Assembly: GCA_022072165.1 (NCBI GenBank)
Contig: JAJVIF010000002.1
Location: 240,221-304,220 of the forward strand
Length of the DNA: 64,000 nucleotides
Direction: 5' to 3'
DNA from: a bacterium
Lineage (GTDB): Bacteria > JAJVIF01
Shown here one piece after another: positions 1 through 64,000 of this stretch; position 1 is the first letter of the stretch, and each line of letters begins with the position of its first letter. Position numbers and translations under genes: made by a program. Under the pieces are notes generated by a model. The model was given only the letters and a program-made list of their open reading frames with translations. It made no database searches and was not told where the DNA came from.

Positions 1-1390
1 GCGCCCGGGCGGGGTCCTCCACCGCCCCGATGATCTGGGCGCTCGGACGGAACCGGGCCACCAGTCGCGGGGTCATGCCGGAGGTGGTGGGACAGAGGAT
101 GCAGCGGAGTCCCAGTTGCTCCGCGACATCAGCGGCCGCCCGCGACAGGGCATCGGACACCTGCCGGTCGGTGCTGACCGGGTACGCCCCGGCCTGCCTC
201 AGGCGCTGGATCGCCGCTTCGAGCTTGAAGTTCCGTTCTTTGTAGTTGAGCCGGTATGCGTGGGTCCGGACAACGCTTTCCCAGGGATGATCATCGTCCC
301 GGGGATGCTCGGTATGGAAGGGTCCCGCCGCTCCCTCGATGCGTCGCGCCACCGAGACCAGCGTCTGGATGGACTCCACGGCAAAGCTCCCCTTCGCGGT
401 CTCGCCGGAGAGCATCAGCGCATCGGTGCCATCGAGGACCGCGTTGGCGATGTCGGTGACTTCCGCCCGGGTCGGAATCGGGCGCGTTTCCATGCTGTCG
501 AGCATCTGGGTTGCTGTAATCACCGGGATCCCCAGGACATTGCAGCGCTCGATGATGCTCTTTTGCACCAGCGGGACTTCTTCCAGGGGGAGCCGGGCTC
601 CCAGGTCGCCACGCGCCACCATCGCGCCATCCAGGACACCGAGCAGCGCATCGAGATTGGTCACCGCCTCGGCGGTCTCGATTTTCCCGATGAGCGGAAT
701 CCGCTGGTCTCTCATCAGTGCCCGGACCGCAAGCACATCGGCAGGCTTCCGGACATAGGAGAGGGCGATGAAGTCGACCTGCTGATCGCAGAGGAACGCA
801 AGGTCCGCGATGTCCTTGGGGGTCATCTGGGGGAGCGGGGGATCGACCCCGCGAAAGATGATCCCCTGTCGCGACCCGATGACTCCGCCGGTATCGACCC
901 GGGCTTCGATCCGGTCAGGCTCCGACCGGCTCACGGTCAGCTGGACCAGCCCATCCACCAGCCAGATGGGCGTGAGGGGGATGACCGCCGGCTGGATGAG
1001 GGCGAAGTCCTGGAGGGGAACGCCCTTCGCATCGCCGGGATGCGCCGGGTCCGCCCAGAAAGTAAAGCGCTGCCCCGCCACCAGGGTGACATCGCCATCG
1101 GCGAACTCGCCGAGCCGGATTTTCGGTCCCTGAAGGTCGCCCAGAATCGCCACCGGATGACCGATGCTGGCGCTGGCATCGCGGATGGCATTGAGTCGCC
1201 AGCGGTCCGCCTCGTAGGAGTCTCCCCGGACATAGGCGCCGTGCTGCGCGAAGGACCGGGAGTGGGACATGTTGACCCTGGCCACGTCCATGCCCGCCTG
1301 GATGAGACGGGCGACCGCCGCCATGCTGTCGCGGCCACTGCCGGTACCGAGGGTGCAGACAATCTTGGTGCGGATCGGTCGCTTCAGCAT
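1..1390 (-). CDS. pyk: Pyruvate kinase, 3' end cut off by the window edge
   Basis: Transfers phosphate from phosphoenolpyruvate to ADP, the last step of glycolysis, in the cytoplasm. Reading the minus strand from the ATG at 1390 gives an N-terminus beginning MLKRPIRTKIVCTLG and then VARVNMSHS, the family's substrate-binding start (usually VARLNFSHG). Further on are GDLQGPKIR near residue 90, the catalytic GKIE lysine, the metal-binding ARGDLG, TATQML and MLSGETAKG, in the expected order. About 463 residues are visible, so only a few C-terminal residues can be missing relative to the usual 470-480. There is no Shine-Dalgarno sequence; a CATAAT box ends six bases before the ATG, which suggests a leaderless transcript. 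The family assignment is secure. Confidence 0.95.
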   Translation of the reverse strand, partial: MLKRPIRTKIVCTLGTGSGRDSMAAVARLIQAGMDVARVNMSHSRSFAQHGAYVRGDSYEADRWRLNAIRDASASIGHPVAILGDLQGPKIRLGEFADGDVTLVAGQRFTFWADPAHPGDAKGVPLQDFALIQPAVIPLTPIWLVDGLVQLTVSRSEPDRIEARVDTGGVIGSRQGIIFRGVDPPLPQMTPKDIADLAFLCDQQVDFIALSYVRKPADVLAVRALMRDQRIPLIGKIETAEAVTNLDALLGVLDGAMVARGDLGARLPLEEVPLVQKSIIERCNVLGIPVITATQMLDSMETRPIPTRAEVTDIANAVLDGTDALMLSGETAKGSFAVESIQTLVSVARRIEGAAGPFHTEHPRDDDHPWESVVRTHAYRLNYKERNFKLEAAIQRLRQAGAYPVSTDRQVSDALSRAAADVAEQLGLRCILCPTTSGMTPRLVARFRPSAQIIGAVEDPARA

Positions 1391-1396
1391 GGGGAG

Positions 1397-1402
1397 ATTA
1401 TG
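1397..1402 (-). promoter_or_regulatory. -10 box of pyk (leaderless type)
   Basis: CATAAT on the minus strand ends six bases before the pyk ATG, so transcription would begin at about the start codon. No convincing -35 box is visible. Confidence 0.5.
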
Positions 1403-1600
1403 GGGTCTGGAGCCAGGGTGATCCGGAATGTGGCAAAGACTGAGGCTGGAGAGCGCTGAGGCACGAACTACTCCCTGACACAACACAAGACCTGTTGGTG
1501 TTCTACAGGAATGCTCTACCCCTCTTGCGCGGCTATCATCTTTATGGCAAAATGCGCACAGAACGGATACGACCTCGTGGGCACATGCCCCAGCCAAAAA

Positions 1601-1632
1601 AAGGAGAAGAAAAAATTATGCCCCCCCCCCCC
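1601..1632 (+). promoter_or_regulatory. Shine-Dalgarno, ATG and run of 12 C ahead of the glycosidase-like gene
   Basis: AAGGAG (1601-1606) precedes an ATG at 1618 that runs straight into 12 consecutive C (1621-1632). As written, this start hits a stop after 18 codons. With one extra C (13) the frame is open and fuses with the large gene that begins at ATG 1707, adding 30 codons. The tract is therefore either a phase-variable translation switch or a homopolymer sequencing error. A roughly 18-bp imperfect tandem repeat (TGGGCAAGTCCTGAATTC, then TGGGCAGGCCCTGAATCC) follows at about 1660-1695. Confidence 0.55.
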
Positions 1633-1706
1633 TCACGGTATCCACAGCAGACGAGGTTCCTGGGCAAGTCCTGAATTCTGGGCAGGCCCTGAATCCTGGG
1701 AGAGTA

Positions 1707-4133
1707 ATGAACTTCCCATGGAAATTCGGGGTGCCGTTGCTGATGTGGTGGGATAGCCTCGATGCCTATCCGGACGAAAGTTCCTCGGGCTATGGGAGAA
1801 ACCACAGTGTCTCCGGCTCTGCCCAAGCCAACTATCCCCCCGAACGTTTCTTTAATGCCGTCACCGCCCCGCAAGGCTCCCGCTGCACGGACATCGACTG
1901 TCCGCCCCTGCCAGGCCAACCGCAACAGTGGCAAGATGCCAGCCTCATCGACGCTATTGCGGAGACGGTGAACTGGTTCAACACCTATGTGCAGCCCTCA
2001 ACCACACTAAACGGTTGGGGCGTGCGCACTGGTGCCTGGGCGCAGATACCAGAACGGTCGCTACTGTGGTGCTATGTGCGCGGCATTCGGGAAACCAAAG
2101 GGTGTTTAAGATGGTGGGAGAAAAACTTGGGTGATCTTGCGGCAGAAATCTGGAGTCCGCTTGATGAGTTCCTGGATGGCATCCTTTCGGATGCCGATGT
2201 GCAAGACCGCATCGCAGGTTGGTTGCTCATCGACGAAGCCGAGGTCAGCAGCAGCCGACGACTTCCGCGCCCGATAGAAGTCCCCCAGATCCTGGGCATC
2301 AGCGGCCCCCTGGTGGAAGTGGGGACAAACATCGAACTGACGGCCTGGGCGACCGGTGATCCTTACGATTGGGAGTGGACCTTTTCCGGGCCGGTGGTGA
2401 TGTATTCTCAGACGGGCAACAAAGCCGTGATCAATGCCTTCGCCCCCGGCACGATTGTGGCCACCGTGGTGGAGCGCAATTGGTGGGGAGAATCGGTTGA
2501 GTATCACCAGACTTTTATAGCGGTCGCCAGCAGTGCTGTAACCGACCCAGAAGTCCGGCTGATGGCCACCAGCGGACCGGAAGGCCTGGTGCGCCACGCG
2601 TTGATCGATGACGGCAGTGGGACGCTTGTTGGGCAAGCCCTGATCCCTGAATTAGGTGAACTCATTCTCCGCCCCCTGATCCTGGGCTCTCCTCTGACCG
2701 GGGCTGGCGGAGCTACGTTGAAGGTTGAGTGGACAGATGTTTCTCTCGGAGATCCTAGCTCGCCAGAGTTTGAGTTAGCGATTCCACGAACGCTCCTTTC
2801 CACCGCCTCTCGTGTGACCGGTAACTTTCAGATCGAAGACCCCTCGAATCCCGGCAGCTTCCTGCCGCCGATACCCTTTGCGATCTTCCTGATCACACCT
2901 GATCCGGGGCAATGGTTGCCCCCCAACTGGGTCCACCCCCGCTTTCTGGAGGCCGCCGCGCATCGCGTCCAAAGCGTTGCCACGGCCTACGGTGTCGGCG
3001 GGCTCCCGTTCCTCTCCACCCACGCCGCCTGCATCGTTCCCGCACATTTCTACGGTGCAGAGGTGCCCAGGGTCGCAAATGTCGAAGAGACTAAGGAGAT
3101 CGATATCCCCGGCTGTAAGACATACGGGACCGAAGCGCCGCCCGCTCCCTCGGCATTCAGTTACCGAATGCAACCAGCAGCAAATGGCTCGGCGTTCCAG
3201 GACTGTCATGCACTGGATGACTACATCATTCAGGCGGGGGTCCCCACGTTGCGGTCCGAACTCGCCTGGCAGCAATCGCAGGGCATCATTCGGGATGCCG
3301 ACGAGTTTCTGGAGAACTCCGTCCCGATCTTCGACCCGCTCTGGGCCTATCGACGCCTGGAGCAGTTTCGGGCCGCCCTGAATCCCCCCGGAGTGGACGC
3401 TTTCCCGTTCCTGCTCACGCTCCAGGCGTACGGCCACCCCTACATCCGCGATGCCTCGGACGATCCATTTGAGCCGACGCGGATGGATGGCTGGAACCTG
3501 CAGAAGCCCACCAACATCACCGGGGACGGGGTAGATGCGGCCTACGCAGCGCGGTTCCTGTTCTGGTACGCCATCTTCAAAGGTACCGAGGGTGCGCTCT
3601 GGTTTGCGCAGCTCTTTGTCAACGATGCCTGGCTCGAAGAGGTCTACAACCTGATCGCGGCTGAACTGTTCGAGTACTTCGATCTGCGGTTCAACGGATT
3701 TCTCCTCAGCAACCAGGGCCCTTCGCAAGTCGTGTTTCCCGAAGGAGCAGTTCCCCGAGGCCGAAGCACCATGGGGTTCACGGTGGTGCCAGGAGTGCTG
3801 CAGGATCAGGTCATCACCCTGCCGGGCAATGCGGGCACGACCACCGGCCGGACTGAGCAGCCGCCCGTGGCGGCTATGATTGAGCGGAAAGACCTCTACG
3901 CTGGCACCCGCCCTGCGGGCCAACGGATCGTCTTTCTGCTGAACCCGAGTTATCGGGCACGGACTTTCCACCTCGATTTTCAGTCTGACTACGCGGGCAG
4001 CGTGCTGCGCGAGTGGCGGCTGGGAACTCACATCGGAGACATCAGCATCGTGACCACTGCGGGGGAGGACACGCCTGTGCGACTCCGCCCCTATGAAGTC
4101 CGAATCTTCGAAGTTGTGCCACCGTCGCCATAG
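1707..4133 (+). CDS. Large glycosidase-like protein with an inserted Ig/PKD-like domain
   Basis: I do not recognise an exact family. The 808-residue product starts with a beta-strand-like segment (PLLMWWDSLDAYPD) and contains GWLLIDEAEV near residue 180. A beta-rich Ig/PKD-like insertion follows (about 195-275). Later segments such as PFLLTLQAYGHPY and FLFWYAIFKG resemble late strands of a TIM barrel. The end, with IVFLLNPSYRARTF and RPYEVRIFEV, looks like the C-terminal beta-sandwich common in glycoside hydrolases. No signal peptide is visible from this start, so the true N-terminus may lie upstream: with 13 rather than 12 C at 1621-1632, a better ribosome site at 1601-1606 would feed this frame. 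The stop codon overlaps the ribosome site of the next lipoprotein gene, so the two are probably coupled. The hydrolase role is inferred; no catalytic pair is certain. Confidence 0.6.
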   Translation: MNFPWKFGVPLLMWWDSLDAYPDESSSGYGRNHSVSGSAQANYPPERFFNAVTAPQGSRCTDIDCPPLPGQPQQWQDASLIDAIAETVNWFNTYVQPSTTLNGWGVRTGAWAQIPERSLLWCYVRGIRETKGCLRWWEKNLGDLAAEIWSPLDEFLDGILSDADVQDRIAGWLLIDEAEVSSSRRLPRPIEVPQILGISGPLVEVGTNIELTAWATGDPYDWEWTFSGPVVMYSQTGNKAVINAFAPGTIVATVVERNWWGESVEYHQTFIAVASSAVTDPEVRLMATSGPEGLVRHALIDDGSGTLVGQALIPELGELILRPLILGSPLTGAGGATLKVEWTDVSLGDPSSPEFELAIPRTLLSTASRVTGNFQIEDPSNPGSFLPPIPFAIFLITPDPGQWLPPNWVHPRFLEAAAHRVQSVATAYGVGGLPFLSTHAACIVPAHFYGAEVPRVANVEETKEIDIPGCKTYGTEAPPAPSAFSYRMQPAANGSAFQDCHALDDYIIQAGVPTLRSELAWQQSQGIIRDADEFLENSVPIFDPLWAYRRLEQFRAALNPPGVDAFPFLLTLQAYGHPYIRDASDDPFEPTRMDGWNLQKPTNITGDGVDAAYAARFLFWYAIFKGTEGALWFAQLFVNDAWLEEVYNLIAAELFEYFDLRFNGFLLSNQGPSQVVFPEGAVPRGRSTMGFTVVPGVLQDQVITLPGNAGTTTGRTEQPPVAAMIERKDLYAGTRPAGQRIVFLLNPSYRARTFHLDFQSDYAGSVLREWRLGTHIGDISIVTTAGEDTPVRLRPYEVRIFEVVPPSP

Positions 4134-5703
4134 GAGGGCTGTTTCCATGCGTCCGTTTGCCTTACTCGCTGCTTGTGCCATCTTCTTACTGACCGGATGT
4201 CCTGGTGGCGGCACGACAGACCCGCCACCAGCGCGGCCCCGGGTGCTGAGCGTTTCCCCCGCAGGATTGGTGGGCAAAGCCGGCGCGACCGTGCAGTTTG
4301 CTGCGGCGGTCGAGGGGAGTGTCGAGAGCTATGCCTGGGAGTTCACCGGCGCTACCCCTGGCACGTCCAGCGCCGCCACGCCGGAAGTGCAGTTAACCGC
4401 TGATGGGGACTACACCGGATCTCTACAGGTTGCTGGCCCGACTGGCATCTCGGATGCCTTTTCGTTTACTTACTCCGTTGGGGAGACTGGGGCCCCAGTC
4501 TGGGAGCGCTTCCCGGTGCAGGCAGCGGGCATGGATGCCGCCACGAATGTGCGCGCAGGCCTCTTTGATAATCATCTAGTAGTAGTTTACAGTACGGCAC
4601 AACCATCTCTTCTACCAACCCTTGAAGTGTTCGTGGCTGTCAGTTCCTTGGCGCGTCCTGAGCATCCAGCAGACTGGACCAGTTACAAACTCAGCGCCGC
4701 CGCACACCTGGGTCTTAACACGAGCATGATTTCCCTGCATGGACGGCCTGCGCTGGAGTACCAGAACAGAGACTATAGTCCGGGGATCGATACCCGCCGC
4801 ATCCTGTGGGCAAACACCCCGAATCCGCAGAGTCCGGGCGATTGGCAAACTTTTCGGGTGTTTGATCCTGCTGATACTCCACAACAACCTAACATGTTAT
4901 GGTACAAATCCATCATCCCCCTTTCGAATGGGGGTTTGGGCGTCGCCGCCCATTCACTCACCACCAAGCGGGCCTACTGGATTTCCACCACCACCCTGCC
5001 CCCGACGTCCGATGCCGACTGGTCGTACATTGAACTCAGCTTGAACGTGAATGAAGATTACGCCATGGCGGAGCTCGATGGGGGCCTCAGTCTCGCCTAC
5101 GGAAGTTCAGGATTTTGGGGAGGTGTGTCATGGAGGCACGCGCCGACGCTGAGTCCGGCGTCTGCCGCGGAGTTCCAGATCGTCACCTCCAGCAATGGAA
5201 TATCCGGCAAGGAAAGCGAGGAAGTAATCCAGGGCTTCACGGTCCTGCCTGACCGGGCGCTGCTGATCACGACTTTTGGCACCTCTCGCTTTGCTCCCGG
5301 GCTGCACAGCGCCCGGCATCAGGTGATAGCGCGCTCGTTCCCCATCCTGCCCCCCGCCCCACCTACCATTTTTGACGCCTTCGTGACCGGCCCATCCGAA
5401 GAATACTGGGACCCAGGATTCTTTGAGCGCTCCATCCTGTGGGATGGGCGCCTCCTCGGCCATTTGTATCTGCGGGATGAGATCTTTCTCCTCCGGGCAC
5501 TCACTCCCACCCCAACGAGTGCAGAAGACTTCGAGTCGTACGGCCTGGTTGCAAACCTGCCGTATTTCATTGGTGGGGGCGTGCGTTCGCTGGCGATGAC
5601 CCCGCTCGCGGATGGCGGGGCGGCGGTACTGACCTGTGCCCGGCCCGACGATCCGCCGCAGCCGCTGGAGATCTGGTACCCCAGCGGCCCGTGGTAGCGC
5701 TGC
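4086..5703 (+). repeat. Direct duplication, copy 1 (1618 bp)
   Basis: This block holds the last 15 codons of the glycosidase-like gene plus the complete lipoprotein gene. It matches 11902-13519 in the same orientation. Similarity stops abruptly at CGCCC on the left and TAGCGCTGC on the right. No terminal inverted repeats or transposase are visible. Confidence 0.9.
4147..5697 (+). CDS. PKD-domain lipoprotein, copy 1 of a duplicated pair
   Basis: Predicted surface or periplasmic lipoprotein of 516 residues with unknown function. I chose ATG 4147 because it follows TAGGAGGG and opens a classic lipoprotein signal (MRPFALLAACAIFLLTGC, cysteine 18). An earlier in-frame ATG at 4093 lies inside the upstream gene. 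Residues 31-112 form a PKD/Ig-like domain with SYAWEFTG and a DGDYTGSLQV strand. The remaining 400 residues are beta-rich, with repeated tryptophan and aromatic blocks that could form a propeller or lectin-like fold. A near-identical gene lies at 11963-13513 at a constant offset of 7816 bases and with no net indel. The two proteins differ most at residues 141-160. Confidence 0.85.
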   Translation: MRPFALLAACAIFLLTGCPGGGTTDPPPARPRVLSVSPAGLVGKAGATVQFAAAVEGSVESYAWEFTGATPGTSSAATPEVQLTADGDYTGSLQVAGPTGISDAFSFTYSVGETGAPVWERFPVQAAGMDAATNVRAGLFDNHLVVVYSTAQPSLLPTLEVFVAVSSLARPEHPADWTSYKLSAAAHLGLNTSMISLHGRPALEYQNRDYSPGIDTRRILWANTPNPQSPGDWQTFRVFDPADTPQQPNMLWYKSIIPLSNGGLGVAAHSLTTKRAYWISTTTLPPTSDADWSYIELSLNVNEDYAMAELDGGLSLAYGSSGFWGGVSWRHAPTLSPASAAEFQIVTSSNGISGKESEEVIQGFTVLPDRALLITTFGTSRFAPGLHSARHQVIARSFPILPPAPPTIFDAFVTGPSEEYWDPGFFERSILWDGRLLGHLYLRDEIFLLRALTPTPTSAEDFESYGLVANLPYFIGGGVRSLAMTPLADGGAAVLTCARPDDPPQPLEIWYPSGPW

Positions 5704-5726
5704 CGCTTTTCCCTCTGTGACGGCCC

Positions 5727-7373
5727 TCAGTACGCCAGCACCGCTTCGGCATCCAGTGCCCGCTCGATAGGGACCTGCTCGGTGGCGAGGTCGAGGAAGA
5801 CCGGCTCTGGCAGGACTCCCCCCGCCGCATCGCGCAGGAGACTGACCTGCGGCTGGAAGGGGCGCCCGAAGGTGGCCTCCCGGACGACCGCCAGTTCCCG
5901 GCTTCGGAGCTGCACCAGAGTCCCGGGAGGGTACATGCCGAAGACCTGCAGGAACGCCCGGGTGATCTCCGGGGCTACCAGCTGCCCCCCGGACTGCACA
6001 ATCGCCTGGGCAGCCCGATGGAACGACCGCTTCACGCCGTGGACCGGGTCGGTGCAGAGGGTGTCGTAGGTGTTGGCGACAATCAACAGTTGGGTCGCCT
6101 GGCTCAGCTGCGCGCCCCGGAGTCCCCGGGCGAAGCCCCGGCCATCGACCCGTTCGTGATGATCGCGGACCATCTCCAGGAACCGCGTGTCGAAGCCCCC
6201 CTGCTCCAGCAGATACTCATACCCCCGCTGCGGGTGCCGTCGATAGGCCGCGGCAGTGGTGTCGCCCTCTTCCAGGGGGAGGATGCGTCCGATGTCGTGG
6301 AACAGCGCGCACTCGCCGGCCGCCGCCAGGTGATCGGCGGAGAGATTCAGGGCGCGTCCGAGGCTGACAAAGGTCACCAGGGTGTTGAAGCAGTGGGAGA
6401 AGACCTGGCTGGAGACCAGGAAGAGGTCGGCGAGGCTGCAGGTCTTCTGCGGGTCCGCCAGAATCTCGCCAATGATCTGGGCGCTGGTCTGACGCACCGG
6501 TGCGAGGTCGGTGACCCCCGCTTCCTTCAGCTCGGTGAGGCTCCGTTCCAGCTGGGTGTAGGCCCGGAGCTTGGTCGCCTGGCTGATGCTCGGCTCGGCC
6601 TGGGCGACAAAGAGGAGGTCGCGGTAGTCATTGGGGTGAAATTTGCGGGGCTGTCCCCGGGTCCCGAAGTAGAACCCTTCGGGGATTTCCACGGGAATGT
6701 CGGCCACCAGGTCATCGCCCGGCTGATCGAAGACGAAGGCGATGTCATGACCGGGGAGGTCGGCCACCACCGGATCGGCCGCTGGCACCGCTGGAGTCGC
6801 GCTGACCGCGTTGCCAGCTCCCTGATCCGCATCCTGGAGATAAAGGAATGGATGGCCGTCATTTTCCTGCACCGCCACTGGCGGGAGGTCCGGCAGGACC
6901 TCCTCAGCGGGGGCTGCCGCGACCGGAGTCGCGGCGGGGAGGGTGGCAGCCGCGAGCTCGTCGGGGGTCGGGGGGGTGCCGACAAAGACGAGGTCGATGC
7001 CCCGCGCCTGCAGGGCGTCGATGATGGTGGGGGAGATCAGGGTCCCTTCCATGAGGAGGAGAGCGCCGGTCCGGTCATAGACATCCGCGGTCAGGCGTTC
7101 CCCTGGTGGGAGGTCGGACACCCGCAGGCCGCGCCCGGTCGCGGCGACACCAAAAGGGGACTGGTCGGTGAGTCCCTGGAGGACCTGATCGCGGATGAGG
7201 GCATCCAGGAAGAGGAGGTCGGCGGCGAGGGCAATGCAATGGGGGCAGATCCGGATGTGGCGGAGGTATTGCTCGGCCAGCAGTCCGCGCAGCTCGCCAT
7301 CGGCCAGCTGCATCAAAATGCCATCCCGCTCGATGACCCGACAGAGGTCAGTCGGCGGAGGGGCAGCCGTCAT
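5727..7373 (-). CDS. Anti-sigma-type zinc finger fused to an HD-GYP domain
   Basis: The 548-residue protein probably senses or turns over cyclic di-GMP and controls the neighbouring sigma factor. Near the N-terminus it has H39-x3-C43-x2-C46 in a helical setting, the zinc-binding pattern of zf-HC2 anti-sigma factors. A long linker region follows. The HD-GYP half has HDIGR (residues 359-363), HHERVDGRGF near 405 and ANTYDTLCT. In canonical HD-GYP the third motif is HHERxDGxGYP, so GYP is replaced here by GFA. I chose ATG 7373, after AAGGTG; an upstream start at 7451 would add a poorly coding arginine-rich leader. The sigma factor gene ends 195 bp upstream on the same strand. Direct inhibition of that sigma factor is inferred from this arrangement. 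Confidence 0.8.
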   Translation of the reverse strand: MTAAPPPTDLCRVIERDGILMQLADGELRGLLAEQYLRHIRICPHCIALAADLLFLDALIRDQVLQGLTDQSPFGVAATGRGLRVSDLPPGERLTADVYDRTGALLLMEGTLISPTIIDALQARGIDLVFVGTPPTPDELAAATLPAATPVAAAPAEEVLPDLPPVAVQENDGHPFLYLQDADQGAGNAVSATPAVPAADPVVADLPGHDIAFVFDQPGDDLVADIPVEIPEGFYFGTRGQPRKFHPNDYRDLLFVAQAEPSISQATKLRAYTQLERSLTELKEAGVTDLAPVRQTSAQIIGEILADPQKTCSLADLFLVSSQVFSHCFNTLVTFVSLGRALNLSADHLAAAGECALFHDIGRILPLEEGDTTAAAYRRHPQRGYEYLLEQGGFDTRFLEMVRDHHERVDGRGFARGLRGAQLSQATQLLIVANTYDTLCTDPVHGVKRSFHRAAQAIVQSGGQLVAPEITRAFLQVFGMYPPGTLVQLRSRELAVVREATFGRPFQPQVSLLRDAAGGVLPEPVFLDLATEQVPIERALDAEAVLAY

Positions 7374-7568
7374 GGTGACCACACAGCACCTTCTTTCGGG
7401 GGTCGCGGCACGGTGTCGCGACTGGCTCTGTGCGGGTTTGCCCTCTCGCACAGGTTCCCACTAAGTGTGTACAAACTCCCGCGTCGCGACGCTCATTGGC
7501 AGCGTCGGGAGGAGCACCGGGCCTGACACCGGTGACCTCCTGGAGCCGGGGGGATCCGGTCGCCTTGC

Positions 7569-8261
7569 TCAGGCGGCCATCGCGACCCCGACCTGCATGA
7601 GTTCCCGGAGGGCCAGGAGCGCCTTTTGCAGTTGCGCCCCGACACTCCCTTCGGGGATGCCGAGTTCCTCGGCGATCTCCCGGTACTTGAGATTTTGGTG
7701 GTAGCGCAATTCGATCACCTGACGCAGGTCGGGTGCCAAACGCGCCATCGCGGCCCGGAGATGATCATGCTCCACCTGTTCGAAGGCCAGGGTTTCGGGC
7801 TGCTGGGCGGACTCATCCGGGAGGTCGTACTCGATTTCGTCCAGGGAGCACTTCTCGACCTCGCCCCCCCGCTTGATGGTCTGGACCCGGCGGAAATGCT
7901 GCCGCACCCGGTTAATGGTGAGGGTGTGGATGAATGTTTTCAGGAGCGATTTGCGCTGGAAGGTCGAGAGGCCCTTGACGAGGTCCTCGAAGACCTCGTG
8001 GCAGATATCCTCCGCATCCTCATCGGGCATCCCGGAGTTCCGGCCCTTCACCAGCTGATAGATGTACGAATAGAACCGCTCATAGACCAAAGTCCAGGCA
8101 TCATGGTCGCCGGCATTGCAGCGCTCGATCAGTTCAGCTTCCGAGAGTCCGCCAAAGCGGGAGCCCACGGTGCTGCGCTGCAGGCCGCTGGGCTGCCGAT
8201 CCGTGGCGGTCTCCAGCGAGGGGGTCGCTGCCGGGTGCCAGCGAAGGGCTGGTTCGCTCAT
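7569..8261 (-). CDS. ECF-type RNA polymerase sigma factor
   Basis: A 230-residue sigma-70 family protein with only regions 2 and 4, so it directs RNA polymerase to alternative promoters. Region 2 includes ERFYSYIYQLVKG, DAEDICHEVFEDL and the aromatic-poor LKTFIHTLTINRVRQHFRR. Region 4 includes LAPDLRQVIELRYHQNLKYREIAEELGIPEGSVGAQL, a typical helix-turn-helix. The N-terminal 35 residues look disordered. ATG 8261 is preferred over a GTG two codons earlier. It heads a minus-strand pair with the zinc-finger/HD-GYP gene. In the 98-bp upstream gap, GAAACC followed 17 bases later by TAGGTA could be an autoregulated ECF promoter, but this is weak. Confidence 0.9.
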   Translation of the reverse strand: MSEPALRWHPAATPSLETATDRQPSGLQRSTVGSRFGGLSEAELIERCNAGDHDAWTLVYERFYSYIYQLVKGRNSGMPDEDAEDICHEVFEDLVKGLSTFQRKSLLKTFIHTLTINRVRQHFRRVQTIKRGGEVEKCSLDEIEYDLPDESAQQPETLAFEQVEHDHLRAAMARLAPDLRQVIELRYHQNLKYREIAEELGIPEGSVGAQLQKALLALRELMQVGVAMAA

Positions 8262-8359
8262 GAGCACATCCTGTGCGTGTTACCCGCAGCACCGGCGTGT
8301 GCGCCGGGCCTACGAACTCATACCTAATGTCAGCAACCATCCCGGTTTCTGTGCCGCAG

Positions 8360-10117
8360 CTATTTATTGTTTGCTGATGGGTGCGCCGGGGACTCTGCTG
8401 AAGTGGGGCGGCGCTGGAGGGGATCGATGAGTTCCAGGACCACATAGTCGCCGGTGTCGTGGGTGTCGCGGACCGCCAGTGACCCCAGGTGGAGCCAGAG
8501 TTCCGCCGGCTCCCGACGTCCAGACTGCAGCTCGCTGAGGCGGAGGATCGGTTGCGCCGCCGAGAAGGGAGGCTGACCGCTGGCAGGACGTCCCTGGCTC
8601 ACCAGCAGCCGGGGTCCGAGGTCGGGGAGTCGGGCATGACCTGCGCGCAGTCGCTCCGCCAGGGGGATGGTGCCGAACCGGGAGCGGGCGTACTCGGCCT
8701 CTGTGAACTGCTGCAGCTTGTAGATCGGACGCTCTGGCAGCAGCAGGCGGGCAAAGTGCATCTCCTCGAACGCATCGGGCATTGTCGCGAAGAGGAGCGG
8801 TCCCTCCGGGAGCCGGGTCAGGCTCAGGATCGTGGCCAGGGTCGGGTTGCAGGTGGCCTGCATCCGGGGGAGATAGCCATAGGCCGCGTTCAGACTCGCG
8901 AGGAATATCAGCAGACTGATAGTGAAGCTGAGGCCGATGGTGTGCCAGCCCGGTCCGGGGAGTCGGCTCACAGGGAGCAGCAGCAATGGCAGGGCCAGGG
9001 GCCAGTAGTAGAGACGATAAAAGGGCTGCTGCGGCTCAAAGACGGTACAAAACAGCAGCAGCGGGAGAGTCCAGGCGACCACCAGACGGAGTATCTGACG
9101 CGCACGCTCGTCGCCTGCGTTCCAGCGCATCACCCCCCCGATGAGCGTGAGGAACGCCAGGGTCGGGACCAGCCAACACCAGAGCCCCCAGAGTCGCGGC
9201 GCGGGCCAGGCCGCCTGGATCGACTGCGCGACCACCGACCCCGTGATCGGATCGAAGCGCTCGCCGATGGGCGAGGCCATGATGAGGCGTCCGTGCCCCT
9301 CTACGACTCCCTGCCAGATGACTTGTGCCAGCGACTGCTCCGGAGTCGACCGATGCCAGACCCAGTGATGCGCCTGCTGGCCATAGCGGAACAGCCAACG
9401 TCCGAGGGCCTCCATCGTGAAAGTCCCCTGCCCCTGAAACGCGATGGCGAAGCCGAGGGCATAGGCAACCACCAGCGGCAGCAGGGTGCCCAGCAGGGCG
9501 ACGCGCAACAGAGGCGAGGGCGCAACCCCCTGAACGCGGGCGCGGACGGTGCACCACCAGGCGAGCGGCAGGGCAAAGAGAATCGCGAGTTCATGCAGCA
9601 GCGTCGCGACCACCAGGAGCGCGACGCCTTGTCCGACACTGACGCGGGTCGGGGGGGTCTCGCTCCAGCGGAGGACCACCAGCAGCAGCGCCAGGAGGAG
9701 CGCGAGGGTCGGGAGGTAGACCGCGGCGTTGGTGCCATAGGACCAGGTGGCGAACGAGAGTCCGAGCGCAAGCTGGCAGAGGGTTGCCCAGAGCGGGGGG
9801 AGTCCGAGGTGCCGGGCGAGCGTCCAGGATTGCCAGCTCACGACCAGCGTCGCGACCCGGCTTAAGGACGCCATGATCCCCAGCGGATGCACCGCCAGTC
9901 CCAGCATCCCCAGCAGCTGCCAGCAGCTCCAGATGAGCGCGTTGTAGCCGAGGTGATGCGGATGGAGTCGTTGTTGCCATTCGCCATAGAGCACATAGGA
10001 GGCGTTCATCACGCCATCGTGGTAGTAGGCGTAGTTCGGCAGCAGCCAGAGCGGACCCAGGAGGAGGACGCCAGTCCAGGGGGAGGACCACCAGGGATGG
10101 GTGCGGACCTCGGTCAC
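8360..10117 (-). CDS. Polytopic membrane protein, glycosyltransferase (GT-C)-like
   Basis: A 585-residue protein with about ten strongly hydrophobic segments over residues 12-420 and a soluble C-terminal part of about 150 residues. The overall layout resembles GT-C membrane glycosyltransferases, which use lipid-linked sugars. That layout consists of an N-terminal membrane segment, a first outer loop containing YYHDGVMNASYVLYGEWQQ, many membrane spans and then a soluble tail. No signature motif is certain, so the activity is only a suggestion. The start is GTG 10117 without an obvious ribosome site. It lies 98 bp ahead of the sigma factor gene on the same strand and may be cotranscribed with it. 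Confidence 0.7.
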   Translation of the reverse strand: MTEVRTHPWWSSPWTGVLLLGPLWLLPNYAYYHDGVMNASYVLYGEWQQRLHPHHLGYNALIWSCWQLLGMLGLAVHPLGIMASLSRVATLVVSWQSWTLARHLGLPPLWATLCQLALGLSFATWSYGTNAAVYLPTLALLLALLLVVLRWSETPPTRVSVGQGVALLVVATLLHELAILFALPLAWWCTVRARVQGVAPSPLLRVALLGTLLPLVVAYALGFAIAFQGQGTFTMEALGRWLFRYGQQAHHWVWHRSTPEQSLAQVIWQGVVEGHGRLIMASPIGERFDPITGSVVAQSIQAAWPAPRLWGLWCWLVPTLAFLTLIGGVMRWNAGDERARQILRLVVAWTLPLLLFCTVFEPQQPFYRLYYWPLALPLLLLPVSRLPGPGWHTIGLSFTISLLIFLASLNAAYGYLPRMQATCNPTLATILSLTRLPEGPLLFATMPDAFEEMHFARLLLPERPIYKLQQFTEAEYARSRFGTIPLAERLRAGHARLPDLGPRLLVSQGRPASGQPPFSAAQPILRLSELQSGRREPAELWLHLGSLAVRDTHDTGDYVVLELIDPLQRRPTSAESPAHPSANNK

Positions 10118-10139
10118 AGGTGGGGAGCGTACCGCGTCC

Positions 10140-10225
10140 GCTCGGTCGAGCCGCCAGTTTTACGCCTGCTTCGCACAGCGCGGCTCGGTCGAGCCGCCTG
10201 TGCTATGCTCGCTTCGCACAGCCCC
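10140..10225 (+). repeat. 43-bp tandem direct repeat, two copies
   Basis: Two units start at 10140 and 10183. Both begin GCTCGGTCGAGCCGCC (itself a hairpin, GGCTCGgtCGAGCC in the second unit) and share GCTTCGCACAGC 28 bases later. The middle of each unit differs. The second unit contains TATGCT (10204-10209), a possible -10 box. Confidence 0.75.
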
Positions 10226-10248
10226 GCTCTACTCGAGCGAGGCTTTTT
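10225..10248 (+). terminator. Terminator-like hairpin 1 in the GIY-YIG leader
   Basis: CGCTC pairs with GAGCG across a five-base loop, followed by AGGCTTTTT. No plus-strand gene lies upstream for it to terminate. Confidence 0.5.
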
Positions 10249-10251
10249 CCA

Positions 10252-10277
10252 CGCCCCGACCGGGGGCGCTTTTCTTT
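10252..10277 (+). terminator. Terminator-like hairpin 2 in the GIY-YIG leader
   Basis: CGCCCC pairs with GGGGCG across GACCG and is followed by CTTTTCTTT. It lies 30 bases before the GIY-YIG start, so it would act as an attenuator or end a short RNA. Confidence 0.65.
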
Positions 10278-10307
10278 AGCCCCTGCCTGCAACCCGAGGC
10301 TGCCGTC

Positions 10308-10973
10308 ATGCCGACGCCCACGAGTCGTCCCATCGCCACCCGGATCTTCGAGCTCTTCGCCCAGGCACCGAAGTTCACCCACGATCAGTCGGGCAAGGTC
10401 CTGGCGCACGGCATGAGCGGCATTTATGTGATGTTCGAGGAGGGGCAGACCCTGCCTGACGGGGGGCTCAGGATCACCAGGGTTGGGACGCACCGGGAGC
10501 CCAAAGAGCTGAAGCGACGCCTCGAAGAGAATGCCCAGACCGGCAAGATGGCCCAGTCGGTGTTCCGACGCCAGGTCGCCAGTGCCCTGATGCAGCAGGC
10601 TGGCACCGATGCCGCCGTGATCGCCAATGCGGTGTCGCAGAAGACTTTCCCGCATCATGTCGATGTCAAAGTCACCGAGTACCTCCGGACCCACTGCTCC
10701 TATGCGGTCATCGTGATAGGACGGGAGCTTGATTCCATTTTCGGCAAGGAAGTCCCCTGGCTGGCCCTCGAAAAGCGCCTGGTGGGGCAGCTGGCCTACG
10801 CCGAGCCGCGCCCGACCGCCGACTGGCTCGGGCATCTGGCCCTCGACCCCAAAATCTCTCCCGCCGGACTCTGGAACACCACGAATCTCACCACCGGCTG
10901 GAAGGGGGGCATCTGCGAATCCGATGAACTTTTGCTGCAGTATCTGGAAGCAGCCTTCGACCATCGCAAGTAA
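10308..10973 (+). CDS. GIY-YIG fold protein
   Basis: A 221-residue protein with the GIY-YIG endonuclease-type fold. The sequence shows GIYVMFEEG at residues 38-46 and RVGTHRE at 58-64, matching the GIY...R-VGTHR pattern of a stand-alone GIY-YIG family of unknown biological role. Downstream are QSVFRRQVASALM, EYLRTHCSYAVIVI and LEKRLVGQLA, which I recognise as the same family's later conserved blocks. The start at 10308 excludes an arginine-rich stretch that could be read from 10101 but lies in the repeat and terminator leader. The SDR gene follows 35 bp after the stop and may be cotranscribed. Nuclease activity is inferred from the fold only. Confidence 0.75.
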   Translation: MPTPTSRPIATRIFELFAQAPKFTHDQSGKVLAHGMSGIYVMFEEGQTLPDGGLRITRVGTHREPKELKRRLEENAQTGKMAQSVFRRQVASALMQQAGTDAAVIANAVSQKTFPHHVDVKVTEYLRTHCSYAVIVIGRELDSIFGKEVPWLALEKRLVGQLAYAEPRPTADWLGHLALDPKISPAGLWNTTNLTTGWKGGICESDELLLQYLEAAFDHRK

Positions 10974-11008
10974 GCCGCCGCGCTGATCAGATGCGTGACA
11001 ATGGACCG

Positions 11009-11827
11009 ATGAGCACCTCCCCGTTCAGTCTGACCGGCTGCCGCCTGGCCATCACCGGAGCCTCCCGGGGGCTGGGAGCCGCCATTGCCCGCCGCTGTGC
11101 TGAAGCCGGCGCCGATGTCGCCCTCATTGCCCGGAGCGAAGAGGCTCTCGAATCGCTGGGAGTGGAACTGCGCGCCCTGGACCGGCGGGTCTATGTCCTG
11201 CCGGCGGATGTCACGCAACGTCGGGAGGTGGACTGGGCGTTTCAGCAACTGACCGATGCCTGGGGGGGAGTCGATGCCCTGGTCTGCAACGCCGGGCTGA
11301 ACATTCGCAAGCCGTTGCTGGAGATGTCGGATGAGGAGTGGGAGACGGTGCTGCAGACCGACCTCACCAGCATGTTTTACTGCTGCAGGGCGGCGGTCCC
11401 CGCGATGGCACCGGGGAGCAGCATTGTCCTGATGGGCTCTGTCGCCGGGCTGGTGGCGCTGCCGACCGGGGTGGCGTATGCCGCCGCGAAGGCGGGGATT
11501 CACCAGATGGCCCGAACCCTCACGCTGGAGCTGGGGGGTCGGGGGATCCGGGTCAACGCGATTGCGCCGTGGTATGTGGAGACCCCGCTGACCGCGCCGT
11601 TGCTGGCGGACCCGGCGTATCGGGCGGCGGTGCTGGGAGCGACCCCGTTGGGGCGACTGGGGACTCCGGATGATGTGGCGTGGGCGACCCAGTTTCTGGT
11701 GTCGCGGGCGTCGGACTGGATCAGCGGGCAGACCCTGGCGGTCGATGGCGGCATGAGCACCCTGGGCTTTGCCCCGTTACACACGACCACTGGACCTCCC
11801 TTTTTCTTCGGCAGCACAGCAGATTAG
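11009..11827 (+). CDS. Short-chain dehydrogenase/reductase (SDR)
   Basis: A 272-residue NAD(P)-dependent oxidoreductase of the classical SDR family. It has the cofactor loop TGASRGLG (GxxxGxG) near residue 18, DVT, the NAG motif in VCNAGLN, catalytic serine in LMGSVAG and the YAAAK active-site pair. The closing segment WISGQTLAVDGGMS is typical of FabG- and tropinone-reductase-like members. The substrate cannot be named. ATG 11009 matches the usual family N-terminus; ATG 10991 is an equally readable alternative that would add six residues. Neither has a good ribosome site. Confidence 0.9.
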   Translation: MSTSPFSLTGCRLAITGASRGLGAAIARRCAEAGADVALIARSEEALESLGVELRALDRRVYVLPADVTQRREVDWAFQQLTDAWGGVDALVCNAGLNIRKPLLEMSDEEWETVLQTDLTSMFYCCRAAVPAMAPGSSIVLMGSVAGLVALPTGVAYAAAKAGIHQMARTLTLELGGRGIRVNAIAPWYVETPLTAPLLADPAYRAAVLGATPLGRLGTPDDVAWATQFLVSRASDWISGQTLAVDGGMSTLGFAPLHTTTGPPFFFGSTAD

Positions 11828-11901
11828 ACAGGGCATGTCGTGTTAGAATCAGATGGTCAACGATGCGGACAGTGGCGAGCCGCAGGACATCTGTCTTCCA
11901 G

Positions 11902-11949
11902 CGCCCTTACGAAGTCCGGATCTTCGAAGTTGTGCCACCGTCGCCATAG
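11902..11949 (+). pseudogene. Scar: last 15 codons of the glycosidase-like gene
   Basis: These bases encode the same C-terminal residues (RPYEVRIFEVVPPSP and stop) as the end of the gene at 1707-4133. They are here without the rest of that gene. They were carried along when the adjacent lipoprotein gene was duplicated, which marks the 4147 copy as the likely original. Confidence 0.85.
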
Positions 11950-11962
11950 GAGGGCTGTGTTG

Positions 11963-13513
11963 ATGCGTCCGCTTGCCTTACTCGCTGCTTGTGCCATCTT
12001 CTTACTGACCGGATGTCCTGGTGGCGGCACGACAGACCCGCCGCCAGCGCGGCCCCGGGTGCTGAGCGTTTCCCCCGCAGGAATGGTGGGCAAAGTCGGC
12101 GCGACCGTGCAGTTTGCCGCAGCGGTCGAGGGGAGTGTCGAGAGCTATGCCTGGGAGTTCACCGGCGCTACCCCTGGCACATCCAGCGCCGCCACGCCGG
12201 AAGTGCAGTTAACCGCTGATGGGGACTACACCGGATCCCTGCAGGTTGCTGGCCCGACTGGCATCTCGGATGCGTTTACATTTACTTACTCCGTTGGGGA
12301 GACTGGGGCACCAGTCTGGGAGCGCTTCCCGGTGCAGGCAGCGGGCATGGATGCCGCCACGCAGGTGCGTGCAGGCCTCTTCGATGGCAATTTAGTTATT
12401 ATTTACAGCACTTGGAAACCATTTCCTCCAACGTCCTCCGAAACGTTCGTGGCTGTCAGTTCCCTGGCGCGCCCTGAGCATCCGGCAGAGTGGACCAGTT
12501 ACAAACTAAGCGCCACTGCAATCTTGGGTCCGAACATCAGCATGATTTCCCTGCATGGACGGCCTGCGCTGGAGTACCAGAACAGAGACTATAGTGAAGG
12601 GATCGATACCCGCCGCATCCTGTGGGCAAACACCCCGAATCCGCAGAGTCCGGGCGATTGGCAAACTTTTCAGGTGTTTAATCCTGCTGAGACTCCACAA
12701 CAACCTACCACGTTGTGGTACAAATCCATCATCCCCCTTTCGAATGGGGGTTTGGGCGTCGCCGCCCATTCACTCACCACCAAGCGGGCCTACTGGATTT
12801 CCACCACCACCCTGCCCCCGACGTCCGATGCCGACTGGTCGTACATTGAACTCAGCTTGAACGTGAATGAAGATTACGCCATGGCGGAGCTCGATGGGGG
12901 CCTCAGTCTCGCCTCCGGAAGTTCAGGATTTTGGGGAGGTGTGTCATGGAGGCACGCGCCGACGCTGAGTCCGGCGTCTGCCGCGGAGTTCCAGATCGTC
13001 ACCTCCAGCAATGGAATACCCGGCAAGGAAAGCGAAGAGTTTATCCAGAGCTTCAAGGTCCTGCCCGACCGGGCGCTGCTGATCACGACCTTTGGTACCT
13101 CTCTCTTTGCTCCCGGGCTGCACAGCGCCAGGCACCAGGTGATTACGCGCTCGTTCCCCATCCTGCCCCCCGTCCCATCGGCCATTTTTGACGCCTTCGT
13201 GACCGGCCCATCCGAAGAAAACTGGGACCCAGGATTCTTTGAGCGCTCTATCCTGTGGGATGGCCGCCTCCTCGGCCATTTGTATCTGCGGGATGAGATC
13301 TTTCTCCTCCGGGCGCTCACTCCCACCCCAACGAGTGCAGAAGACTTCGAGTCGTACGGCCTGGTTACAAACCTGCCGTATTTCTACGGAGGGGTCGTGC
13401 AGTCGCTGGCGATGACCCCGCTCGCAGATGGCGGGGCGGCGGTACTGACCTGTGCCCGGCCCGACGATCCGCCGCAGCCGCTGGAGATCTGGTACCCCAG
13501 CGGCCCGTGGTAG
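11963..13513 (+). CDS. PKD-domain lipoprotein, copy 2 of a duplicated pair
   Basis: Paralogue of the lipoprotein at 4147 and identical in length (516 residues). It has the same lipoprotein signal (MRPLALLAACAIFLLTGC), PKD-like domain and beta-rich C-terminal part. The ribosome site TAGGAGGG (11947-11954) is retained from the duplication. Most residues match copy 1. Exceptions cluster at residues 141-160, where copy 1 has DNHLVVVYSTAQPSLL and this copy has DGNLVIIYSTWKPFPP. Unlike copy 1, it is followed by a good terminator at 13626. Expression now depends on whatever promoter lies in 11828-11960, or on read-through from the SDR gene. Confidence 0.85.
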   Translation: MRPLALLAACAIFLLTGCPGGGTTDPPPARPRVLSVSPAGMVGKVGATVQFAAAVEGSVESYAWEFTGATPGTSSAATPEVQLTADGDYTGSLQVAGPTGISDAFTFTYSVGETGAPVWERFPVQAAGMDAATQVRAGLFDGNLVIIYSTWKPFPPTSSETFVAVSSLARPEHPAEWTSYKLSATAILGPNISMISLHGRPALEYQNRDYSEGIDTRRILWANTPNPQSPGDWQTFQVFNPAETPQQPTTLWYKSIIPLSNGGLGVAAHSLTTKRAYWISTTTLPPTSDADWSYIELSLNVNEDYAMAELDGGLSLASGSSGFWGGVSWRHAPTLSPASAAEFQIVTSSNGIPGKESEEFIQSFKVLPDRALLITTFGTSLFAPGLHSARHQVITRSFPILPPVPSAIFDAFVTGPSEENWDPGFFERSILWDGRLLGHLYLRDEIFLLRALTPTPTSAEDFESYGLVTNLPYFYGGVVQSLAMTPLADGGAAVLTCARPDDPPQPLEIWYPSGPW

Positions 13514-13625
13514 CGCTGCATCTGCTAGACTGTATTTTAGTATGTCCCGAAGTCAGGCTACCGCAGTCGTCGATGTCGCTGGCCCGTAAGGGGCGGGTGC
13601 GTCACCGACTGCCGGTCGCGCTACA

Positions 13626-13648
13626 CGCCCCCTGCGGGGCGTTTTTTT
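13626..13648 (+). terminator. Intrinsic terminator after lipoprotein copy 2
   Basis: CGCCCC pairs with GGGGCG across CTGC and is followed by seven T. A valS -10 candidate (TACAAT, 13664-13669) lies just beyond it. Confidence 0.85.
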
Positions 13649-13703
13649 CATGCCCTGACTTCGTACAATCGACCGCCTGTCAGCATTCCGAAGGAGCCGC
13701 GCC

Positions 13704-16454
13704 ATGCAGTCCGACACCCTCTCCCTCCCCCAGGCCCTCCTCAGCGGCCGTCCCCTCCCCACACCACCTGAAAAAGCCGGGGTCGCGGACCGCAAGTACG
13801 AGCCCTCAGAGGTCGAGGCAGGCTGGCAGCATTACTGGGAGTTTTCCGGGCTCTCGGCCCCGGTGGGGACCGGGGAGCCCTGGTGCCTGGTGATCCCGCC
13901 ACCCAACGTGACGGGGTCCCTGCATATGGGCCATGCCCTGGGCCAGACCCTGATGGACATCATGACCCGGACCCGGCGGATGCAGGGGTACGACGCCCTC
14001 TGGTTGCCGGGGGTGGATCACGCCGGCATCGCGACGCAGATGGTGGTGGAGCGGCGCCTGAAGGAACAGGGCCTCTCGCGACAGGCGCTGGGACGCGAGG
14101 CGTTCGAGGCCAAAGTCTGGGAGTGGAAGGAGCAGTACCACGCCCGGATCGGGACGCAGCTGCGGCGGCTGGGGTCGTCGGCGGACTGGACCCGGGAGCG
14201 CTTCACCCTCGATGCCGGGTTCCAGCAGGCGGTGATCGAGGCCTTTGTCCGGCTCTATCACGAGGGGCTGATCTATCGCGGGGCCTACCTGGTGAACTGG
14301 GACTGCCAGTTGGAGACGGCCGTGTCGGACCTGGAGGTGGAGCACAAGACCCAGCAGGGGAAGCTCTGGCACATCGCGTATCCCCTGGCGGATGGCTCCA
14401 GGGAGATCGTGGTGGCGACCACCCGTCCGGAAACCATCATCGCGGATGTCGCCATCGCCGTGCATCCGGAGGATCCCCGCTGGCAGCATCTGATCGGGCA
14501 GCAGGCGCTGATCCCGGTGCTCAACATCCCGATTCCGATCATCGCCGACGACTACGTGAAGATCGATTTCGGTGCCGGGGCCCTGAAGGTGACGCCGGGG
14601 CATGACATCAACGACTGGGCTATCGGCCAGCGCCACAAGCTCGAGGCGCTGTCGGCGATCGACAAGCGGGGGTACATCACCGACATCCGGCAGTCCCCCA
14701 TCGCGGGCCTCGAGCGCTTCAAAGCGAAGAAGGAGTTTCTGCGCCTCATCGAGGAAGCGGGTCTGCTGCGCCAGATTGAAGAGCATGAGCAGGTGCTGGG
14801 GTACTCCCAGCGCTCCGGGACCCTCATAGAGCCGCTCCTCTCCACGGAATGGTTTGTGAAGGCGGAGTCGCTGGCCCCACGAGCGCTGGCGATCCTGGAC
14901 TCCGGGGAGCTGACCTTCTTCCATGCCCGCTGGGGCGCGGAGTATCGCCGCTGGCTGGAGGAGCTGCGGGACTGGTGCATCAGCAGGTCGCTCTGGTGGG
15001 GGCACCGGATTCCGGCGTGGCACTGCGGACGCTGCCAGGAGATCACGGTCGCCGCGAGTCATCCGACCGCGTGTCAGGCCTGCGGGTCGCATGACCTGTC
15101 GCAGGACGAGGCCGTGCTGGACACCTGGTTTTCGTCGGCCATGTGGCCCTTCGGGACCCTTGGCTGGCCCGCAGAGACCACGGACCTCGCCCGCTTCTAT
15201 CCCAACAGCCTGATGATCACGGGCTACGACATCATCTTCTTCTGGGTGGTCCGGATGGCGCTGATGGGGACCCACTTCATGGGAGGGACCCCGTTCCGTC
15301 ACTGCTTCATCCACGGGCTGGTGCGGGATGAAAAGGGCCAGAAGATGTCGAAGACCAAAGGGAACGTAGTGGATCCCTTTGAGCTGTTCGATGAGTACGG
15401 TGTCGATGCCACCCGCTGGGCGCTGGCCTCGAGTGTGTTCCAGGGGAAGCAGGATGTGAACCTGGCGAAGGACCGGCTCATCGGGGCGAAGTACTTCATG
15501 AACAAGGTCTGGAACGCCGCGAAATTCACGCTGGCGAATCTGGACCGTCCCTTCGACCGGGACGCGCTCCCCGAGATCGCGCAGCAGCTGCGGTCGGCGC
15601 AGAAGGGGAAGCTCCTGACGCTGGCGGATCGCTGGATCCTGGCGCGCCTCTCGGAGCTCGGGCGAATCCTGGAGACCCAGCAGGCGAACTACGGCTTTGG
15701 GGAGTGCTGTCAGGCGATCTATGAGTTCTTCTGGAGCGAGTTCTGCGACTGGTACTTAGAGGCGGCGAAAGGGCAGCTGCAGCAGGAAGCCCTGACCCGT
15801 CAGCGAACCCAGCAGGTGCTGCAGTATGTGCTGATGCAGCTGCTGGCGTATCTGCATCCGGTGGTGCCGTTTATCACGGAGGAGCTGAACCGGGAGTGGC
15901 CGGGAGCGTATGTCCCCCTGATCGTGACCCCCTGGCCCGACATCCCCCGGGGCTTCCGGAACGCGCAGACCGAGTCGGAGTTCGCGCTGATGCAGGCGCT
16001 GATCACGGCGATCCGGAATCTGCGGAAAGAGATCGGACTCCCCGACTCCGCAAAGGTCCGGGTGCAGTTGCAGACCGAGGGGGACGAGGTGCGGGACCTC
16101 CTGCTGGACCAGGCCCCCCTGATCATGCAACTGGCGGGCTGCCTTGCGGTGGACCTCCTCGCGGTGCAGTCGCCGGCCCCGGAACGCTCCCTCATGAATG
16201 CCGTGGGGGATGTCCGGGCGTACCTGCTGGTGGATGACGCGTCCGGGCTCGCCGGGGAAATGGCTCGTCTGGACAAAGAAGCGACCAAAGCACGCCAGTA
16301 CGCCGAGGCCCAGCGGGCGAAGCTGAGCAACGAGAAGTTTGTCGGCAAGGCTCCGGAGGCGGTGATCGCGGCGGAGCGGGCGAAGCTCGAGGCGGCGGAA
16401 GAGGAAGCCGCGGCGCTGGAGTCGCGACGTCAGCGGCTCGCGGAGCTGGTGTAG
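13704..16454 (+). CDS. valS: Valyl-tRNA synthetase
   Basis: Charges tRNA-Val with valine and edits threonine mischarging. The 916-residue class I synthetase shows PPPNVTGSLHMGHAL (HIGH motif) near residue 70, LPGVDHAGIATQ, the editing-domain TTRPETI, and KMSKTKGNVVDP (KMSKS). The C-terminal anticodon-binding domain ends in a predicted coiled coil rich in A, E and R (EMARLDKEATKARQYAEAQRAKL), as in full-length ValRS. GAAGGAG precedes the ATG at 13704. A -10-like TACAAT lies 35 bases upstream, after the previous terminator. I saw no T-box leader. Confidence 0.97.
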   Translation: MQSDTLSLPQALLSGRPLPTPPEKAGVADRKYEPSEVEAGWQHYWEFSGLSAPVGTGEPWCLVIPPPNVTGSLHMGHALGQTLMDIMTRTRRMQGYDALWLPGVDHAGIATQMVVERRLKEQGLSRQALGREAFEAKVWEWKEQYHARIGTQLRRLGSSADWTRERFTLDAGFQQAVIEAFVRLYHEGLIYRGAYLVNWDCQLETAVSDLEVEHKTQQGKLWHIAYPLADGSREIVVATTRPETIIADVAIAVHPEDPRWQHLIGQQALIPVLNIPIPIIADDYVKIDFGAGALKVTPGHDINDWAIGQRHKLEALSAIDKRGYITDIRQSPIAGLERFKAKKEFLRLIEEAGLLRQIEEHEQVLGYSQRSGTLIEPLLSTEWFVKAESLAPRALAILDSGELTFFHARWGAEYRRWLEELRDWCISRSLWWGHRIPAWHCGRCQEITVAASHPTACQACGSHDLSQDEAVLDTWFSSAMWPFGTLGWPAETTDLARFYPNSLMITGYDIIFFWVVRMALMGTHFMGGTPFRHCFIHGLVRDEKGQKMSKTKGNVVDPFELFDEYGVDATRWALASSVFQGKQDVNLAKDRLIGAKYFMNKVWNAAKFTLANLDRPFDRDALPEIAQQLRSAQKGKLLTLADRWILARLSELGRILETQQANYGFGECCQAIYEFFWSEFCDWYLEAAKGQLQQEALTRQRTQQVLQYVLMQLLAYLHPVVPFITEELNREWPGAYVPLIVTPWPDIPRGFRNAQTESEFALMQALITAIRNLRKEIGLPDSAKVRVQLQTEGDEVRDLLLDQAPLIMQLAGCLAVDLLAVQSPAPERSLMNAVGDVRAYLLVDDASGLAGEMARLDKEATKARQYAEAQRAKLSNEKFVGKAPEAVIAAERAKLEAAEEEAAALESRRQRLAELV

Positions 16455-16487
16455 CACGCGGTGGGGTCGTGAGGGCCGGGGGCGACA

Positions 16488-16517
16488 TTGACACACGCGC
16501 CGGTCTGTGGCTACATT
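16488..16517 (+). promoter_or_regulatory. Sigma-70 promoter for the 16626-17849 genes
   Basis: A perfect -35 TTGACA (16488-16493) and TACATT (16512-16517) are separated by 18 bp. This gives a leader of about 100 nt before the small membrane protein gene. Confidence 0.7.
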
Positions 16518-16625
16518 GCAGTACTCGAGGCGAGTGGAGCCCCTGCTCCGTCGTCTGTCCCCTGCTCCTCCGCCGAGACTGCGTCTGTTGTTGTCCCACC
16601 CGCCACCTGACAAGGACGGCTCCCC

Positions 16626-16916
16626 ATGCGGGAACCCTTCGGATTCATCAGCTACCGGACCGGTCCCTCGCCGCAAACCCTGGCGCTGGCGGTGGGCTGG
16701 TCGCTGGTCATCATCCTGGCCGTGACTGTCGGGGCCACCTGGACCGGCGGGCACTGGCGGCAATGGCAGCGGTCGCGTCAGCAACAGCGGGAGTCCGGGC
16801 AGGAAGCCCAGACCACGTTTGAGGCAGCGACGCCGCCGGTGCTGCCGGGGCATCAGACCGGGTCGGCGACGCCGGTCGATCCCGTGGTGCCGCCATCAGC
16901 CTCAGCGCGACCGTAG
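16626..16916 (+). CDS. Small single-pass membrane protein next to pilin-like genes
   Basis: A 96-residue protein of unknown function. A hydrophobic segment at about residues 19-38 (LALAVGWSLVIILAVTVGAT) is followed by a basic, glutamine-rich stretch and a proline-rich tail. The TG-rich AAGGACGG about ten bases upstream could serve as the ribosome site. The pilin-like gene starts 24 bp downstream, so the two are probably cotranscribed. It may assist that protein, but nothing in the sequence proves this. Confidence 0.6.
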   Translation: MREPFGFISYRTGPSPQTLALAVGWSLVIILAVTVGATWTGGHWRQWQRSRQQQRESGQEAQTTFEAATPPVLPGHQTGSATPVDPVVPPSASARP

Positions 16917-16940
16917 CCGACCCCCATCCGGGAGTGGCCG

Positions 16941-17849
16941 ATGCGACTTCAGAACCATTCCACGAGGTCTTTTGCAGGCTTCACGCTGGTGGAGCTGCTG
17001 GTGGTGCTGTCCATCGCCCTCGCCCTGGTCAGCATCGGCTGGCCCTACTGGTGGGAAGCCCCCCAGCGGGCCCGGACCCGGGAGTCGCACTGGGGCCTGC
17101 GGCAGGTGCAGGTCGCGATTGAGCGCTACGGGGTCGATGCCGGGGGACACTATCCGGAGTTTTTGTATGGGGGTGATTTTTCCGACGACTACGCCTCCAC
17201 CTCCGCCGACGTGCAGTCCGCCTGGCCGGGGGATGTGGATGTCCTGCTGGAGCACGGTTACCTCGGGAGCTACCCCCGGAATCCCTTCGTGAGCCCCACC
17301 CAACGGGGGCATCAGCAATGGACACCCCGGGACTGGCAGCTGGTGGTGGATCCCGGACGGCTCGGGTGGTATGCCGATGGCGGCGACCGGGCCCTGGTCC
17401 TGGCGAGCCGTCGGGTCGGGGGGACCCGGGGCACCACGATGGTGGATGTCAGCGAGGGGCAGCGCCACGCGCCACCGATCTGGAGCCTGCCGATAAGACG
17501 TCCCGACAACCGCTACCTGCGCATCGCGACCCCCTGGAGACAACTTATGACCGGAAACTTTAACTACTTCGCGATCTATCCCGCCGGTGGCGGGGCGCGC
17601 TGGAGTCCGGAGCTGGCCGCGAGGGATCCCCGGGTGCCCGCCCGACGGCCGCGTCCGGTGAGCTATGTCCTGTGGTCTTACGGTCCGGCGTCGTTGTGGG
17701 GTCGGGACATTCATACAGAGGCGGGGATCCCGCTGGACCCGGAACTGGCGCCGGGTCCGTTGTGGCAGCCCCATGGTCCGGACGGGAATCCGGATGGTGT
17801 CAGCCTGGTGCTGCGTCGGGGCTCCGCCGGCACCGACGCTGACTTTTAG
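16941..17849 (+). CDS. Type IV pilin-like (pseudopilin) protein
   Basis: A 302-residue protein with a class III signal: a short leader ending SFAG, then FTLVELLVVLSIALALVSIG. The cleavage glycine and the glutamate at +5 are both present. The helix continues into LRQVQVAIERYGVDAGGHYPEF, which is shared with the two following paralogues ([17 protein letters not shown]). The C-terminal domain is much longer than that of ordinary pilins and contains a VDVSEG block also found, as [11 protein letters not shown], in the third paralogue. Probably exported and assembled or membrane-anchored after prepilin peptidase processing. No secretion ATPase, platform protein or peptidase gene is in this window. 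Confidence 0.85.
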   Translation: MRLQNHSTRSFAGFTLVELLVVLSIALALVSIGWPYWWEAPQRARTRESHWGLRQVQVAIERYGVDAGGHYPEFLYGGDFSDDYASTSADVQSAWPGDVDVLLEHGYLGSYPRNPFVSPTQRGHQQWTPRDWQLVVDPGRLGWYADGGDRALVLASRRVGGTRGTTMVDVSEGQRHAPPIWSLPIRRPDNRYLRIATPWRQLMTGNFNYFAIYPAGGGARWSPELAARDPRVPARRPRPVSYVLWSYGPASLWGRDIHTEAGIPLDPELAPGPLWQPHGPDGNPDGVSLVLRRGSAGTDADF

Positions 17850-17913
17850 GCCAGGGTGTTCAGATGCCGTGGACTTCTGATAAAGACTGTGAGAATTGTG
17901 GCGAGGCTTCCCG

Positions 17914-17942
17914 TTGACGCGCCCGGGGGGGTCTGGTATAAC
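17914..17942 (+). promoter_or_regulatory. Strong sigma-70 promoter of the second pilin-like gene
   Basis: TTGACG (17914-17919) and TATAAC (17937-17942) are separated by exactly 17 bp. The start would fall near 17949, leaving a leader of about 580 nt before ATG 18529. Confidence 0.8.
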
Positions 17943-18446
17943 GCGAAGAGCAGGCGGCGGCTGTTTCAGCCGACCGTCCGGCGTACAGGTCCATGCCCGT
18001 GCAGCTTCTGTCCGGCTATGGCCTGTGCCTGAAGGCATCCTCCCGGAGCAACCTGGCTTTTTCGTCTGGACTCAAGGGAGGAGTAGTACCTGATCCGACA
18101 CCCCAGTCGACGCTCGCGGAATGGCATCATCCTTCATCGACCTCTTCATCCGCGCCACTTCCGCATCATCCATCAGAGAGTCGTGACTGAGGCCCGAGGC
18201 ATCGTGCGTAGCAGCTACTTCCTGACATCGTGCCGGTCCCCGCAGGCGGTTATCGCCCGTGGCGGAACCCCCGGAGTGATCGTCTGAGGACGCGGCTGAA
18301 CTTGCGCAGAATTCGATGGCCTCGTGTGGCGGGACTCAGTCGCAGTGGGCACGGCCCCGCGATGCTTCTGGTGGCCCCCTTCCCTGTGGGTCCCTCATCG
18401 TCCCGTGCAGCTGATCGCCCGATCAGTGCCACTGCTCTCCCGTGAT

Positions 18447-18475
18447 GGGTGGCCCTCCCTGGCCCCCCGGTTTTT
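18447..18475 (+). terminator. Terminator-like hairpin inside the pilin leader
   Basis: GGGtGGCC pairs with GGCCcCCC (one mismatch) and is followed by GGTTTTT. It is placed 54 bases ahead of the start codon, where it could attenuate transcription. Confidence 0.45.
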
Positions 18476-18493
18476 CCAACCATTTCCAACGCA

Positions 18494-18528
18494 CTTGCAA
18501 AAGAGTGCCAATTACGGAGGTGTGCAAG
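18494..18528 (+). promoter_or_regulatory. Stem bracketing the ribosome binding site
   Basis: CTTGCA (18494-18499) can pair with TGCAAG (18523-18528), which directly abuts the ATG. The GGAGGTG ribosome site lies in the loop. Confidence 0.35.
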
Positions 18529-19725
18529 ATGCCCAAGCGCACGATCCGGCCATCCGGTTTTACGCTCATCGAGCTCCTGGTGGTCATCGTCATCATCGGC
18601 ATCCTGGCAGCGATCGCGCTGCCAAACTTCATCAAGGCCCGCAACAAGGCTCGCGAGGCAGAGGTGAAGGCGAACATTCACTCGATTCAGATTGCCCTGG
18701 AGCGCTACGCGGTGGATACCGGCGGGATCTACCCGACCTTCCTCACCGGTGGCTCCCGCGACAGCAACCTGCTGGAGCGGATCCGCAACTCGACTGATGC
18801 CAACGCCCAGTACCCGTCATGGGGCGGCCCTGGGGTCGCCGCGCAGTCGGCGGCCGGCATCGGCAATGGTGTGACTCCCTACGCGATGGTCCGCCAGACC
18901 AACAACACCGTGAACTTCCTCAACGGTGATCCGCTGCTGGTTTATGGCTACCTGTCCGAATACCCGAAGAACCCCTTCGCCCGCGCCGATTCCGGCCTGT
19001 GGAATGGTGACGCCATCGGCAACACCAACCTCCGCGGTCTGTATCCGTACGGTGGCAAGGACGGGACCCGGATGTTCGACCTCTCCTTCGGCTTCGGCGA
19101 CGCGCCGCAGACCGACTTCGTCCTCTACTCTGTGGAGGCCCTCGAAGAGCAGCAGGCGAACACCTACTCCGACCCCGACCTCGACTCCCCGGGGAACTTC
19201 TACTATCACCCGACCTTCGCTGATGGCCTGCCGAACTACTTCCACGTGCTGGCGATCGCCGAAGGCATCCGCGGGAACTCCGCGACCGCCAACCGCATCG
19301 GGATCGTGTCCGAGGACGCCCTCGGGTACTACCTCTATGGCTATGGCGCAGCGGGCGACAAGGACTCCTTCATCGAGCAGGGGCAGGACGTCTTCCGCCG
19401 GTTCCCCGGTGGCACCGCCCTCCTGGGTGAGTCCCAGTTCCCGAACCAGTTCAAGCAGCTCCACAGCGACCTGGGTGCCGGCTATGTCTGGCACGTGGTG
19501 GGTGGCGCGAACCAGCGGACCGTGCAGACCACGGGGTACAGTTCCCAGGAGTTCGACCCGTACGCCTACGCGTTCCCGGATGGCATCAACCCGCAGAATC
19601 CTGCTGCGACCACCACCAAGTCCGGTTCCGATGGTGTGAACGACTGGGTCGTCATCACCGTCTACGCCGGTGCGGACCAGGGTCCGGAGACCAACCGCGA
19701 CACCTTCAAGTATGGCGGCGAGTAA
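18529..19725 (+). CDS. Type IV pilin-like (major pseudopilin-type) protein
   Basis: A 398-residue pilin-like protein. The class III leader ends RPSG, followed by [24 protein letters not shown] with glutamate at +5, a textbook prepilin processing site. Next is [30 protein letters not shown], the charged helix end shared with its neighbours. The C-terminal 300 residues are rich in G, N, Y and D and probably form a large globular or beta domain. ATG 18529 follows GGAGGTG; a longer reading from 18442 has no support. With its strong promoter and long leader it is likely highly and conditionally expressed. The next paralogue starts 55 bp downstream. Confidence 0.92.
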
Positions 19726-19780
19726 TCACCGCGGCAGTTTTCTTCAGCAGCTACGCAATTTCACGGAGGTGAAACGAGCT

Positions 19781-20890
19781 ATGTCGAGCTTTACCCGCCG
19801 CGGGTTCACTCTGATCGAGCTGCTGGTGGTCATCGTGATCATCGGCATCCTCGCCGCCCTCGCTCTGCCGAACTTCGTCAAGGCCCGCGAGAAGGCGAAG
19901 GAAGCGGAAGTTAAGAGCAACCTGCGCAGCATTCAGATTGCCCTGGAGCGCTATGCGGTCGATACCGGTGGTATCTACCCGCTGATGCTCTACGGGGGCG
20001 ACTACTTCGATACCTTCACCACCACCCGGACCCCGGCCCCCAATCCGGACCCGAGTGGCATCGGTGCCAACGACTCTGCCGGTCTCGGTCGCTCCGAGTT
20101 CCCGAACGACGTCGATACCCTCATCCAGTACTCGTACCTCTCACAGTATCCGCGCAACCCGTTCACCCGGCGCCGCGATGTGAGCAAGTACGGGCGGTTC
20201 CTCACGAACCCCGCCGAGTGGCTGGATGACGCCCACTTCCTGATCTCCGGTGGCAATCGCCTGCCGCGCGTCAACATCTGGAGCCAGGGGGGCGTGAACG
20301 GTAACGCCGACCGCGGCAACCAGCTGGTCCGCCGCCAGGTCGGTGGTGAGAAGGGCGACCTGATGTGGGATACCTCTGAAGGGCACCGGCACTCGCCGTT
20401 CCCCATCGTGGTCATTCCCGATGATGGCCGCAACCCGTCCCTGGGTGCCGGCGAAGCGCTGGCGGTCGCTGCGACGAGTTATCGCGATGACCACCAGTTC
20501 TGGACCTCCCCCGGGAACTTCTACTACTACGCGACGTTCACCGGCATCGGCAGCTACGGCTCGTTCGTGTCGAACCAGAACGGCATCAACTTCAACGCCC
20601 CGATCATGGGCACCGTCACCGGCTGGAAGCTTTGCGGCTACGGCACGGTGTCGAACCCTGGTCAGGATGTTTACAACATCGTCGGTGACTTCCCCGAGCG
20701 CTCCCTGAACTCCGTCAACAACAATGGCGCGGGTACCGGGACCGGTTCCTCCGTGGGCGACATCGACAACTTCTATGTGGGTCCGGATGGTCGCCGCGAT
20801 GGCGTGATCCTGGTGCTGCAGTCGGGCTCCGACCGCAAGGCCGCGATCAACCAGGACGACACCGGTCGCGACTTCAACGCCAACAGCTAA
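19781..20890 (+). CDS. Type IV pilin-like protein, paralogue of the preceding gene
   Basis: A 369-residue paralogue with leader MSSFTRRG and then [24 protein letters not shown]. It shares [21 protein letters not shown] with the preceding protein. Its own large C-terminal domain contains [23 protein letters not shown] and a closing [15 protein letters not shown]. An excellent ribosome site, GGAGGTGA (19765-19772), precedes ATG 19781. It is probably in one transcript with the gene at 18529, ending at the terminator at 20923. The products may form a fibre or pseudopilus together; the role is unknown. Confidence 0.92.
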
Positions 20891-20922
20891 CCGCTGGACG
20901 CTGCCGAAGTCTCACACTTGCC

Positions 20923-20954
20923 CGCCCCCCGGTTCGCCGGGGGGCGCTTGTTTT
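20923..20954 (+). terminator. Intrinsic terminator of the pilin genes
   Basis: CGCCCCCCGG pairs perfectly with CCGGGGGGCG across TTCG and is followed by CTTGTTTT. Confidence 0.9.
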
Positions 20955-20978
20955 GCCGGAACGGCTCAGGCGGGGAGG

Positions 20979-21845
20979 TCAGGCGGCGGGGCGCATCGCC
21001 CGCAGGCCATACATAAGCGGCATCCAGGCCCCCGGCATCGGGGGGACCCAGCGACGTCCGGGCTGCTCCAGCATGTCGGGGAGTGGACGCCAGCCATTGG
21101 TATACGGATATTCCTCGAATCGGGTAATCTGCAGGCCCGCATCAAGCAGGGCGGTCAGGATCTCCCCCAGACTCCAGACCCATTCATGGCAGGGATCGGG
21201 ATTGCTAAACTCTCCAGGGGGAGAGTCGGATGTAGTCTGCAGGGCGGTCGGCCAGAGGCCCCCGGCACTGAAGTCCACATAGTCATCGACCCCGTCATCC
21301 CAGGACTGGGGCTCGCCACCTGTGCTGTAGGGATACCGCAGGACCCACCCCTCATCGAGCATCCCGATGAACGGATGAAACTCCATGATCACAAGCGTTC
21401 CGCCAGGTGCCAGGATCCTGGCGACCTCCCGGGCATAGCGTGGCAGGTCGGATAGCCAGCAAAGAGCCCCATAGGAAGCGAAAGCGATGTCCCAGGCTCC
21501 GGATGGGGCCTGCTCCAGCCAGTCGAAGACATCCGCCCGTTCGAACGTGGCCGGCAGACCACTCTCCTGACTGAGCTGGCGGGCAAAAGTGATCGCTTCA
21601 TCGCTGATGTCGACCCCGGTGACCTCAGCCCCCAGTCGGACCAGACTCAGGGAGTCCTGTCCGCTGTTGCACTGCAGATGCACGAGTCGCTTCCCCCGGA
21701 CATCCCCCAGCAGGCTCCGCTCCTCAGGGAACAAGGTGGAACCTCCTTCCCGGAGGAAGGCGGCCTGGTCTCCCTTATGGGAGTTGTGCTGACGAGTCGC
21801 GGTGTTCCAGGACTGTCGGTTCGCTTCGTGCAGATCGCGTCGCAT
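20979..21845 (-). CDS. SAM-dependent methyltransferase, class I
   Basis: A 288-residue Rossmann-fold methyltransferase with unknown substrate. Motif I is VHLQCNSGQDSLSL, a variant of the usual DxGxGxG loop, followed by the acidic end of strand 2 (VTGVDIS), ADVFDW, and the post-I segment ILAPGGTLVIMEFHP. The C-terminal part (NGWRPLPDMLEQPGRRWVPP) resembles small-molecule methyltransferases. A TATGCT box ends eight bases before ATG 21845 and there is no ribosome site, which fits a nearly leaderless mRNA. lysS lies 34 bp upstream on the same strand. Confidence 0.85.
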   Translation of the reverse strand: MRRDLHEANRQSWNTATRQHNSHKGDQAAFLREGGSTLFPEERSLLGDVRGKRLVHLQCNSGQDSLSLVRLGAEVTGVDISDEAITFARQLSQESGLPATFERADVFDWLEQAPSGAWDIAFASYGALCWLSDLPRYAREVARILAPGGTLVIMEFHPFIGMLDEGWVLRYPYSTGGEPQSWDDGVDDYVDFSAGGLWPTALQTTSDSPPGEFSNPDPCHEWVWSLGEILTALLDAGLQITRFEEYPYTNGWRPLPDMLEQPGRRWVPPMPGAWMPLMYGLRAMRPAA

Positions 21846-21853
21846 GGCGACGG

Positions 21854-21859
21854 AGCATA
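21854..21859 (-). promoter_or_regulatory. -10 box of the methyltransferase gene
   Basis: TATGCT on the minus strand ends eight bases before the ATG. Confidence 0.4.
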
Positions 21860-21879
21860 GCAGCGGAGACCGTCGGGGC

Positions 21880-23577
21880 TCAGCCCCAGCCGATGAGGGC
21901 CTTCAGAGACGCTCGCTGCTCGGGAGTCGGCTCACCCTCTCCCTTTTTCCAGGCATTGAACTCGCTCTTGGCGATATTGCATTCCTTCATCAGCCTGCCC
22001 GGCGAGACGCCGGCAACGGCCATCGCCTGTGTCAGCCCGGCGAAGAAATCAGTACTGAGGGCGACTGGGGCATCGACGTCCTCTTTCTCTTTGAGCAGCG
22101 GGAAGAGAATCACTTCCCGGAGCGATGGGGCACCAGTGAGGAGCATCACGAGCCGATCAATGCCGATACCCAGCCCACCGGCGGGGGGCATCCCGTGTCC
22201 CATGGCTTCGATGAAGTCTTCGTCGATGTCCATCGCCTCGTCATCGCCGGCCGCCTTTTCTTCGGCCTGATGCAGGAAGCGACGCCGCTGTTCTTCCGGG
22301 TCGTTCAGCTCGGAGAACGCGTTCCCCAGCTCCATGCCATGGAGGAACGCCTCGAAGCGATAGGTCAGCGCGGGGTTCTCCGGCATCCGCTTTGCCAGGG
22401 GTGACAGCTCAATGGGATAGTCGAGGACAAAGAGGGGCCCCTCGAGCTGATCTTCCACCAGCTTCGAGAAGAGCACGTCCAGCGCTCGCCCTTTGGTCTG
22501 CACCCCCGTGTCATCGAGGCCCTTCGCCCGGATAACGCCGAGCAGCGCGTCGATGGTGGTCTCTGGCTGCAGATCGATACCCGTCGCCTCCCGGAAAAGG
22601 TCCGGCCACCGGAGTCGCGGCCAGGGTGGCATGAGATCGACTATCTTCCCGCCCTCGAGCGTCAGCTGCGACGAGCCATTAATGGCGAGCGCGCAGGCAT
22701 GGACCAGCTGCTCCGTGATCTCCATCATGACCTGGTAGTCCGCGAAAGCCTCGTAGAGTTCGAGCATGGTGAACTCCGGCGAGTGGTCGCGGTCGATCCC
22801 CTCGTTGCGGAACACCCGGCCGATCTCAAACACCCGGTCGAGTCCGCCGATCATGGCCTTCTTCAGCGGCAGTTCGAGAGAGATCCGCAGATGCAGGTCC
22901 CAGTCGAGGGCGTTGTGATGCGTGTTGAACGGACGCGCCGCAGCGCCGGAAGCGACATCGGTGAGGACCGGCGTTTCCACTTCCACGTAACCCCGCTCAT
23001 GCAGGAACGTACGGACCGTGTGAATGATCAGGCTCCGCTTCAGGAATAGCTCTTTGACCTCTGGGTTGCTGATGAGATCGACATAACGCTTCCGGAACCG
23101 GGTTTCGACATCGGTGAGGCCATGCCACTTTTCTGGCAGCGGATTCAGAGCTTTTGACAACAGGGTGTACTGCAGGAGCCGGAGGCTGATTTCGCCCCGC
23201 TGGGTGCGAAAGACTTCTCCTTCCACCCCCAGGTAATCCCCCACATGGACCCACCGCAACAATCGGTCAAGCAATTCCTCCCCAAGGGCATCTATGGTGG
23301 CGTAGAGCTGGATCCGCCCGGAGGGGTCCCGGAGGTCGAGGAAGGCGGCCTTGCCCTGTCCACGCTTGGCGGTCACCCGTCCGGCGAGCCGGACAGTCTG
23401 GCCTTCCAGTTCGCCAAAACCGACCACGACATCCTGAGCCTGGGTCGTGAAAGTGAAGCGTCCGCCGAAGGGGTCATGGCCTGCGGCTTCCCAGGCGTTT
23501 CTGGCGGCGTAACGACTCCGGTGCTCATCGGAGGGGAAGGGACGCCCGAAGGCGTCGGTGACAGGTCCAGTGCTCAT
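21880..23577 (-). CDS. lysS: Lysyl-tRNA synthetase (class II) with an extra C-terminal domain
   Basis: Attaches lysine to tRNA-Lys. The N-terminal OB-fold tRNA-binding domain (VRLAGRVTAKRGQGKAAFLDL) is followed by class II motifs: RFRKRYVDL, FEIGRVFRNEG (motif 2 region) and GGLGIGIDRLVMLL (motif 3). A normal LysRS ends soon after ILFPLL. This one continues for about 65 residues containing GVSPGRLMKECNIAKSEFNAW and KALIGWG, which look like a small XRE-type helix-turn-helix. ATG 23577 (MSTGPVTDAFGRP) is chosen because the longer reading to 23652 crosses the upstream promoter. The synthetase assignment is certain; the role of the tail is unknown. Confidence 0.95.
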   Translation of the reverse strand: MSTGPVTDAFGRPFPSDEHRSRYAARNAWEAAGHDPFGGRFTFTTQAQDVVVGFGELEGQTVRLAGRVTAKRGQGKAAFLDLRDPSGRIQLYATIDALGEELLDRLLRWVHVGDYLGVEGEVFRTQRGEISLRLLQYTLLSKALNPLPEKWHGLTDVETRFRKRYVDLISNPEVKELFLKRSLIIHTVRTFLHERGYVEVETPVLTDVASGAAARPFNTHHNALDWDLHLRISLELPLKKAMIGGLDRVFEIGRVFRNEGIDRDHSPEFTMLELYEAFADYQVMMEITEQLVHACALAINGSSQLTLEGGKIVDLMPPWPRLRWPDLFREATGIDLQPETTIDALLGVIRAKGLDDTGVQTKGRALDVLFSKLVEDQLEGPLFVLDYPIELSPLAKRMPENPALTYRFEAFLHGMELGNAFSELNDPEEQRRRFLHQAEEKAAGDDEAMDIDEDFIEAMGHGMPPAGGLGIGIDRLVMLLTGAPSLREVILFPLLKEKEDVDAPVALSTDFFAGLTQAMAVAGVSPGRLMKECNIAKSEFNAWKKGEGEPTPEQRASLKALIGWG

Positions 23578-23642
23578 GTCGCCGATAGTGCCACAGGGGA
23601 GTCTGGGAGAAAAAAGGGGACGGGTCAACGGTCGTCTGCGAC

Positions 23643-23671
23643 TTGATCCCACTGGTAAAATCCCGTAGACT
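23643..23671 (+). promoter_or_regulatory. Sigma-70 promoter for the five-PKD lipoprotein
   Basis: TTGATC (23643-23648) and TAGACT (23666-23671) are spaced 17 bp apart. The leader to ATG 23900 would be about 220 nt; I see no known regulatory RNA in it. Confidence 0.6.
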
Positions 23672-23899
23672 TTCAGTCACGCTGGACACAAGTTCCCACC
23701 GTCTGGTCGTCAGCCCTTGTGGCACTGGAGATCGTCGGGTAAGTTACGCGCAGGTCTGTAGGCCTGCGAGGCAGGGCACAGGCTGATCCCCTGGCCACTG
23801 CTGCGTACTCGCCCGCGCTCCCCGGCCGCTCACGCCCCCCGGCGTACCCCTGACTGACCGACTTGTACTGCTTGCAACGTCACCTGGAGGAAGTTCCCC

Positions 23900-26800
23900 A
23901 TGTACTGGCCTTTCCGCCTACTCCCCACCCTGGCGCTCTCCGCGTTTGTCGCGGCGGCCCTCGGGTGCGCTGGTGGAGGATCGCCCGCGACCACCCCGAC
24001 CCCGTCGGAGCCCAACGCCCCCTCGCATCCTGCCCTCGACACCACCGTCGCGTCCACCGACCCCAGTCAGACCGGACTTCCGCTCTACGTTGCAGAAGGA
24101 TCCATTGACTGGTCGACCGGCGAGATCTCCATGGAGCCAGTGGTGAGCCGCAATCTGCAGCTCACGGAGGTCGCCAACGACCGGCGGCTCATCGATGTCA
24201 GCCCCTTCCTAAATGGGAGCCCCTGCGCGGACTGCTTCAAAGTCTCCGGGCTGGGGATGGATCCGCAGGGGAACGTGCTGGCGGACTTTACGATGCGCCA
24301 TCCATTCGCAAACACGGATCTGCGCAAAGACCTCGATGTGTTTGACCCCATCGCCATCTTTGTCACCGAAGGCGCAACGGTCTTCAATGCGCTGGAGCGG
24401 ATCGATGAAGACGGCAATGGCAGCACGGATGATCGCCCGACGCTGAATCCGAACTTCATCAAAGGCGCGGATGGCTACACCACCCGCCACGACTTCCTGG
24501 TCCGCAGCCTCTTCCCGGACAAGAGTTATCCCGGGAATGTGAACCCGTTTGTGGCGTTCTTCACGGAGAACAACCCCTCCCCCACCGGCGTTGGCTCACC
24601 GATCCAGTGGCGCAAGTTTGCGATGGGGCCAGCGCAGGACACCAAGCGCGTGGTGTTTAAGCGCCCCACCGGCACGGGCATTGTCCAGCTCAACTTCCTC
24701 GTGGTGCTGTCGGTGAACTACGCGCAGTCGGCCACGTTTGCGAATGGTAGTGTGAACCCGAACGCCCTGGGCTCCCGCCTGAATCCGGTTTACTTCAACC
24801 CGGAATTCAACATGAAGGAAGCCTATTCGGTGGTCACCGATCCGGGAACCGGGCTGGAAGCGGGCAATCCGGCGTCCACCACCAAGGTCACCGTGTTCGT
24901 GAAAGACCATCAGGCGAGTGCCGCGGTCGATCCGGGCTACCCGAACTTCCCGGACTACACCAATCGCGCCGGCCTGAAGTGGCGCTCTGATCTGGACACC
25001 GTCAAGCTCACGGTGCCTGGTGTCACCAATACCCTCTTCAATGCGACCCGCAACGACCGTGTCAGCGGCACCGGCGCGGAAGCGAATCCCTATCGCTTCG
25101 AGTTCACCGTCGCCAACGACCTGAACGCCCCGCAGGGAATCTACACCGGCCTGGTCGCGGTGCAGGATCAGTATCAGACTGACAGCCGTACGCTCCTGGG
25201 CTTCACCCCGGCGGAAAACTACGCCCACTGGGTGGCCTATCAGACCGTCGACATCCAGGTCAATGCCCCCGCCTGCCCGACCCCGACTGCGGTCGCGGAG
25301 GCGAATCCCACGACCGCCAGCAGTGGTCAGGACATCACCTTCACGTCCGCGAACTCCTCAGTGTCCGGTGCCACCATCATCGAATACAGCTGGGACTTCG
25401 ACGGCGTTCCGCCAGCCGAGTGGACCGGCCCGAATCCGGATCCGGTGAACTACGCCTACACCAACACTACGGGTGCCGATGTGGTGCGGACCGCGACCCT
25501 GACAATCCGGACCAACTGCGGGACCCAGGCTTCTGACACTGTTGATGTCACGATTCGCGGGAATCAGGCCCCGGTAGCGAGCTTCACCGTAACGCCCAGC
25601 CCGGCGAATCCGAACCAGGACGTCAGCTTCGATGCGACGGCTTCCAGCGATCCGGATCCCGGTGACAGCATCGTGGCCTATGAGTGGGACTACGACTACA
25701 CCGCACCGAACTTCGACATCGAAGCGACCGGGGTCACCACCGTTCGAGCCTTCCCGAACTCCACCTCGAATCCGCGGGTGCTGACCATCGCCCTGCGGGT
25801 CCGGGACAGCTTCGGGGCAGAGACCATCACGACCCGGCAGCTGACCATCAATCCGCTGCCCCCCTGCGTGACTCCCACCGCCCGCGCCGGCTCCTCCACG
25901 ACCACCGCGGTTTCGGGGCAGCCCATCTCCTTCTTTGCGAATCTCTCTACCTCCAACGGTCCGGACCAGTTCACGAAGTACACCTGGGACTGGGATATCT
26001 TCGATGCCGAGCCGCCAGAGGAGTTTTTCCCGGTCGGTGGTGCCCTGCCGGCCGTGGATCACGCCTACATCTACACCGCCGGTGGGACCCGACAGTTCCG
26101 GGCTCGTCTGACGGTCTATACCTCTGACACCTGCTTCAACTCGACCTCGTCCGCTGGCGATTGTGGTGCGGACTTCCGCTGCGACATCGTGGTGACGATC
26201 CAGTCGAACTTCCCGCCGGTGGCGGTCTGCAACGCGACGCCGAATCCGGTCGTGGCCGGAGTCCAGGTGCAGTTCTCTGAAGCTGGCTCCACGGATCCCG
26301 ATCCCGGTGGCAGCATCGTCAAGTACCAGTGGGACTGGGACGATCGTGACGGCATCAACTGGACGACCCCGGACTACGAATCCACCACGCAGGGTGGGGC
26401 CCGCCATGCGTACACCAACAGCAGCGGTATCGATGAGACCTTTAAAGCGACCCTGCGTGTGGTCGACAACCTCGGCGTCACCACAACTTGCCAGGTCAAT
26501 ATGACCGTCAAGCCAAACAACGCTCCGAATGCCGTCGCTGACGCAACTCCCAATCCGATTCCTTACAGCGGCATTCCGGTACGCCTCCTGGACAGTGGGT
26601 CCTCGGATCCCGATCCGGGTGACAGCCTGCTCTACATCTGGGACATCGATGCCAGCAACGGTGTCGACCTCAATCCCGCCACGGCAGACTATGTCAGCAG
26701 CACGCCGGACTCCGTGATCCACACGTACACGAACACCACGACGTCGCCGGTGATCAAGACCGCGACCCTCCGTGTCCGGGATCAGGCGGGGCTGACCGAC

Positions 26801-27532
26801 GATGCCACGGTCGACATCACCGTCAATCCGCCGCCGCCCCCGCCGGTGATCACCTACGACGAAACCCGCGCGGCGCATGTGGACAACGCGAGCTACACCT
26901 ATCGCATCTTCTCCAACAGCCCGAAGAAAGACTGGTCGTTCATCCAGCAGAAGGTCGATGAGGGCGGTCCCTGGGACTTCACCGACGGGACCACCTGGCC
27001 CAGCACGATGACCACCAAGATTCGCCGGTGCGATCTGGCCAGCGAAATCACCTGTGTGAACTTCGGCAACGGCACCAACATCATCTACTCGACCCTGGAC
27101 CTGAACCAGTATGAAGGACGTCGCTATGACGCGACGCAGGTTTTCTACACCGGGGTCAGCGACTGCGGGACGAACGAGATCATCTACGACACCCCGCTGC
27201 TGATCCCCTATCCTGAGACCATTGGCTCGCCGTGGAACCTCTTCACGACGGCCGACTTCATGGGCTTCGAGATGACGGTCAACATCATTGTGGGTCGCCA
27301 GCAGTACGGCATCACCAAGACCTTTGCTGGCGAGTTTAACGCGCTGGTGGAAGAGTCGACCGCCACCCTGTCTGTCTCTGAACTCGGCATCTCCCTCTCG
27401 CAGATGGAGAAAGCCTGGGTCTCCGATGAGGGGTACCTGATCGCCGACTGGCTCCAGGAGCTCAACAGCACGACTGGTGATCCCACAGGCAAGGCGACTG
27501 GCATCATCCTCTCCGCGTACTCCATCCCGTAA
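23900..27532 (+). CDS. Large lipoprotein with five PKD-type repeats
   Basis: A 1210-residue surface protein. The signal sequence MYWPFRLLPTLALSAFVAAALGC ends in a lipobox, with cysteine 23 as the lipid site. Residues 50-450 form an unrecognised region with NGSPCADCFKV and a repeated beta pattern. About 455-960 contain five PKD-like repeats, recognisable by the WDFD, WDYD, WDWD, WDWD and WDID cores and by SSDPDPGDS turns. Paired cysteines lie at the start of several repeats. A unique C-terminal domain (970-1210) follows a proline run. GGAGGAAG gives a good ribosome site. The gene has its own promoter and terminator. Adhesion or a structural role is likely from the domains, but no ligand can be named. 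Confidence 0.9.
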   Translation: MYWPFRLLPTLALSAFVAAALGCAGGGSPATTPTPSEPNAPSHPALDTTVASTDPSQTGLPLYVAEGSIDWSTGEISMEPVVSRNLQLTEVANDRRLIDVSPFLNGSPCADCFKVSGLGMDPQGNVLADFTMRHPFANTDLRKDLDVFDPIAIFVTEGATVFNALERIDEDGNGSTDDRPTLNPNFIKGADGYTTRHDFLVRSLFPDKSYPGNVNPFVAFFTENNPSPTGVGSPIQWRKFAMGPAQDTKRVVFKRPTGTGIVQLNFLVVLSVNYAQSATFANGSVNPNALGSRLNPVYFNPEFNMKEAYSVVTDPGTGLEAGNPASTTKVTVFVKDHQASAAVDPGYPNFPDYTNRAGLKWRSDLDTVKLTVPGVTNTLFNATRNDRVSGTGAEANPYRFEFTVANDLNAPQGIYTGLVAVQDQYQTDSRTLLGFTPAENYAHWVAYQTVDIQVNAPACPTPTAVAEANPTTASSGQDITFTSANSSVSGATIIEYSWDFDGVPPAEWTGPNPDPVNYAYTNTTGADVVRTATLTIRTNCGTQASDTVDVTIRGNQAPVASFTVTPSPANPNQDVSFDATASSDPDPGDSIVAYEWDYDYTAPNFDIEATGVTTVRAFPNSTSNPRVLTIALRVRDSFGAETITTRQLTINPLPPCVTPTARAGSSTTTAVSGQPISFFANLSTSNGPDQFTKYTWDWDIFDAEPPEEFFPVGGALPAVDHAYIYTAGGTRQFRARLTVYTSDTCFNSTSSAGDCGADFRCDIVVTIQSNFPPVAVCNATPNPVVAGVQVQFSEAGSTDPDPGGSIVKYQWDWDDRDGINWTTPDYESTTQGGARHAYTNSSGIDETFKATLRVVDNLGVTTTCQVNMTVKPNNAPNAVADATPNPIPYSGIPVRLLDSGSSDPDPGDSLLYIWDIDASNGVDLNPATADYVSSTPDSVIHTYTNTTTSPVIKTATLRVRDQAGLTDDATVDITVNPPPPPPVITYDETRAAHVDNASYTYRIFSNSPKKDWSFIQQKVDEGGPWDFTDGTTWPSTMTTKIRRCDLASEITCVNFGNGTNIIYSTLDLNQYEGRRYDATQVFYTGVSDCGTNEIIYDTPLLIPYPETIGSPWNLFTTADFMGFEMTVNIIVGRQQYGITKTFAGEFNALVEESTATLSVSELGISLSQMEKAWVSDEGYLIADWLQELNSTTGDPTGKATGIILSAYSIP

Positions 27533-27567
27533 GCTCGGTCAGCATCGAGCAGCGACAGGAATCGACA

Positions 27568-27595
27568 CGCCCCCGGAGTTGTCCGGGGGCGTTTT
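27568..27595 (+). terminator. Intrinsic terminator of the five-PKD lipoprotein
   Basis: CGCCCCCGG pairs with CCGGGGGCG across AGTTGT and is followed by TTTTG. Confidence 0.9.
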
Positions 27596-27653
27596 GTTGC
27601 TTCGCAGGTGCCGGAACAGAGCAGCTTTGCCCCCGGACTTGTGGTGTGGTGGA

Positions 27654-28760
27654 TCAGAGGCCAGCGGCGTAGTCGTCGCGATCATTTGCGGACTTCACGG
27701 CGGCGTTGACCAGTCCCAGCGCCATGAAGCTGTGCAGCAGAGACGAGCCTCCGTAGGACATAAATGGCAATGGGATCCCGGTGACCGGAGCGAGCCCCAT
27801 GGTCATGGCGAGATTCACCAGCGTCTGGATCCCCAGCATGGTGATGACCCCGATGATGACCAGGCTGGCACTGATCTCGCCCACCGTCACGGACAAAAAG
27901 AGGAGATACCCAAACAGCAGGCCGTACATCAGCAGCAGCGCCAGCGCTCCAATAAATCCCCCTTCCTCGCCAATGACGGTGAAGATGAAGTCGGTGTGCT
28001 GGCCGGGAATGAAGTTCAGCCGGTTTTGTGTCCCCTGCCCCAGCCCCTGTCCGGTGATCCCTCCGGACCCAATGGCGATCTTTGACTGCGCCACCTGATA
28101 TCCCGCCCCCTGGAGATCCGCTTCGGGACTCAGGAAGCTCGTGAGACGGGCACGCTGGTAGTCGTGCAGCATTGGGTAGCCTGCCAGCGGGAGGATCACA
28201 AACACGGCGAGCAACAGGGGGCCTACTTTGCGCAGGGAGAGCGGCCCTCCCACGATCTGTGCGAGGAGGATCGCGGCCATGGACAGAGTGGTCCCCAGGT
28301 CGGGCTCGATTAGCACCAGCACCAGGTGCGGCAAAAAGATCAGCCCGATCAGAACTGTGACTATCCGGTCGTCAAAGAGCCGGCTCAGAGCCGGAAGCCA
28401 GGCGGCACCACCGAGGATCAGAATCAGCTTGGCGAACTCCGAGGGCTGCCAGTGGAGAGGCCCCAGATCGATCCAGCGTCGGGAGCCGAAGTTTTCTACC
28501 CCAAAGACAAGTACGGCAATAAGCGCGACCAGCGCAAAGATCCAGCCACCAATGATGGTCCGGAGCAACCAGCGCAGGGGGACCAGACTCACCAGCAGAT
28601 ACGCCAGGATGCCGATGCCGAGGAAAATCAGCTGCCGCTCGGCGGCGGTGCCGCCACCAGCACTCGTGAGCTGAGCGCTCCAGATCGACACCACCCCGAT
28701 CAGTGAGAGGCTGACTCCCAGCAGCAACAGGAGCCAATGTTGTGCGCCAGCGCGATTCAC
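27654..28760 (-). CDS. rodA: RodA-type SEDS peptidoglycan glycosyltransferase
   Basis: Polymerises lipid II during cell elongation, partnered with a class B penicillin-binding protein. The 368-residue product has about ten membrane spans and SEDS signatures: RRWIDLGPLHWQPSEFAKL, EPDLGTTL, QSKIAIGSGGITGQGLGQGTQ, FIPGQHTDFIFTVIGEEGG and PLPFMSYGGSSLL. The short loops and the FIPGQHTDFIF wording favour RodA over FtsW. GTG 28760 follows GGAG by nine bases; an earlier GTG at 28790 is possible. It is the last gene of a minus-strand set with the RidA-family and polyprenol-kinase-like genes. No mreBCD or pbp2 gene is adjacent. Confidence 0.93.
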   Translation of the reverse strand: MNRAGAQHWLLLLLGVSLSLIGVVSIWSAQLTSAGGGTAAERQLIFLGIGILAYLLVSLVPLRWLLRTIIGGWIFALVALIAVLVFGVENFGSRRWIDLGPLHWQPSEFAKLILILGGAAWLPALSRLFDDRIVTVLIGLIFLPHLVLVLIEPDLGTTLSMAAILLAQIVGGPLSLRKVGPLLLAVFVILPLAGYPMLHDYQRARLTSFLSPEADLQGAGYQVAQSKIAIGSGGITGQGLGQGTQNRLNFIPGQHTDFIFTVIGEEGGFIGALALLLMYGLLFGYLLFLSVTVGEISASLVIIGVITMLGIQTLVNLAMTMGLAPVTGIPLPFMSYGGSSLLHSFMALGLVNAAVKSANDRDDYAAGL

Positions 28761-28799
28761 CTGGGCGAGCTCCTGTACGCCGCAGCGCACTCAGGGGGA

Positions 28800-29330
28800 C
28801 TAGACGTGATGCAACAGCTTGGGGAGGCCAACAATCCGGGCCATGCAGTCAATTTCCACGGGAGCACCGAGCGGCAACGACGCCACACCTACGGCAATCC
28901 GGCTGTGGCGGCCCCGTTCACCAAGGACCTGTGCCAGCAGATCGGAGCAGCCATTGATGATTTGCGGATGCTGCGTGAAGTCCGGAGTCGCCGCCACAAA
29001 CCCGTTCACCCGGATGATTTCGATTTCCCACAGGTCAATCACCGATGCCAGGTTGCCCAGCAGATTCAGGGCGCACTGGTGTGCGCAGGCGACTGCCAGA
29101 TCCACTGACACCGCATCTGGGACCCGGCCGGTTGCCAGGAGCACCCCATCCTTAAAAGGGACCACGCCAGAGGTGAAGACCATTTCCCCCACGATTTTCG
29201 CCGGGAGGTAGGAACCAACCGGGGTGGTCGGGACGGGGAGTGTCAGCCCAAGATGCTCCAGCACCCGCAGGGGATGCTCGGCGGGGGAGGCGTGATGTTC
29301 GTGCGGGGGGTCGTGGCGATGCAGTGGCAT
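28800..29330 (-). CDS. RidA/YjgF-family protein with a histidine-rich N-terminus
   Basis: A 176-residue member of the RidA (YjgF/YER057c/UK114) family, whose best-known members hydrolyse reactive enamines and imines. The core shows GEMVFTSGVVPF, a CAHQCALNLLGNL helix, the strand IEIIRVNGFVAA, GERGRHSRIAVGVASLPLGAPVEIDCMA and a final VEID-type strand. The GRHSR(I/T)A arginine that anchors the substrate carboxylate is present. It is about 40 residues longer than usual because of an N-terminal stretch with six histidines in 16 residues (HRHDPPHEHHASPAEH), possibly metal-binding. ATG 29330 is the natural start. Its exact substrate is unknown. Confidence 0.85.
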   Translation of the reverse strand: MPLHRHDPPHEHHASPAEHPLRVLEHLGLTLPVPTTPVGSYLPAKIVGEMVFTSGVVPFKDGVLLATGRVPDAVSVDLAVACAHQCALNLLGNLASVIDLWEIEIIRVNGFVAATPDFTQHPQIINGCSDLLAQVLGERGRHSRIAVGVASLPLGAPVEIDCMARIVGLPKLLHHV

Positions 29331-29361
29331 GTCGCTCAGGTTACCGTATCTGCAACGATCA

Positions 29362-30084
29362 CTAGACCACGATCCAGTACCAGCAGCAGACGAACCCCAG
29401 CGCGATCCCGAGATTGTCATCCAGCCTTACCGGCAACGACTCCATCAGCGCCAGCACCAGCGCCATCCCGAGGGCGACCGGCACTGGCCCAGCGACAAAC
29501 GCCGGAGTTGAAGTCGGAAGCAGCCGGGCTTGCGTGAGCAGCAGCAGGAGGGAAGCCACCGTGCCAGCTCCTCCTACAAATGCCCAGAAGCCGCGCCAGC
29601 GCTTGCGGGGATTCCAGGGAAGTGGTGACTGGCCGGAACCGCCGATCAGGGCGGCCAGGCCATCGCCAATCGCCAGATAGACCAGCAGCAGCGCTCCTCC
29701 GATGGGGGGCAGCAAAAGGCTGGCGGTCAGCATCACTGTGGGATAGGCCACGATGCCGACATCAGTGGGTCCTGCCACAGGTCCCCCCCGTAAGCGCGAC
29801 AGCCGGGCGAATCGCGGATGGGGCAAGACCAGCCACCCGATAAGAAACCCCAGGGACCAGAGGAGCGGCGCGACCCAGTTCCAGGAGTCGGGGAGCCAGA
29901 GCAGCACTACCAGACTGCCGAGGCTCAGATGCACCAGCTTTCGGGTGGGATTTGGGCGCTCCGAAGCCGACGTGAGATCGGCCGTGCCAGGTCGCAGGAC
30001 ACGACTCAACGTCACCCCCCAGGCCAGCATCAGCGAGCCCCAAAGGCACCAGGTCATCGGATCGGTCGGGATCGCGGGGCGCAT
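29362..30084 (-). CDS. Polyprenol/dolichol kinase-like integral membrane protein
   Basis: A 240-residue protein with about six membrane spans. It resembles the CTP-dependent dolichol/phytol/diacylglycerol kinase family related to CdsA. RKLVHLSLGSLVVLLWLP near residue 45 and GDGLAALIGG near 150 match that family's RKxxH and GDxxAxxxG motifs; PWNPRKRWRGFWAFV matches its K-S/W-G-(S/F) block. It could phosphorylate a polyprenol used for cell-wall or sugar carrier lipids, which would fit the rodA neighbour two genes downstream. ATG 30084 is preferred over ATG 30120. It is divergent from the 30138 gene, with a 53-bp gap. Confidence 0.7.
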   Translation of the reverse strand: MRPAIPTDPMTWCLWGSLMLAWGVTLSRVLRPGTADLTSASERPNPTRKLVHLSLGSLVVLLWLPDSWNWVAPLLWSLGFLIGWLVLPHPRFARLSRLRGGPVAGPTDVGIVAYPTVMLTASLLLPPIGGALLLVYLAIGDGLAALIGGSGQSPLPWNPRKRWRGFWAFVGGAGTVASLLLLLTQARLLPTSTPAFVAGPVPVALGMALVLALMESLPVRLDDNLGIALGFVCCWYWIVV

Positions 30085-30137
30085 GTGCCAGGGCCTACGA
30101 TACCCCGGAGCGCGTACCATCGCCGACAGGAGGGTCT

Positions 30138-31226
30138 ATGGCCCCTGGTGGACTCATCGCTCAGTTCCGCTATGCCTGGCAGACCCGCCAGCTTTTTGCC
30201 GTCGCTGACGATTTCTCCCGACTTCAGCAGGAGGCCAGTCGCCTGCTGGAAGTGGCGTCGACCATCCCGCAGCAGCTGCTGGGTCCCGGCTGGGATGTCC
30301 GTCGCGGGTGGCATCCGGGCGATCCGACCAGCGCTACCCGGATAGTCAGGCGGTTGCTTGCAGCCCCCGCGACACCGCCCACGCTCCGCAACGCTTGTGG
30401 GACGCAGATTTCCCTGCTGCTCCGGGCCGCGCCCGACCTGTTGTCACCAGCACCGCTGGGGGGCCTCCTCCACTTGCTGCTCGATCTCTATGCCCAGGAC
30501 CCGGCGGCAGGACGCTGGCAGGCGTCGATTGACAGTTGCGCGATCCAGTTGCTCCGGTCCCAGGACACCGCCGGCACCTGGACATCGAAAGCGGGCGATG
30601 CAGTGGCCTGTACGGCGGCGATTCAGGCAGGTTGGGCGCTGGAACGGCTTGCGCATCTTCGTGGGGGCGATGCCAAACTTGAGCGGGCAGTTTCCATGGC
30701 TGCCGACTGGGCGTTCTCGAAGCAAAAGACGAACGGGTACTTTTACAGTTGTACCTGGTCCGCCGATCCGTCCACGAACCCATTGACCACGGAACTCATC
30801 GACACCGCGGAAGGGCTCCTCGCGCTCGGACTCCTGCGCGACCAGAAGCACTACCGCGCGGCAGGCCTGCTCACCGCACGACATCTGATGCAACGAGTCC
30901 CCGCCAACCAGCTGGCTGCGGGTGCCTGGACCAGCGAATGGAACCCGGAGCGCCACCGCTCGCCCCTTGCCACGCTGCGTCTGGCAGAACTTTGCGACCT
31001 CGCTGTTACCGCTCCTTCGCCGGAGCAGCTCAGTACCAACTTCGCTGCCGCTGCCAGCCAGCTGCGGGCAACGGTCGCCCCTCCCCCGTTCGTCCGGGGC
31101 TACGGGCTCCCACCGCACACCGGCGGCCTGCCGATGACCATTCCCGCCCTGGGGCGTCCCTGGCCTTTCACCATCTCCACCGAGGCAACAGCTTGCTGGC
31201 TGACCTCCGCTAGAATCGGCGCATGA
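30138..31226 (+). CDS. Alpha-toroid-like hypothetical protein
   Basis: A 362-residue protein I cannot assign. It is almost entirely helical, with repeated helix pairs such as AIQLLRSQDTAGTWTSKAGDAVACTAAIQAGWALERLA. These resemble the (alpha/alpha)6 barrels of terpenoid cyclases and glycosidase-like toroids. WSADPSTNPLTTELIDTAEGLLALG continues the repeat. No DXDD or other catalytic motif of squalene-hopene cyclases is visible. The ribosome site AGGAGGG precedes ATG 30138. Its stop overlaps the plsX start (ATGA), suggesting translational coupling with phospholipid synthesis genes. Confidence 0.65.
   Translation: MAPGGLIAQFRYAWQTRQLFAVADDFSRLQQEASRLLEVASTIPQQLLGPGWDVRRGWHPGDPTSATRIVRRLLAAPATPPTLRNACGTQISLLLRAAPDLLSPAPLGGLLHLLLDLYAQDPAAGRWQASIDSCAIQLLRSQDTAGTWTSKAGDAVACTAAIQAGWALERLAHLRGGDAKLERAVSMAADWAFSKQKTNGYFYSCTWSADPSTNPLTTELIDTAEGLLALGLLRDQKHYRAAGLLTARHLMQRVPANQLAAGAWTSEWNPERHRSPLATLRLAELCDLAVTAPSPEQLSTNFAAAASQLRATVAPPPFVRGYGLPPHTGGLPMTIPALGRPWPFTISTEATACWLTSARIGA
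31211..31216 (+). promoter_or_regulatory. -10 box of plsX (leaderless type)
   Basis: TAGAAT ends exactly six bases before the plsX ATG, inside the end of the preceding gene. Confidence 0.5.
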
Positions 31227-32287
31227 CGGTCCCGCCGGAGGAGCAACGAGTCGCAGTCGATGTCATGGGGGGCGACCACGCACCCGAGGCGGTCGTGGCA
31301 GGCGCGATCCTCGCCGCGCAACAGCATGGCATTCGGTCCATCCTCATTGGCGATGAGCAGCAAATTCTCGCGTGCCTGAAGGATGCCGATCCTCAGGCAC
31401 GAAATCTGATTGAGATGATCCATACCTATGAAGTCATCGGAATGGGCGACCATCCGGTGGAAGCGATCCGCAAGAATCGTCAGGCATCGATGGTTCTGGC
31501 GATCCGGATGATCCGGGATCGCGAGGATGTGACATCGGCCATGAGCGCGGGGAATTCTGGGGCGTTCATGGCGGGCGGCAAACTGATTCTCGGCGGCATC
31601 CCGGGCATTTTCCGACCCGGGTTCACTATCCACCTCCCGACCCCCCAGGGACCAGTGGTCCTGCTGGATGCCGGCGCAGCGGTCGACTGTTCTGCGGAGA
31701 CCCTCGCGCAGTTTGGTGAACTCGGCCATCACTATGCCCGGCTGATCCTCCGGCGGGAATCGCCCCGTATCGGCCTGTTGAACGTAGGAGAGGAAGAGGG
31801 CAAAGGGAGTCAGGAGGTCAAAGATGCCTATGAGTATCTGCTGCAGCAGTCGCTGAATTTCATCGGGAACATCGAGGGGGACCAGGTCTTTGAGGGGGTG
31901 GCCGATGTCGTGGTCTGTGATGGCTTTGTAGGGAATGTCCTGCTCAAGACGGCCGAGGGGGTTGTGAGTCGGCTGATGCACGAACTGAAGGCCGAGCTGA
32001 CCGCCTCGCCGGTCCGCAAAGCCGGTGCGCTCCTGGCGCAGGGAGCCTTCAGGGCGATCAAGCAGCGCTACGACTGGGAAGAAATGTCCGGCGGCGTGCT
32101 GTTGGGGGTCCAGGGGAACATTGTGGTCACCCATGGGAAGTCCCGGGAGCGGGGTATCATGAATGCCATTCGGCTGGCTCACCGCACCGGGGTCGCCCGA
32201 CTGGCCCAGACGATAGCGTCCGAACTGACCGGGCAGCCGACCGTGTCCCCTGACCCGGCCCCGTCCGCCCCGACGGTTCCATCCTGA
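31223..32287 (+). CDS. plsX: Phosphate acyltransferase PlsX
   Basis: Converts acyl-ACP to acyl-phosphate, the acyl donor for PlsY in phospholipid synthesis. The 354-residue product has the diagnostic start VAVDVMGGDHAPE, then SAMSAGNSGAFMAGGKLILGGIPGI, the DAGAAVDC segment (PlsX usually DxGAN), LLNVGEEEGKGSQ and VVCDGFVGNVLLKTAEGV. The length matches the family. It begins within the stop of the preceding gene and fabH follows 24 bp downstream, a common plsX-fabH order. It may be expressed both by coupling and from its own -10 box. Confidence 0.97.
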   Translation: MTVPPEEQRVAVDVMGGDHAPEAVVAGAILAAQQHGIRSILIGDEQQILACLKDADPQARNLIEMIHTYEVIGMGDHPVEAIRKNRQASMVLAIRMIRDREDVTSAMSAGNSGAFMAGGKLILGGIPGIFRPGFTIHLPTPQGPVVLLDAGAAVDCSAETLAQFGELGHHYARLILRRESPRIGLLNVGEEEGKGSQEVKDAYEYLLQQSLNFIGNIEGDQVFEGVADVVVCDGFVGNVLLKTAEGVVSRLMHELKAELTASPVRKAGALLAQGAFRAIKQRYDWEEMSGGVLLGVQGNIVVTHGKSRERGIMNAIRLAHRTGVARLAQTIASELTGQPTVSPDPAPSAPTVPS

Positions 32288-32311
32288 CAAGTCGCGAAGA
32301 TCGAGGCCCCC

Positions 32312-33367
32312 GTGCGCACCCTGCTCGGCCGACCCGTCGGCATCACCGGAATCGGGTCCTACATCCCCCCCCGGGTTGTCACCAACAACGACTTTGCGCA
32401 GTCTCTGGATACGTCGGATGAGTGGATCCAGTCACGGACCGGGATTCGCGAACGACACTTTGTGGATCCCGGCACCAGCACCTCGGACCTCGCCCTCGAT
32501 GCCTGCCGCAGAGCGCTGGCGAGCGCCGGGAAGTCCCCCCAGGATGTCGATGCCATCCTGGTCGCGACCATCACGCCGGACACGCTTTTCCCTTCCACCG
32601 CGAATAATCTCCAGGCGAAGCTCGGCTGCCGTCAGGTCCTCTCGTTTGATCTGATGGGTGCCTGTACCGGCTTTCTCTATGCCCTCCAGGCGGGAGCCTC
32701 CATGGTGGCGAGCGGTACCGCAAACTGCGTGCTGGTGGTCGGGGCCGAAGTAATGTCCTCGATCCTCAACTTCGAGGATCGCACGACCTGCGTGCTCTTT
32801 GGTGATGGCGCCGGGGCTGCGATCCTGGAGCCGGTTGCACAGGGCGGTCTCCGGGACTTCCTCCTCTCCAGCGACGGGAGTGTCGGTGGGATTCTGAAGA
32901 TGCCGGCCGGTGGGAGCGAGATGCCTCCCAGCCATGAATCGGTCGACCAGCGGCTGCACTCTGTCCATATGCAGGGACCGGAAGTCTTTAAGTACGCCAT
33001 TCAGTACATGACCGAAACGGCGCAGAAACTCCTCGCGCAGAATGACCTCACACCGGATGACATCGCCTTCGCGGGAGTGCATCAGGCCAACAAGCGTATT
33101 GTCGACAGCGTGCTGTCGCGGGTCGGGATCCCGGCGAGTCGCACCTGGTGCAACATCGACCGGCTTGGTAACACTACGGCCGGTACCATCCCGCTGGTGC
33201 TCGATGAAGCGTGGCGGATGGGAAAGCTGGAGACCGGCGACAAGGTGATGTTGCTGTCGTTTGGGGCCGGGATCACCTGGGGGGGCATTCTCCTCGAGTG
33301 GACCCTGCCGCGTCCTGCCGTGCTGGATGCTTCCCTCCTGGCACTGGAGCAAGCCGCCCCGGTGTAG
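32312..33367 (+). CDS. fabH: 3-oxoacyl-ACP synthase III
   Basis: Starts fatty-acid synthesis by condensing an acyl-CoA with malonyl-ACP. The 351-residue protein has FabH hallmarks: GITGIGSYIPPRVVTNNDF at the start, DEWIQSRTGIRER, catalytic cysteine 118 in DLMGACTGF, histidine in AGVHQANKRI and asparagine in NIDRLGNTTAGTIP. The start is GTG 32312, the first codon compatible with the family N-terminus; the ribosome site is weak. It follows plsX in the same direction. Confidence 0.96.
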   Translation: MRTLLGRPVGITGIGSYIPPRVVTNNDFAQSLDTSDEWIQSRTGIRERHFVDPGTSTSDLALDACRRALASAGKSPQDVDAILVATITPDTLFPSTANNLQAKLGCRQVLSFDLMGACTGFLYALQAGASMVASGTANCVLVVGAEVMSSILNFEDRTTCVLFGDGAGAAILEPVAQGGLRDFLLSSDGSVGGILKMPAGGSEMPPSHESVDQRLHSVHMQGPEVFKYAIQYMTETAQKLLAQNDLTPDDIAFAGVHQANKRIVDSVLSRVGIPASRTWCNIDRLGNTTAGTIPLVLDEAWRMGKLETGDKVMLLSFGAGITWGGILLEWTLPRPAVLDASLLALEQAAPV

Positions 33368-33418
33368 CACGACCCAGGCTGGTCATAACCTCCACTTGCT
33401 GTTCACCACAAAGCGCAG

Positions 33419-33439
33419 CCCCCCCGGCGAGCCGGGGGG
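33419..33439. terminator. GC-rich hairpin between convergent fabH and TadG-like genes
   Basis: CCCCCCGG pairs with CCGGGGGG across CGAG. T-runs are poor on both sides, so bidirectional termination is only likely from its position. Confidence 0.5.
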
Positions 33440-33495
33440 ACTGGTGGATGGGCATTCGTCGAATTGCCCAGGAGGCAATCAACCCGTGCGAGCGA

Positions 33496-34896
33496 CTACT
33501 TGACGAGCTTGAGGACGCTTGGCCCCCCCGGGATGCCACCGTCCCAGTACATTTGCCAGACGGACGTATCCTGGGCACCCGCCTGATACTGGGCATAGAG
33601 CTTGCCACCGGTGTACCCGTTGGGGATCTTCAGGACGTCCAGCTTCCAGGTGCCGTTGCCGGAGAGTCTGCCAGGCCAGGTGTTCCCCTTGTCGTCGTAA
33701 TAGGTCACGCTCTTAGCGCCGACATCGGTGTCGAACTTGTCGACATAGATGTTGCTGCCGGCAGCTTCAGCTGGCAGGTCGCCCAGCTCGATGTTCACCG
33801 TACCGCTGACGTTGAAGTTGATTGGGAGATTGCCGGTGGCGGTCACTTTGGTCCCGTTGTTGGGATTAAAGGCCTCGCCGGATTCCAGTGGCGGCCCTGC
33901 CCGAAGATTGAAGCCGTTCTCTGAGGACCCATCGATGGCGCAAACGTTGAGCCGGTACCCCCCTGCACCGTACGAAGCCAAGTTAAACTCGAATCCGGCG
34001 GGTGTAACCCACTTCATATCCGTGGCGGTTGTGGTCTCCGGACCATAGATCGCCTCCGCGATGAGGATGTCATCGGTGGGATCGTTCGGCGTGTCTGAAG
34101 GAGCGTAGAGCTGAAAACGGGTGGTGGTGCGGATGTTGGTGGGCTGCGGATGGCCACCGCCAGGAGCTGAGCGAATCTCATCGATTCTTCCAGCTCCCGC
34201 ATTAACCGCGTTCCCGACGTTCCAGGTATCCGGGTCGAAGATCTCGACCTTGACTATGTTGGTGCCATTGATCGCGGCGTAGTTCGCTGGAATGTCGACC
34301 TTAAAGTCATAGCCGTTCGGGTTGTGGAGCGGATTGTCCTGTCCATTATCCAGCCAGGCCGGGCTGAACGGGTCCCCGTAGGAGTACTGGGCATACTTGC
34401 CGAAGACGGACAGGTTCTGGATCCCGTTGGTGCCATAGACCCCGCCGCCATTGATGTTCATCGGGAGCGGGCTGGTAAAGGAGGCCGTAGCAGTCGCCCG
34501 CACCGTTGAATTGCTCATCCCCAGCAGCGGTCCGAAGAAGAGGCTCACTGGCCGGGCAATCTCGACTTCGTACCAGCCCGGATGGAGACCATCGGGGTTG
34601 CGGGTCCCGACCACGGTCACCCCTCCCACTCCATCGACATAGGTGTTTTCTTCAGCCAGCCGCATAGCTTCCTGCCCGGCTTTGATCTCCTGGGGGAGTT
34701 GCCGGGCTCCGGCCAGAGCTGCCGCGTCCGCAGCTCGCTGCATCTGCGTTTTCTCGCGGTAGAGGAACCCGGCATCCACCACCAGGGTGCTGAATCCCAT
34801 GAGGGAGACTCCGGCGATCGCGGTGAAGACCAGCGTGTTCCCCCGGCGGACGCGGATCAGGGGGAAGGCCACGAAAGAGCTTCGGGTAGTAGACAT
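33496..34896 (-). CDS. TadG-like pilus/secretion-associated protein
   Basis: A 466-residue protein with an N-terminal Flp/TadG-type membrane anchor: RRGNTLVFTAIAGVSLMGFSTLVVDAGFLYREKTQMQRAADAAALAGARQ. This is the usual TadG/VWA-less head whose helix runs into an AADAAALAGA repeat. The remainder is a beta-rich extracytoplasmic domain. AGGAGG stands eight bases before ATG 34896, a clear ribosome site. The TadE-like gene is 81 bp upstream on the same strand. Such proteins usually work with a Tad pilus apparatus, none of which is in this window. Confidence 0.85.
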   Translation of the reverse strand: MSTTRSSFVAFPLIRVRRGNTLVFTAIAGVSLMGFSTLVVDAGFLYREKTQMQRAADAAALAGARQLPQEIKAGQEAMRLAEENTYVDGVGGVTVVGTRNPDGLHPGWYEVEIARPVSLFFGPLLGMSNSTVRATATASFTSPLPMNINGGGVYGTNGIQNLSVFGKYAQYSYGDPFSPAWLDNGQDNPLHNPNGYDFKVDIPANYAAINGTNIVKVEIFDPDTWNVGNAVNAGAGRIDEIRSAPGGGHPQPTNIRTTTRFQLYAPSDTPNDPTDDILIAEAIYGPETTTATDMKWVTPAGFEFNLASYGAGGYRLNVCAIDGSSENGFNLRAGPPLESGEAFNPNNGTKVTATGNLPINFNVSGTVNIELGDLPAEAAGSNIYVDKFDTDVGAKSVTYYDDKGNTWPGRLSGNGTWKLDVLKIPNGYTGGKLYAQYQAGAQDTSVWQMYWDGGIPGGPSVLKLVK

Positions 34897-34977
34897 GGTG
34901 CGAATCCTCCTGCGCCGGCGCTGCACGGGAAGCCGGTCGCGTAACAAAGCCCGCAGGGGCACTGCGATGTGGCAGTG

Positions 34978-35418
34978 CTACTCGATGATGAAGCGCGCTT
35001 CACTGCTGAGGTTGATGGTGCCGATGGTGTCGACCAGGCTGGCGATGGGCGTGATCAGCTGGACGTCCGGGCGCTCGAGCGATACCACGATGATGTCATC
35101 CGGTGTGCGGCTGTTCGCCGGCTGCGGATCACCGTTAGAATCGAGCACCGTGATGGTGACCCAGTCGGGGTTGATGGTGAACGCCACGACGTCCTGCATC
35201 GCGGTCATGATGCCGGCATCGTTTATCCCGACGGCTCCCCGACGCGCTCCTTCGCGAGTCGCGTTGTCCAGGGCGATTTGCTGATGCAACACCCACCCAA
35301 AGTCGAACACCCCCATGAACATCGTCAGCAACACGGGCAGGACCATGGCGAACTCGATCAGGTTGTTCCCACGGAACTGCCAGCCGCGCCGCAAGGGGGC
35401 GATACGAAGGCTTGGCAT
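34978..35418 (-). CDS. TadE-like pseudopilin family protein
   Basis: A 146-residue protein with the TadE-like signature: RGNNLIEFAMVLPVLLTMFMGVFDFGWVLHQQIALDNATREGARRGAV. This combines the glutamate-containing hydrophobic segment and the ATREGARxGA run. A periplasmic beta-rich tail follows. GAGGAG precedes ATG 35418 at good spacing. With the TadG-like gene it forms a two-gene minus-strand set. Confidence 0.9.
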   Translation of the reverse strand: MPSLRIAPLRRGWQFRGNNLIEFAMVLPVLLTMFMGVFDFGWVLHQQIALDNATREGARRGAVGINDAGIMTAMQDVVAFTINPDWVTITVLDSNGDPQPANSRTPDDIIVVSLERPDVQLITPIASLVDTIGTINLSSEARFIIE

Positions 35419-35648
35419 GGTGTTCTGCTCCTCTATACGCAGGGCACCGGAAAGGCCGGGCCCATCGACGGCTAAGGTAGAGCTCCGTGTCCCTGCCTCC
35501 CTCGAACCAGGTCCGGGATCAGCAGGTACTCTGAGCTACCCTAATGTCCCTGCAGGTGCCGGTACCAGCGTTTATCCCTCTTAATCCCATTCATACGAGA
35601 TTTCTGACTCCCACACCTGGCGACCCCGAAGCAGCCACCGCCTGAACT

Positions 35649-35665
35649 AGTATCGCGAAGATACT
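35649..35665. promoter_or_regulatory. Inverted repeat, possible operator
   Basis: AGTATCgcgaaGATACT, a 6-bp inverted repeat, sits five bases upstream of the MATE gene's -35 box. A repressor or activator site is possible; no regulator gene is adjacent. Confidence 0.4.
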
Positions 35666-35670
35666 GCCCG

Positions 35671-35698
35671 TTGGAATCCACTCGCCATCCGGTACGAT
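35671..35698 (+). promoter_or_regulatory. Promoter of the MATE transporter gene
   Basis: TTGGAA (35671-35676) and TACGAT (35693-35698) are spaced 16 bp apart, 51 bp before the GTG start. The rest of the 331-bp gap 35419-35749 shows no gene. Confidence 0.6.
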
Positions 35699-35749
35699 GC
35701 CCTCGCAGGGGGCCTGTCACCCCCTCGCTGAAAGGCCGGCTCCCCATCC

Positions 35750-37141
35750 GTGGACCTCACTCAGGGCCCGCTCGTCCCATTGCTGCTCCGCCTCGCCTGG
35801 CCAACAGTCCTCTACATGCTGCTGTTCCAGGCGCTGTCGGTGGTAGACCTCCTCTTTATCAAGCAGCTGGGGACCTCCGAAGCGACCGCCGCCGTGGGAG
35901 TCTCGACTTTCTCGATTTCGCTGGTGCTGAATCTGCTGAACTTCGGCATCGGCATGGGGACCTCCGCGATGGTGGCGCGTCGACGGGGTGAAGGGCGGAT
36001 GGACCAGGTTCAGGTCATGATCCGCCAGTCGGTGATGCTGATTGCGGTCCTCGGCATTTTCCTCGGCTGGCCCCTGGCGTGGTACGCCCCTCAACTGCTG
36101 CAGGCGATGGGGCAAAGCCCGGAAGTGGCAGCCTATGCTGGTGCCTATGTTCAGATTTACGCTTCCTGCTTCTTCTTTTGTCTGCAAATCGTGGCCTTCC
36201 GCTCCGCCATGCAGGGACTGGGCGACACGCTGACTCCAACGCTGTTGCTGGGTGGCGCAAATCTGATCAACGCGCTGCTTGACTGGGTACTGGTTACCGG
36301 GGTCGGACCGTTTCCGCGCATGGAAGTCGCCGGACTCGCCGTCGGGACCGTCACCGCCCAGACACTGCAGGCCCTGGTGGCGTGGTACCTCCTGCGGGGG
36401 GGACGGTACTGGGGGCGTACGGAAGGACGCTGGGGCTGGAAGCGCTATCCGTTTCAGCTGGTCTGGACCTCGCCCGCGGTGGACTGGCCGGCGATACGCG
36501 CCATCTGGTCGATTGGCTGGCCCGGTGGGATGCAGGGTGTCATTCGCTCTTTCGCCTTCCTTGTCCTGCTGGGACTCGCCGAACAGACCAGCATCGGTGC
36601 GAGCGCGGTCGCTGCTTTCACTGCCGGCATCCAGGCCGAAGCCATTGGTTTTCTGCCGGTGGTGGGACTCGCCACTGCCTGCGTAAGCATGGTGGGACAG
36701 AATCTGGGGGCCGGGTTTCCAGACCGGGCGGAGGAGGCAGCGCGGCTCGCTGCCTGGGTCGCCTTCTGGTACCTGTTGCTGACCTCCGCCATCTTTTTGC
36801 TCTTCCCCACCCAGTTAGTCCAGATTTTCCTGGGCGACAGCGACCCCTGGGCGGTCTACTCGGGGGCGATGTACCTGTATCTCACAGGGTTCGCCGAATG
36901 GACCCTCTTTGTAATTGTCCTGGGGAGCGCGCTGCGGGCGGGGGGCGATGCCCAGGCGCCGTTTGTCATTCAGATTCTGGGGCAGTACGTCATCCGGCTG
37001 CCCCTGGCCTGGGCGCTGCTGAAATTCACCAGCCTGGACTCCATTGGGCTCTGGATCGCAGTCAACGTCAGTATGTTGCTGGAAGCGGGGGCGGTGCTGA
37101 TCCGGTTCCGCCAGGGACACTGGAAACGGCGCAAGCTGTAA
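35750..37141 (+). CDS. MATE-family multidrug/sodium antiporter
   Basis: A 463-residue inner-membrane protein with twelve predicted spans in two similar halves. Typical MATE wording includes GPLVPLLLRLAWPTVLYMLLFQ, VDLLFIKQLGTSEATAAVGV, FRSAMQGLGDTLTP and, in the second half, SIGWPGGMQGVIRSF and SALRAGGDAQAPF. It likely exports cationic compounds in exchange for Na+ or H+; the substrate is unknown. The start is GTG 35750 with a poor ribosome site. A palindrome in front of its promoter hints at local control. Confidence 0.9.
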   Translation: MDLTQGPLVPLLLRLAWPTVLYMLLFQALSVVDLLFIKQLGTSEATAAVGVSTFSISLVLNLLNFGIGMGTSAMVARRRGEGRMDQVQVMIRQSVMLIAVLGIFLGWPLAWYAPQLLQAMGQSPEVAAYAGAYVQIYASCFFFCLQIVAFRSAMQGLGDTLTPTLLLGGANLINALLDWVLVTGVGPFPRMEVAGLAVGTVTAQTLQALVAWYLLRGGRYWGRTEGRWGWKRYPFQLVWTSPAVDWPAIRAIWSIGWPGGMQGVIRSFAFLVLLGLAEQTSIGASAVAAFTAGIQAEAIGFLPVVGLATACVSMVGQNLGAGFPDRAEEAARLAAWVAFWYLLLTSAIFLLFPTQLVQIFLGDSDPWAVYSGAMYLYLTGFAEWTLFVIVLGSALRAGGDAQAPFVIQILGQYVIRLPLAWALLKFTSLDSIGLWIAVNVSMLLEAGAVLIRFRQGHWKRRKL

Positions 37142-37233
37142 CAAACGACCCGTCCCGGCGGTATGATGCCCCGGTTACGCTCCGGGAGGTCTGCCCTCCG
37201 GGGCCAGTCGAGCCTCACAAGGCCAGGTACTGT

Positions 37234-38655
37234 ATGCGCTCCCTGCTCGTGTTCCCCGTCGCTCTGCTCCTTTTTGGAGCGGTCCTTCCCGGCACCATCG
37301 CCTGCAACAAATCCAGCGACCAGCCCAAAACTACTCAGACCCCCACCGATGATGGCTCCTGGTCGCAGGCGGTGCTCGCGACCCTTAATGAGCAGCCCAT
37401 CACGATGGCCGATGTCTTCCGGACCGCCGAGATCCGGCAGGAACTCATCAACATGCGCAATCAGGACATCGAGCTCCGCATCATCCGGTACCGCTTCGCC
37501 AAAGAAGGCCTGACCACAGATGACAGCAAGTACCAGGCGTTTCTCGATCAGCTCTACACACAGATGAACGTCCAGGAAGAGGGCGGCAAATCCAAGGCCC
37601 AGGTGTTTGAAGAAAAGTACCTGGCGGCCCGGGACATCTCCGCTGAGTCGTGGAAGTACTTCGCGGAAACTCAGCATATGGCGGAAGAGCTGGTGTCCAG
37701 GCTCCAGCCCGTCACAGATGCCGAGCTGCAGGCGGAGTTCGAGTCGATGCCACCGCAGGGGTGGCTGCAGCAGTTCGGTCAGCAGTTTGGCTGGGCGTCC
37801 GAAGCCGATGTCTCCATCGAACCACTCAAAGAAATGATGACCCAGAAGCTGCTGCGTGAGCGGATCAGCGACCTCACCGCACAATGGGGCAAAGATGCCC
37901 GGAGCGATGGCGCGCTGGTCATCAATCGGCTTCCCAGCGAGTCGCTGCCTGAGGAGGTCGCCGCCGCCGATGGCACTCCCGCGCCGAAGCAGGCCCCCGC
38001 GATGACGAGCGACTGGACTCCTCCAGCGGCGGCGTATGTCCTGGGAGGAGAAGAGCGATCCTGGGAAGGGATCTTCAGCGAGGGCTTCCTGGCGGAAAAC
38101 GTCGAGCGTTTTTTCTGGACCCCCATCGAGCAGCAGGTGATGGAGCTGGCCTGGAGCGAGAGTGGTCTGTCGATCTCTGAAGCCGAACTCGGGGTCGAGC
38201 TGGAGCGGGTCCAGAAGTCCATGGGTGGTCCGGAAGCCTTTGTCTCCCGGCTCGTGCAAATCAGCACTTCCGCCGATGAACTGAACGCCTCCATCGCCCG
38301 CTTCGCGAAGACCAAGCGCCTCCTGGCGAAGGAGTACCCGGTCACCGATGCCGAGGTCGATGCGTTCTTCAATGACCTGGGTCCCGAGCAGCGCGCAGCC
38401 ATGGCACAGCAGGAGTTGGGACTCTCAGCGGATGAGGCGGCCAATATCACACTCGAGCAGGCGCGTCCGATCCTGCGGGAGATTCTGGAAGCGGAGAAGG
38501 GGGGCCAGCAGCGGGAAGCCTGGCTCGCAGGGCAGATTCAGTCCCTCATCAGCAGCGGCAAACTGGTGCTGAAAGATCCGCGTCTGAAGGCCCCGGAGGT
38601 TTCGGAAGCTCCGCCGGCAGCCATCGATCTGGGCGAGGTCGCCCCGGGCGAGTAA
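37234..38655 (+). CDS. SurA/PrsA-like lipoprotein chaperone
   Basis: A 473-residue lipoprotein (MRSLLVFPVALLLFGAVLPGTIAC, cysteine 24). It contains two SurA_N-like helical modules, around residues 45-170 (VLATLNEQPITMADVF...FAKEGL) and 265-400 (ILREILEAEKGGQQ near the end). VLATLNEQPITMADVF mirrors the VVATVNGEPIT start of periplasmic SurA/PpiD/PrsA chaperones. I see no parvulin isomerase domain between the modules, so it is probably chaperone-only. ATG 37234 opens the lipoprotein signal; longer readings run into the MATE gene in another frame. A TATGAT box about 65 bp upstream could be its promoter. Confidence 0.75.
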   Translation: MRSLLVFPVALLLFGAVLPGTIACNKSSDQPKTTQTPTDDGSWSQAVLATLNEQPITMADVFRTAEIRQELINMRNQDIELRIIRYRFAKEGLTTDDSKYQAFLDQLYTQMNVQEEGGKSKAQVFEEKYLAARDISAESWKYFAETQHMAEELVSRLQPVTDAELQAEFESMPPQGWLQQFGQQFGWASEADVSIEPLKEMMTQKLLRERISDLTAQWGKDARSDGALVINRLPSESLPEEVAAADGTPAPKQAPAMTSDWTPPAAAYVLGGEERSWEGIFSEGFLAENVERFFWTPIEQQVMELAWSESGLSISEAELGVELERVQKSMGGPEAFVSRLVQISTSADELNASIARFAKTKRLLAKEYPVTDAEVDAFFNDLGPEQRAAMAQQELGLSADEAANITLEQARPILREILEAEKGGQQREAWLAGQIQSLISSGKLVLKDPRLKAPEVSEAPPAAIDLGEVAPGE

Positions 38656-38676
38656 AGGGAGGCAGCCGTGGAGTCA

Positions 38677-38705
38677 TTGCTGACTCTCTCAAAATGCGGT
38701 ATGCT
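38677..38705 (+). promoter_or_regulatory. Promoter of the tRNA-Val/infC transcript
   Basis: TTGCTG (38677-38682) and TATGCT (38700-38705) are spaced exactly 17 bp apart, about 60 bp before the tRNA. Confidence 0.75.
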
Positions 38706-38771
38706 TCCGGGTCCCAGCAGTGCTCTGCCGGCCCATTAGTGGTGCCTGTAGTGGACTGCGCAGGTTCGGAC

Positions 38772-38848
38772 GGGTTCGTAGCTCAGCTGGTTAGAGCACT
38801 ACCTTGACAAGGTAGGGGTCGTTGGTTCAAGTCCAATCGAACCCACCA
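38772..38848 (+). tRNA. tRNA-Val (anticodon GAC), CCA encoded
   Basis: Full cloverleaf. The acceptor stem GGGTTCG pairs with CGAACCC. The D arm is in GTAGCTCAGCTGGTTAGAGC. The anticodon stem CTACC/GGTAG has loop TTGACAA (GAC at 38806-38808), and the T arm is GTTGG-TTCAAGT-CCAAT. The 3' end ACCA is encoded. It lies 87 bp upstream of infC with no terminator between, so the two are probably one transcript. Confidence 0.97.
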
Positions 38849-38888
38849 CACCATCCAGACCCCTGATCCCGGGGTAATGGGATCCGGC

Positions 38889-38911
38889 ACTCCCCCGCTG
38901 GCAGGGGGAGT
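38889..38911 (+). promoter_or_regulatory. Hairpin just upstream of the infC ribosome site
   Basis: ACTCCCCC pairs perfectly with GGGGGAGT across GCTGGCA. No T-run follows, so it is not a terminator. It may protect the tRNA-cleaved mRNA end or act as a binding site for L20 or IF3. Confidence 0.45.
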
Positions 38912-38935
38912 CCTGCTGTCCAAAGGAGACCGTCT

Positions 38936-39601
38936 ATCGTTCCTCGGATTCGGACTAACGAAGAGATCCGTGTACGCGGCGACGTCCGTGTCATCGGCCC
39001 CGAAGGGGAGCAGATGGGCATCATGGCGGTGCCCGATGCCCTCCAGTCGGCCTATGACCATGGCCTCGACCTGGTGGAAATCGCCCCGCAGGCGGATCCC
39101 CCCGTGGTCAAGATCATGGACTACGGGAAGTACAAATACGAGGAAAACAAGAAGGCGGGCGAGGCCCGGAAGACTGCCACCAAGCAGATCCTGAAGGAAC
39201 TCACTTTCCGGCCCAAGATCGGCGACCACGATGTTGAGGTCCGCACAAAGAGGGCCCGGGAGTTCCTCCTGAAGGGCTACAAGGTGAAGTTCACCGTCAT
39301 TTACCGAGGACGTGAGCGGAGCCATCCGGAAATCGGCGAACGAGTCCTGCTGGAAGCGTTCGAAGTCGTGAAAGATGTCGGCAAAATCGAGTCGCCTCCG
39401 ATCCGGGAAGGCCGCAAGACCTTCATCATGATCGAGCCCCTCGTGAAGCCACCGCCCAAGGTGCGCCCGAAGACCGACGAGGCTGAGAAAGAAAAACCGG
39501 CCGGCAAGAGTGCAGACCTGAAGGTCAAGCTCAACCTGGACGGCGCCCTTGAGGGCGGGACACCGGCCCCTGAAGCGCCGGTCAGTGAAGAAACTGCGTA
39601 G
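38936..39601 (+). CDS. infC: Translation initiation factor IF-3, apparent AUC start
   Basis: IF-3 proofreads initiator tRNA and start codons on the 30S subunit. The frame encodes IVPRIRTNEEIRVRGDVRVIGPEGEQMGIM, the complete family N-terminus (NEEIR motif). Later come GLDLVEIAP, PVVKIMDYGKYKYE, KIGDHDVEVRTKRAREFLLKGYKVKFTV and ERGRxxxHP-like RGRERSHPE. The first ATG (39014) would cut off 26 conserved residues. The only codon placed correctly is ATC 38936, seven bases after AAAGGAG. A rare start fits the known autoregulation of infC, where E. coli uses AUU. The acidic C-terminal tail is about 40 residues longer than usual. rpmI and rplT follow. Confidence 0.93.
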   Translation: MVPRIRTNEEIRVRGDVRVIGPEGEQMGIMAVPDALQSAYDHGLDLVEIAPQADPPVVKIMDYGKYKYEENKKAGEARKTATKQILKELTFRPKIGDHDVEVRTKRAREFLLKGYKVKFTVIYRGRERSHPEIGERVLLEAFEVVKDVGKIESPPIREGRKTFIMIEPLVKPPPKVRPKTDEAEKEKPAGKSADLKVKLNLDGALEGGTPAPEAPVSEETA

Positions 39602-39649
39602 ACTGCTGCCTGCCGGCAGCGTCACGTCAAGGGGAGAGTCCAGAGCGTC

Positions 39650-39880
39650 ATGGGACAGAAGATGAAGACCCACAAGGCGGCCGCCAAGCGTTACCGGGTC
39701 ACCGGGAGCGGGAAGATTGTGCGACGCCGCACCAATCGCGGGCACCTCCTCTCCAAGAAGAGTGCCGCGCGCAAGCGACGCCTCCTCCACGACATCCCCG
39801 TGGACTCCGCGCTCATCAAGAACGTGGAGCGGATGCTCGCGATTCGTTCTCCGCGCCCCGTCATCGAGTCGAAGAACTAG
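39650..39880 (+). CDS. rpmI: 50S ribosomal protein L35
   Basis: A 76-residue basic protein with the L35 signature [23 protein letters not shown], then [14 protein letters not shown]. It is slightly longer than the common 64-66 residues at the C-terminus. ATG 39650 (MGQKMKTHK) agrees with the usual MPKMKTHK start and follows GGGGAG. It sits in the classic infC-rpmI-rplT order. Confidence 0.97.
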
Positions 39881-39998
39881 CGACCCGGCGACCCGCGCAC
39901 CCTTTTTACCCAGTCACTCCGAGGGTAGTGCCGCTGGTGGATCTCCCACCCAGGCCAAGTGACGCGCCCGCGTCCCCCACAGGAATGGAGGTCCCTGC

Positions 39999-40361
39999 AT
40001 GACTCGTGTCAAGGGAGGCGTCGCAACCAAGCGACGCCACAATAAGTGGCTCAAGCTCGCCAAGGGCTACCGCGGTACCCGCGGCAATCAGTACAAGGCC
40101 GCCCGCGAGGCCGTGATCCACGCGTACGTCTATGCGTACCGCGACCGCCGGAATCGCAAGCGCGACTTCCGCCGTCTCTGGATCGCCCGCATCAACGCCG
40201 CGACCCGCGCCCGGGGACTGCGCTATAGCCAGTTCATCGCGGGCCTGAAGAAGGCCGACTGCATCCTGGACCGCAAAGTCCTCGCCCATCTGGCGATGAC
40301 TGAGCCCGCCGCCTTCGATGCCGTCACCAAACTGGCCCAGTCGAAGCTCGCGACCGCCTAG
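39999..40361 (+). CDS. rplT: 50S ribosomal protein L20
   Basis: Assembly-initiating 23S rRNA-binding protein of 120 residues. It has [25 protein letters not shown] at the start, then [27 protein letters not shown] and the [23 protein letters not shown] end typical of L20. GGAGG precedes ATG 39999. In some bacteria L20 represses this operon by binding the mRNA leader. The gene closes the operon, ahead of a very stable terminator. Confidence 0.98.
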
Positions 40362-40385
40362 CGTTCGCACTCTCGCTGGCGAAGC

Positions 40386-40426
40386 AATCAGAAACCGCAC
40401 CCCGGTCGGGTGCGGTTTCTGATTTT
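40386..40426 (+). terminator. Intrinsic terminator of infC-rpmI-rplT
   Basis: A perfect 17-bp stem (40386-40402 with 40408-40424) closes a five-base loop and is followed by TT. The A-rich 5' side means it could also act on the other strand. Confidence 0.9.
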
Positions 40427-40460
40427 CCTGCAGGCAGAGAGCCCCGTGCCGGGAGAGGAG

Positions 40461-40466
40461 TACGAT
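40461..40466 (+). promoter_or_regulatory. -10 box of ruvB (leaderless type)
   Basis: TACGAT ends seven bases before the ruvB ATG. Confidence 0.45.
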
Positions 40467-40473
40467 AAGCCCC

Positions 40474-41529
40474 ATGCGCGAACGGGTTGTGGGACCAGCC
40501 GCTTCAGAGGAAGAGCGACTCCAGGAAGGGGTCGGCGCGGAGTTACGTCCGAAGCGATTGCAGGAGCTCATCGGGCAACCCCGTGTCCGGGAACGCCTGA
40601 GTGTCGCGATCCAGGCAGCGCGTCAGCGGGGCGAAGCGATGGAGCATGTCCTCCTGCATGGTCCCCCAGGCCTGGGGAAAACCACCCTCGCACACATCAT
40701 CGCGGCCGAGCTCGAAGCGCCACTGACACTTACCTCTGGTCCTGCCCTGAGCAAGAAGGCGGACCTCTTTGGTCTGCTGACACAACTGAAACCGCAGAGT
40801 GTCCTGTTCATTGACGAGATCCACCGCCTGCCGACAGAGGTCGAGGAACTCCTCTACCCGGCGATGGAGGATTTCGCCATCGACTTCCTCCTCGACTCCG
40901 GCGCTCACGCGACCGCCACCACCTTTCGTCTCAAGCCCTTCACTCTCATCGGCGCGACGACCAGAGCCGGCCTGCTGAAGAACCCCTTGCGGGATCGCTT
41001 TGGGCTTCAGCAGCATCTGGAGTTCTACACGCCAGAGGATCTGGAGGCGATTCTCGGACGCTCCGCCGGGATCCTCGCCACGCCGCTGGATGCGGATGCC
41101 TGCGCGCTGATCGCCAGACGCTCCCGGGGGACCCCCCGGATCGCGAACCGGCTCCTGCGGCGAGTCCGCGACTTCGCCCAGGTCCGGGGGTCCGGCAGCA
41201 TCCATCGTCCCCTCGCTGAAGAGGCCCTCACTCTGGAGGGGATCGACGCGCTCGGACTGGATGCCCTGGATCGACGTTTCCTGAGGACCATCGCCGAGGT
41301 CTATCAGGGGGGACCGGTCGGGATCCAGGCCCTTGCTGCCACCCTGAATGAAGAGCTCGACACCCTCACGGAACTGGTCGAGCCCTATCTCCTCAAGGAA
41401 GGCTTCCTCGCCCGGACCAGCCAGGGTCGGCTGGCGACCAAGCGGGCTTTCGATCTGCTGGGACTCCGCTGGATGGGGCCGCCGCAGGTAGTGGAGGAGT
41501 CGCTGTTCGAGTCCGCGCCTGATCTGTAG
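40474..41529 (+). CDS. ruvB: Holliday junction helicase motor RuvB
   Basis: ATP-driven motor for branch migration of Holliday junctions together with RuvA (52124) and RuvC (52775). The 351-residue AAA+ protein has [18 protein letters not shown], Walker [10 protein letters not shown], Walker B LFIDEIHR, sensor GATTRAGLL, the arginine finger region NPLRDRFG, and the C-terminal winged helix [16 protein letters not shown]. There is no ribosome site; a TACGAT box seven bases before the ATG suggests a leaderless mRNA. It is separate from ruvCA, which is common. Confidence 0.97.
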
Positions 41530-41791
41530 CCCCGGGTGTGCGGAACTCCCCGAGAGAATGGGGAGAGGAATCGTCCCCACATCAGCCCCATAGGCCTCAG
41601 AATAAGTCCAAGATTGCCAACGAAAGGGAAGCGGAATTGGCTCTAGAAGCTGAACTCTTTACGAGGATCTGGACAGCGATTGATGGAGATTGCCGCCAGA
41701 AGCTGAGCTATTTGACTTCAGTTTGCCGCCCGACTCCCCTTGCGACTACCCTAAAGGGACCAACGACACTACTAAACAGAAGTTCACCACC
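41530..41791 (+). other. Gap between ruvB and dnaE
   Basis: 262 bp with no gene. CTCCCC/GGGGAG (about 41547-41566) forms a weak hairpin without a T-run after ruvB. No clear promoter or ribosome site for dnaE is visible. Confidence 0.5.
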
Positions 41792-44700
41792 ATGCCCCAG
41801 CACTTCGTCCACGCCCACTGCCACTCCGAGTACTCCCTCCTCGATGGACTCATGCGCATCGAGGACTGGGTCCCCCGCGCCGCCAGCTTTGGCTACGACA
41901 CCCTTTGCCTCACCGACCACGGCGTTATGTACGGGGCAATCGAGTTCTACGAGACCTGTAAGTCCCATGGCATTCGCCCCATTCTCGGCATGGAGGCGTA
42001 CATCACCGATGGCTCCCGGTTCGAAAAGCCCGAGGGCGACCAGAAGTACCCGTACCACCTGATCCTCCTGGCACAGAACGACACCGGCTACCGCAATCTG
42101 ATGAAGCTCTGCTCCATCGGGTACCTGGAGGGGTTTTATCGCAAGCCCCGCATCGACCGGGAGGTCCTCCGGCACCATCAGGAAGGGATCATCGCCCTCT
42201 CCGCCTGCCTCAAGGGGGAGGTGCAATGGCACCTGAGCCAGAACAACCCGGCAAAGGCGCATCAGGTTGCGACCGAGTATCGCGACATCTTCGGCCCCGA
42301 GCGCTTCTTCATTGAGGTACAGCGTCATGGCCTGCCGGAGCAGGACAAGATCATCCCCCTGCAGCGACAACTGGCGGCCGATCTCGGACTGACCTGCATG
42401 GCGACCAACGATGCCCACTACCTGGAGCCGAAAGCGGCGAACTACCAGGACGTCATGATGTGCATCGCCATGAACCGGAAGGTCAATGACCCTGACCGGC
42501 TGAAGATGTCTTCAGACCAGATGTACTTCAAGAATCCGGCGGAAATGGACCTGACCTTCACCGGGCTCGAAGAGATGCTGCGCAACACCCATCGTCTGGC
42601 GCAGATGGTGGACCTCGAGATCGACCTGGGGCGGCATCACTTCCCCGATTTCGCAGTTCCCTCCGGAATGGACGCCCGCAGCTTCCTGTCGCATCTGGCG
42701 CATTCCGGACTGGAACGCCGTCGACCCAACGCCGGTCCGGCGTATCACGACCGCCTGGAATTCGAACTGGGCGTCATCGATCAGATGGGCTTCAACACCT
42801 ACTTTCTGATCGTGCAGGACTTTGTGAATTTCGCAAAGGATGCCGGGATCGAGGTCGGACCGGGTCGCGGATCTGCGGCCTCTTCGCTGGTGGCCTTCGC
42901 CACCGGCATCACCGACATTGATCCGCTGGAGTTCGGGCTCATTTTCGAGCGCTTCCTCAATCCCGAGCGGGCGAGTATGCCCGACGTGGACATCGACTTC
43001 GCGCCCGAGCGCCGGCATGAAGTCATTGAGTATGTCGCGCAAAAGTACGGTCACGACCGGGTCTGCCAGATCGTGACGTTCAACCGGATGAAAGCCCGGG
43101 CCGCGATTCGTGATGCCGGGCGGGTCCTCGACATCCCCCTGCCGGATGTGGACCGGCTCGCAAAGCTCGTCCCCTGGGGACCGAAGGTCACGCTGGAAGA
43201 GGCCCTGAGCACGGTCCCGGAACTGCAGGCCGAAAAAAACGCTTCCGCCGAAGTCCGGCATCTGCTGGAGACCGCGCAGGGGATCGAGGGGCTGGCGCGC
43301 AATGCCGGGATTCATCCGGCAGGCATCTGCATCGCGGCTGGTCCGGTCAACGAGCATGTGCCGTTGCAGCGGATGAGCAACGGCGAAGTGGTCGCGCAGT
43401 TCGACATGGTGAATGTCGAGAAAATCGGCCTCGTCAAGATGGACTTCCTGGGGCTGAAAACCCTGACGTACATCCGGGATGCCGTGGACTGGGTCGCGCG
43501 ACGTCGCGGCATCACCATCGACATCCGGGCCATCCCCACCGATGACCCGCAGACCTTCAGTGTGCTGGGGCATGGCAACACCCTCGGACTCTTCCAGCTG
43601 GAAGGTTCGGGGATGCGTCAGCTCCTCATGGACATGAAGCCCGACAAGCTCGGCGACATCGTGGCCTGCATCGCGCTCTATCGCCCCGGTCCCCTGAATT
43701 CCGGGCTGCATACCAAGTATGTCCGGCGCAAGCATGGTGAGGAGAAAATCACCTACGGCCATCCGTTGATGGAGCCGATTCTCGGCGAGACCTACGGGGT
43801 CCTGACCTATCAGGAGCAGATCGCCCAGCTCTTCGTGGACCTCGCGGGGATGACCCTCGGCACCGCCGTCAAGGTCATCAAGATCATTTCAAAAAAGCGG
43901 AGCAAGGACGAGATCAACGCCTACCGGGTGGACTTCGTGCAGGGCGCGAAGAAGCTGCACGGCATTCCCGAGAAGATCACCGACACGCTCTTCGATGAAA
44001 TCCTCGAGTTCGCAGGCTACGGCTTCAACAAAGCCCACTCCGCCGCTTATGGCCTCCTCGCATATCAGACCGCGTATCTGAAGGCGAACTTTACGCCGGA
44101 GTTCTACACCGCCTACCTCACGAGCGAACTGGAGAACCACGACAAGCTCGCCCTCATCGTGACCGAGATGCGCGAGCACGGTCTCCCCTTGCGGGGTCCC
44201 TGCATCAACCGGAGCCAGGCCTCCTTCTCGATCGATGACACCGGCGATGACCTCGTGATCCGCTTCGGACTCGCGGGCATCAAGGGGGTCGGACGCCTCG
44301 CGGCGGAGCGGATCGCACAGCTCGCGACGGAGCGTCCGTTCCGTGACCTCACGGACTTCACCAGCCGGCTCGACCCGAAGCTGGTCAACCGGGGGATGGT
44401 GGAAGCGCTCCTCTGGTCCGGCGCACTCGACTGTCTTCCAGGCAACCGGGCCCAGAAGGCCGCAGTCCTGGATGCGGCTCTGGACGCTGCCCGGGATCGT
44501 CAGGAAGATGCCGCCAAGGGCCAGACCAACATGTTCGATGTCTTCGCCACAACCACCGAAGCCACCCCAGCCCTCCTCGGATTGCCGGACATCCCGGAAC
44601 TCGGCGAGAGCGAGCTGCTGGCAAAGGAACGACAGCTCACCGGCCTCTACCTCACCCGGCATCCGCTGGAGTCGAGCTGGCCCCGCCTCAAGGGGCTCAT

Positions 44701-45427
44701 CGACCACCCCATCGGGACACTCAGTGCGGAGCAGGAAGGAAGTTTCATCCGGCTGGCGGGACTGGTTTCTGGCCTGCAGAAAAAGCGCTCCCGGAACAAT
44801 CAGTCCTATGCCCTCTTCAGCCTGGAGGATCTCTCCGGCAGCATCGATACGGTCGTCTTTCCCGCCGCCCTCGAGAAAGTGCAGCACGCCCTCACTGACG
44901 ACGCCATGGTCATGTGCGCGGGTCGCCTGCAGATTGATGAGCGGGAAGCCGCCGCAGGTCCGGAATCCGAGGAGAGCGCGGGCGGCGACCGGCCGGTCCG
45001 GCTGAAGTTCCTCTGCGACGATCTCATCCCGCTGCAGGAAGCGTTGCAGTCGGCGCAGGCTCCGGACCTGGATCGTCTGCTGCCCAAAAACAGCCGCAAT
45101 GGACGGGGCACCGCGAAGGGCAACGGTCACGGCGGTGAACCCTGGCCTCCCCCGGAGCGGATGGTCAGTTTCCAGGAGTTGCCAGACATCGGTGCACCGG
45201 AGACCGTGCATCTGGAGATCGCCCTCAACGGCAACGTCTCAGAATTTGCCGACTACCTGCAGCACTTCATTCAGGAGCATCCCGGCACGCATCTGGTGCG
45301 ACTCACCATCCAGCATGGCGATGCCCGGCTCATCGCCGAGTTGGGGGCGACCCGCATGGATGGATCCAGGAGCACCCTGCAAACGTTTAAGCAACGGTGG
45401 CCTGACCTGGTCTACTCCCTGAGTTAA
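41792..45427 (+). CDS. dnaE: DNA polymerase III alpha subunit
   Basis: The replicative polymerase, 1211 residues. An N-terminal PHP domain starts [20 protein letters not shown]. The polymerase core includes [16 protein letters not shown] and the catalytic-aspartate segment [21 protein letters not shown] and [26 protein letters not shown] belong to the fingers. A tandem HhH region and an OB domain ([27 protein letters not shown]) follow. This is the DnaE1-type arrangement, without the exonuclease insertion of PolC. ATG 41792 matches the family start, although there is no ribosome site. A longer TTG reading to 41690 adds unrelated residues. Confidence 0.97.
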   Translation: [1211 protein letters not shown]

Positions 45428-45772
45428 TCAGGCGCTGAGCCGACCGGGCGGGGTCCAGCAAACACTATCGCAGGGGCGGGAGTTTTCCCCGGATTTTCCC
45501 CGGACTGGCCCCTTTGAGTCCCCCACCACCAGCAGCGGTCAGGGAGACTTGTGACAGGACAGGGAGAAGTCGGGGATTCCGGGACCCTCCACCCTGACAG
45601 GATGCTGGCAACCGGAGCAGAAGCCGCGCAAGTTTTTTCCCAAACGAGCGCGGAGAATAGCGCTCCGGCGGCATCACCCCCTGTACCAGCGGCACACAGG
45701 TGTCGCAGGCGACGTTTCAAGCGCTACGCAAGACGCAAGACGCAAGACGCAAGAGAAGGACGGTCCGAGACT
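45428..45772 (+). other. Gap between dnaE and ssb
   Basis: 345 bp without a convincing gene. It contains two adjacent copies of TTTTCCCCGGA (about 45483-45504) and ends in a heptanucleotide repeat. No clear promoter is visible. Confidence 0.5.
45729..45754 (+). repeat. CAAGACG heptanucleotide repeat in the ssb leader
   Basis: Three perfect copies of CAAGACG (45729-45749) plus CAAGA (45750-45754), ending just before the GAAGGA ribosome site of ssb. Confidence 0.85.
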
Positions 45773-46363
45773 ATGGCAGGAGTCAACAAGGTCATTCTGG
45801 TCGGCAACATCGGTCAGAAGCCGGAACTCAAGTACACCTCCAGCGGAGTCCCGTTCTGCAACTTTTCGGTCGCCACCAACGAACGCTGGGGGCGCGATGA
45901 GTCAGGACAGACCAAAGAGCACACGGAATGGCACCGGGTCAGTGCCTGGCGCAAGCTCGCCGAGATCTGCGCCCAGTATCTGGACAAGGGTAAGCAGGTC
46001 TATATTGAAGGCCGACTCCGGACCCGCTCCTGGACCACCCCAGAGGGGGAAAAGCGCTACACCACCGAGATTCAGGTCGACGAGATGGTGATGCTCGGCG
46101 GGCGCGGCGGAGGCGGCGACTACGGTGATGTCCCGGACTCCGCGTATGATAGTGACGAGGGCTTCGGCGGAGGCGGCGGCAGCTTCGGCGGCGACCGCGG
46201 AGCCGGTGCCTTCCGACGCGAGACCGTCGGCGCGAGTTCCTTCCCAGGAAACGGGAACGGCAACGGCTCGCGACAGGCCGCCGCTGGTCGGCAGCCCTCC
46301 GCTCCCAGCGCACCGCCAGAAGTCATTGATCTGGAAAACATCAGCGACGGCGACTTCTTCTAG
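45773..46363 (+). CDS. ssb: Single-stranded DNA-binding protein
   Basis: Coats single-stranded DNA in replication and repair. The 196-residue protein has the OB-fold start MAGVNKVILVGNIGQKPELKYTSSG, then CNFSVATNERW, EWHRVSAWRKLAEICAQYLDKGKQVYIEGRLRTRSW and TEIQVDEMVMLGG. A glycine-rich linker (GGGGGSFGG, GNGNGNG) follows. It ends ENISDGDFF, a variant of the protein-docking tip that usually reads DDDIPF. ATG 45773 follows GAAGGA; the preceding leader carries a 7-bp repeat. Confidence 0.95.
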   Translation: MAGVNKVILVGNIGQKPELKYTSSGVPFCNFSVATNERWGRDESGQTKEHTEWHRVSAWRKLAEICAQYLDKGKQVYIEGRLRTRSWTTPEGEKRYTTEIQVDEMVMLGGRGGGGDYGDVPDSAYDSDEGFGGGGGSFGGDRGAGAFRRETVGASSFPGNGNGNGSRQAAAGRQPSAPSAPPEVIDLENISDGDFF

Positions 46364-46419
46364 GCAGGGCGCCATCGGCAACACTGACGCGAGCACTCCT
46401 GTGTGTGAGTAGTGACGCG

Positions 46420-46457
46420 GCGGGCTGGACCAGGGACGGTCCAGCCCGCTTGTGTTT
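46420..46457 (+). terminator. Terminator between convergent ssb and pheT
   Basis: GCGGGCTGGACC pairs perfectly with GGTCCAGCCCGC across AGGGAC and is followed by TTGTGTTT. Confidence 0.85.
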
Positions 46458-46494
46458 CACCTGCGACAGCACCAGACGTCGCGTCTGGCCCGCT

Positions 46495-48912
46495 TCACTG
46501 ACGCAACGTCGCGCCGCAGGCGGACTTCGCCGCCGCGATCATGGCGTCCATCGCCCGGGAGACGTCCTCATCGGTGAGGGTCGCCTCGGGATGCTGGAAC
46601 TCGAAGCTGAAGGCCATCGACTTCTGACCTGCCGGAATCTGCTTGCCCCGATAGATATCGAAGAGCGACACGCTGGTGAGATACGGCCCACCATGCTGTT
46701 GCAGGACCTGGGCGAGGTCGCCATAGCGCATCCCCTCCGGCACCACGAGGGCGAGGTCGCGATGGGCACCCGGGAAACGGGGGAGGGGTGCGAAGCGCGG
46801 AACCCGACCGATTTCAGCCGCCCGCCAGAGCGCCTCCCAGGGAATCTGCGCGACCGCTACCACCAGCGGCAGGTCCCAGGCATCGACCAGCGCGGAGTCC
46901 ACAATTCCCAGAATGCCGTGCGGAGCGCCCTCCCCTTCCCGATGCGCGGGATCGCCCAGCTGCCAGTGCGCCGCCAGCCCGGAGGCATAGGGCGGAATCG
47001 TGTTGTCATCCGGCAGGCAGGTTGCTGCGATGTGGAAATGCTGGCACAGCAGTTCCAGCGTGCCTTTGACTTCCAAAAAGGCGGACTCCGCCGCGAGGGG
47101 CCCGGGCTCCCGGACCGCCACGATCAGGAGCTCCTCAGCTTCCTGCGGGACGCCGCTTTCCTCCCAGTAGACCTTGTTGATCTCGAACGCCCGGGGCAGC
47201 TGCTGCCGGTTCCGGACATTGGTGCGCAGGGCATCGAGGGCTCCTGCAACGAGTGTCCGGCACAGAACTGACTGCTCGAGAGAGAGAGCGTTGGCGAGCG
47301 TGATGGGGGTCCCACCCGGACGCAAAGGATTCGGAACCCCGCCGGTCCGTTCGTTGCCCAGCGGGAAGGTCATCAGCTCCCGGTATCCCAGCGCGGCCAG
47401 CCAGTGCTTGAGCTGAAAGCGAAACTGGGTCCGCCAGTCCCGGACCTGCGTCTTCATCGGAGCGTTCGGCAGCACCAGCGGGATCTTGTTGTACCCGTAG
47501 TGCCGCGCGACATCCTCCGCGAGGTCCTCCTCCAGATGCACATCAGCCCGCCAGGACGGGACACTCATCGCTTCCCACTCCGCCGCCTGAGCGGTCTGCC
47601 GGAATCCCAGGGCTTCCAGGAGGCGGATGACTTCTTCCCGGGGGATGTCCGCCCCCAGGAGCGGGGCGATGCGATCAATGTCCGCCACCAGTTGCCTTGC
47701 GGGGGGATCGGGATGCCCGGTGCTCCAGAGCGCTGGCTCGACCTGGCCGCACTGGTAGCGATCGACATACCACGCCACGCGGTCGAGGGCTTCTTCCACC
47801 AACGCTGGATCGATGCCCCGCTCGAACCGGAGCGAGGCGTCGGTCCGGAGGGCGTGCCGACGGGCGGTCCTGCGGATCGCCACCCGGTCGAAGCGTGCGG
47901 ATTCCAGGAGCACAGCCCGGGTTTCCCAGCCGACCTCGGTCGCTTTGCCTCCCATGACGCCAGCCAACGCGATGGGTCCACGGGTGTCCGTGATCAGCAG
48001 GTCATTGGTCGTACAGGTTCGCTCCACGCCATCGAGAGTGGTGAAAGTCTCGCGCGGGTGAGCACGACGCACGATCACTTCCGGACTCGCCAGTCGCTCC
48101 AGATCAAAGGGATGCAGCGGCTGTCCCAGTTCGACCAGGACGATGTTGGTGATGTCGACGATGTTGTTGATCGGCTTCAGCCCCAGGGCCGCCAGTCGCG
48201 CCAGAAGTTCCGGCGGCGAGTCATCCACCCGGACATCGGTCAGGATCCGGGCGGCGTATCGCGGGCAGAGATCCAGGTCCTGGATCCGCAACGTCAGCCG
48301 CGGATGCACCAGCGCTTCCGGGTGATCTCCCAGATGTCGGGTGGTGGCTGCGGCACGTTCGAATCCGGGCTGAGGCTGCTGAAAATGCGCCGCGAGTTCC
48401 CGGCTAATACCGAGCAGGGAGAGGACATCCCCGCGATTCGAGGGGTACTCCATCACGATGGGCTGGTCTGCGAAAAGGAGCGTCGCGAGATCCGTTCCCG
48501 GCGCGACTCCCGGCAGTTCCAGCAGGTCCCGCGACTCCCGTCCGAGCCCCAGTTCCTGTGAAGAGCAGACCATCCCTTCACTGGTGATCTCGCCGAAGGT
48601 CTGACTGGCGATGGGCTCGCCAGAGACCGTGCTCCCTGGAGGGGCGAAGGCCACCACCTGACCGACTGCAATGCCGGGAGCCGTGGAGTAGACCGTATAC
48701 CGCTCTGCCCCATCGCTGAGCGTGAGGAGCGTCCCGGCCCCCTGAGGCCTTGCCTGCTCCACGAGCGCGGCGATGACCCCGGCAAACGTACAGGGCAGCC
48801 CGGTCCCGACCTCCGCCTCGAAGCCGAGGAGCGTGAGGGTCCGGGCCAGTTCTTCCGGGCTCTGTCCGTTGCAGTGGATGAGGCTTGTGAGCCAGTGGTA
48901 CGGCAGCTTCAT
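46495..48912 (-). CDS. pheT: Phenylalanyl-tRNA synthetase beta subunit
   Basis: Forms the (alpha beta)2 enzyme that charges tRNA-Phe, and edits tyrosine. It is 805 residues long. The N-terminal tRNA-binding (EMAP-like) region includes VCSSQELGLG. The B3/B4 editing core has LGISRELAAHF and VELGQPLHPFDLERL. B5 includes LVADIDRIAPLLGADIPREEVIRLLEALGF. The catalytic-like core and the C-terminal FDX-ACB domain (PRFPGAHRDLALVVPEGMRYGDL) complete it. AAGGAG precedes ATG 48912. An unrelated gene sits between it and pheS. Confidence 0.97.
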   Translation of the reverse strand: MKLPYHWLTSLIHCNGQSPEELARTLTLLGFEAEVGTGLPCTFAGVIAALVEQARPQGAGTLLTLSDGAERYTVYSTAPGIAVGQVVAFAPPGSTVSGEPIASQTFGEITSEGMVCSSQELGLGRESRDLLELPGVAPGTDLATLLFADQPIVMEYPSNRGDVLSLLGISRELAAHFQQPQPGFERAAATTRHLGDHPEALVHPRLTLRIQDLDLCPRYAARILTDVRVDDSPPELLARLAALGLKPINNIVDITNIVLVELGQPLHPFDLERLASPEVIVRRAHPRETFTTLDGVERTCTTNDLLITDTRGPIALAGVMGGKATEVGWETRAVLLESARFDRVAIRRTARRHALRTDASLRFERGIDPALVEEALDRVAWYVDRYQCGQVEPALWSTGHPDPPARQLVADIDRIAPLLGADIPREEVIRLLEALGFRQTAQAAEWEAMSVPSWRADVHLEEDLAEDVARHYGYNKIPLVLPNAPMKTQVRDWRTQFRFQLKHWLAALGYRELMTFPLGNERTGGVPNPLRPGGTPITLANALSLEQSVLCRTLVAGALDALRTNVRNRQQLPRAFEINKVYWEESGVPQEAEELLIVAVREPGPLAAESAFLEVKGTLELLCQHFHIAATCLPDDNTIPPYASGLAAHWQLGDPAHREGEGAPHGILGIVDSALVDAWDLPLVVAVAQIPWEALWRAAEIGRVPRFAPLPRFPGAHRDLALVVPEGMRYGDLAQVLQQHGGPYLTSVSLFDIYRGKQIPAGQKSMAFSFEFQHPEATLTDEDVSRAMDAMIAAAKSACGATLRQ

Positions 48913-48945
48913 GGATCCGTCTCCTTCGTGATGCGCCCTGGGGCG

Positions 48946-49548
48946 CTACAGCACGTGGAGCGCCCGGAGCGACTCGCCGCTCCGGGGGGCTCCGTTGACA
49001 GTGGCGGTGAGGCCATAGGTGGTCAGTTGTGAGGGACTCCCGAGAGCTTCCCAGGTCCGGAATGTCGCGACATCCCACAGATAGCGCCCCTGATCCGTGA
49101 GGACCAGGTAGTCCGCCATCCGCAGGAGTGGTTGCGGGATGTCATGTGACAGGGAGGCGTTGGCGATGATGTCATCGATCTTTTCCTCCCGGGTCGCCAG
49201 TCGCAGCACCCACTCTTCGGTCCGGCTGCGTCCGACAAAGAGCGCAGCTCCTGTCAGGATCGCGCTCCCCACGAACACCGGGGCGGCACCGACTGTCAGC
49301 CCCACCAGCGCCGTTGTCCCGGTAAAGGCAGCGAGCGGATTGGTGATACGGGCCCAGGGGCCGACTTCCACCTCGATCGGATAGTCGACCTCGGCATGGT
49401 CCGGCGACATATCCCGGGCACACTCCGTCAGCCGGGATCCCGGCGCCTCGATCAGCGCCAGGATGAACGGCGCTTCCCGGCGGAGCCAGGCGCTGGAGAC
49501 CGGGCTCACGAGATAGCGGTGCGCTTTGTGATAGGGCAGTTCGGTCAT
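48946..49548 (-). CDS. Unknown membrane-associated protein between pheS and pheT
   Basis: A 200-residue protein I do not recognise. Residues 64-104 hold one long or two short hydrophobic spans, NPLAAFTGTTALVGLTVGAA and PVFVGSAILTGAALFVGRS. They are flanked by polar N- and C-terminal domains. The C-terminal part (PQPLLRMADYLVLTDQGRYLWDVATF) could be a small winged-helix-like fold. It starts 11 bp after pheS and ends 33 bp before pheT, so it is certainly transcribed with them. A link to aminoacylation is only suggested by position. Confidence 0.7.
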   Translation of the reverse strand: MTELPYHKAHRYLVSPVSSAWLRREAPFILALIEAPGSRLTECARDMSPDHAEVDYPIEVEVGPWARITNPLAAFTGTTALVGLTVGAAPVFVGSAILTGAALFVGRSRTEEWVLRLATREEKIDDIIANASLSHDIPQPLLRMADYLVLTDQGRYLWDVATFRTWEALGSPSQLTTYGLTATVNGAPRSGESLRALHVL

Positions 49549-49559
49549 GGTGATGCTCG

Positions 49560-50603
49560 TCAGAACTGGTCCAGGAACCGGACATCGTTCTCGGTCAAAA
49601 GGCGGATGTCGTTGATGCCCGAAGCCATCATCGCCAGCCGGTCGATCCCCATGCCGAAGGCGAAACCGGTGTAAACCGCAGGATCGATCCCGCCGTTCCG
49701 CAGCACCTGCGGATGCACCATCCCGGCTCCCAGCAACTCCACCCAGCCCGAGTGTGAGCAGACTCGGCAGCCAATGCCCTGACAGACCGCGCAGTCGATG
49801 GCCAGGTCCCCGGAAGGCTCCGTGAAGGGGAAGTAGTCCGGGCGCATCCGGATCTTCCGATCCGCGCCGTAGAGTTCCCGGGCCACCATCGCGAGCACTC
49901 CCTTGAGATGAGCAAAAGTGAGCCCCTTGTCGATCATCAGCCCCTCGATCTGATGGAACACCGGGGAGTGACGGGCGGTGAAAGCATCACGTCGAAAGAC
50001 CCGTCCAGGAGCCACCACCATGAGGGGTGGCTTCCGGCTTTCCATCGCCCGCAGCTGCACCGGACTGGTCTGTGTCCGGAGGAGCAGCCCCCCCTCGACA
50101 TCGAGGTAGAACGAGTCCTGGGAGTCCCGCGCCGGATGGTCCGCACCGAGATTCAGCGCTTCGAAGTTGTAGTACTCCGTCTCGATCTCGGGGCCTTCCA
50201 CCACCTCGAACCCCATGCTGCAGAAAATCTCCAGCAGACGCTCCAGAGTTTTCGTGAAGGGATGGAGTCGCCCGACCGCTGACACTGGCGGACGTCCGGG
50301 CAGGGTGGGGTCGAAAATCGACTTCCCGGACTGGCGTGTGGCCCCTGCGCTCAGGGTCGCCTGCCGTTCCGCCACCAGCGCTTCGGCCTGCTGACGGAGC
50401 ATGTTGACCCGCTTGCCCATGGTCGGACGCTCGGTGGGATCCAGGCGCGCCAACTGCGGACCGAGGTCGGCGAAGAGCCCCTTGCGTCCGAGGAGGCTGA
50501 GCCGCGTCGCTTCGAGGGCGTCGGGGGTGTCGGCCGCTTTCAGAGTGGCGATGGCGGCCTCGATGGCGGCGAGTTGTTCGCTGAGCGTGATGTCGGCTGG
50601 CAT
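49560..50603 (-). CDS. pheS: Phenylalanyl-tRNA synthetase alpha subunit
   Basis: Catalytic subunit for tRNA-Phe charging, 347 residues. An N-terminal coiled coil (LSEQLAAIEAAIATLKA) is followed by the class II core: GFEVVEGPEIETEYYNFEALN, RTQTSPVQLRAM, APGRVFRRDAFTARHSPVFHQIEG, FPFTEPSGDLAI and GFAFGMGIDRLAMM (motif 3). The cysteine-containing CxxCxGxGCxxC block is typical. AAAGGA lies eight bases ahead of ATG 50603. A leader of about 220 nt precedes it. Confidence 0.97.
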   Translation of the reverse strand: MPADITLSEQLAAIEAAIATLKAADTPDALEATRLSLLGRKGLFADLGPQLARLDPTERPTMGKRVNMLRQQAEALVAERQATLSAGATRQSGKSIFDPTLPGRPPVSAVGRLHPFTKTLERLLEIFCSMGFEVVEGPEIETEYYNFEALNLGADHPARDSQDSFYLDVEGGLLLRTQTSPVQLRAMESRKPPLMVVAPGRVFRRDAFTARHSPVFHQIEGLMIDKGLTFAHLKGVLAMVARELYGADRKIRMRPDYFPFTEPSGDLAIDCAVCQGIGCRVCSHSGWVELLGAGMVHPQVLRNGGIDPAVYTGFAFGMGIDRLAMMASGINDIRLLTENDVRFLDQF

Positions 50604-50833
50604 AGGGTGAGTCCTTTGCGACTGAACAGGCGGTCTGGCAAGCGGAACGCCCACCAGTGCTGGTGGGCGTCGGTGTGGTGTAGCGGTGGAGGAGCGATCC
50701 CAGGCCGTGCCGCGGCAGCCGGCGGTGGGGGCGTCTAGCGCTCCACCGCGCCGGTAAACGGCGAATCCTGATGTCCGGCGAGGCGTGGCATCGCGGCTCC
50801 TTGGGGTCAGAAAGCTGGCCGGAGGCCAATATA
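50604..50833 (-). promoter_or_regulatory. Leader region of pheS with -10 box and strong hairpin
   Basis: TATATT (minus strand, 50828-50833) may be the -10 box. The roughly 217-nt leader contains a short ORF with its own ribosome site (50735-50791). A hairpin with a perfect 10-bp stem (50647-50670, ACGCCCACCA/TGGTGGGCGT) follows it. No T-box sequence is present. Confidence 0.5.
50735..50791 (-). CDS. Possible 18-residue leader peptide of pheS
   Basis: MPRLAGHQDSPFTGAVER, preceded by a perfect AAGGAG five bases before the ATG. It is followed about 60 nt later by the hairpin at 50647-50670, the geometry of an attenuator. It contains only one Phe codon, so a classical Phe attenuator is doubtful. 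Confidence 0.4.
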   Translation of the reverse strand: MPRLAGHQDSPFTGAVER

Positions 50834-50942
50834 TCACAGCAGATTGGTACCTCGGGGCACTTTTTGCGTGACTGAGAGGCCGGAACCCGGTACACTCCGG
50901 GGCTGCATCTCGATCCATCCCACGCCTTTGGTGGAGCCCCAC

Positions 50943-51887
50943 ATGCCTCTCCGTCACCGGGTCGGTCTTCTCCTTACCGCATTGCTGCTGCTGGTCGTCG
51001 CCTTTGCCTGCGACAGCAACGGCAACAGCCTCGTCCCCGGGGCGACCCGTCCACGGGTCGTGGTGAATGTCACCCCAACGGACCCCATTCCGGGGCTCCC
51101 GATCGTGATCGATGCCTCCGGCTCGAGTGATGATGGCGGCATTGTCCGCTTCGACATCACCCTCCGGACAGGCAGCGGTCAGACGGTGACCTTCATCACC
51201 GGTCGGCAAAGCCGCCTTGAGGTCACCCTGGGTGCTGGCACCTATAGTGCGACCGTCATGGCCGTTGATGCCCAAGGCGAGGCGAGCAGCCGGACCATCA
51301 ACTTTGTGGTTTCCGACTGCGGTCCCAGCCCGGTGGTGACCACGACGACGTTGCCGGATGCGATGGAGGGGAGCTTCTACTCCACTGAGATCCTCGCGAC
51401 TGGTGGGGTTGACCCGCTGAAAGTCTCCCTGGCGACCGGGTACACCCTTCCGCCGGGCTTGTCGCTGCAGGAAAACGGCACCCTCTCCGGGTCTCCCGCA
51501 CTCGGGACCGCTGGTTCCTACTTCCTGCAGGTGGTCATTGAAGACAGCTGCGATGTCGCGCCGCGCAAAGCCAACATTTCCCTGCCATTGGTGATCGCAG
51601 CGAATCCCGGCGGCTGTCCGCCGCTGACTATCGACAACGACACCGCTCCGGATGGCAAGGTCGGCACCACCTACTCCTTCACCCTGTCCGCCAGTGGTGG
51701 TCTGCCGCCGGTGACCTGGGACATCGCCTCCGGCGCGCTTCCGCCCGGGATCCTGTTGCTGAGCGACACCCTGACCGGTATCCCCAGCGCTGCCAGCGTC
51801 TATGTGGTGGGTATCCGGGCGCAGGACAGCTGCTTGCCATCGCCCCAGAGCGTGGTGCAGAGCTACACCATCAGCGTGAATCCGTAA
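50943..51887 (+). CDS. Ig/PKD-domain lipoprotein
   Basis: A 314-residue lipoprotein (MPLRHRVGLLLTALLLLVVAFAC, cysteine 23). Residues 36-125 form a PKD-like domain (IDASGSSDDGGIVRFDITL). Two tandem putative-Ig (He_PIG-like) modules follow, marked by LPPGLSLQENGTLSGSPALGTAGSYF and LPPGILLLSDTLTGIPSAASVY. GGTGGAG is the ribosome site for ATG 50943. A TACACT at 50891 may be its -10 box. It probably sits on the cell surface; function unknown. Confidence 0.85.
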   Translation: MPLRHRVGLLLTALLLLVVAFACDSNGNSLVPGATRPRVVVNVTPTDPIPGLPIVIDASGSSDDGGIVRFDITLRTGSGQTVTFITGRQSRLEVTLGAGTYSATVMAVDAQGEASSRTINFVVSDCGPSPVVTTTTLPDAMEGSFYSTEILATGGVDPLKVSLATGYTLPPGLSLQENGTLSGSPALGTAGSYFLQVVIEDSCDVAPRKANISLPLVIAANPGGCPPLTIDNDTAPDGKVGTTYSFTLSASGGLPPVTWDIASGALPPGILLLSDTLTGIPSAASVYVVGIRAQDSCLPSPQSVVQSYTISVNP

Positions 51888-51918
51888 GGTTCCACGCCTG
51901 TCTGGTGTTCAACACAGC

Positions 51919-51949
51919 GCCCCCCGGACTTCCGGGGGGCTTGCTTTTT
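51919..51949 (+). terminator. Intrinsic terminator of the Ig lipoprotein
   Basis: GCCCCCCGG pairs with CCGGGGGGC across ACTT and is followed by TTGCTTTTT. Confidence 0.9.
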
Positions 51950-51975
51950 AGGGATGGGATGGGGGGGCGATTTAC

Positions 51976-52051
51976 AGGGCGCGATGAATCGCGCCCCTAA
52001 CATCAATCATGCGTGGTTCCCCAATGTTAGGGCGGCGATTCATCGCCGCCT
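51976..52051. repeat. REPIN-like element: two REP palindromes in inverted orientation
   Basis: GGGCGCGATgaATCGCGCCC (51977-51996) and GGCGGCGATtcATCGCCGCC (52031-52050) are each palindromic. They also form a larger inverted repeat, with CCTAACAT on one side and ATGTTAGG on the other. A related single copy lies at 54506. Confidence 0.8.
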
Positions 52052-52111
52052 GTTATCTCAAACCGTCTGTTCACCCAAACCCCCTGTTATCCCAAACGTC
52101 TGTTCTCCCTA
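52050..52111. repeat. Imperfect direct repeat (about 27 bp, two copies)
   Basis: CTGTTATCTCAAACCGTCTG and CTGTTATCCCAAACGTCTG start at 52050 and 52084, each followed by TTC(A/T)CCC. They lie right after the REP-like pair and before the end of ruvA. Confidence 0.65.
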
Positions 52112-52123
52112 CCAAAGTTGTCT

Positions 52124-52774
52124 CTAGCGAACCGCAAAGACCGCAGTCAACAGGGACTCCAGATCTGTAGCCTCGGGATACGCTCCTCGCGCTTTATCCA
52201 GCAACGCTTCTGCTTCCCGGCCATCCAGATCGAGCTGGGCGGTCAGAATCGCCAGAACCTGCTGGCTCACCGCATCACCAGGGAGGGTCGCGACTTTGGC
52301 GCTCCCAACGGCTGTTACGCTGGTCCCTTCGAACGCGGCCACCTTGCCTCGCAGTTCTGCAATGAGGAGTCGCGCTTTGCTGGCACCGATGCGGGGGAGC
52401 TTCTTCAGGAAGGCTTCATCGCCGGTCTGGATTGCCGCCGCGATGCTGGCGGTCGGGGCAGCGAGCATGTCAAGGGCCACCGAGGCCCCGACCCCCTTCA
52501 CCGTGATCAGCCGGAGGAAGAACTGACGATCCAGCGGATGCGCGAAGCCATACAGGCGCGGTCGCAACGCGCCCACCGGTCCCTGCGGCGCGAACTCCAA
52601 ATGTGTGTGGACCGTGACTGTCCCTCCCACCGCCACCGTACTGAGCTGCTGGGCCGTACTCGCGGGGATGTGCAACTCCAGCACCAGCTTGCTGCCAGCG
52701 CTTCCCAGGCCGAGCCAGAGGCTCCCAGCCCTGGTGTCGAGACTCTCCAACGATCCCGTGAGCATGACCAACAT
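52124..52774 (-). CDS. ruvA: Holliday junction-binding protein RuvA
   Basis: Tetrameric junction-binding partner of RuvB. The 216-residue protein has an N-terminal OB domain (MLVMLTGSLESLDTRAG), the turn LYGFAHPLDRQFFLRLITVKGVGASVALDML (first HhH), and a second HhH LPRIGASKARLLIAEL. A C-terminal RuvB-binding helix bundle (EAEALLDKARGAYPEATDLESLLTAVF) closes it. Its ATG directly follows the ruvC stop (TAGATG) and uses GAGGAG inside the ruvC end, so translation is coupled. Confidence 0.95.
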   Translation of the reverse strand: MLVMLTGSLESLDTRAGSLWLGLGSAGSKLVLELHIPASTAQQLSTVAVGGTVTVHTHLEFAPQGPVGALRPRLYGFAHPLDRQFFLRLITVKGVGASVALDMLAAPTASIAAAIQTGDEAFLKKLPRIGASKARLLIAELRGKVAAFEGTSVTAVGSAKVATLPGDAVSQQVLAILTAQLDLDGREAEALLDKARGAYPEATDLESLLTAVFAVR

Positions 52775-53356
52775 CTAAGACTCCTCTATGGCTGACTGGA
52801 TCGTAGACTGCCGGCCCGCCGGCAACGGCGTGACATCCGGGACACCAGACTGCTGATGCCGCAGCGTCCGCTGGATATGCGTGATGGCGATCGCTAGGGC
52901 ATCCGCGACATCGTGGGGCTCCAGGGGTCCGGCGATCCCCAGGAGGTCCCGGACCCGCGCCTGGATCTGTGGTTTCTTCGCCGCTCCGGCCCCCACCAGT
53001 GCGTTCTTCACCAGTCGTGGCGCATAGGGAACCACCGGGAGCCCTGCCTGAGCGCACGGCAGCAACAATGCCCCCCGGGCATGGGCCATGAGAATCGCGG
53101 TCCGCGGATGCTTCATCCGCGTAAAGAGGTCTTCCACCGCCACTACCTGTGGCTCGAACTCCGTAAGCAGGTCTTTCACGCCATTGAAAAGAATCAGCAG
53201 TCGCTCCTCGATCCGCGCCCCGGTGGGAGTATGCAGGATGCCGCCTTCCACGAGGGTGATCGCATCATCCGCCGCCCGCCAGTCCACGACACCGTAGCCG
53301 GTGCGGGAGAGCGAGGGGTCCAGTCCCAGGACGCGCAGGGTCGGGTGCTCACTCAT
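52775..53356 (-). CDS. ruvC: Holliday junction resolvase RuvC
   Basis: Cuts Holliday junctions. The 193-residue RNase H-fold nuclease has the four acidic catalytic residues in place: D13 (GLDPSLSRTG), E75 (VAVEDLF), D149 and D152 (HDVADALA). The length is slightly above the usual 160-175 because of a C-terminal tail. It starts five bases after the epimerase stop and abuts ruvA. Confidence 0.96.
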   Translation of the reverse strand: MSEHPTLRVLGLDPSLSRTGYGVVDWRAADDAITLVEGGILHTPTGARIEERLLILFNGVKDLLTEFEPQVVAVEDLFTRMKHPRTAILMAHARGALLLPCAQAGLPVVPYAPRLVKNALVGAGAAKKPQIQARVRDLLGIAGPLEPHDVADALAIAITHIQRTLRHQQSGVPDVTPLPAGRQSTIQSAIEES

Positions 53357-53361
53357 GACGC

Positions 53362-54426
53362 TCAGGGCTCCCGGATGCCGAGCAACTGGCGCATCGGGCT
53401 GTGCGGCGGTGGGATGGCGAGTCCGCGACGATAGAAGTCGATGATGGCGCGTTCCATCGCGGCTTTAAATGGGCGACTGGTGTAGCCGAGTTCCTGGCGC
53501 GCCTTAGTGTCGTCGTACCACGGCGGCAGCATCACCATGCGTGCCCCAGGAACCGTCAGCAGCGGGGTGGTTCCTGTGAGCCGAGCCGCCAGTTCCATGA
53601 GCATTGCCGATGGCACGACACAACTCCGGGGGAGTTTCAGGCGTGGGGCGGGCACGCCGGAGAGTTCCTCGCACATCAGATAGATCTGCTGCAGTGTGAC
53701 ATTGTCCCCCCCCAGGGTGTAGTTCTCATGCTCGCGCCCCTGCTCATAGACCAGGACAAAGCCGGCGGCGACATCCTCCACATCTACAATGTCGAACCCT
53801 CCATCGAACCAGCCGGGGATCCGCCGATTCAGGAAGTCCACCAGCATTTGCCCGGTAGGAGTCGGCTTCACATCCCCCGGACCAACCGGCGCGCTGGGAT
53901 TGGCAATGACTCCGGGGAGTCCGGCGGCAAAGACCTCTTTAACCGCGACTTCTGCTTCGTGCTTCGAAATGGTGTAGGGGTCCCGGGTCCAGGCGAGATT
54001 CCAGGCGACGGTTTCATCCGAGGGCCAGGTAGTCCCCTCGGGGCGACCGATCGCTGCGACCGATGAGCAATGCAGGAAGCGTCCGACATTCAGATCAAGC
54101 GCCCGCTGTGCCAGCTGACGTGTCGCATCGACATTCACCGCAAAGAGGTCCCGGGGGTCCCGGACCCACATCCGGTAATCAGCGGCCAGATGCACACACC
54201 CCTCAGCCCCGGTGAGTCCGAAGTCGATGACCGCCGGGTCCCGCAGGTCGCCCCGGACCACCACATGAGGGACATCGCTGACGATATTCAGCCCGGCGGG
54301 ATCGCGGGCCAGGAGTCGCAGATTCGTGTACCCCGCCCGATGGAAGGCGCGGGCAACATGGGAGCCGATGAAACCAGTTGCGCCGGTAATGAAGAGGGGC
54401 GCGCTTCGATCCGGGACGAAGGACAT
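53362..54426 (-). CDS. HpnA-like NAD-dependent sugar epimerase/reductase
   Basis: A 354-residue extended SDR. It has the Rossmann loop FITGATGFIGSH, VHLAADYRMW, catalytic YTISKHEAE, and NPSAPVGPGDVKPTPTGQMLVDFLN. That last wording, together with VDVEDVAAGF and ENYTLGGDNVTLQQI, I associate with the hopanoid-associated epimerase HpnA. No squalene cyclase gene is in this window, so the hopanoid link is inferential. ATG 54426 has no ribosome site but TACACT ends ten bases upstream. It leads an operon with ruvC and ruvA, which suggests those genes use its promoter. Confidence 0.8.
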   Translation of the reverse strand: MSFVPDRSAPLFITGATGFIGSHVARAFHRAGYTNLRLLARDPAGLNIVSDVPHVVVRGDLRDPAVIDFGLTGAEGCVHLAADYRMWVRDPRDLFAVNVDATRQLAQRALDLNVGRFLHCSSVAAIGRPEGTTWPSDETVAWNLAWTRDPYTISKHEAEVAVKEVFAAGLPGVIANPSAPVGPGDVKPTPTGQMLVDFLNRRIPGWFDGGFDIVDVEDVAAGFVLVYEQGREHENYTLGGDNVTLQQIYLMCEELSGVPAPRLKLPRSCVVPSAMLMELAARLTGTTPLLTVPGARMVMLPPWYDDTKARQELGYTSRPFKAAMERAIIDFYRRGLAIPPPHSPMRQLLGIREP

Positions 54427-54436
54427 GACAGGGGGG

Positions 54437-54442
54437 AGTGTA
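54437..54442 (-). promoter_or_regulatory. -10 box of the HpnA-like gene
   Basis: TACACT on the minus strand, ten bases before ATG 54426. Confidence 0.4.
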
Positions 54443-54505
54443 CGGAATGTTGCGACTCGGAGTCGGGCGGGTTCGAAGGGCAGTGGCAAGAACAGAAAGA
54501 GAAGA

Positions 54506-54529
54506 ACAGGTCGCGATGAATCGCAACCC
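54506..54529. repeat. Single REP-like palindrome
   Basis: ACAGGTCGCGATGAATCGCA closely matches the first palindrome of the element at 51976 (ACAGGGCGCGATGAATCGCG). It lies between the divergent HpnA-like and ksgA genes. Confidence 0.7.
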
Positions 54530-54600
54530 AAACACCCGAACCAATGGCGCGAGCGCCGTAATCAGGGGGGGAGGGGACGTTTATGGGCAGCGGCCGGGGC

Positions 54601-54606
54601 TACACT
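54601..54606 (+). promoter_or_regulatory. -10 box of ksgA (leaderless type)
   Basis: TACACT ends six bases before ATG 54613. Confidence 0.5.
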
Positions 54607-54612
54607 CCAGCC

Positions 54613-55473
54613 ATGACCTCGTTGGGAGCAACCACCCGGGCCGTGCTGCAGGAGTTGGGGGCAAAGCCCAGCAAGAAGCTGGGGCAGAACTTTTTGGTCC
54701 AGGAAGCGACAGTCGCCGCGATTGTCCGGCTGATTGATCCGCAGCCTGACGATCAGATCATCGAAGTCGGCGGCGGCATCGGGACCCTGACCGCAGCCCT
54801 GGCTCCCCGGGTCAGCCGCCTGGTGGTCTTCGAGGTCGACCGGGTGCTGAAGCCCTGGCTGGAGCAGCAGTTCGCCGATCAGCCGCAGGTAACCGTCCTG
54901 GGAGATGCCCTCGCGGAATGGTCGGCAGCCGGGGCGCTGCTCTCACCCGACCGGCCCCTGAAGATTGTCGGGAACATTCCGTATCAAATCACCGGTCCAC
55001 TGCTGGAGCGAGCGCTGAGTGATACGTTGCCAGTCCCCTGGCAGTCCATCACGTTCATGGTGCAGGAAGAAGTCGCGGACCGGATGCTGGCGGCAGCGGG
55101 GGAACCGGAGCGGGGCAGGCTGTCGGTGATAGTCGAGCTCCACGCCCTGGCCGGAGGGCGTCTGCCGGTCGGTCGTGACGCTTTTCATCCGAAGCCCAAT
55201 GTCGATTCCCTGGTGCTGCAACTGCGGCCCCGTCCCGTCCCACTGCTGGAGGCCGCGCAGATCCCCCGCTTCCAGGGCCTCCTCTCCAGGGGCTTCCATA
55301 TGCGACGCAAAACGGTCTGGAACAACCTGCGTGCCGGGTTCGGCGGCACCGATCTGGAGCGTCTGAAGGGCTATCTGGAGTCCAATGGAGTCCCGTTGAT
55401 GAAGCGTCCGCAGGACCTGACTCTCAGGGAATGGCTGAAGGCCTTCTGGGTGGAGGAAGAACTGCGGTCGTAA
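54613..55473 (+). CDS. ksgA: 16S rRNA dimethyladenosine transferase KsgA/RsmA
   Basis: Dimethylates two adjacent adenines near the 3' end of 16S rRNA during 30S assembly. The 286-residue protein has GAKPSKKLGQNFLVQE, SAM-binding IIEVGGGIGTLTAAL, catalytic NIPYQITGPLLE and FHPKPNVDSLVLQL, plus the C-terminal FHMRRKTVWNNLR. ATG 54613 (MTSLGATTRAVLQ) is the natural start; a longer reading from 54583 would run through the -10 box. carA follows 31 bp downstream. Confidence 0.96.
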   Translation: MTSLGATTRAVLQELGAKPSKKLGQNFLVQEATVAAIVRLIDPQPDDQIIEVGGGIGTLTAALAPRVSRLVVFEVDRVLKPWLEQQFADQPQVTVLGDALAEWSAAGALLSPDRPLKIVGNIPYQITGPLLERALSDTLPVPWQSITFMVQEEVADRMLAAAGEPERGRLSVIVELHALAGGRLPVGRDAFHPKPNVDSLVLQLRPRPVPLLEAAQIPRFQGLLSRGFHMRRKTVWNNLRAGFGGTDLERLKGYLESNGVPLMKRPQDLTLREWLKAFWVEEELRS

Positions 55474-55488
55474 CCCTGCAGGCTGTGC

Positions 55489-55494
55489 CATACT
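55489..55494 (+). promoter_or_regulatory. -10 box of carA
   Basis: CATACT, ten bases before ATG 55505. Confidence 0.35.
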
Positions 55495-55504
55495 CGCAGC
55501 CCGG

Positions 55505-56575
55505 ATGAAAGCGCTCCTGGCCCTCATCGATGGCACGACCTGGACCGGCGATGCCGCCGGTGCGCCTGGCACTGCTTTAGGGGAGGTGGTGTTCAACACC
55601 TCCATGACCGGCTATCAGGAGATCATCACCGACCCCTCCTATGCCGGCCAGTTGATCACGTTCACCTATCCACTGATTGGCAACTACGGCATCAATCTGC
55701 AGGACTACGAAGCAGAGCGACCCGCCACCCGCGGGATCATCGTCAAGGAGATCGCTCGTCAGCCCTCGAACTGGCGGACCGCCATGACCCTGGCGGACTA
55801 CCTCCTTGGGCATGACATCCTGGCCCTCAGCGGCGCTGATACCCGGAGTCTGACCCGCCACATCCGGACCGAAGGATGTGTCATGGGGGGCATTACTACC
55901 GAGCTCACCAGCAGCGAAATGTTGGCGGCGATTCAGGCGCATCCGGGGTATGTAGGACGCGACCTGGTGCGGGAAGTAACGACGGCGTTGCCGCACCAGA
56001 CCCCGGCGGAAGCCGGCACTATTGGACTCATCGATTGCGGCCACAAAGCGAACATCCTGCGGATGCTCCAGGATCATGGCAGCCATCCGGTCCGGGTCTA
56101 TGCCCCCACGGTCAGTGCGGCGGAGCTCCGCAACGACCAGCTCGCCGGGCTGGTCCTCTCCAATGGCCCCGGTGACCCCTCCGCTGTGATGTATATCGCC
56201 GCGACACTCCGCGAGATCTACCAGGAACTCCCGGTGATGGGCATTTGCCTGGGGCACCAGATGCTGGCGCTGGCCCTCGGTGGCCGGACAGTCAAGCTCC
56301 GTTTTGGACATCGGGGGGCGAATCATCCGGTTCAGGACCTGGCCACCGGGAAGGTCACCATGACCAGCCAGAATCATGGCTTCGTGGTGGACCCGGAGTC
56401 GCTGGCGGGGAGCGGGCTGGAGGTGTCGCACATCAATCTGAACGATGGGACGGTGGAGGGGCTGCGGCATCGGGAGCTGCCGGTGTTTAGTGTGCAGTAC
56501 CACCCGGAAGCGTTCCCCGGTCCCCGGGAAAATGCGTACTTGTTCGATGAGTTTTTCACCCTGGTGGCGCGTTAA
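55505..56575 (+). CDS. carA: Carbamoyl-phosphate synthase small (glutaminase) subunit
   Basis: Releases ammonia from glutamine for carbamoyl phosphate, feeding pyrimidine and arginine synthesis. The 356-residue protein has the N-terminal CPSase_sm domain (LGEVVFNTSMTGYQEIITDPSYAGQ) and a class I amidotransferase domain. The latter has nucleophile C248 in GICLGHQ and the HPE pair in QYHPEAFPGP. The partner carB is not adjacent. There is no ribosome site. Confidence 0.96.
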   Translation: MKALLALIDGTTWTGDAAGAPGTALGEVVFNTSMTGYQEIITDPSYAGQLITFTYPLIGNYGINLQDYEAERPATRGIIVKEIARQPSNWRTAMTLADYLLGHDILALSGADTRSLTRHIRTEGCVMGGITTELTSSEMLAAIQAHPGYVGRDLVREVTTALPHQTPAEAGTIGLIDCGHKANILRMLQDHGSHPVRVYAPTVSAAELRNDQLAGLVLSNGPGDPSAVMYIAATLREIYQELPVMGICLGHQMLALALGGRTVKLRFGHRGANHPVQDLATGKVTMTSQNHGFVVDPESLAGSGLEVSHINLNDGTVEGLRHRELPVFSVQYHPEAFPGPRENAYLFDEFFTLVAR

Positions 56576-56610
56576 GCCGCAGCGGAGTCTTCCCCATCCG
56601 ATCCGCCCGG

Positions 56611-56616
56611 TACAAT
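56611..56616 (+). promoter_or_regulatory. -10 box of kdsA (leaderless type)
   Basis: TACAAT ends exactly six bases before ATG 56623. Confidence 0.55.
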
Positions 56617-56622
56617 CACCTC

Positions 56623-57477
56623 ATGCCTGAAGCCCTGACCTTTGCGCCCGCCACGACCCGGACCCTTGAGCTGGGACCCTTCGCGATCGGCGGGAGCGCT
56701 CCCCTCTTTGTCATCGCCGGTCCCTGTGTTTTGGAGAGCGAGGACCTGGCCCTCCAGACCGCCGACGCCTGCCAGCAGGCCTGTACCGCCCTCGGCGTCA
56801 ACTACATCTTTAAGTCCTCCTACGACAAAGCGAACCGGTCATCAGTCCATTCCTACCGGGGTCCCGGCCTCACGGAGGGTGTCCGGATTCTCCAGAAAGT
56901 CCGCACGACTTTCGGCTGTCCGACGCTTACCGACTATCACTCCGCCGATGAGGCAGAAGCGGCGGCGGAAGGCGCGGACATCCTGCAGATTCCCGCCTTC
57001 CTGGTGCGTCAGACTGATGTCGTAGCCGCCGGCGGTCGCACCGGACGAGTCATCAATGTCAAAAAGGGACAGTTCATGGCCCCCTGGGACATGAAAAACG
57101 TGGTGGAGAAGCTGGAAGAAGTCGGCTGCGAGAGGATTCTGCTCACCGAGCGGGGGGCGACTTTCGGCTACGGCAATCTCATTGTCGATCCCCGCAGCTT
57201 CTACGAAATGCGAAAATTCGGCTATCCGGTCGTCTTCGACACCACCCACTCTGTGCAACTTCCCGGCGGACTGGGTCATGCCACCGATGGCAAGCGCGAA
57301 TATATCTATCCCCAGGCCAAGGCCGCCATCGGCGCTGGCATTGACGGGCTCTTCATCGAAACGCATCCCAACGTCGATGCGGCGTTGTCCGATAAAACCA
57401 ATCAGCTGCCGCTGGAGTACTTCACGCCGTTGCTGACGAATCTGGCGAAGCTGCACGCGGTGGCGCGGGAGCTGTAA
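56623..57477 (+). CDS. kdsA: 3-deoxy-8-phosphooctulonate synthase
   Basis: Makes Kdo-8-phosphate for lipopolysaccharide from PEP and arabinose-5-phosphate. The 284-residue protein shows FVIAGPCVLESED, FKSSYDKANRSSVHSYRGPGL, ILQIPAFLVRQTDV, VNVKKGQFMAPWDM, LLTERGATFGYGNLIVD and TTHSVQLPGG, all KdsA-specific. Cysteine 35 in AGPC marks the metal-dependent class; metal-free enzymes such as that of E. coli have Asn there. Its presence argues for a Kdo-containing outer membrane. It overlaps the convergent gene on the minus strand by 56 bp. Confidence 0.97.
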   Translation: MPEALTFAPATTRTLELGPFAIGGSAPLFVIAGPCVLESEDLALQTADACQQACTALGVNYIFKSSYDKANRSSVHSYRGPGLTEGVRILQKVRTTFGCPTLTDYHSADEAEAAAEGADILQIPAFLVRQTDVVAAGGRTGRVINVKKGQFMAPWDMKNVVEKLEEVGCERILLTERGATFGYGNLIVDPRSFYEMRKFGYPVVFDTTHSVQLPGGLGHATDGKREYIYPQAKAAIGAGIDGLFIETHPNVDAALSDKTNQLPLEYFTPLLTNLAKLHAVAREL

Positions 57478-58342
57478 CCGACCCCGGCGCGTCGGTGCCA
57501 GGGGCATCCATCAGGGCCAGCTTGTCATATTCGGCACGATACTTCTCCAGTTCCCGGTGCAACTGCTGCGACCGGGCGAGCCGCAGATAATCCTCCAGTC
57601 CCTGATCCTTCCCTCCCCGATCCCGGATCATCATCAGTCGGGTGCGGAGCAGCGCCACGATCTCATCGAACTTTCCCTGACTGTAGAGTCGATCCAGCGT
57701 GTAATCCGACACGCCGGCGATGTGCGGGGGCTGGAACGCCGGGGGCTCCGGCGGGACATACATCCGGTCTTCGAGGTCATCGACCGTGGCGGCAATCTGA
57801 GGCGATGGGAAAAAGCCCGCGAGTTTGTCATCGGCCTCCGCCTCCTGCCGATCCGACAGATCCCGGATGAAATCGGTCACCTGCGGGAGTTCCTTCATCT
57901 CCCGCTCCAGATGCGCCTGAATCGCGGCCCTGGACTTCCCGGCCAGCAAGTCCCGCTCGACATGCAATGAATCCTGCGCCCGCTCATACCCCACCCGCGC
58001 CTTCCAGTTCCCCTGCTTATGCTCCTCCCAGGCGGGGAGAACATCGGTACGCAGCGCCTTCTCCTGACGAACGCTCCCCTGATCCCGGGCCGGAAGGAGG
58101 AAATACCACACAATCAGCAGCGGAGGAAACCAGAGGATCAGCGCTATGCCCCAGAGGGCCAGGACCATCCCATACCGATGTGCCAGGTCGTGGTAGGCCA
58201 GATAGATCATCTTCCAGAGAAACCAGATGCAAAGCGCGCCCATCACGAACTGCAGGAGCGGCAGGCCCGAAAAGAGGGCGACTGGCGCAAACCAGAGGAG
58301 CGGGAGATTCAGCAGGAGTCCGGGTAAATCCAGCGGGAACAC
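57422..58342 (-). CDS. Membrane protein with a long cytoplasmic helical tail
   Basis: A 306-residue protein of unknown function. Three hydrophobic spans lie in the first 95 residues (LPGLLLNLPLLWFAPVALF, FVMGALCIWFLWKMIYLAY, VLALWGIALILWFPPLLIVW). A charged, largely helical domain and a proline/alanine-rich end follow. GTG 58342 is preceded by a TACACT box eight bases upstream and no ribosome site. Longer readings overlap the divergent CAP-lipoprotein gene. The last 56 bp overlap kdsA tail-to-tail. Confidence 0.65.
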   Translation of the reverse strand: MFPLDLPGLLLNLPLLWFAPVALFSGLPLLQFVMGALCIWFLWKMIYLAYHDLAHRYGMVLALWGIALILWFPPLLIVWYFLLPARDQGSVRQEKALRTDVLPAWEEHKQGNWKARVGYERAQDSLHVERDLLAGKSRAAIQAHLEREMKELPQVTDFIRDLSDRQEAEADDKLAGFFPSPQIAATVDDLEDRMYVPPEPPAFQPPHIAGVSDYTLDRLYSQGKFDEIVALLRTRLMMIRDRGGKDQGLEDYLRLARSQQLHRELEKYRAEYDKLALMDAPGTDAPGSVTAPAPPRAASPDSSATA

Positions 58343-58350
58343 TGTCGGGA

Positions 58351-58356
58351 AGTGTA
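58351..58356 (-). promoter_or_regulatory. -10 box of the 57422-58342 gene
   Basis: TACACT on the minus strand, eight bases before the GTG start. Confidence 0.45.
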
Positions 58357-58447
58357 CCCTGCTGGTAACTTGCCCCGACACCCGGTAGCATTTTCCCTTC
58401 AGGGGCTGCCCTTGCGACCGGGAATCCACCACGCCCCTCTGGAGCCC

Positions 58448-58996
58448 ATGCGTCCGCTCATCCTCACCCTGATCGCGCTTCTCGCACTTGCCTGCCTCCC
58501 GGCCTGCGACCCCTCCACCTTTTTCCTGCTCGCACCGCAGATCATTGATGGGGGCGGCGCCTCCGGCCAGCCCTTCGAGCAGCCCCGGAATGTGGATGCG
58601 CTCCGGGCCGAAATGATCGGGCTGATCAACGATGCCCGGGAAACCAAGGACCTGATCCCCCTCGCGCCAAGCACCGCCCTTCATTCCGTGGCTCAGCAGC
58701 ATTCCAACGACATGGTGGCCAAGAACTTTCTGGGGCATAACGGCTCCGATGGCTCTACCCCGGAGAGTCGTGTGAAGCGGTCCATCGGCGAGGCGAAGTA
58801 TCTGGGCGAGAATGTCGGGGCGGGCTTCCGGACCATCACCATCGCCCACAGCAAATTCATGGCGAGCCCGGACAACCGGAAAAACATCATGGCCGCCGAT
58901 GCCACGCAAATCGGCATCGGCATCGCCTTCGGGGATGAGGAGAACAAGTACAAAGACGGGATCTACCTCACTATCCTCTTCTTTACGCCGAAGTAG
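58448..58996 (+). CDS. CAP/SCP-domain lipoprotein
   Basis: A 182-residue lipoprotein (signal MRPLILTLIALLALACLPAC, cysteine 20). A CAP (cysteine-rich secretory protein/PR-1) domain follows, with LRAEMIGLINDARETKDLIPLAPSTALHSVAQQHSNDMVAKNFLGHNGSDGSTPESRV and GENVGAG, then HSKFMASPDNRKNIMA. The two CAP histidines (HSNDM/GHNG and the HSKFM equivalent of the S-P-H block) are present. Bacterial CAP lipoproteins are extracytoplasmic; their role is mostly unknown. GGAG lies three bases before the ATG, closer than ideal. Confidence 0.88.
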   Translation: MRPLILTLIALLALACLPACDPSTFFLLAPQIIDGGGASGQPFEQPRNVDALRAEMIGLINDARETKDLIPLAPSTALHSVAQQHSNDMVAKNFLGHNGSDGSTPESRVKRSIGEAKYLGENVGAGFRTITIAHSKFMASPDNRKNIMAADATQIGIGIAFGDEENKYKDGIYLTILFFTPK

Positions 58997-59172
58997 CCCT
59001 GGCCCCAGAAGTCGCCCAGCCTGGTCTGTTGGACAGGGCGGTCTTGCAGCTGACGGGCCTGGTGCCGAGGCTCAACTAAGCATCTCCACGGTCGCGACCC
59101 CCGGGCGCTGGCCCTCTGCTATGTTTTAATCGCCCGTAGCACACACGCCGATCCTTTGCGCAGGAGCAGCCC

Positions 59173-60687
59173 ATGGCGACCACACTGACTTCGGTCCAGA
59201 CGTACCAGAACTTCATCAATGGTGAGTGGGTCCCCGCGCAGTCGGGCGAGACCTTCGAAAACCGGAATCCCGCCGATGATACCGATGTCATCGGTACCTT
59301 CCCCGCTTCAGATGAGCAGGATGTCAACGCGGCGATTGCTTCCGCAGAAGCCGCGGCAGATGCCTGGCGGCACACCCCCGCTCCGGTCCGTGGCGAAATC
59401 CTCTTCAAAGCTGCCCATTTGCTGGAGCAGCGGAAAGAGGAATACGCCCAGCAGATGACCCGGGAGATGGGGAAAGTCCTCAAGGAGACCCGGGGCGATG
59501 TGCAGGAAGCCATCGACTGCGGCTTCTACTATGCCGGTGAGGGCCGACGGCTCTGGGGGCATACCGCCCCGAGCGAGCTCAAGCGCAAGTTCGGGATGTA
59601 TGTCCGGCAACCGGTTGGGATGTGCGCGCTGATCACCCCCTGGAACTTCCCCATGGCGATTCCCTCATGGAAGCTTTTCCCGGCGCTCATCGCGGGCAAC
59701 ACCTGTGTCATCAAGCCCGCTTCCGACACCCCCCTCTCGGTGAAAAACCTCGTTCAGACACTGCACGATGCCGGGGTCCCCGCCGGGGTCGTGAACATGG
59801 TCACCGGGTCGGGCTCAAAGTGCGGTAACGCCATCATCAACGACCCCCGCTTCCGGTTGTTGTCATTTACCGGCTCCTCGGATGTCGGACGCCACATCGC
59901 GGAGATCGCCGGCAAGAATCTGAAGAAGTGCTCCATGGAAATGGGGGGCAAGAATCCGCTGGTGGTGATGGACGACGCCAAACTGGAACTCGCGCTGGAA
60001 GGCGCGGTCTGGGCCGCCTTCGGGACCACCGGCCAGCGCTGCACTGCGGCCAGCCGGATCATCGTCCACGAAAAGGTCTACGACCGCTTCAAAGAGGAGT
60101 TCATCGCCCGTACGAAGGCTATCAAAGTGGGCGATGGTCTCAAAGGGGCAGAGATGGGCCCCTGTGTCAACAAGGGGCAGCGCGAGACGGTCCAACAGTA
60201 TGTGCAGATCGGTATCGACGAAGGTGCGCATCTCGCCACGGGCGGGCATGTCCTCAGCGAAGGGGACCTCGCCCGGGGCTGGTTCCATGAGCCGACCATC
60301 TTCACGGAAGTCGATCAGAACATGCGGATCGCCCAGGAGGAGATCTTCGGGCCGGTGACGGCGCTGATTAAGTGCCGGGACCTGGAAGATGCCATCAGCA
60401 TCGTCAACAACACCGAGTTCGGCCTCTCCTGCTCGCTCTACACGCAGGATGTCAACCGCGCGTTCAACTTCCTCGAAGAGGTCTACTTCGGGATCGCCTA
60501 CATCAACGCTCCGACCATCGGCGCGGAAGTCCACTACCCCTTCGGCGGAACCCGCAACACGGGCAACGGCCATCGGGAAGCGGCCGAAACCGCCCTGGAC
60601 ATCTTCACGGAGTGGAAGACGATGTACATCGACTACTCCGGGGTGCTCCAGAAGGCCCAGATCGACCACCCCAGCGGCCAGGGCTAG
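59173..60687 (+). CDS. NAD(P)-dependent aldehyde dehydrogenase
   Basis: A 504-residue ALDH-superfamily enzyme that oxidises an aldehyde to an acid. Key features are NFINGEWVPAQSGETF, ITPWNFPMAIPSWKLFPAL, KPASDTPLS, FTGSSDVGRHIAEIA (cofactor loop), MEMGGKNP (general-base glutamate), GQRCTAASR (nucleophilic cysteine), EEIFGPV and FGGTRNTGNGHREAAETALDIFTEWKT. The GNGHRE ending resembles the ketoglutarate-semialdehyde/piperideine-carboxylate group, but the substrate is not certain. CAGGAG precedes the ATG, and TATGTT about 48 bp upstream may be the -10 box. It is followed by its own terminator. Confidence 0.92.
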   Translation: MATTLTSVQTYQNFINGEWVPAQSGETFENRNPADDTDVIGTFPASDEQDVNAAIASAEAAADAWRHTPAPVRGEILFKAAHLLEQRKEEYAQQMTREMGKVLKETRGDVQEAIDCGFYYAGEGRRLWGHTAPSELKRKFGMYVRQPVGMCALITPWNFPMAIPSWKLFPALIAGNTCVIKPASDTPLSVKNLVQTLHDAGVPAGVVNMVTGSGSKCGNAIINDPRFRLLSFTGSSDVGRHIAEIAGKNLKKCSMEMGGKNPLVVMDDAKLELALEGAVWAAFGTTGQRCTAASRIIVHEKVYDRFKEEFIARTKAIKVGDGLKGAEMGPCVNKGQRETVQQYVQIGIDEGAHLATGGHVLSEGDLARGWFHEPTIFTEVDQNMRIAQEEIFGPVTALIKCRDLEDAISIVNNTEFGLSCSLYTQDVNRAFNFLEEVYFGIAYINAPTIGAEVHYPFGGTRNTGNGHREAAETALDIFTEWKTMYIDYSGVLQKAQIDHPSGQG

Positions 60688-60717
60688 CGTTCCCGCTCCC
60701 TGACCACCGATCACGCC

Positions 60718-60753
60718 GCAGGCCGCCGGACATCCCGGCGGTCTGCTCGTTCT
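60718..60753 (+). terminator. Terminator of the aldehyde dehydrogenase gene
   Basis: A 12-bp stem, GCAGgCCGCCGG with CCGGCGGtCTGC (one G-T pair), closes over ACATC and is followed by TCGTTCT. Confidence 0.65.
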
Positions 60754-60794
60754 GTGGCTGCCCCGATGTCCCGACGCCGGACGCTGGAGCATGG

Positions 60795-60800
60795 CATACT
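60795..60800 (+). promoter_or_regulatory. -10 box of fabF
   Basis: CATACT, eight bases before ATG 60809. Confidence 0.45.
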
Positions 60801-60808
60801 CATCCGCC

Positions 60809-62068
60809 ATGCACCGCATTGTGATCACTGGCTACGCCTCCGTCACCGCCCACGGGTGGGAGCATGACCAGGTGAAAGCCCATCTTCTGGCAGGTACGCC
60901 CGGCATCCGCCGGCTGAAGAATTTCAACCACGAGCACCCTGACTGGCGGGTCCATATCGGCGCGGAAGTCGATAACGACACCTTCGATGCCACGCAGTGG
61001 CTCTCCGCCAAGGATGCGCGTCGCTACGACCGCTTCACGCACTTTGCGGTTGCCGCCTCCAAGCTCGCGCTGGAGCATGGCAAGCTCGCCGCCGATGCGG
61101 TGGATCCCGCCCGCGCCAGCGCGATGGTCGCGAGCGGCATCGGCGGACTCACCACGTTCTGCCGGGACCATGTGTCGCTGATTGAAGGGGGCCCCGGACG
61201 GGTCAGTCCCTTCTACATCCCCGCCTCAATCATCAACATCTCCAGCGGCATTGTTTCCATGGAGCTCAACTGGCAGGGACCAAGCTTTGCTGTGGTCAGC
61301 GCATGTACCTCGGCGACTCACCAGATTGGCCTCACTTACCAGATGATGCGGACCGGCATGATGGATGTCGCCCTGGCCGGTGGCGCGGAGGCGGCCCTGA
61401 TTCCCCTGGGGATGTCCGGCTTCCAGAACATGAAGGCGCTCTCGGAGCGCAACGACAACCCCGCCGGCGCATCGCGACCCTTCGACAAGGACCGTGACGG
61501 CTTTGTCATGGGTGAAGGGGCCGGGATGATCCTGCTGGAGACCCTGGAGCATGCCCAGGCCCGGGGGGCGGAGATTTTCGCCGAAGTGGTCGGCTTCGGA
61601 GCCTCGGCGGATGCCTATCATGTCACCCAGCCAGCGCCGGAGGGTCGGGGCGCGGCGCAGTCGATGACCGCTGCGATCCGGGATGCCGGGATTGCGCCAT
61701 CGCAGATTCAGTACATCAACGCCCACGGCACCTCCACGCCCTACAACGATAAATTCGAGACCATGGCGATTCGCCATGTCTTTGGCGACCATGCCGACAA
61801 GCTGGCGGTCAGCTCCACCAAAAGCATGATTGGCCATCTGCTGGGGGCTTCCGGGGCGGCGGAACTGGTGGCCAGTCTGATGTGCCTGGAAGATGGCCTG
61901 GTCCATCCCACCATCAACTACATGACCCCGGACCCCGAGTGCGATCTGGACTATGTCCCGAATACGGCCCGGGAGTGGCCGGTCGACCACTTGCTGAGCA
62001 ACTCCTTCGGGTTCGGCGGCCAGAACGGGACGTTGATTATCCGGAACACTCGTCGCACGGGACTTTAA
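60809..62068 (+). CDS. fabF: 3-oxoacyl-ACP synthase II
   Basis: Elongates acyl-ACP in fatty-acid synthesis. The 419-residue thiolase-fold enzyme starts MHRIVITGYASVTAHG. It has the catalytic cysteine 166 in VSACTSATHQ, the first histidine in NAHGTSTPYND and the second in STKSMIGHLLGASGA, the C-H-H triad of KAS I/II. NSFGFGGQNGTLII closes it. The start at 60809 is preferred over an in-frame ATG at 60791, which would place the -10 box inside the gene. It is not clustered with plsX and fabH at 31223-33367. Confidence 0.96.
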   Translation: MHRIVITGYASVTAHGWEHDQVKAHLLAGTPGIRRLKNFNHEHPDWRVHIGAEVDNDTFDATQWLSAKDARRYDRFTHFAVAASKLALEHGKLAADAVDPARASAMVASGIGGLTTFCRDHVSLIEGGPGRVSPFYIPASIINISSGIVSMELNWQGPSFAVVSACTSATHQIGLTYQMMRTGMMDVALAGGAEAALIPLGMSGFQNMKALSERNDNPAGASRPFDKDRDGFVMGEGAGMILLETLEHAQARGAEIFAEVVGFGASADAYHVTQPAPEGRGAAQSMTAAIRDAGIAPSQIQYINAHGTSTPYNDKFETMAIRHVFGDHADKLAVSSTKSMIGHLLGASGAAELVASLMCLEDGLVHPTINYMTPDPECDLDYVPNTAREWPVDHLLSNSFGFGGQNGTLIIRNTRRTGL

Positions 62069-62128
62069 TCTCCGGCGGCATCGGCAGCGTCATGCTCTCC
62101 CTTTTTTGACCCAGCCTGCAGGCGGGCC

Positions 62129-62341
62129 CTACGGGGTCCGCACCACTTCGGCACCCGGTGGCTGCGCCATCATGTACGGCGGCAGCTGGCCATCGGCCCG
62201 CAATTCATGGGCGGAACGCTGGACCGCCCCCCGCATGTCCTGCAATTGCGTGGTTAGCATCGGCAACATCAGGATCAAAATCAGCGCCAGTGCCACCAGC
62301 GAGCGCATCAGCCAGCCGGGGAGCTCGTCCTGCGGCTCCAT
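62129..62341 (-). CDS. Small single-pass membrane protein downstream of pfkA
   Basis: A possible 70-residue protein with one strongly hydrophobic segment (WLMRSLVALALILILMLPML) after a short acidic start (MEPQDELPG). A glutamine- and proline-containing tail follows. No ribosome site is obvious. It is on the same strand as pfkA, 152 bp downstream. The function is unknown, and it could be spurious, though the hydrophobic segment argues for coding. Confidence 0.45.
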   Translation of the reverse strand: MEPQDELPGWLMRSLVALALILILMLPMLTTQLQDMRGAVQRSAHELRADGQLPPYMMAQPPGAEVVRTP

Positions 62342-62493
62342 GCAGCACTGGTAGGCGAAGGATGTCAGTCCGGGGCGCGATGGTCGCACGCAGGCTCCCT
62401 TTGCTGCGGGACCCTCAGGGTCCCAGTGTTTGCCTCCGGCTGCTGGCAGCAGGCTTCGGGCCACTCTGTTCCGCCCAGCGGTGAAAGCCGGGG
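62342..62493 (-). other. Gap between pfkA and the small membrane gene
   Basis: Contains the perfect hairpin GGGACCC-TCA-GGGTCCC (about 62409-62425) without a T-run; nothing else is recognised. Confidence 0.4.
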
Positions 62494-63465
62494 CTACTGG
62501 GCCAGAATCCGACTCAGGTCGTACAGTTCCTGGTCGAAAGTCCACTTGCTGGTATTGACGCTTTCCAGGGGCGTCAGGCTGTAATCCCCCTTGTGATAGC
62601 CCACCATGACCGCGGTCTGGTCCTGGGAGAGGGCCATCACCGCCCGGTAGCCCATCTCACTGGCGACCAGGATATCGAAGGCGCTGGGGACCCCACCCCG
62701 CTGGATGTGTCCCAGCACCGTGACGGTGCTTTTCAGTGCGCCGTCGGTGAGGTCGGACAATTGTTGCGCGATGTCGTAGGCGCGTCCGACCCCTTCCGCC
62801 AGCACGACAATGGAAAACTGCTTCCCCCGCTTTTGTCCATCCTGGAGCTGCTGCGCGACCTGCTCGATGGGCATCGGGTGCTCCGGCACCAGGATGACTT
62901 CGGCACCGCCAGCGACCCCGGCCCGGAGGGCAATTTCACCGCAATCGCGTCCCATAACCTCCACCAGCACGATCCGCTTGTGGCTTCGCGCGGTGTCGCG
63001 CAGACGGCGGATGGCATCCAGGACCGTGTTGAGCGCGGTATCGAACCCGATGGAATAGGACCCGGGGACATCGTTATCAATAGAGACCGGAATCCCCACC
63101 ACTCTGATTCCGGCGTTGTGGAGCGCCTGGGCACCCCGCAGGGACCCCTCGCCCCCCTGCACGATGATGGCATCCAGATCGTGCATCCGCGCCATCTCGA
63201 CCGCCCGGGCGAAACCTTCGGGGGTCATGAACTCCTTGCTCCGACCCGCCCCCAGGATTGAACCGCCGCTGGAGATGATGTTGCCGACATCCCGGGAGCC
63301 CATTGTCGTGAATCGTCCATCGATGAGTCCCTGGTAGCCATACTCGATGCCCAGGACCCGCCAGCTCAGGGACATCGCGGCCCGGACAATGGCGCGGGTA
63401 CAGGCATTCATGCCGGGGGCATCACCGCCGGAGGTCATGATGCCGATGGTGCGAATGTGTGGCAT
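62494..63465 (-). CDS. pfkA: 6-phosphofructokinase, with unusual active-site residues
   Basis: Phosphorylates fructose-6-phosphate in glycolysis. The 323-residue protein has SGGDAPGMNACTRAIV, YGYQGLIDG, IVQGGEGSLRGA, VSIDNDVPGSYSIGFDTALNT, LVEVMGRDCGEIALRAG and LGHIQRGGVPSAFD. Two positions are atypical. The GGDGS loop reads GGEGS (E106), and the catalytic T-I-D-N-D reads S-I-D-N-D (S128). Replacement of the loop Asp often accompanies altered donor use in this family, but it does not show the GGDD pattern of PPi enzymes. A TATACT box eight bases before ATG 63465 suggests a near-leaderless mRNA. Confidence 0.93.
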   Translation of the reverse strand: MPHIRTIGIMTSGGDAPGMNACTRAIVRAAMSLSWRVLGIEYGYQGLIDGRFTTMGSRDVGNIISSGGSILGAGRSKEFMTPEGFARAVEMARMHDLDAIIVQGGEGSLRGAQALHNAGIRVVGIPVSIDNDVPGSYSIGFDTALNTVLDAIRRLRDTARSHKRIVLVEVMGRDCGEIALRAGVAGGAEVILVPEHPMPIEQVAQQLQDGQKRGKQFSIVVLAEGVGRAYDIAQQLSDLTDGALKSTVTVLGHIQRGGVPSAFDILVASEMGYRAVMALSQDQTAVMVGYHKGDYSLTPLESVNTSKWTFDQELYDLSRILAQ

Positions 63466-63473
63466 AGCCGGGG

Positions 63474-63479
63474 AGTATA
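63474..63479 (-). promoter_or_regulatory. -10 box of pfkA
   Basis: TATACT on the minus strand, eight bases before the ATG. Confidence 0.55.
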
Positions 63480-63524
63480 GGGGGCCGATGCCCCGTACGC
63501 CGGGGCTGCGCGGTCGTCCCGTGC

Positions 63525-63530
63525 TATAAC
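63525..63530 (+). promoter_or_regulatory. -10 box of livH
   Basis: TATAAC, 18 bases before ATG 63549. The 83-bp region is shared with the divergent pfkA promoter. Confidence 0.5.
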
Positions 63531-63548
63531 GACCTGTCAGCGTCGCCC

Positions 63549-64000
63549 ATGGAAGCCTTCATCAAGTACCTCGTCAACGGGATCACCCTGGGGGGCATGT
63601 ATGCCCTCATCGCGTTGGGCTACACGATGGTCTACGGGATCATCAAGCTCATCAACTTTGCCCACGGCGACATTCTCATGGTCGGGGCGTTTCTCGGCTT
63701 CTTTTTCCTCTCTACGCTCGCATTTACGGGCTGGACGCCCCTGGTGCTCCTCCTGCCGACGACTCTCCTCATTGGCTGGTGGGCCAGCTCCGCCAAAGTC
63801 TTCACCGGCCACCCCCACACCTTCGGCACGATCGGGCTGCTGCTTGTCGCGCTGATTGTCGGACTTGCCATCCCACCGGCAGGCAACGCGCAGACCACCT
63901 TGCGGAATGCCAGCCAGCAGCCGGTCGCCCGGGTGCTCCTGCCGGCCCGGGACCTGCCAATGGAGGGGCTGCAACTCGGCATCGCCTTCGGCCCATCGGG
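63549..64000 (+). CDS. livH: Branched-chain amino acid ABC transporter permease, 5' part
   Basis: Only the first 150 residues are in the window. MEAFIKYLVNGITLGGMYALIALGYTMVYGIIKLINFAHGDILMVGAFLGFF is the highly conserved LivH start, including the GITLGGMYALIALG and INFAHGD motifs. A polar insertion follows the second span (PAGNAQTTLRNASQQPVARVLLPARDLPMEGL). This insertion is longer than in the E. coli protein and is seen in longer LivH variants. The rest of the transporter genes (livM, livG, livF) would lie beyond the window. Confidence 0.93.
   Translation, partial: MEAFIKYLVNGITLGGMYALIALGYTMVYGIIKLINFAHGDILMVGAFLGFFFLSTLAFTGWTPLVLLLPTTLLIGWWASSAKVFTGHPHTFGTIGLLLVALIVGLAIPPAGNAQTTLRNASQQPVARVLLPARDLPMEGLQLGIAFGPS

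Follow-up and report, generated by a model that had tools for sequence, protein, structure and literature searches.

Among described systems, ChrR, the anti-sigma factor of RpoE (ECF11) in Rhodobacter sphaeroides, is among those closest to the protein that is analysed here, as both are soluble, start with a zinc anti-sigma domain, end in a domain that is the candidate sensor, and are encoded together with an ECF sigma factor of their own (PMC8999054). The C-terminal domain of ChrR is cupin-like, whereas the present protein has an HD-GYP domain, to which a further small domain and a beta extension are added. A helical class I zinc anti-sigma domain with an Hx3Cx2C motif is shared also with RsiW of Bacillus subtilis, the best PDB profile match, albeit a weak one. 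RsiW is membrane-anchored and freed by proteolysis, and the fusion by contrast is soluble.

That c-di-GMP can gate a sigma/anti-sigma pair is known from RsiG-WhiG of Streptomyces and other actinobacteria (PMC8325347). If the mechanism proposed below is right, the present pair would likewise be read out by c-di-GMP. WhiG does not count as an ECF sigma factor, RsiG is small and forms a coiled coil, no zinc or HD-GYP domain is known from either of the two, and zf-HC2 and HD are families different from that of RsiG. The Streptomyces venezuelae phosphodiesterase RmdB resembles the fusion in being a member of a c-di-GMP enzyme family that acts directly on sigma/anti-sigma binding, but it is a GGDEF-EAL protein without HD-GYP that binds the sigma factor WhiG and antagonises the anti-sigma factor, and it is no anti-sigma factor itself (PMC13232838). 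A degenerate, non-hydrolysing HD-GYP domain serves as c-di-GMP receptor in DvhD of Desulfovibrio vulgaris, and binding without hydrolysis, with signalling via changes of the dimer, is also what is proposed here for the fusion (PMC13090378). DvhD, however, sits in the membrane, includes PAS and periplasmic domains and has lost the HD and HH motifs, whereas the fusion has kept both and has Asn in place of the metal ligand known as D305 in PmGH.

The earlier note on this DNA had found no described layout to match the fusion, which is right insofar as full-text searches of the open-licence literature yielded no description of an anti-sigma factor fused to HD-GYP. Each part is nevertheless already known, and ChrR has the same plan of a soluble zinc anti-sigma factor with a C-terminal sensor (PMC8999054). 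As far as open-licence papers show, it is the HD-GYP domain as the type of sensor that is new for such a layout.

The gene pair and its surroundings

The window, a stretch of 64,000 nucleotides from contig JAJVIF010000002.1, contains an ECF sigma factor gene that is followed by the fusion gene (Table 1). The sigma gene product matches Sigma70_r4_2 (3e-14), Sigma70_ECF (1.5e-12) and TIGR02937 (6e-27), and of the regions of the sigma70 superfamily it has sigma2 and sigma4 only, as is the rule for ECF sigma factors. Domain matches and orthologues thus bear out what had been read from the DNA before, namely an ECF sigma gene followed by a gene whose product starts with an H-x3-C-x2-C motif of the zf-HC2 type and ends in HD-GYP.

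Table 1. Features of the sigma/fusion locus; positions are those of the window, residues those of the fusion protein
Feature	Positions	Strand	Residues or size	Basis or remark
ECF sigma factor gene, sigma2 and sigma4 regions	7569..8261	(-)	230 aa	Pfam/NCBIfam and orthologues
Intergenic gap between sigma and fusion genes	7374..7568	(-)	195 bases	
Zinc anti-sigma/HD-GYP fusion gene	5727..7373	(-)	548 aa from ATG 7373	architecture conserved in four genomes
Anti-sigma zinc domain	7170..7346	(-)	10-68	C11, H39, C43, C46
Small domain	6966..7139	(-)	79-136	common to N-termini of many HD-GYP proteins
Low-confidence linker, probably disordered	6594..6941	(-)	145-260	pLDDT below 50
Helical lead-in and HD-GYP domain	5934..6593	(-)	261-480	HD_5/HD, fold match, site comparison
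C-terminal beta extension, 'YPPGTLVQLRS...'	5739..5933	(-)	481-545	AF2 strands

As the gene 5' of the sigma gene (8360-10117) shares its strand, whereas the one 3' of the fusion (4093-5697) is convergent, sigma and fusion genes form a two-gene unit with the gap between them, in which neither a sigma-70-type promoter nor an intrinsic terminator was detected. The longest reading frame of the fusion gene begins at GTG 7451. Translation may in fact begin at another codon, GTG 7382, which AGAAGG precedes at a distance of six bases; this start would add three residues and leave the rest unaltered. Autoregulation by the ECF sigma factor was considered and dropped, as the pattern GAAC-N-GT[CT] is matched once, inside the upstream gene, and has zero matches in the relatives.

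The region with the pair is bracketed by two direct copies of a putative lipoprotein gene of 534-557 aa (4086-5703 and 11902-13519, 93.5% identity across 1618 bases), and recombination between these copies could delete or amplify the region.

The zinc domain as a probable anti-sigma domain

In class I anti-sigma domains, helix 4 blocks sigma2 and helix 1 blocks sigma4 (PMC7406223). The class is marked by a bundle of three helices with helix 4 added to it, and by a zinc signature that runs across helices 2-3. The AF2 models of the fusion N-terminus have four helices (residues 10-16, 19-24, 30-42 and 44-68), and this part carries the Hx3Cx2C zinc signature of the class (ASDI/ZAS), with H39, C43, C46 and, in addition, C11, which is likely the fourth zinc ligand. 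All four residues are invariant in the four fusions, although the orthologues share no more than 32-42% identity with the window protein, so that the retention of H39, C43 and C46, which the earlier note had made a test of its reading, is confirmed. In the shuffled window protein, HxxxCxxC occurs within the first 100 residues at a frequency of 0.0004. The zf-HC2 match of the window protein is below the Pfam cut-off (14.9 against 22.2 bits), as is that of one orthologue, whereas the other two orthologues are above it (30.2 and 30.0 bits), and it is on these orthologue scores and the invariant residues that the zinc domain can be taken as real despite the weak match in the window protein. When the zinc-domain profile was compared with the PDB up to E = 10, two proteins only were matched, both weakly and both anti-sigma factors, RsiW (E 0.034) and DdvA (E 0.22). 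RsiW and RslA are also within the top four fold matches of the predicted structure of the isolated domain, and with E-values near 5, which are not significant, this structural likeness is consistent with the assignment but no proof of it.

One could also think of the N-terminal module as a zinc-stabilised domain that recruits some other partner, with the sigma gene as a mere neighbour, and the sub-threshold Pfam score and the non-significant structural match of the window protein would agree with this, as would the gaps of 195-383 bases in three genomes and the terminator-like site after the sigma gene in one of them (see below). It is a very improbable explanation, however, as orthologues exceed the zf-HC2 cut-off, the sole PDB profile matches are anti-sigma factors of ECF sigma factors, and the pairing and gene order are kept in all four genomes across different neighbourhoods. 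Judged by homology and gene order, the fusion is very probably the anti-sigma factor of the adjacent sigma factor.

If the fusion is an anti-sigma factor, the zinc site itself could be what senses, by a redox or zinc switch as in ChrR and RsrA, and the HD-GYP domain would then be a dimerisation scaffold or a sensor of metal or oxygen that works without a cyclic dinucleotide. Such a switch would suit the conservation of the full C/H/C/C set and the over-representation, in soluble class I anti-sigma factors, of zinc motifs, which often go with redox sensing (PMC7406223; PMC8999054), but the zinc may have a structural role only, which is its role in RsiW (PMC7406223), and the His/Asp metal core of HD-GYP is kept across proteins as divergent as these, which points to selection on the metal or ligand pocket. 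A redox or zinc switch is thus regarded as unlikely.

The window genome (G000) also encodes a short stand-alone zinc anti-sigma-like protein without HD-GYP (G000:C1:559201-559341; L089 2636-2941, minus strand), which resembles the fusion N-terminus (31 bits, 4.8e-7) and adjoins Omp85-like genes; it could vie for the sigma partner of the fusion.

Solubility and the accessory modules

Hydropathy gives no membrane span in any of the four fusions, the highest mean over 19 residues being at most 1.88 and lying within predicted domain segments. The solubility claimed in the earlier note is supported by this, but the contrast it had drawn with membrane-anchored anti-sigma factors was overstated, since ChrR is soluble as well (PMC8999054). 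The profile of the small domain (A3) matches proteins of many genomes, at positions ~76-136, and the beta extension is common to one subgroup of HD-GYP proteins, with a YPxG motif in most of the HD-GYP proteins used for comparison. The linker is ~100 residues shorter in two orthologues, as judged from the alignment of the four fusions, and with such variation a rigid stalk is less likely to couple the two ends than dimerisation or a direct docking of one on the other.

A distant resemblance of the small domain (6966-7139) to a segment of the RNA polymerase beta' subunit was also noticed, in weak PDB matches and in profile matches within frames of ~1400 aa. A Pfam match to the LysR substrate domain (residues 114-181) was discarded, as it has 23.4 bits at a cut-off of 28 and lies half inside the disordered linker.

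The HD-GYP domain: receptor or enzyme

In the window fusion, HD_5 (42.5 bits) and HD (34.7 bits) are both above their cut-offs, and the HD-GYP fold, which is modelled at high confidence, resembles those of Bd1817, PA4781, PmGH and DvhD with bound c-di-GMP. Fold and signature (HD, HHExxDGxGYP) are thus those of an HD-GYP domain, with the loop at the GYP position reading HHERVDGRGFAR in the window protein (GFAR) and GYPR or GFPR in the orthologues. Retained in the window protein are H327, H359-D360, H380, H405-H406, D410 and D437. Six of the eight protein metal ligands of PmGH are kept, and so is D308. The metal ligand D305 of PmGH is replaced by N434 (6072-6074), and Asn stands here in all four fusions, as opposed to Asp in 44 of 45 comparison HD-GYP proteins (counts that leave out comparison sequences L012 and L013). 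In place of E185, the four fusions have Gln, Lys, Gly and Gly, in place of K225 three of them have Arg (R363 in the window protein), and in place of D183 two have Ser or Asn. The fusions hence lack some of the metal-binding and catalytic residues that an active HD-GYP phosphodiesterase would have in full. In PmGH, K225A and D183A abolish activity, whereas D305A and E185A only reduce it (PMC4159591). As D305A PmGH is still partly hydrolytic (PMC4159591), the exchange of Asp for Asn is no proof of inactivity, and the Asn may still coordinate metal. In the alignment, the nucleotide contacts R314 and K317 of PmGH are not retained at the same places, and together with the GFAR loop of the window protein this makes c-di-GMP binding itself uncertain. 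A metal pocket that appears to be under selection, in a domain whose catalytic fitness is doubtful, would suit a receptor or an enzyme of low activity.

A second HD-GYP-like protein of the window genome, L002 (G000:C1:588138-588569), has lost the HD histidine (RD) and kept HHE, and is another candidate for a non-catalytic HD-GYP.

The genomes of the class can probably make c-di-GMP, with few GGDEF proteins as the synthases: there is one complete GGDEF domain in the window genome (GGEEY, with RxxD five residues before) and one or two in each relative, plus one partial match per relative. No EAL domain was found in the four class genomes, and PilZ occurs once each in the window genome and in one relative (G002) and is absent from the other two (G001, G003), single absences being soft at a completeness of 82-99%. 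The sole PilZ domain of the window genome (G000:C1:422892-423858, minus strand) is encoded close to another HD-GYP-like gene of the same orientation, at a distance of a few hundred bases.

As any breakdown of c-di-GMP would fall to HD-GYP proteins in genomes without EAL, the fusion could be a trigger enzyme, a working c-di-GMP phosphodiesterase whose activity or substrate occupancy is coupled to sigma binding, such that sigma release follows the breakdown or, conversely, sigma binding switches hydrolysis on or off. The retained metal ligands and D308, the GYP(R) loop that is kept in two orthologues, and the residual activity of D305A PmGH (PMC4159591) all speak for this. The same genomes, however, encode further HD-GYP proteins, D305 is Asn in every fusion and E185 is absent, and at the positions of K225 and D183, each of which PmGH needs for any activity, most or half of the fusions deviate. 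A trigger enzyme is thus regarded as unlikely, and a receptor rather than an efficient enzyme has a slight advantage as the reading of the residues at the active site. The earlier idea that sigma release is tied to c-di-GMP levels or breakdown stays plausible in this respect, but the clade-specific exchange at a metal ligand and the other erosion favour sensing over breakdown.

Conservation and distribution of the pair

The class sample comprises four genomes, two of which belong to the same family, namely the window genome and three same-class relatives, JAPKYR01 'bacterium' (G001), JAGGVT01 'bacterium' (G002) and DAOVJF01 'Planctomycetota bacterium' (G003). In all of them the orthologous sigma gene is directly followed by the fusion gene, with both in the same orientation, and the co-occurrence on which the earlier interpretation depended was thereby found in all three other genomes. 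The pair is flanked by frr, uppS and pyrH-like genes in G001 and G003, by an HtrA-like gene and ilvE-like genes in G002, and by yet other genes in the window; with surroundings shared by two genomes and differing in the other two, the pair has been kept while its surroundings changed. The gap between the two genes is 32, 195, 345 or 383 bases (195 in the window). A terminator-like site follows the sigma gene in G001, and a promoter-like site (TTGAAA-18-TATAGT) precedes the fusion gene in G001 and G003 each, but chance alone would give 3-5 sites of this kind per region, and separate transcription of the two genes is therefore a mere possibility.

Among about 790 genomes sampled, full-length matches to the N-terminal profile were confined to the four class genomes: there were no others among 385 genomes of many lineages, and none among 8 genomes of a further phylum and 399 of another, where the small middle domain or nothing was matched. 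These are sampled genomes and no census, and lineages outside the sample may have such fusions as well. Long zinc-domain frames from other phyla were dismissed as candidates, as none has the HD-GYP signature and most resemble ordinary anti-sigma-type proteins. In a collection of 84,980 species, the sigma profile found the orthologues of the three same-class genomes at 50-55% identity and all others at 32% or less, and tblastn confirmation left no match of the window fusion protein to the contigs of that collection.

A proposed mechanism

It is about an even bet that, as a whole, a soluble class I zinc anti-sigma factor holds the adjacent ECF sigma factor under the control of its own C-terminal HD-GYP domain. 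By homology and conserved pairing, the N-terminal helical zinc domain would bind sigma2 and sigma4 and thereby block RNA polymerase. The HD-GYP domain, probably dimeric, would bind a cyclic dinucleotide, most likely c-di-GMP from the few GGDEF proteins, and a role as ligand-gated input of the anti-sigma factor is rather probable. Binding of the ligand would affect dimerisation, or the way in which the tethered anti-sigma domains are packed, and would thereby either tighten or release the hold on the sigma factor. Given the exchange at the D305 position and the other erosion of the active site, hydrolysis is probably weak or lost, and the domain would mainly be a receptor. The most specific form of the proposal is put forward tentatively: the zinc anti-sigma factor would itself contain the receptor for a cyclic dinucleotide (c-di-GMP or another), the second messenger would thus act on the ECF sigma factor directly through one protein, and an HD-GYP enzyme would have turned into a sensor.

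Implications

The pair belongs to a little-studied class of bacteria, and with two genes, soluble proteins and defined ligands it is easy to test. If the proposal is true, ECF sigma factors, for which the open-licence papers gave no case of direct control by a cyclic dinucleotide, would have a second-messenger input, and the HD-GYP family a further case of an enzyme domain turned receptor. The pair would then also be an independent counterpart of RsiG-WhiG, with an unrelated protein fold and in an unrelated bacterial lineage.
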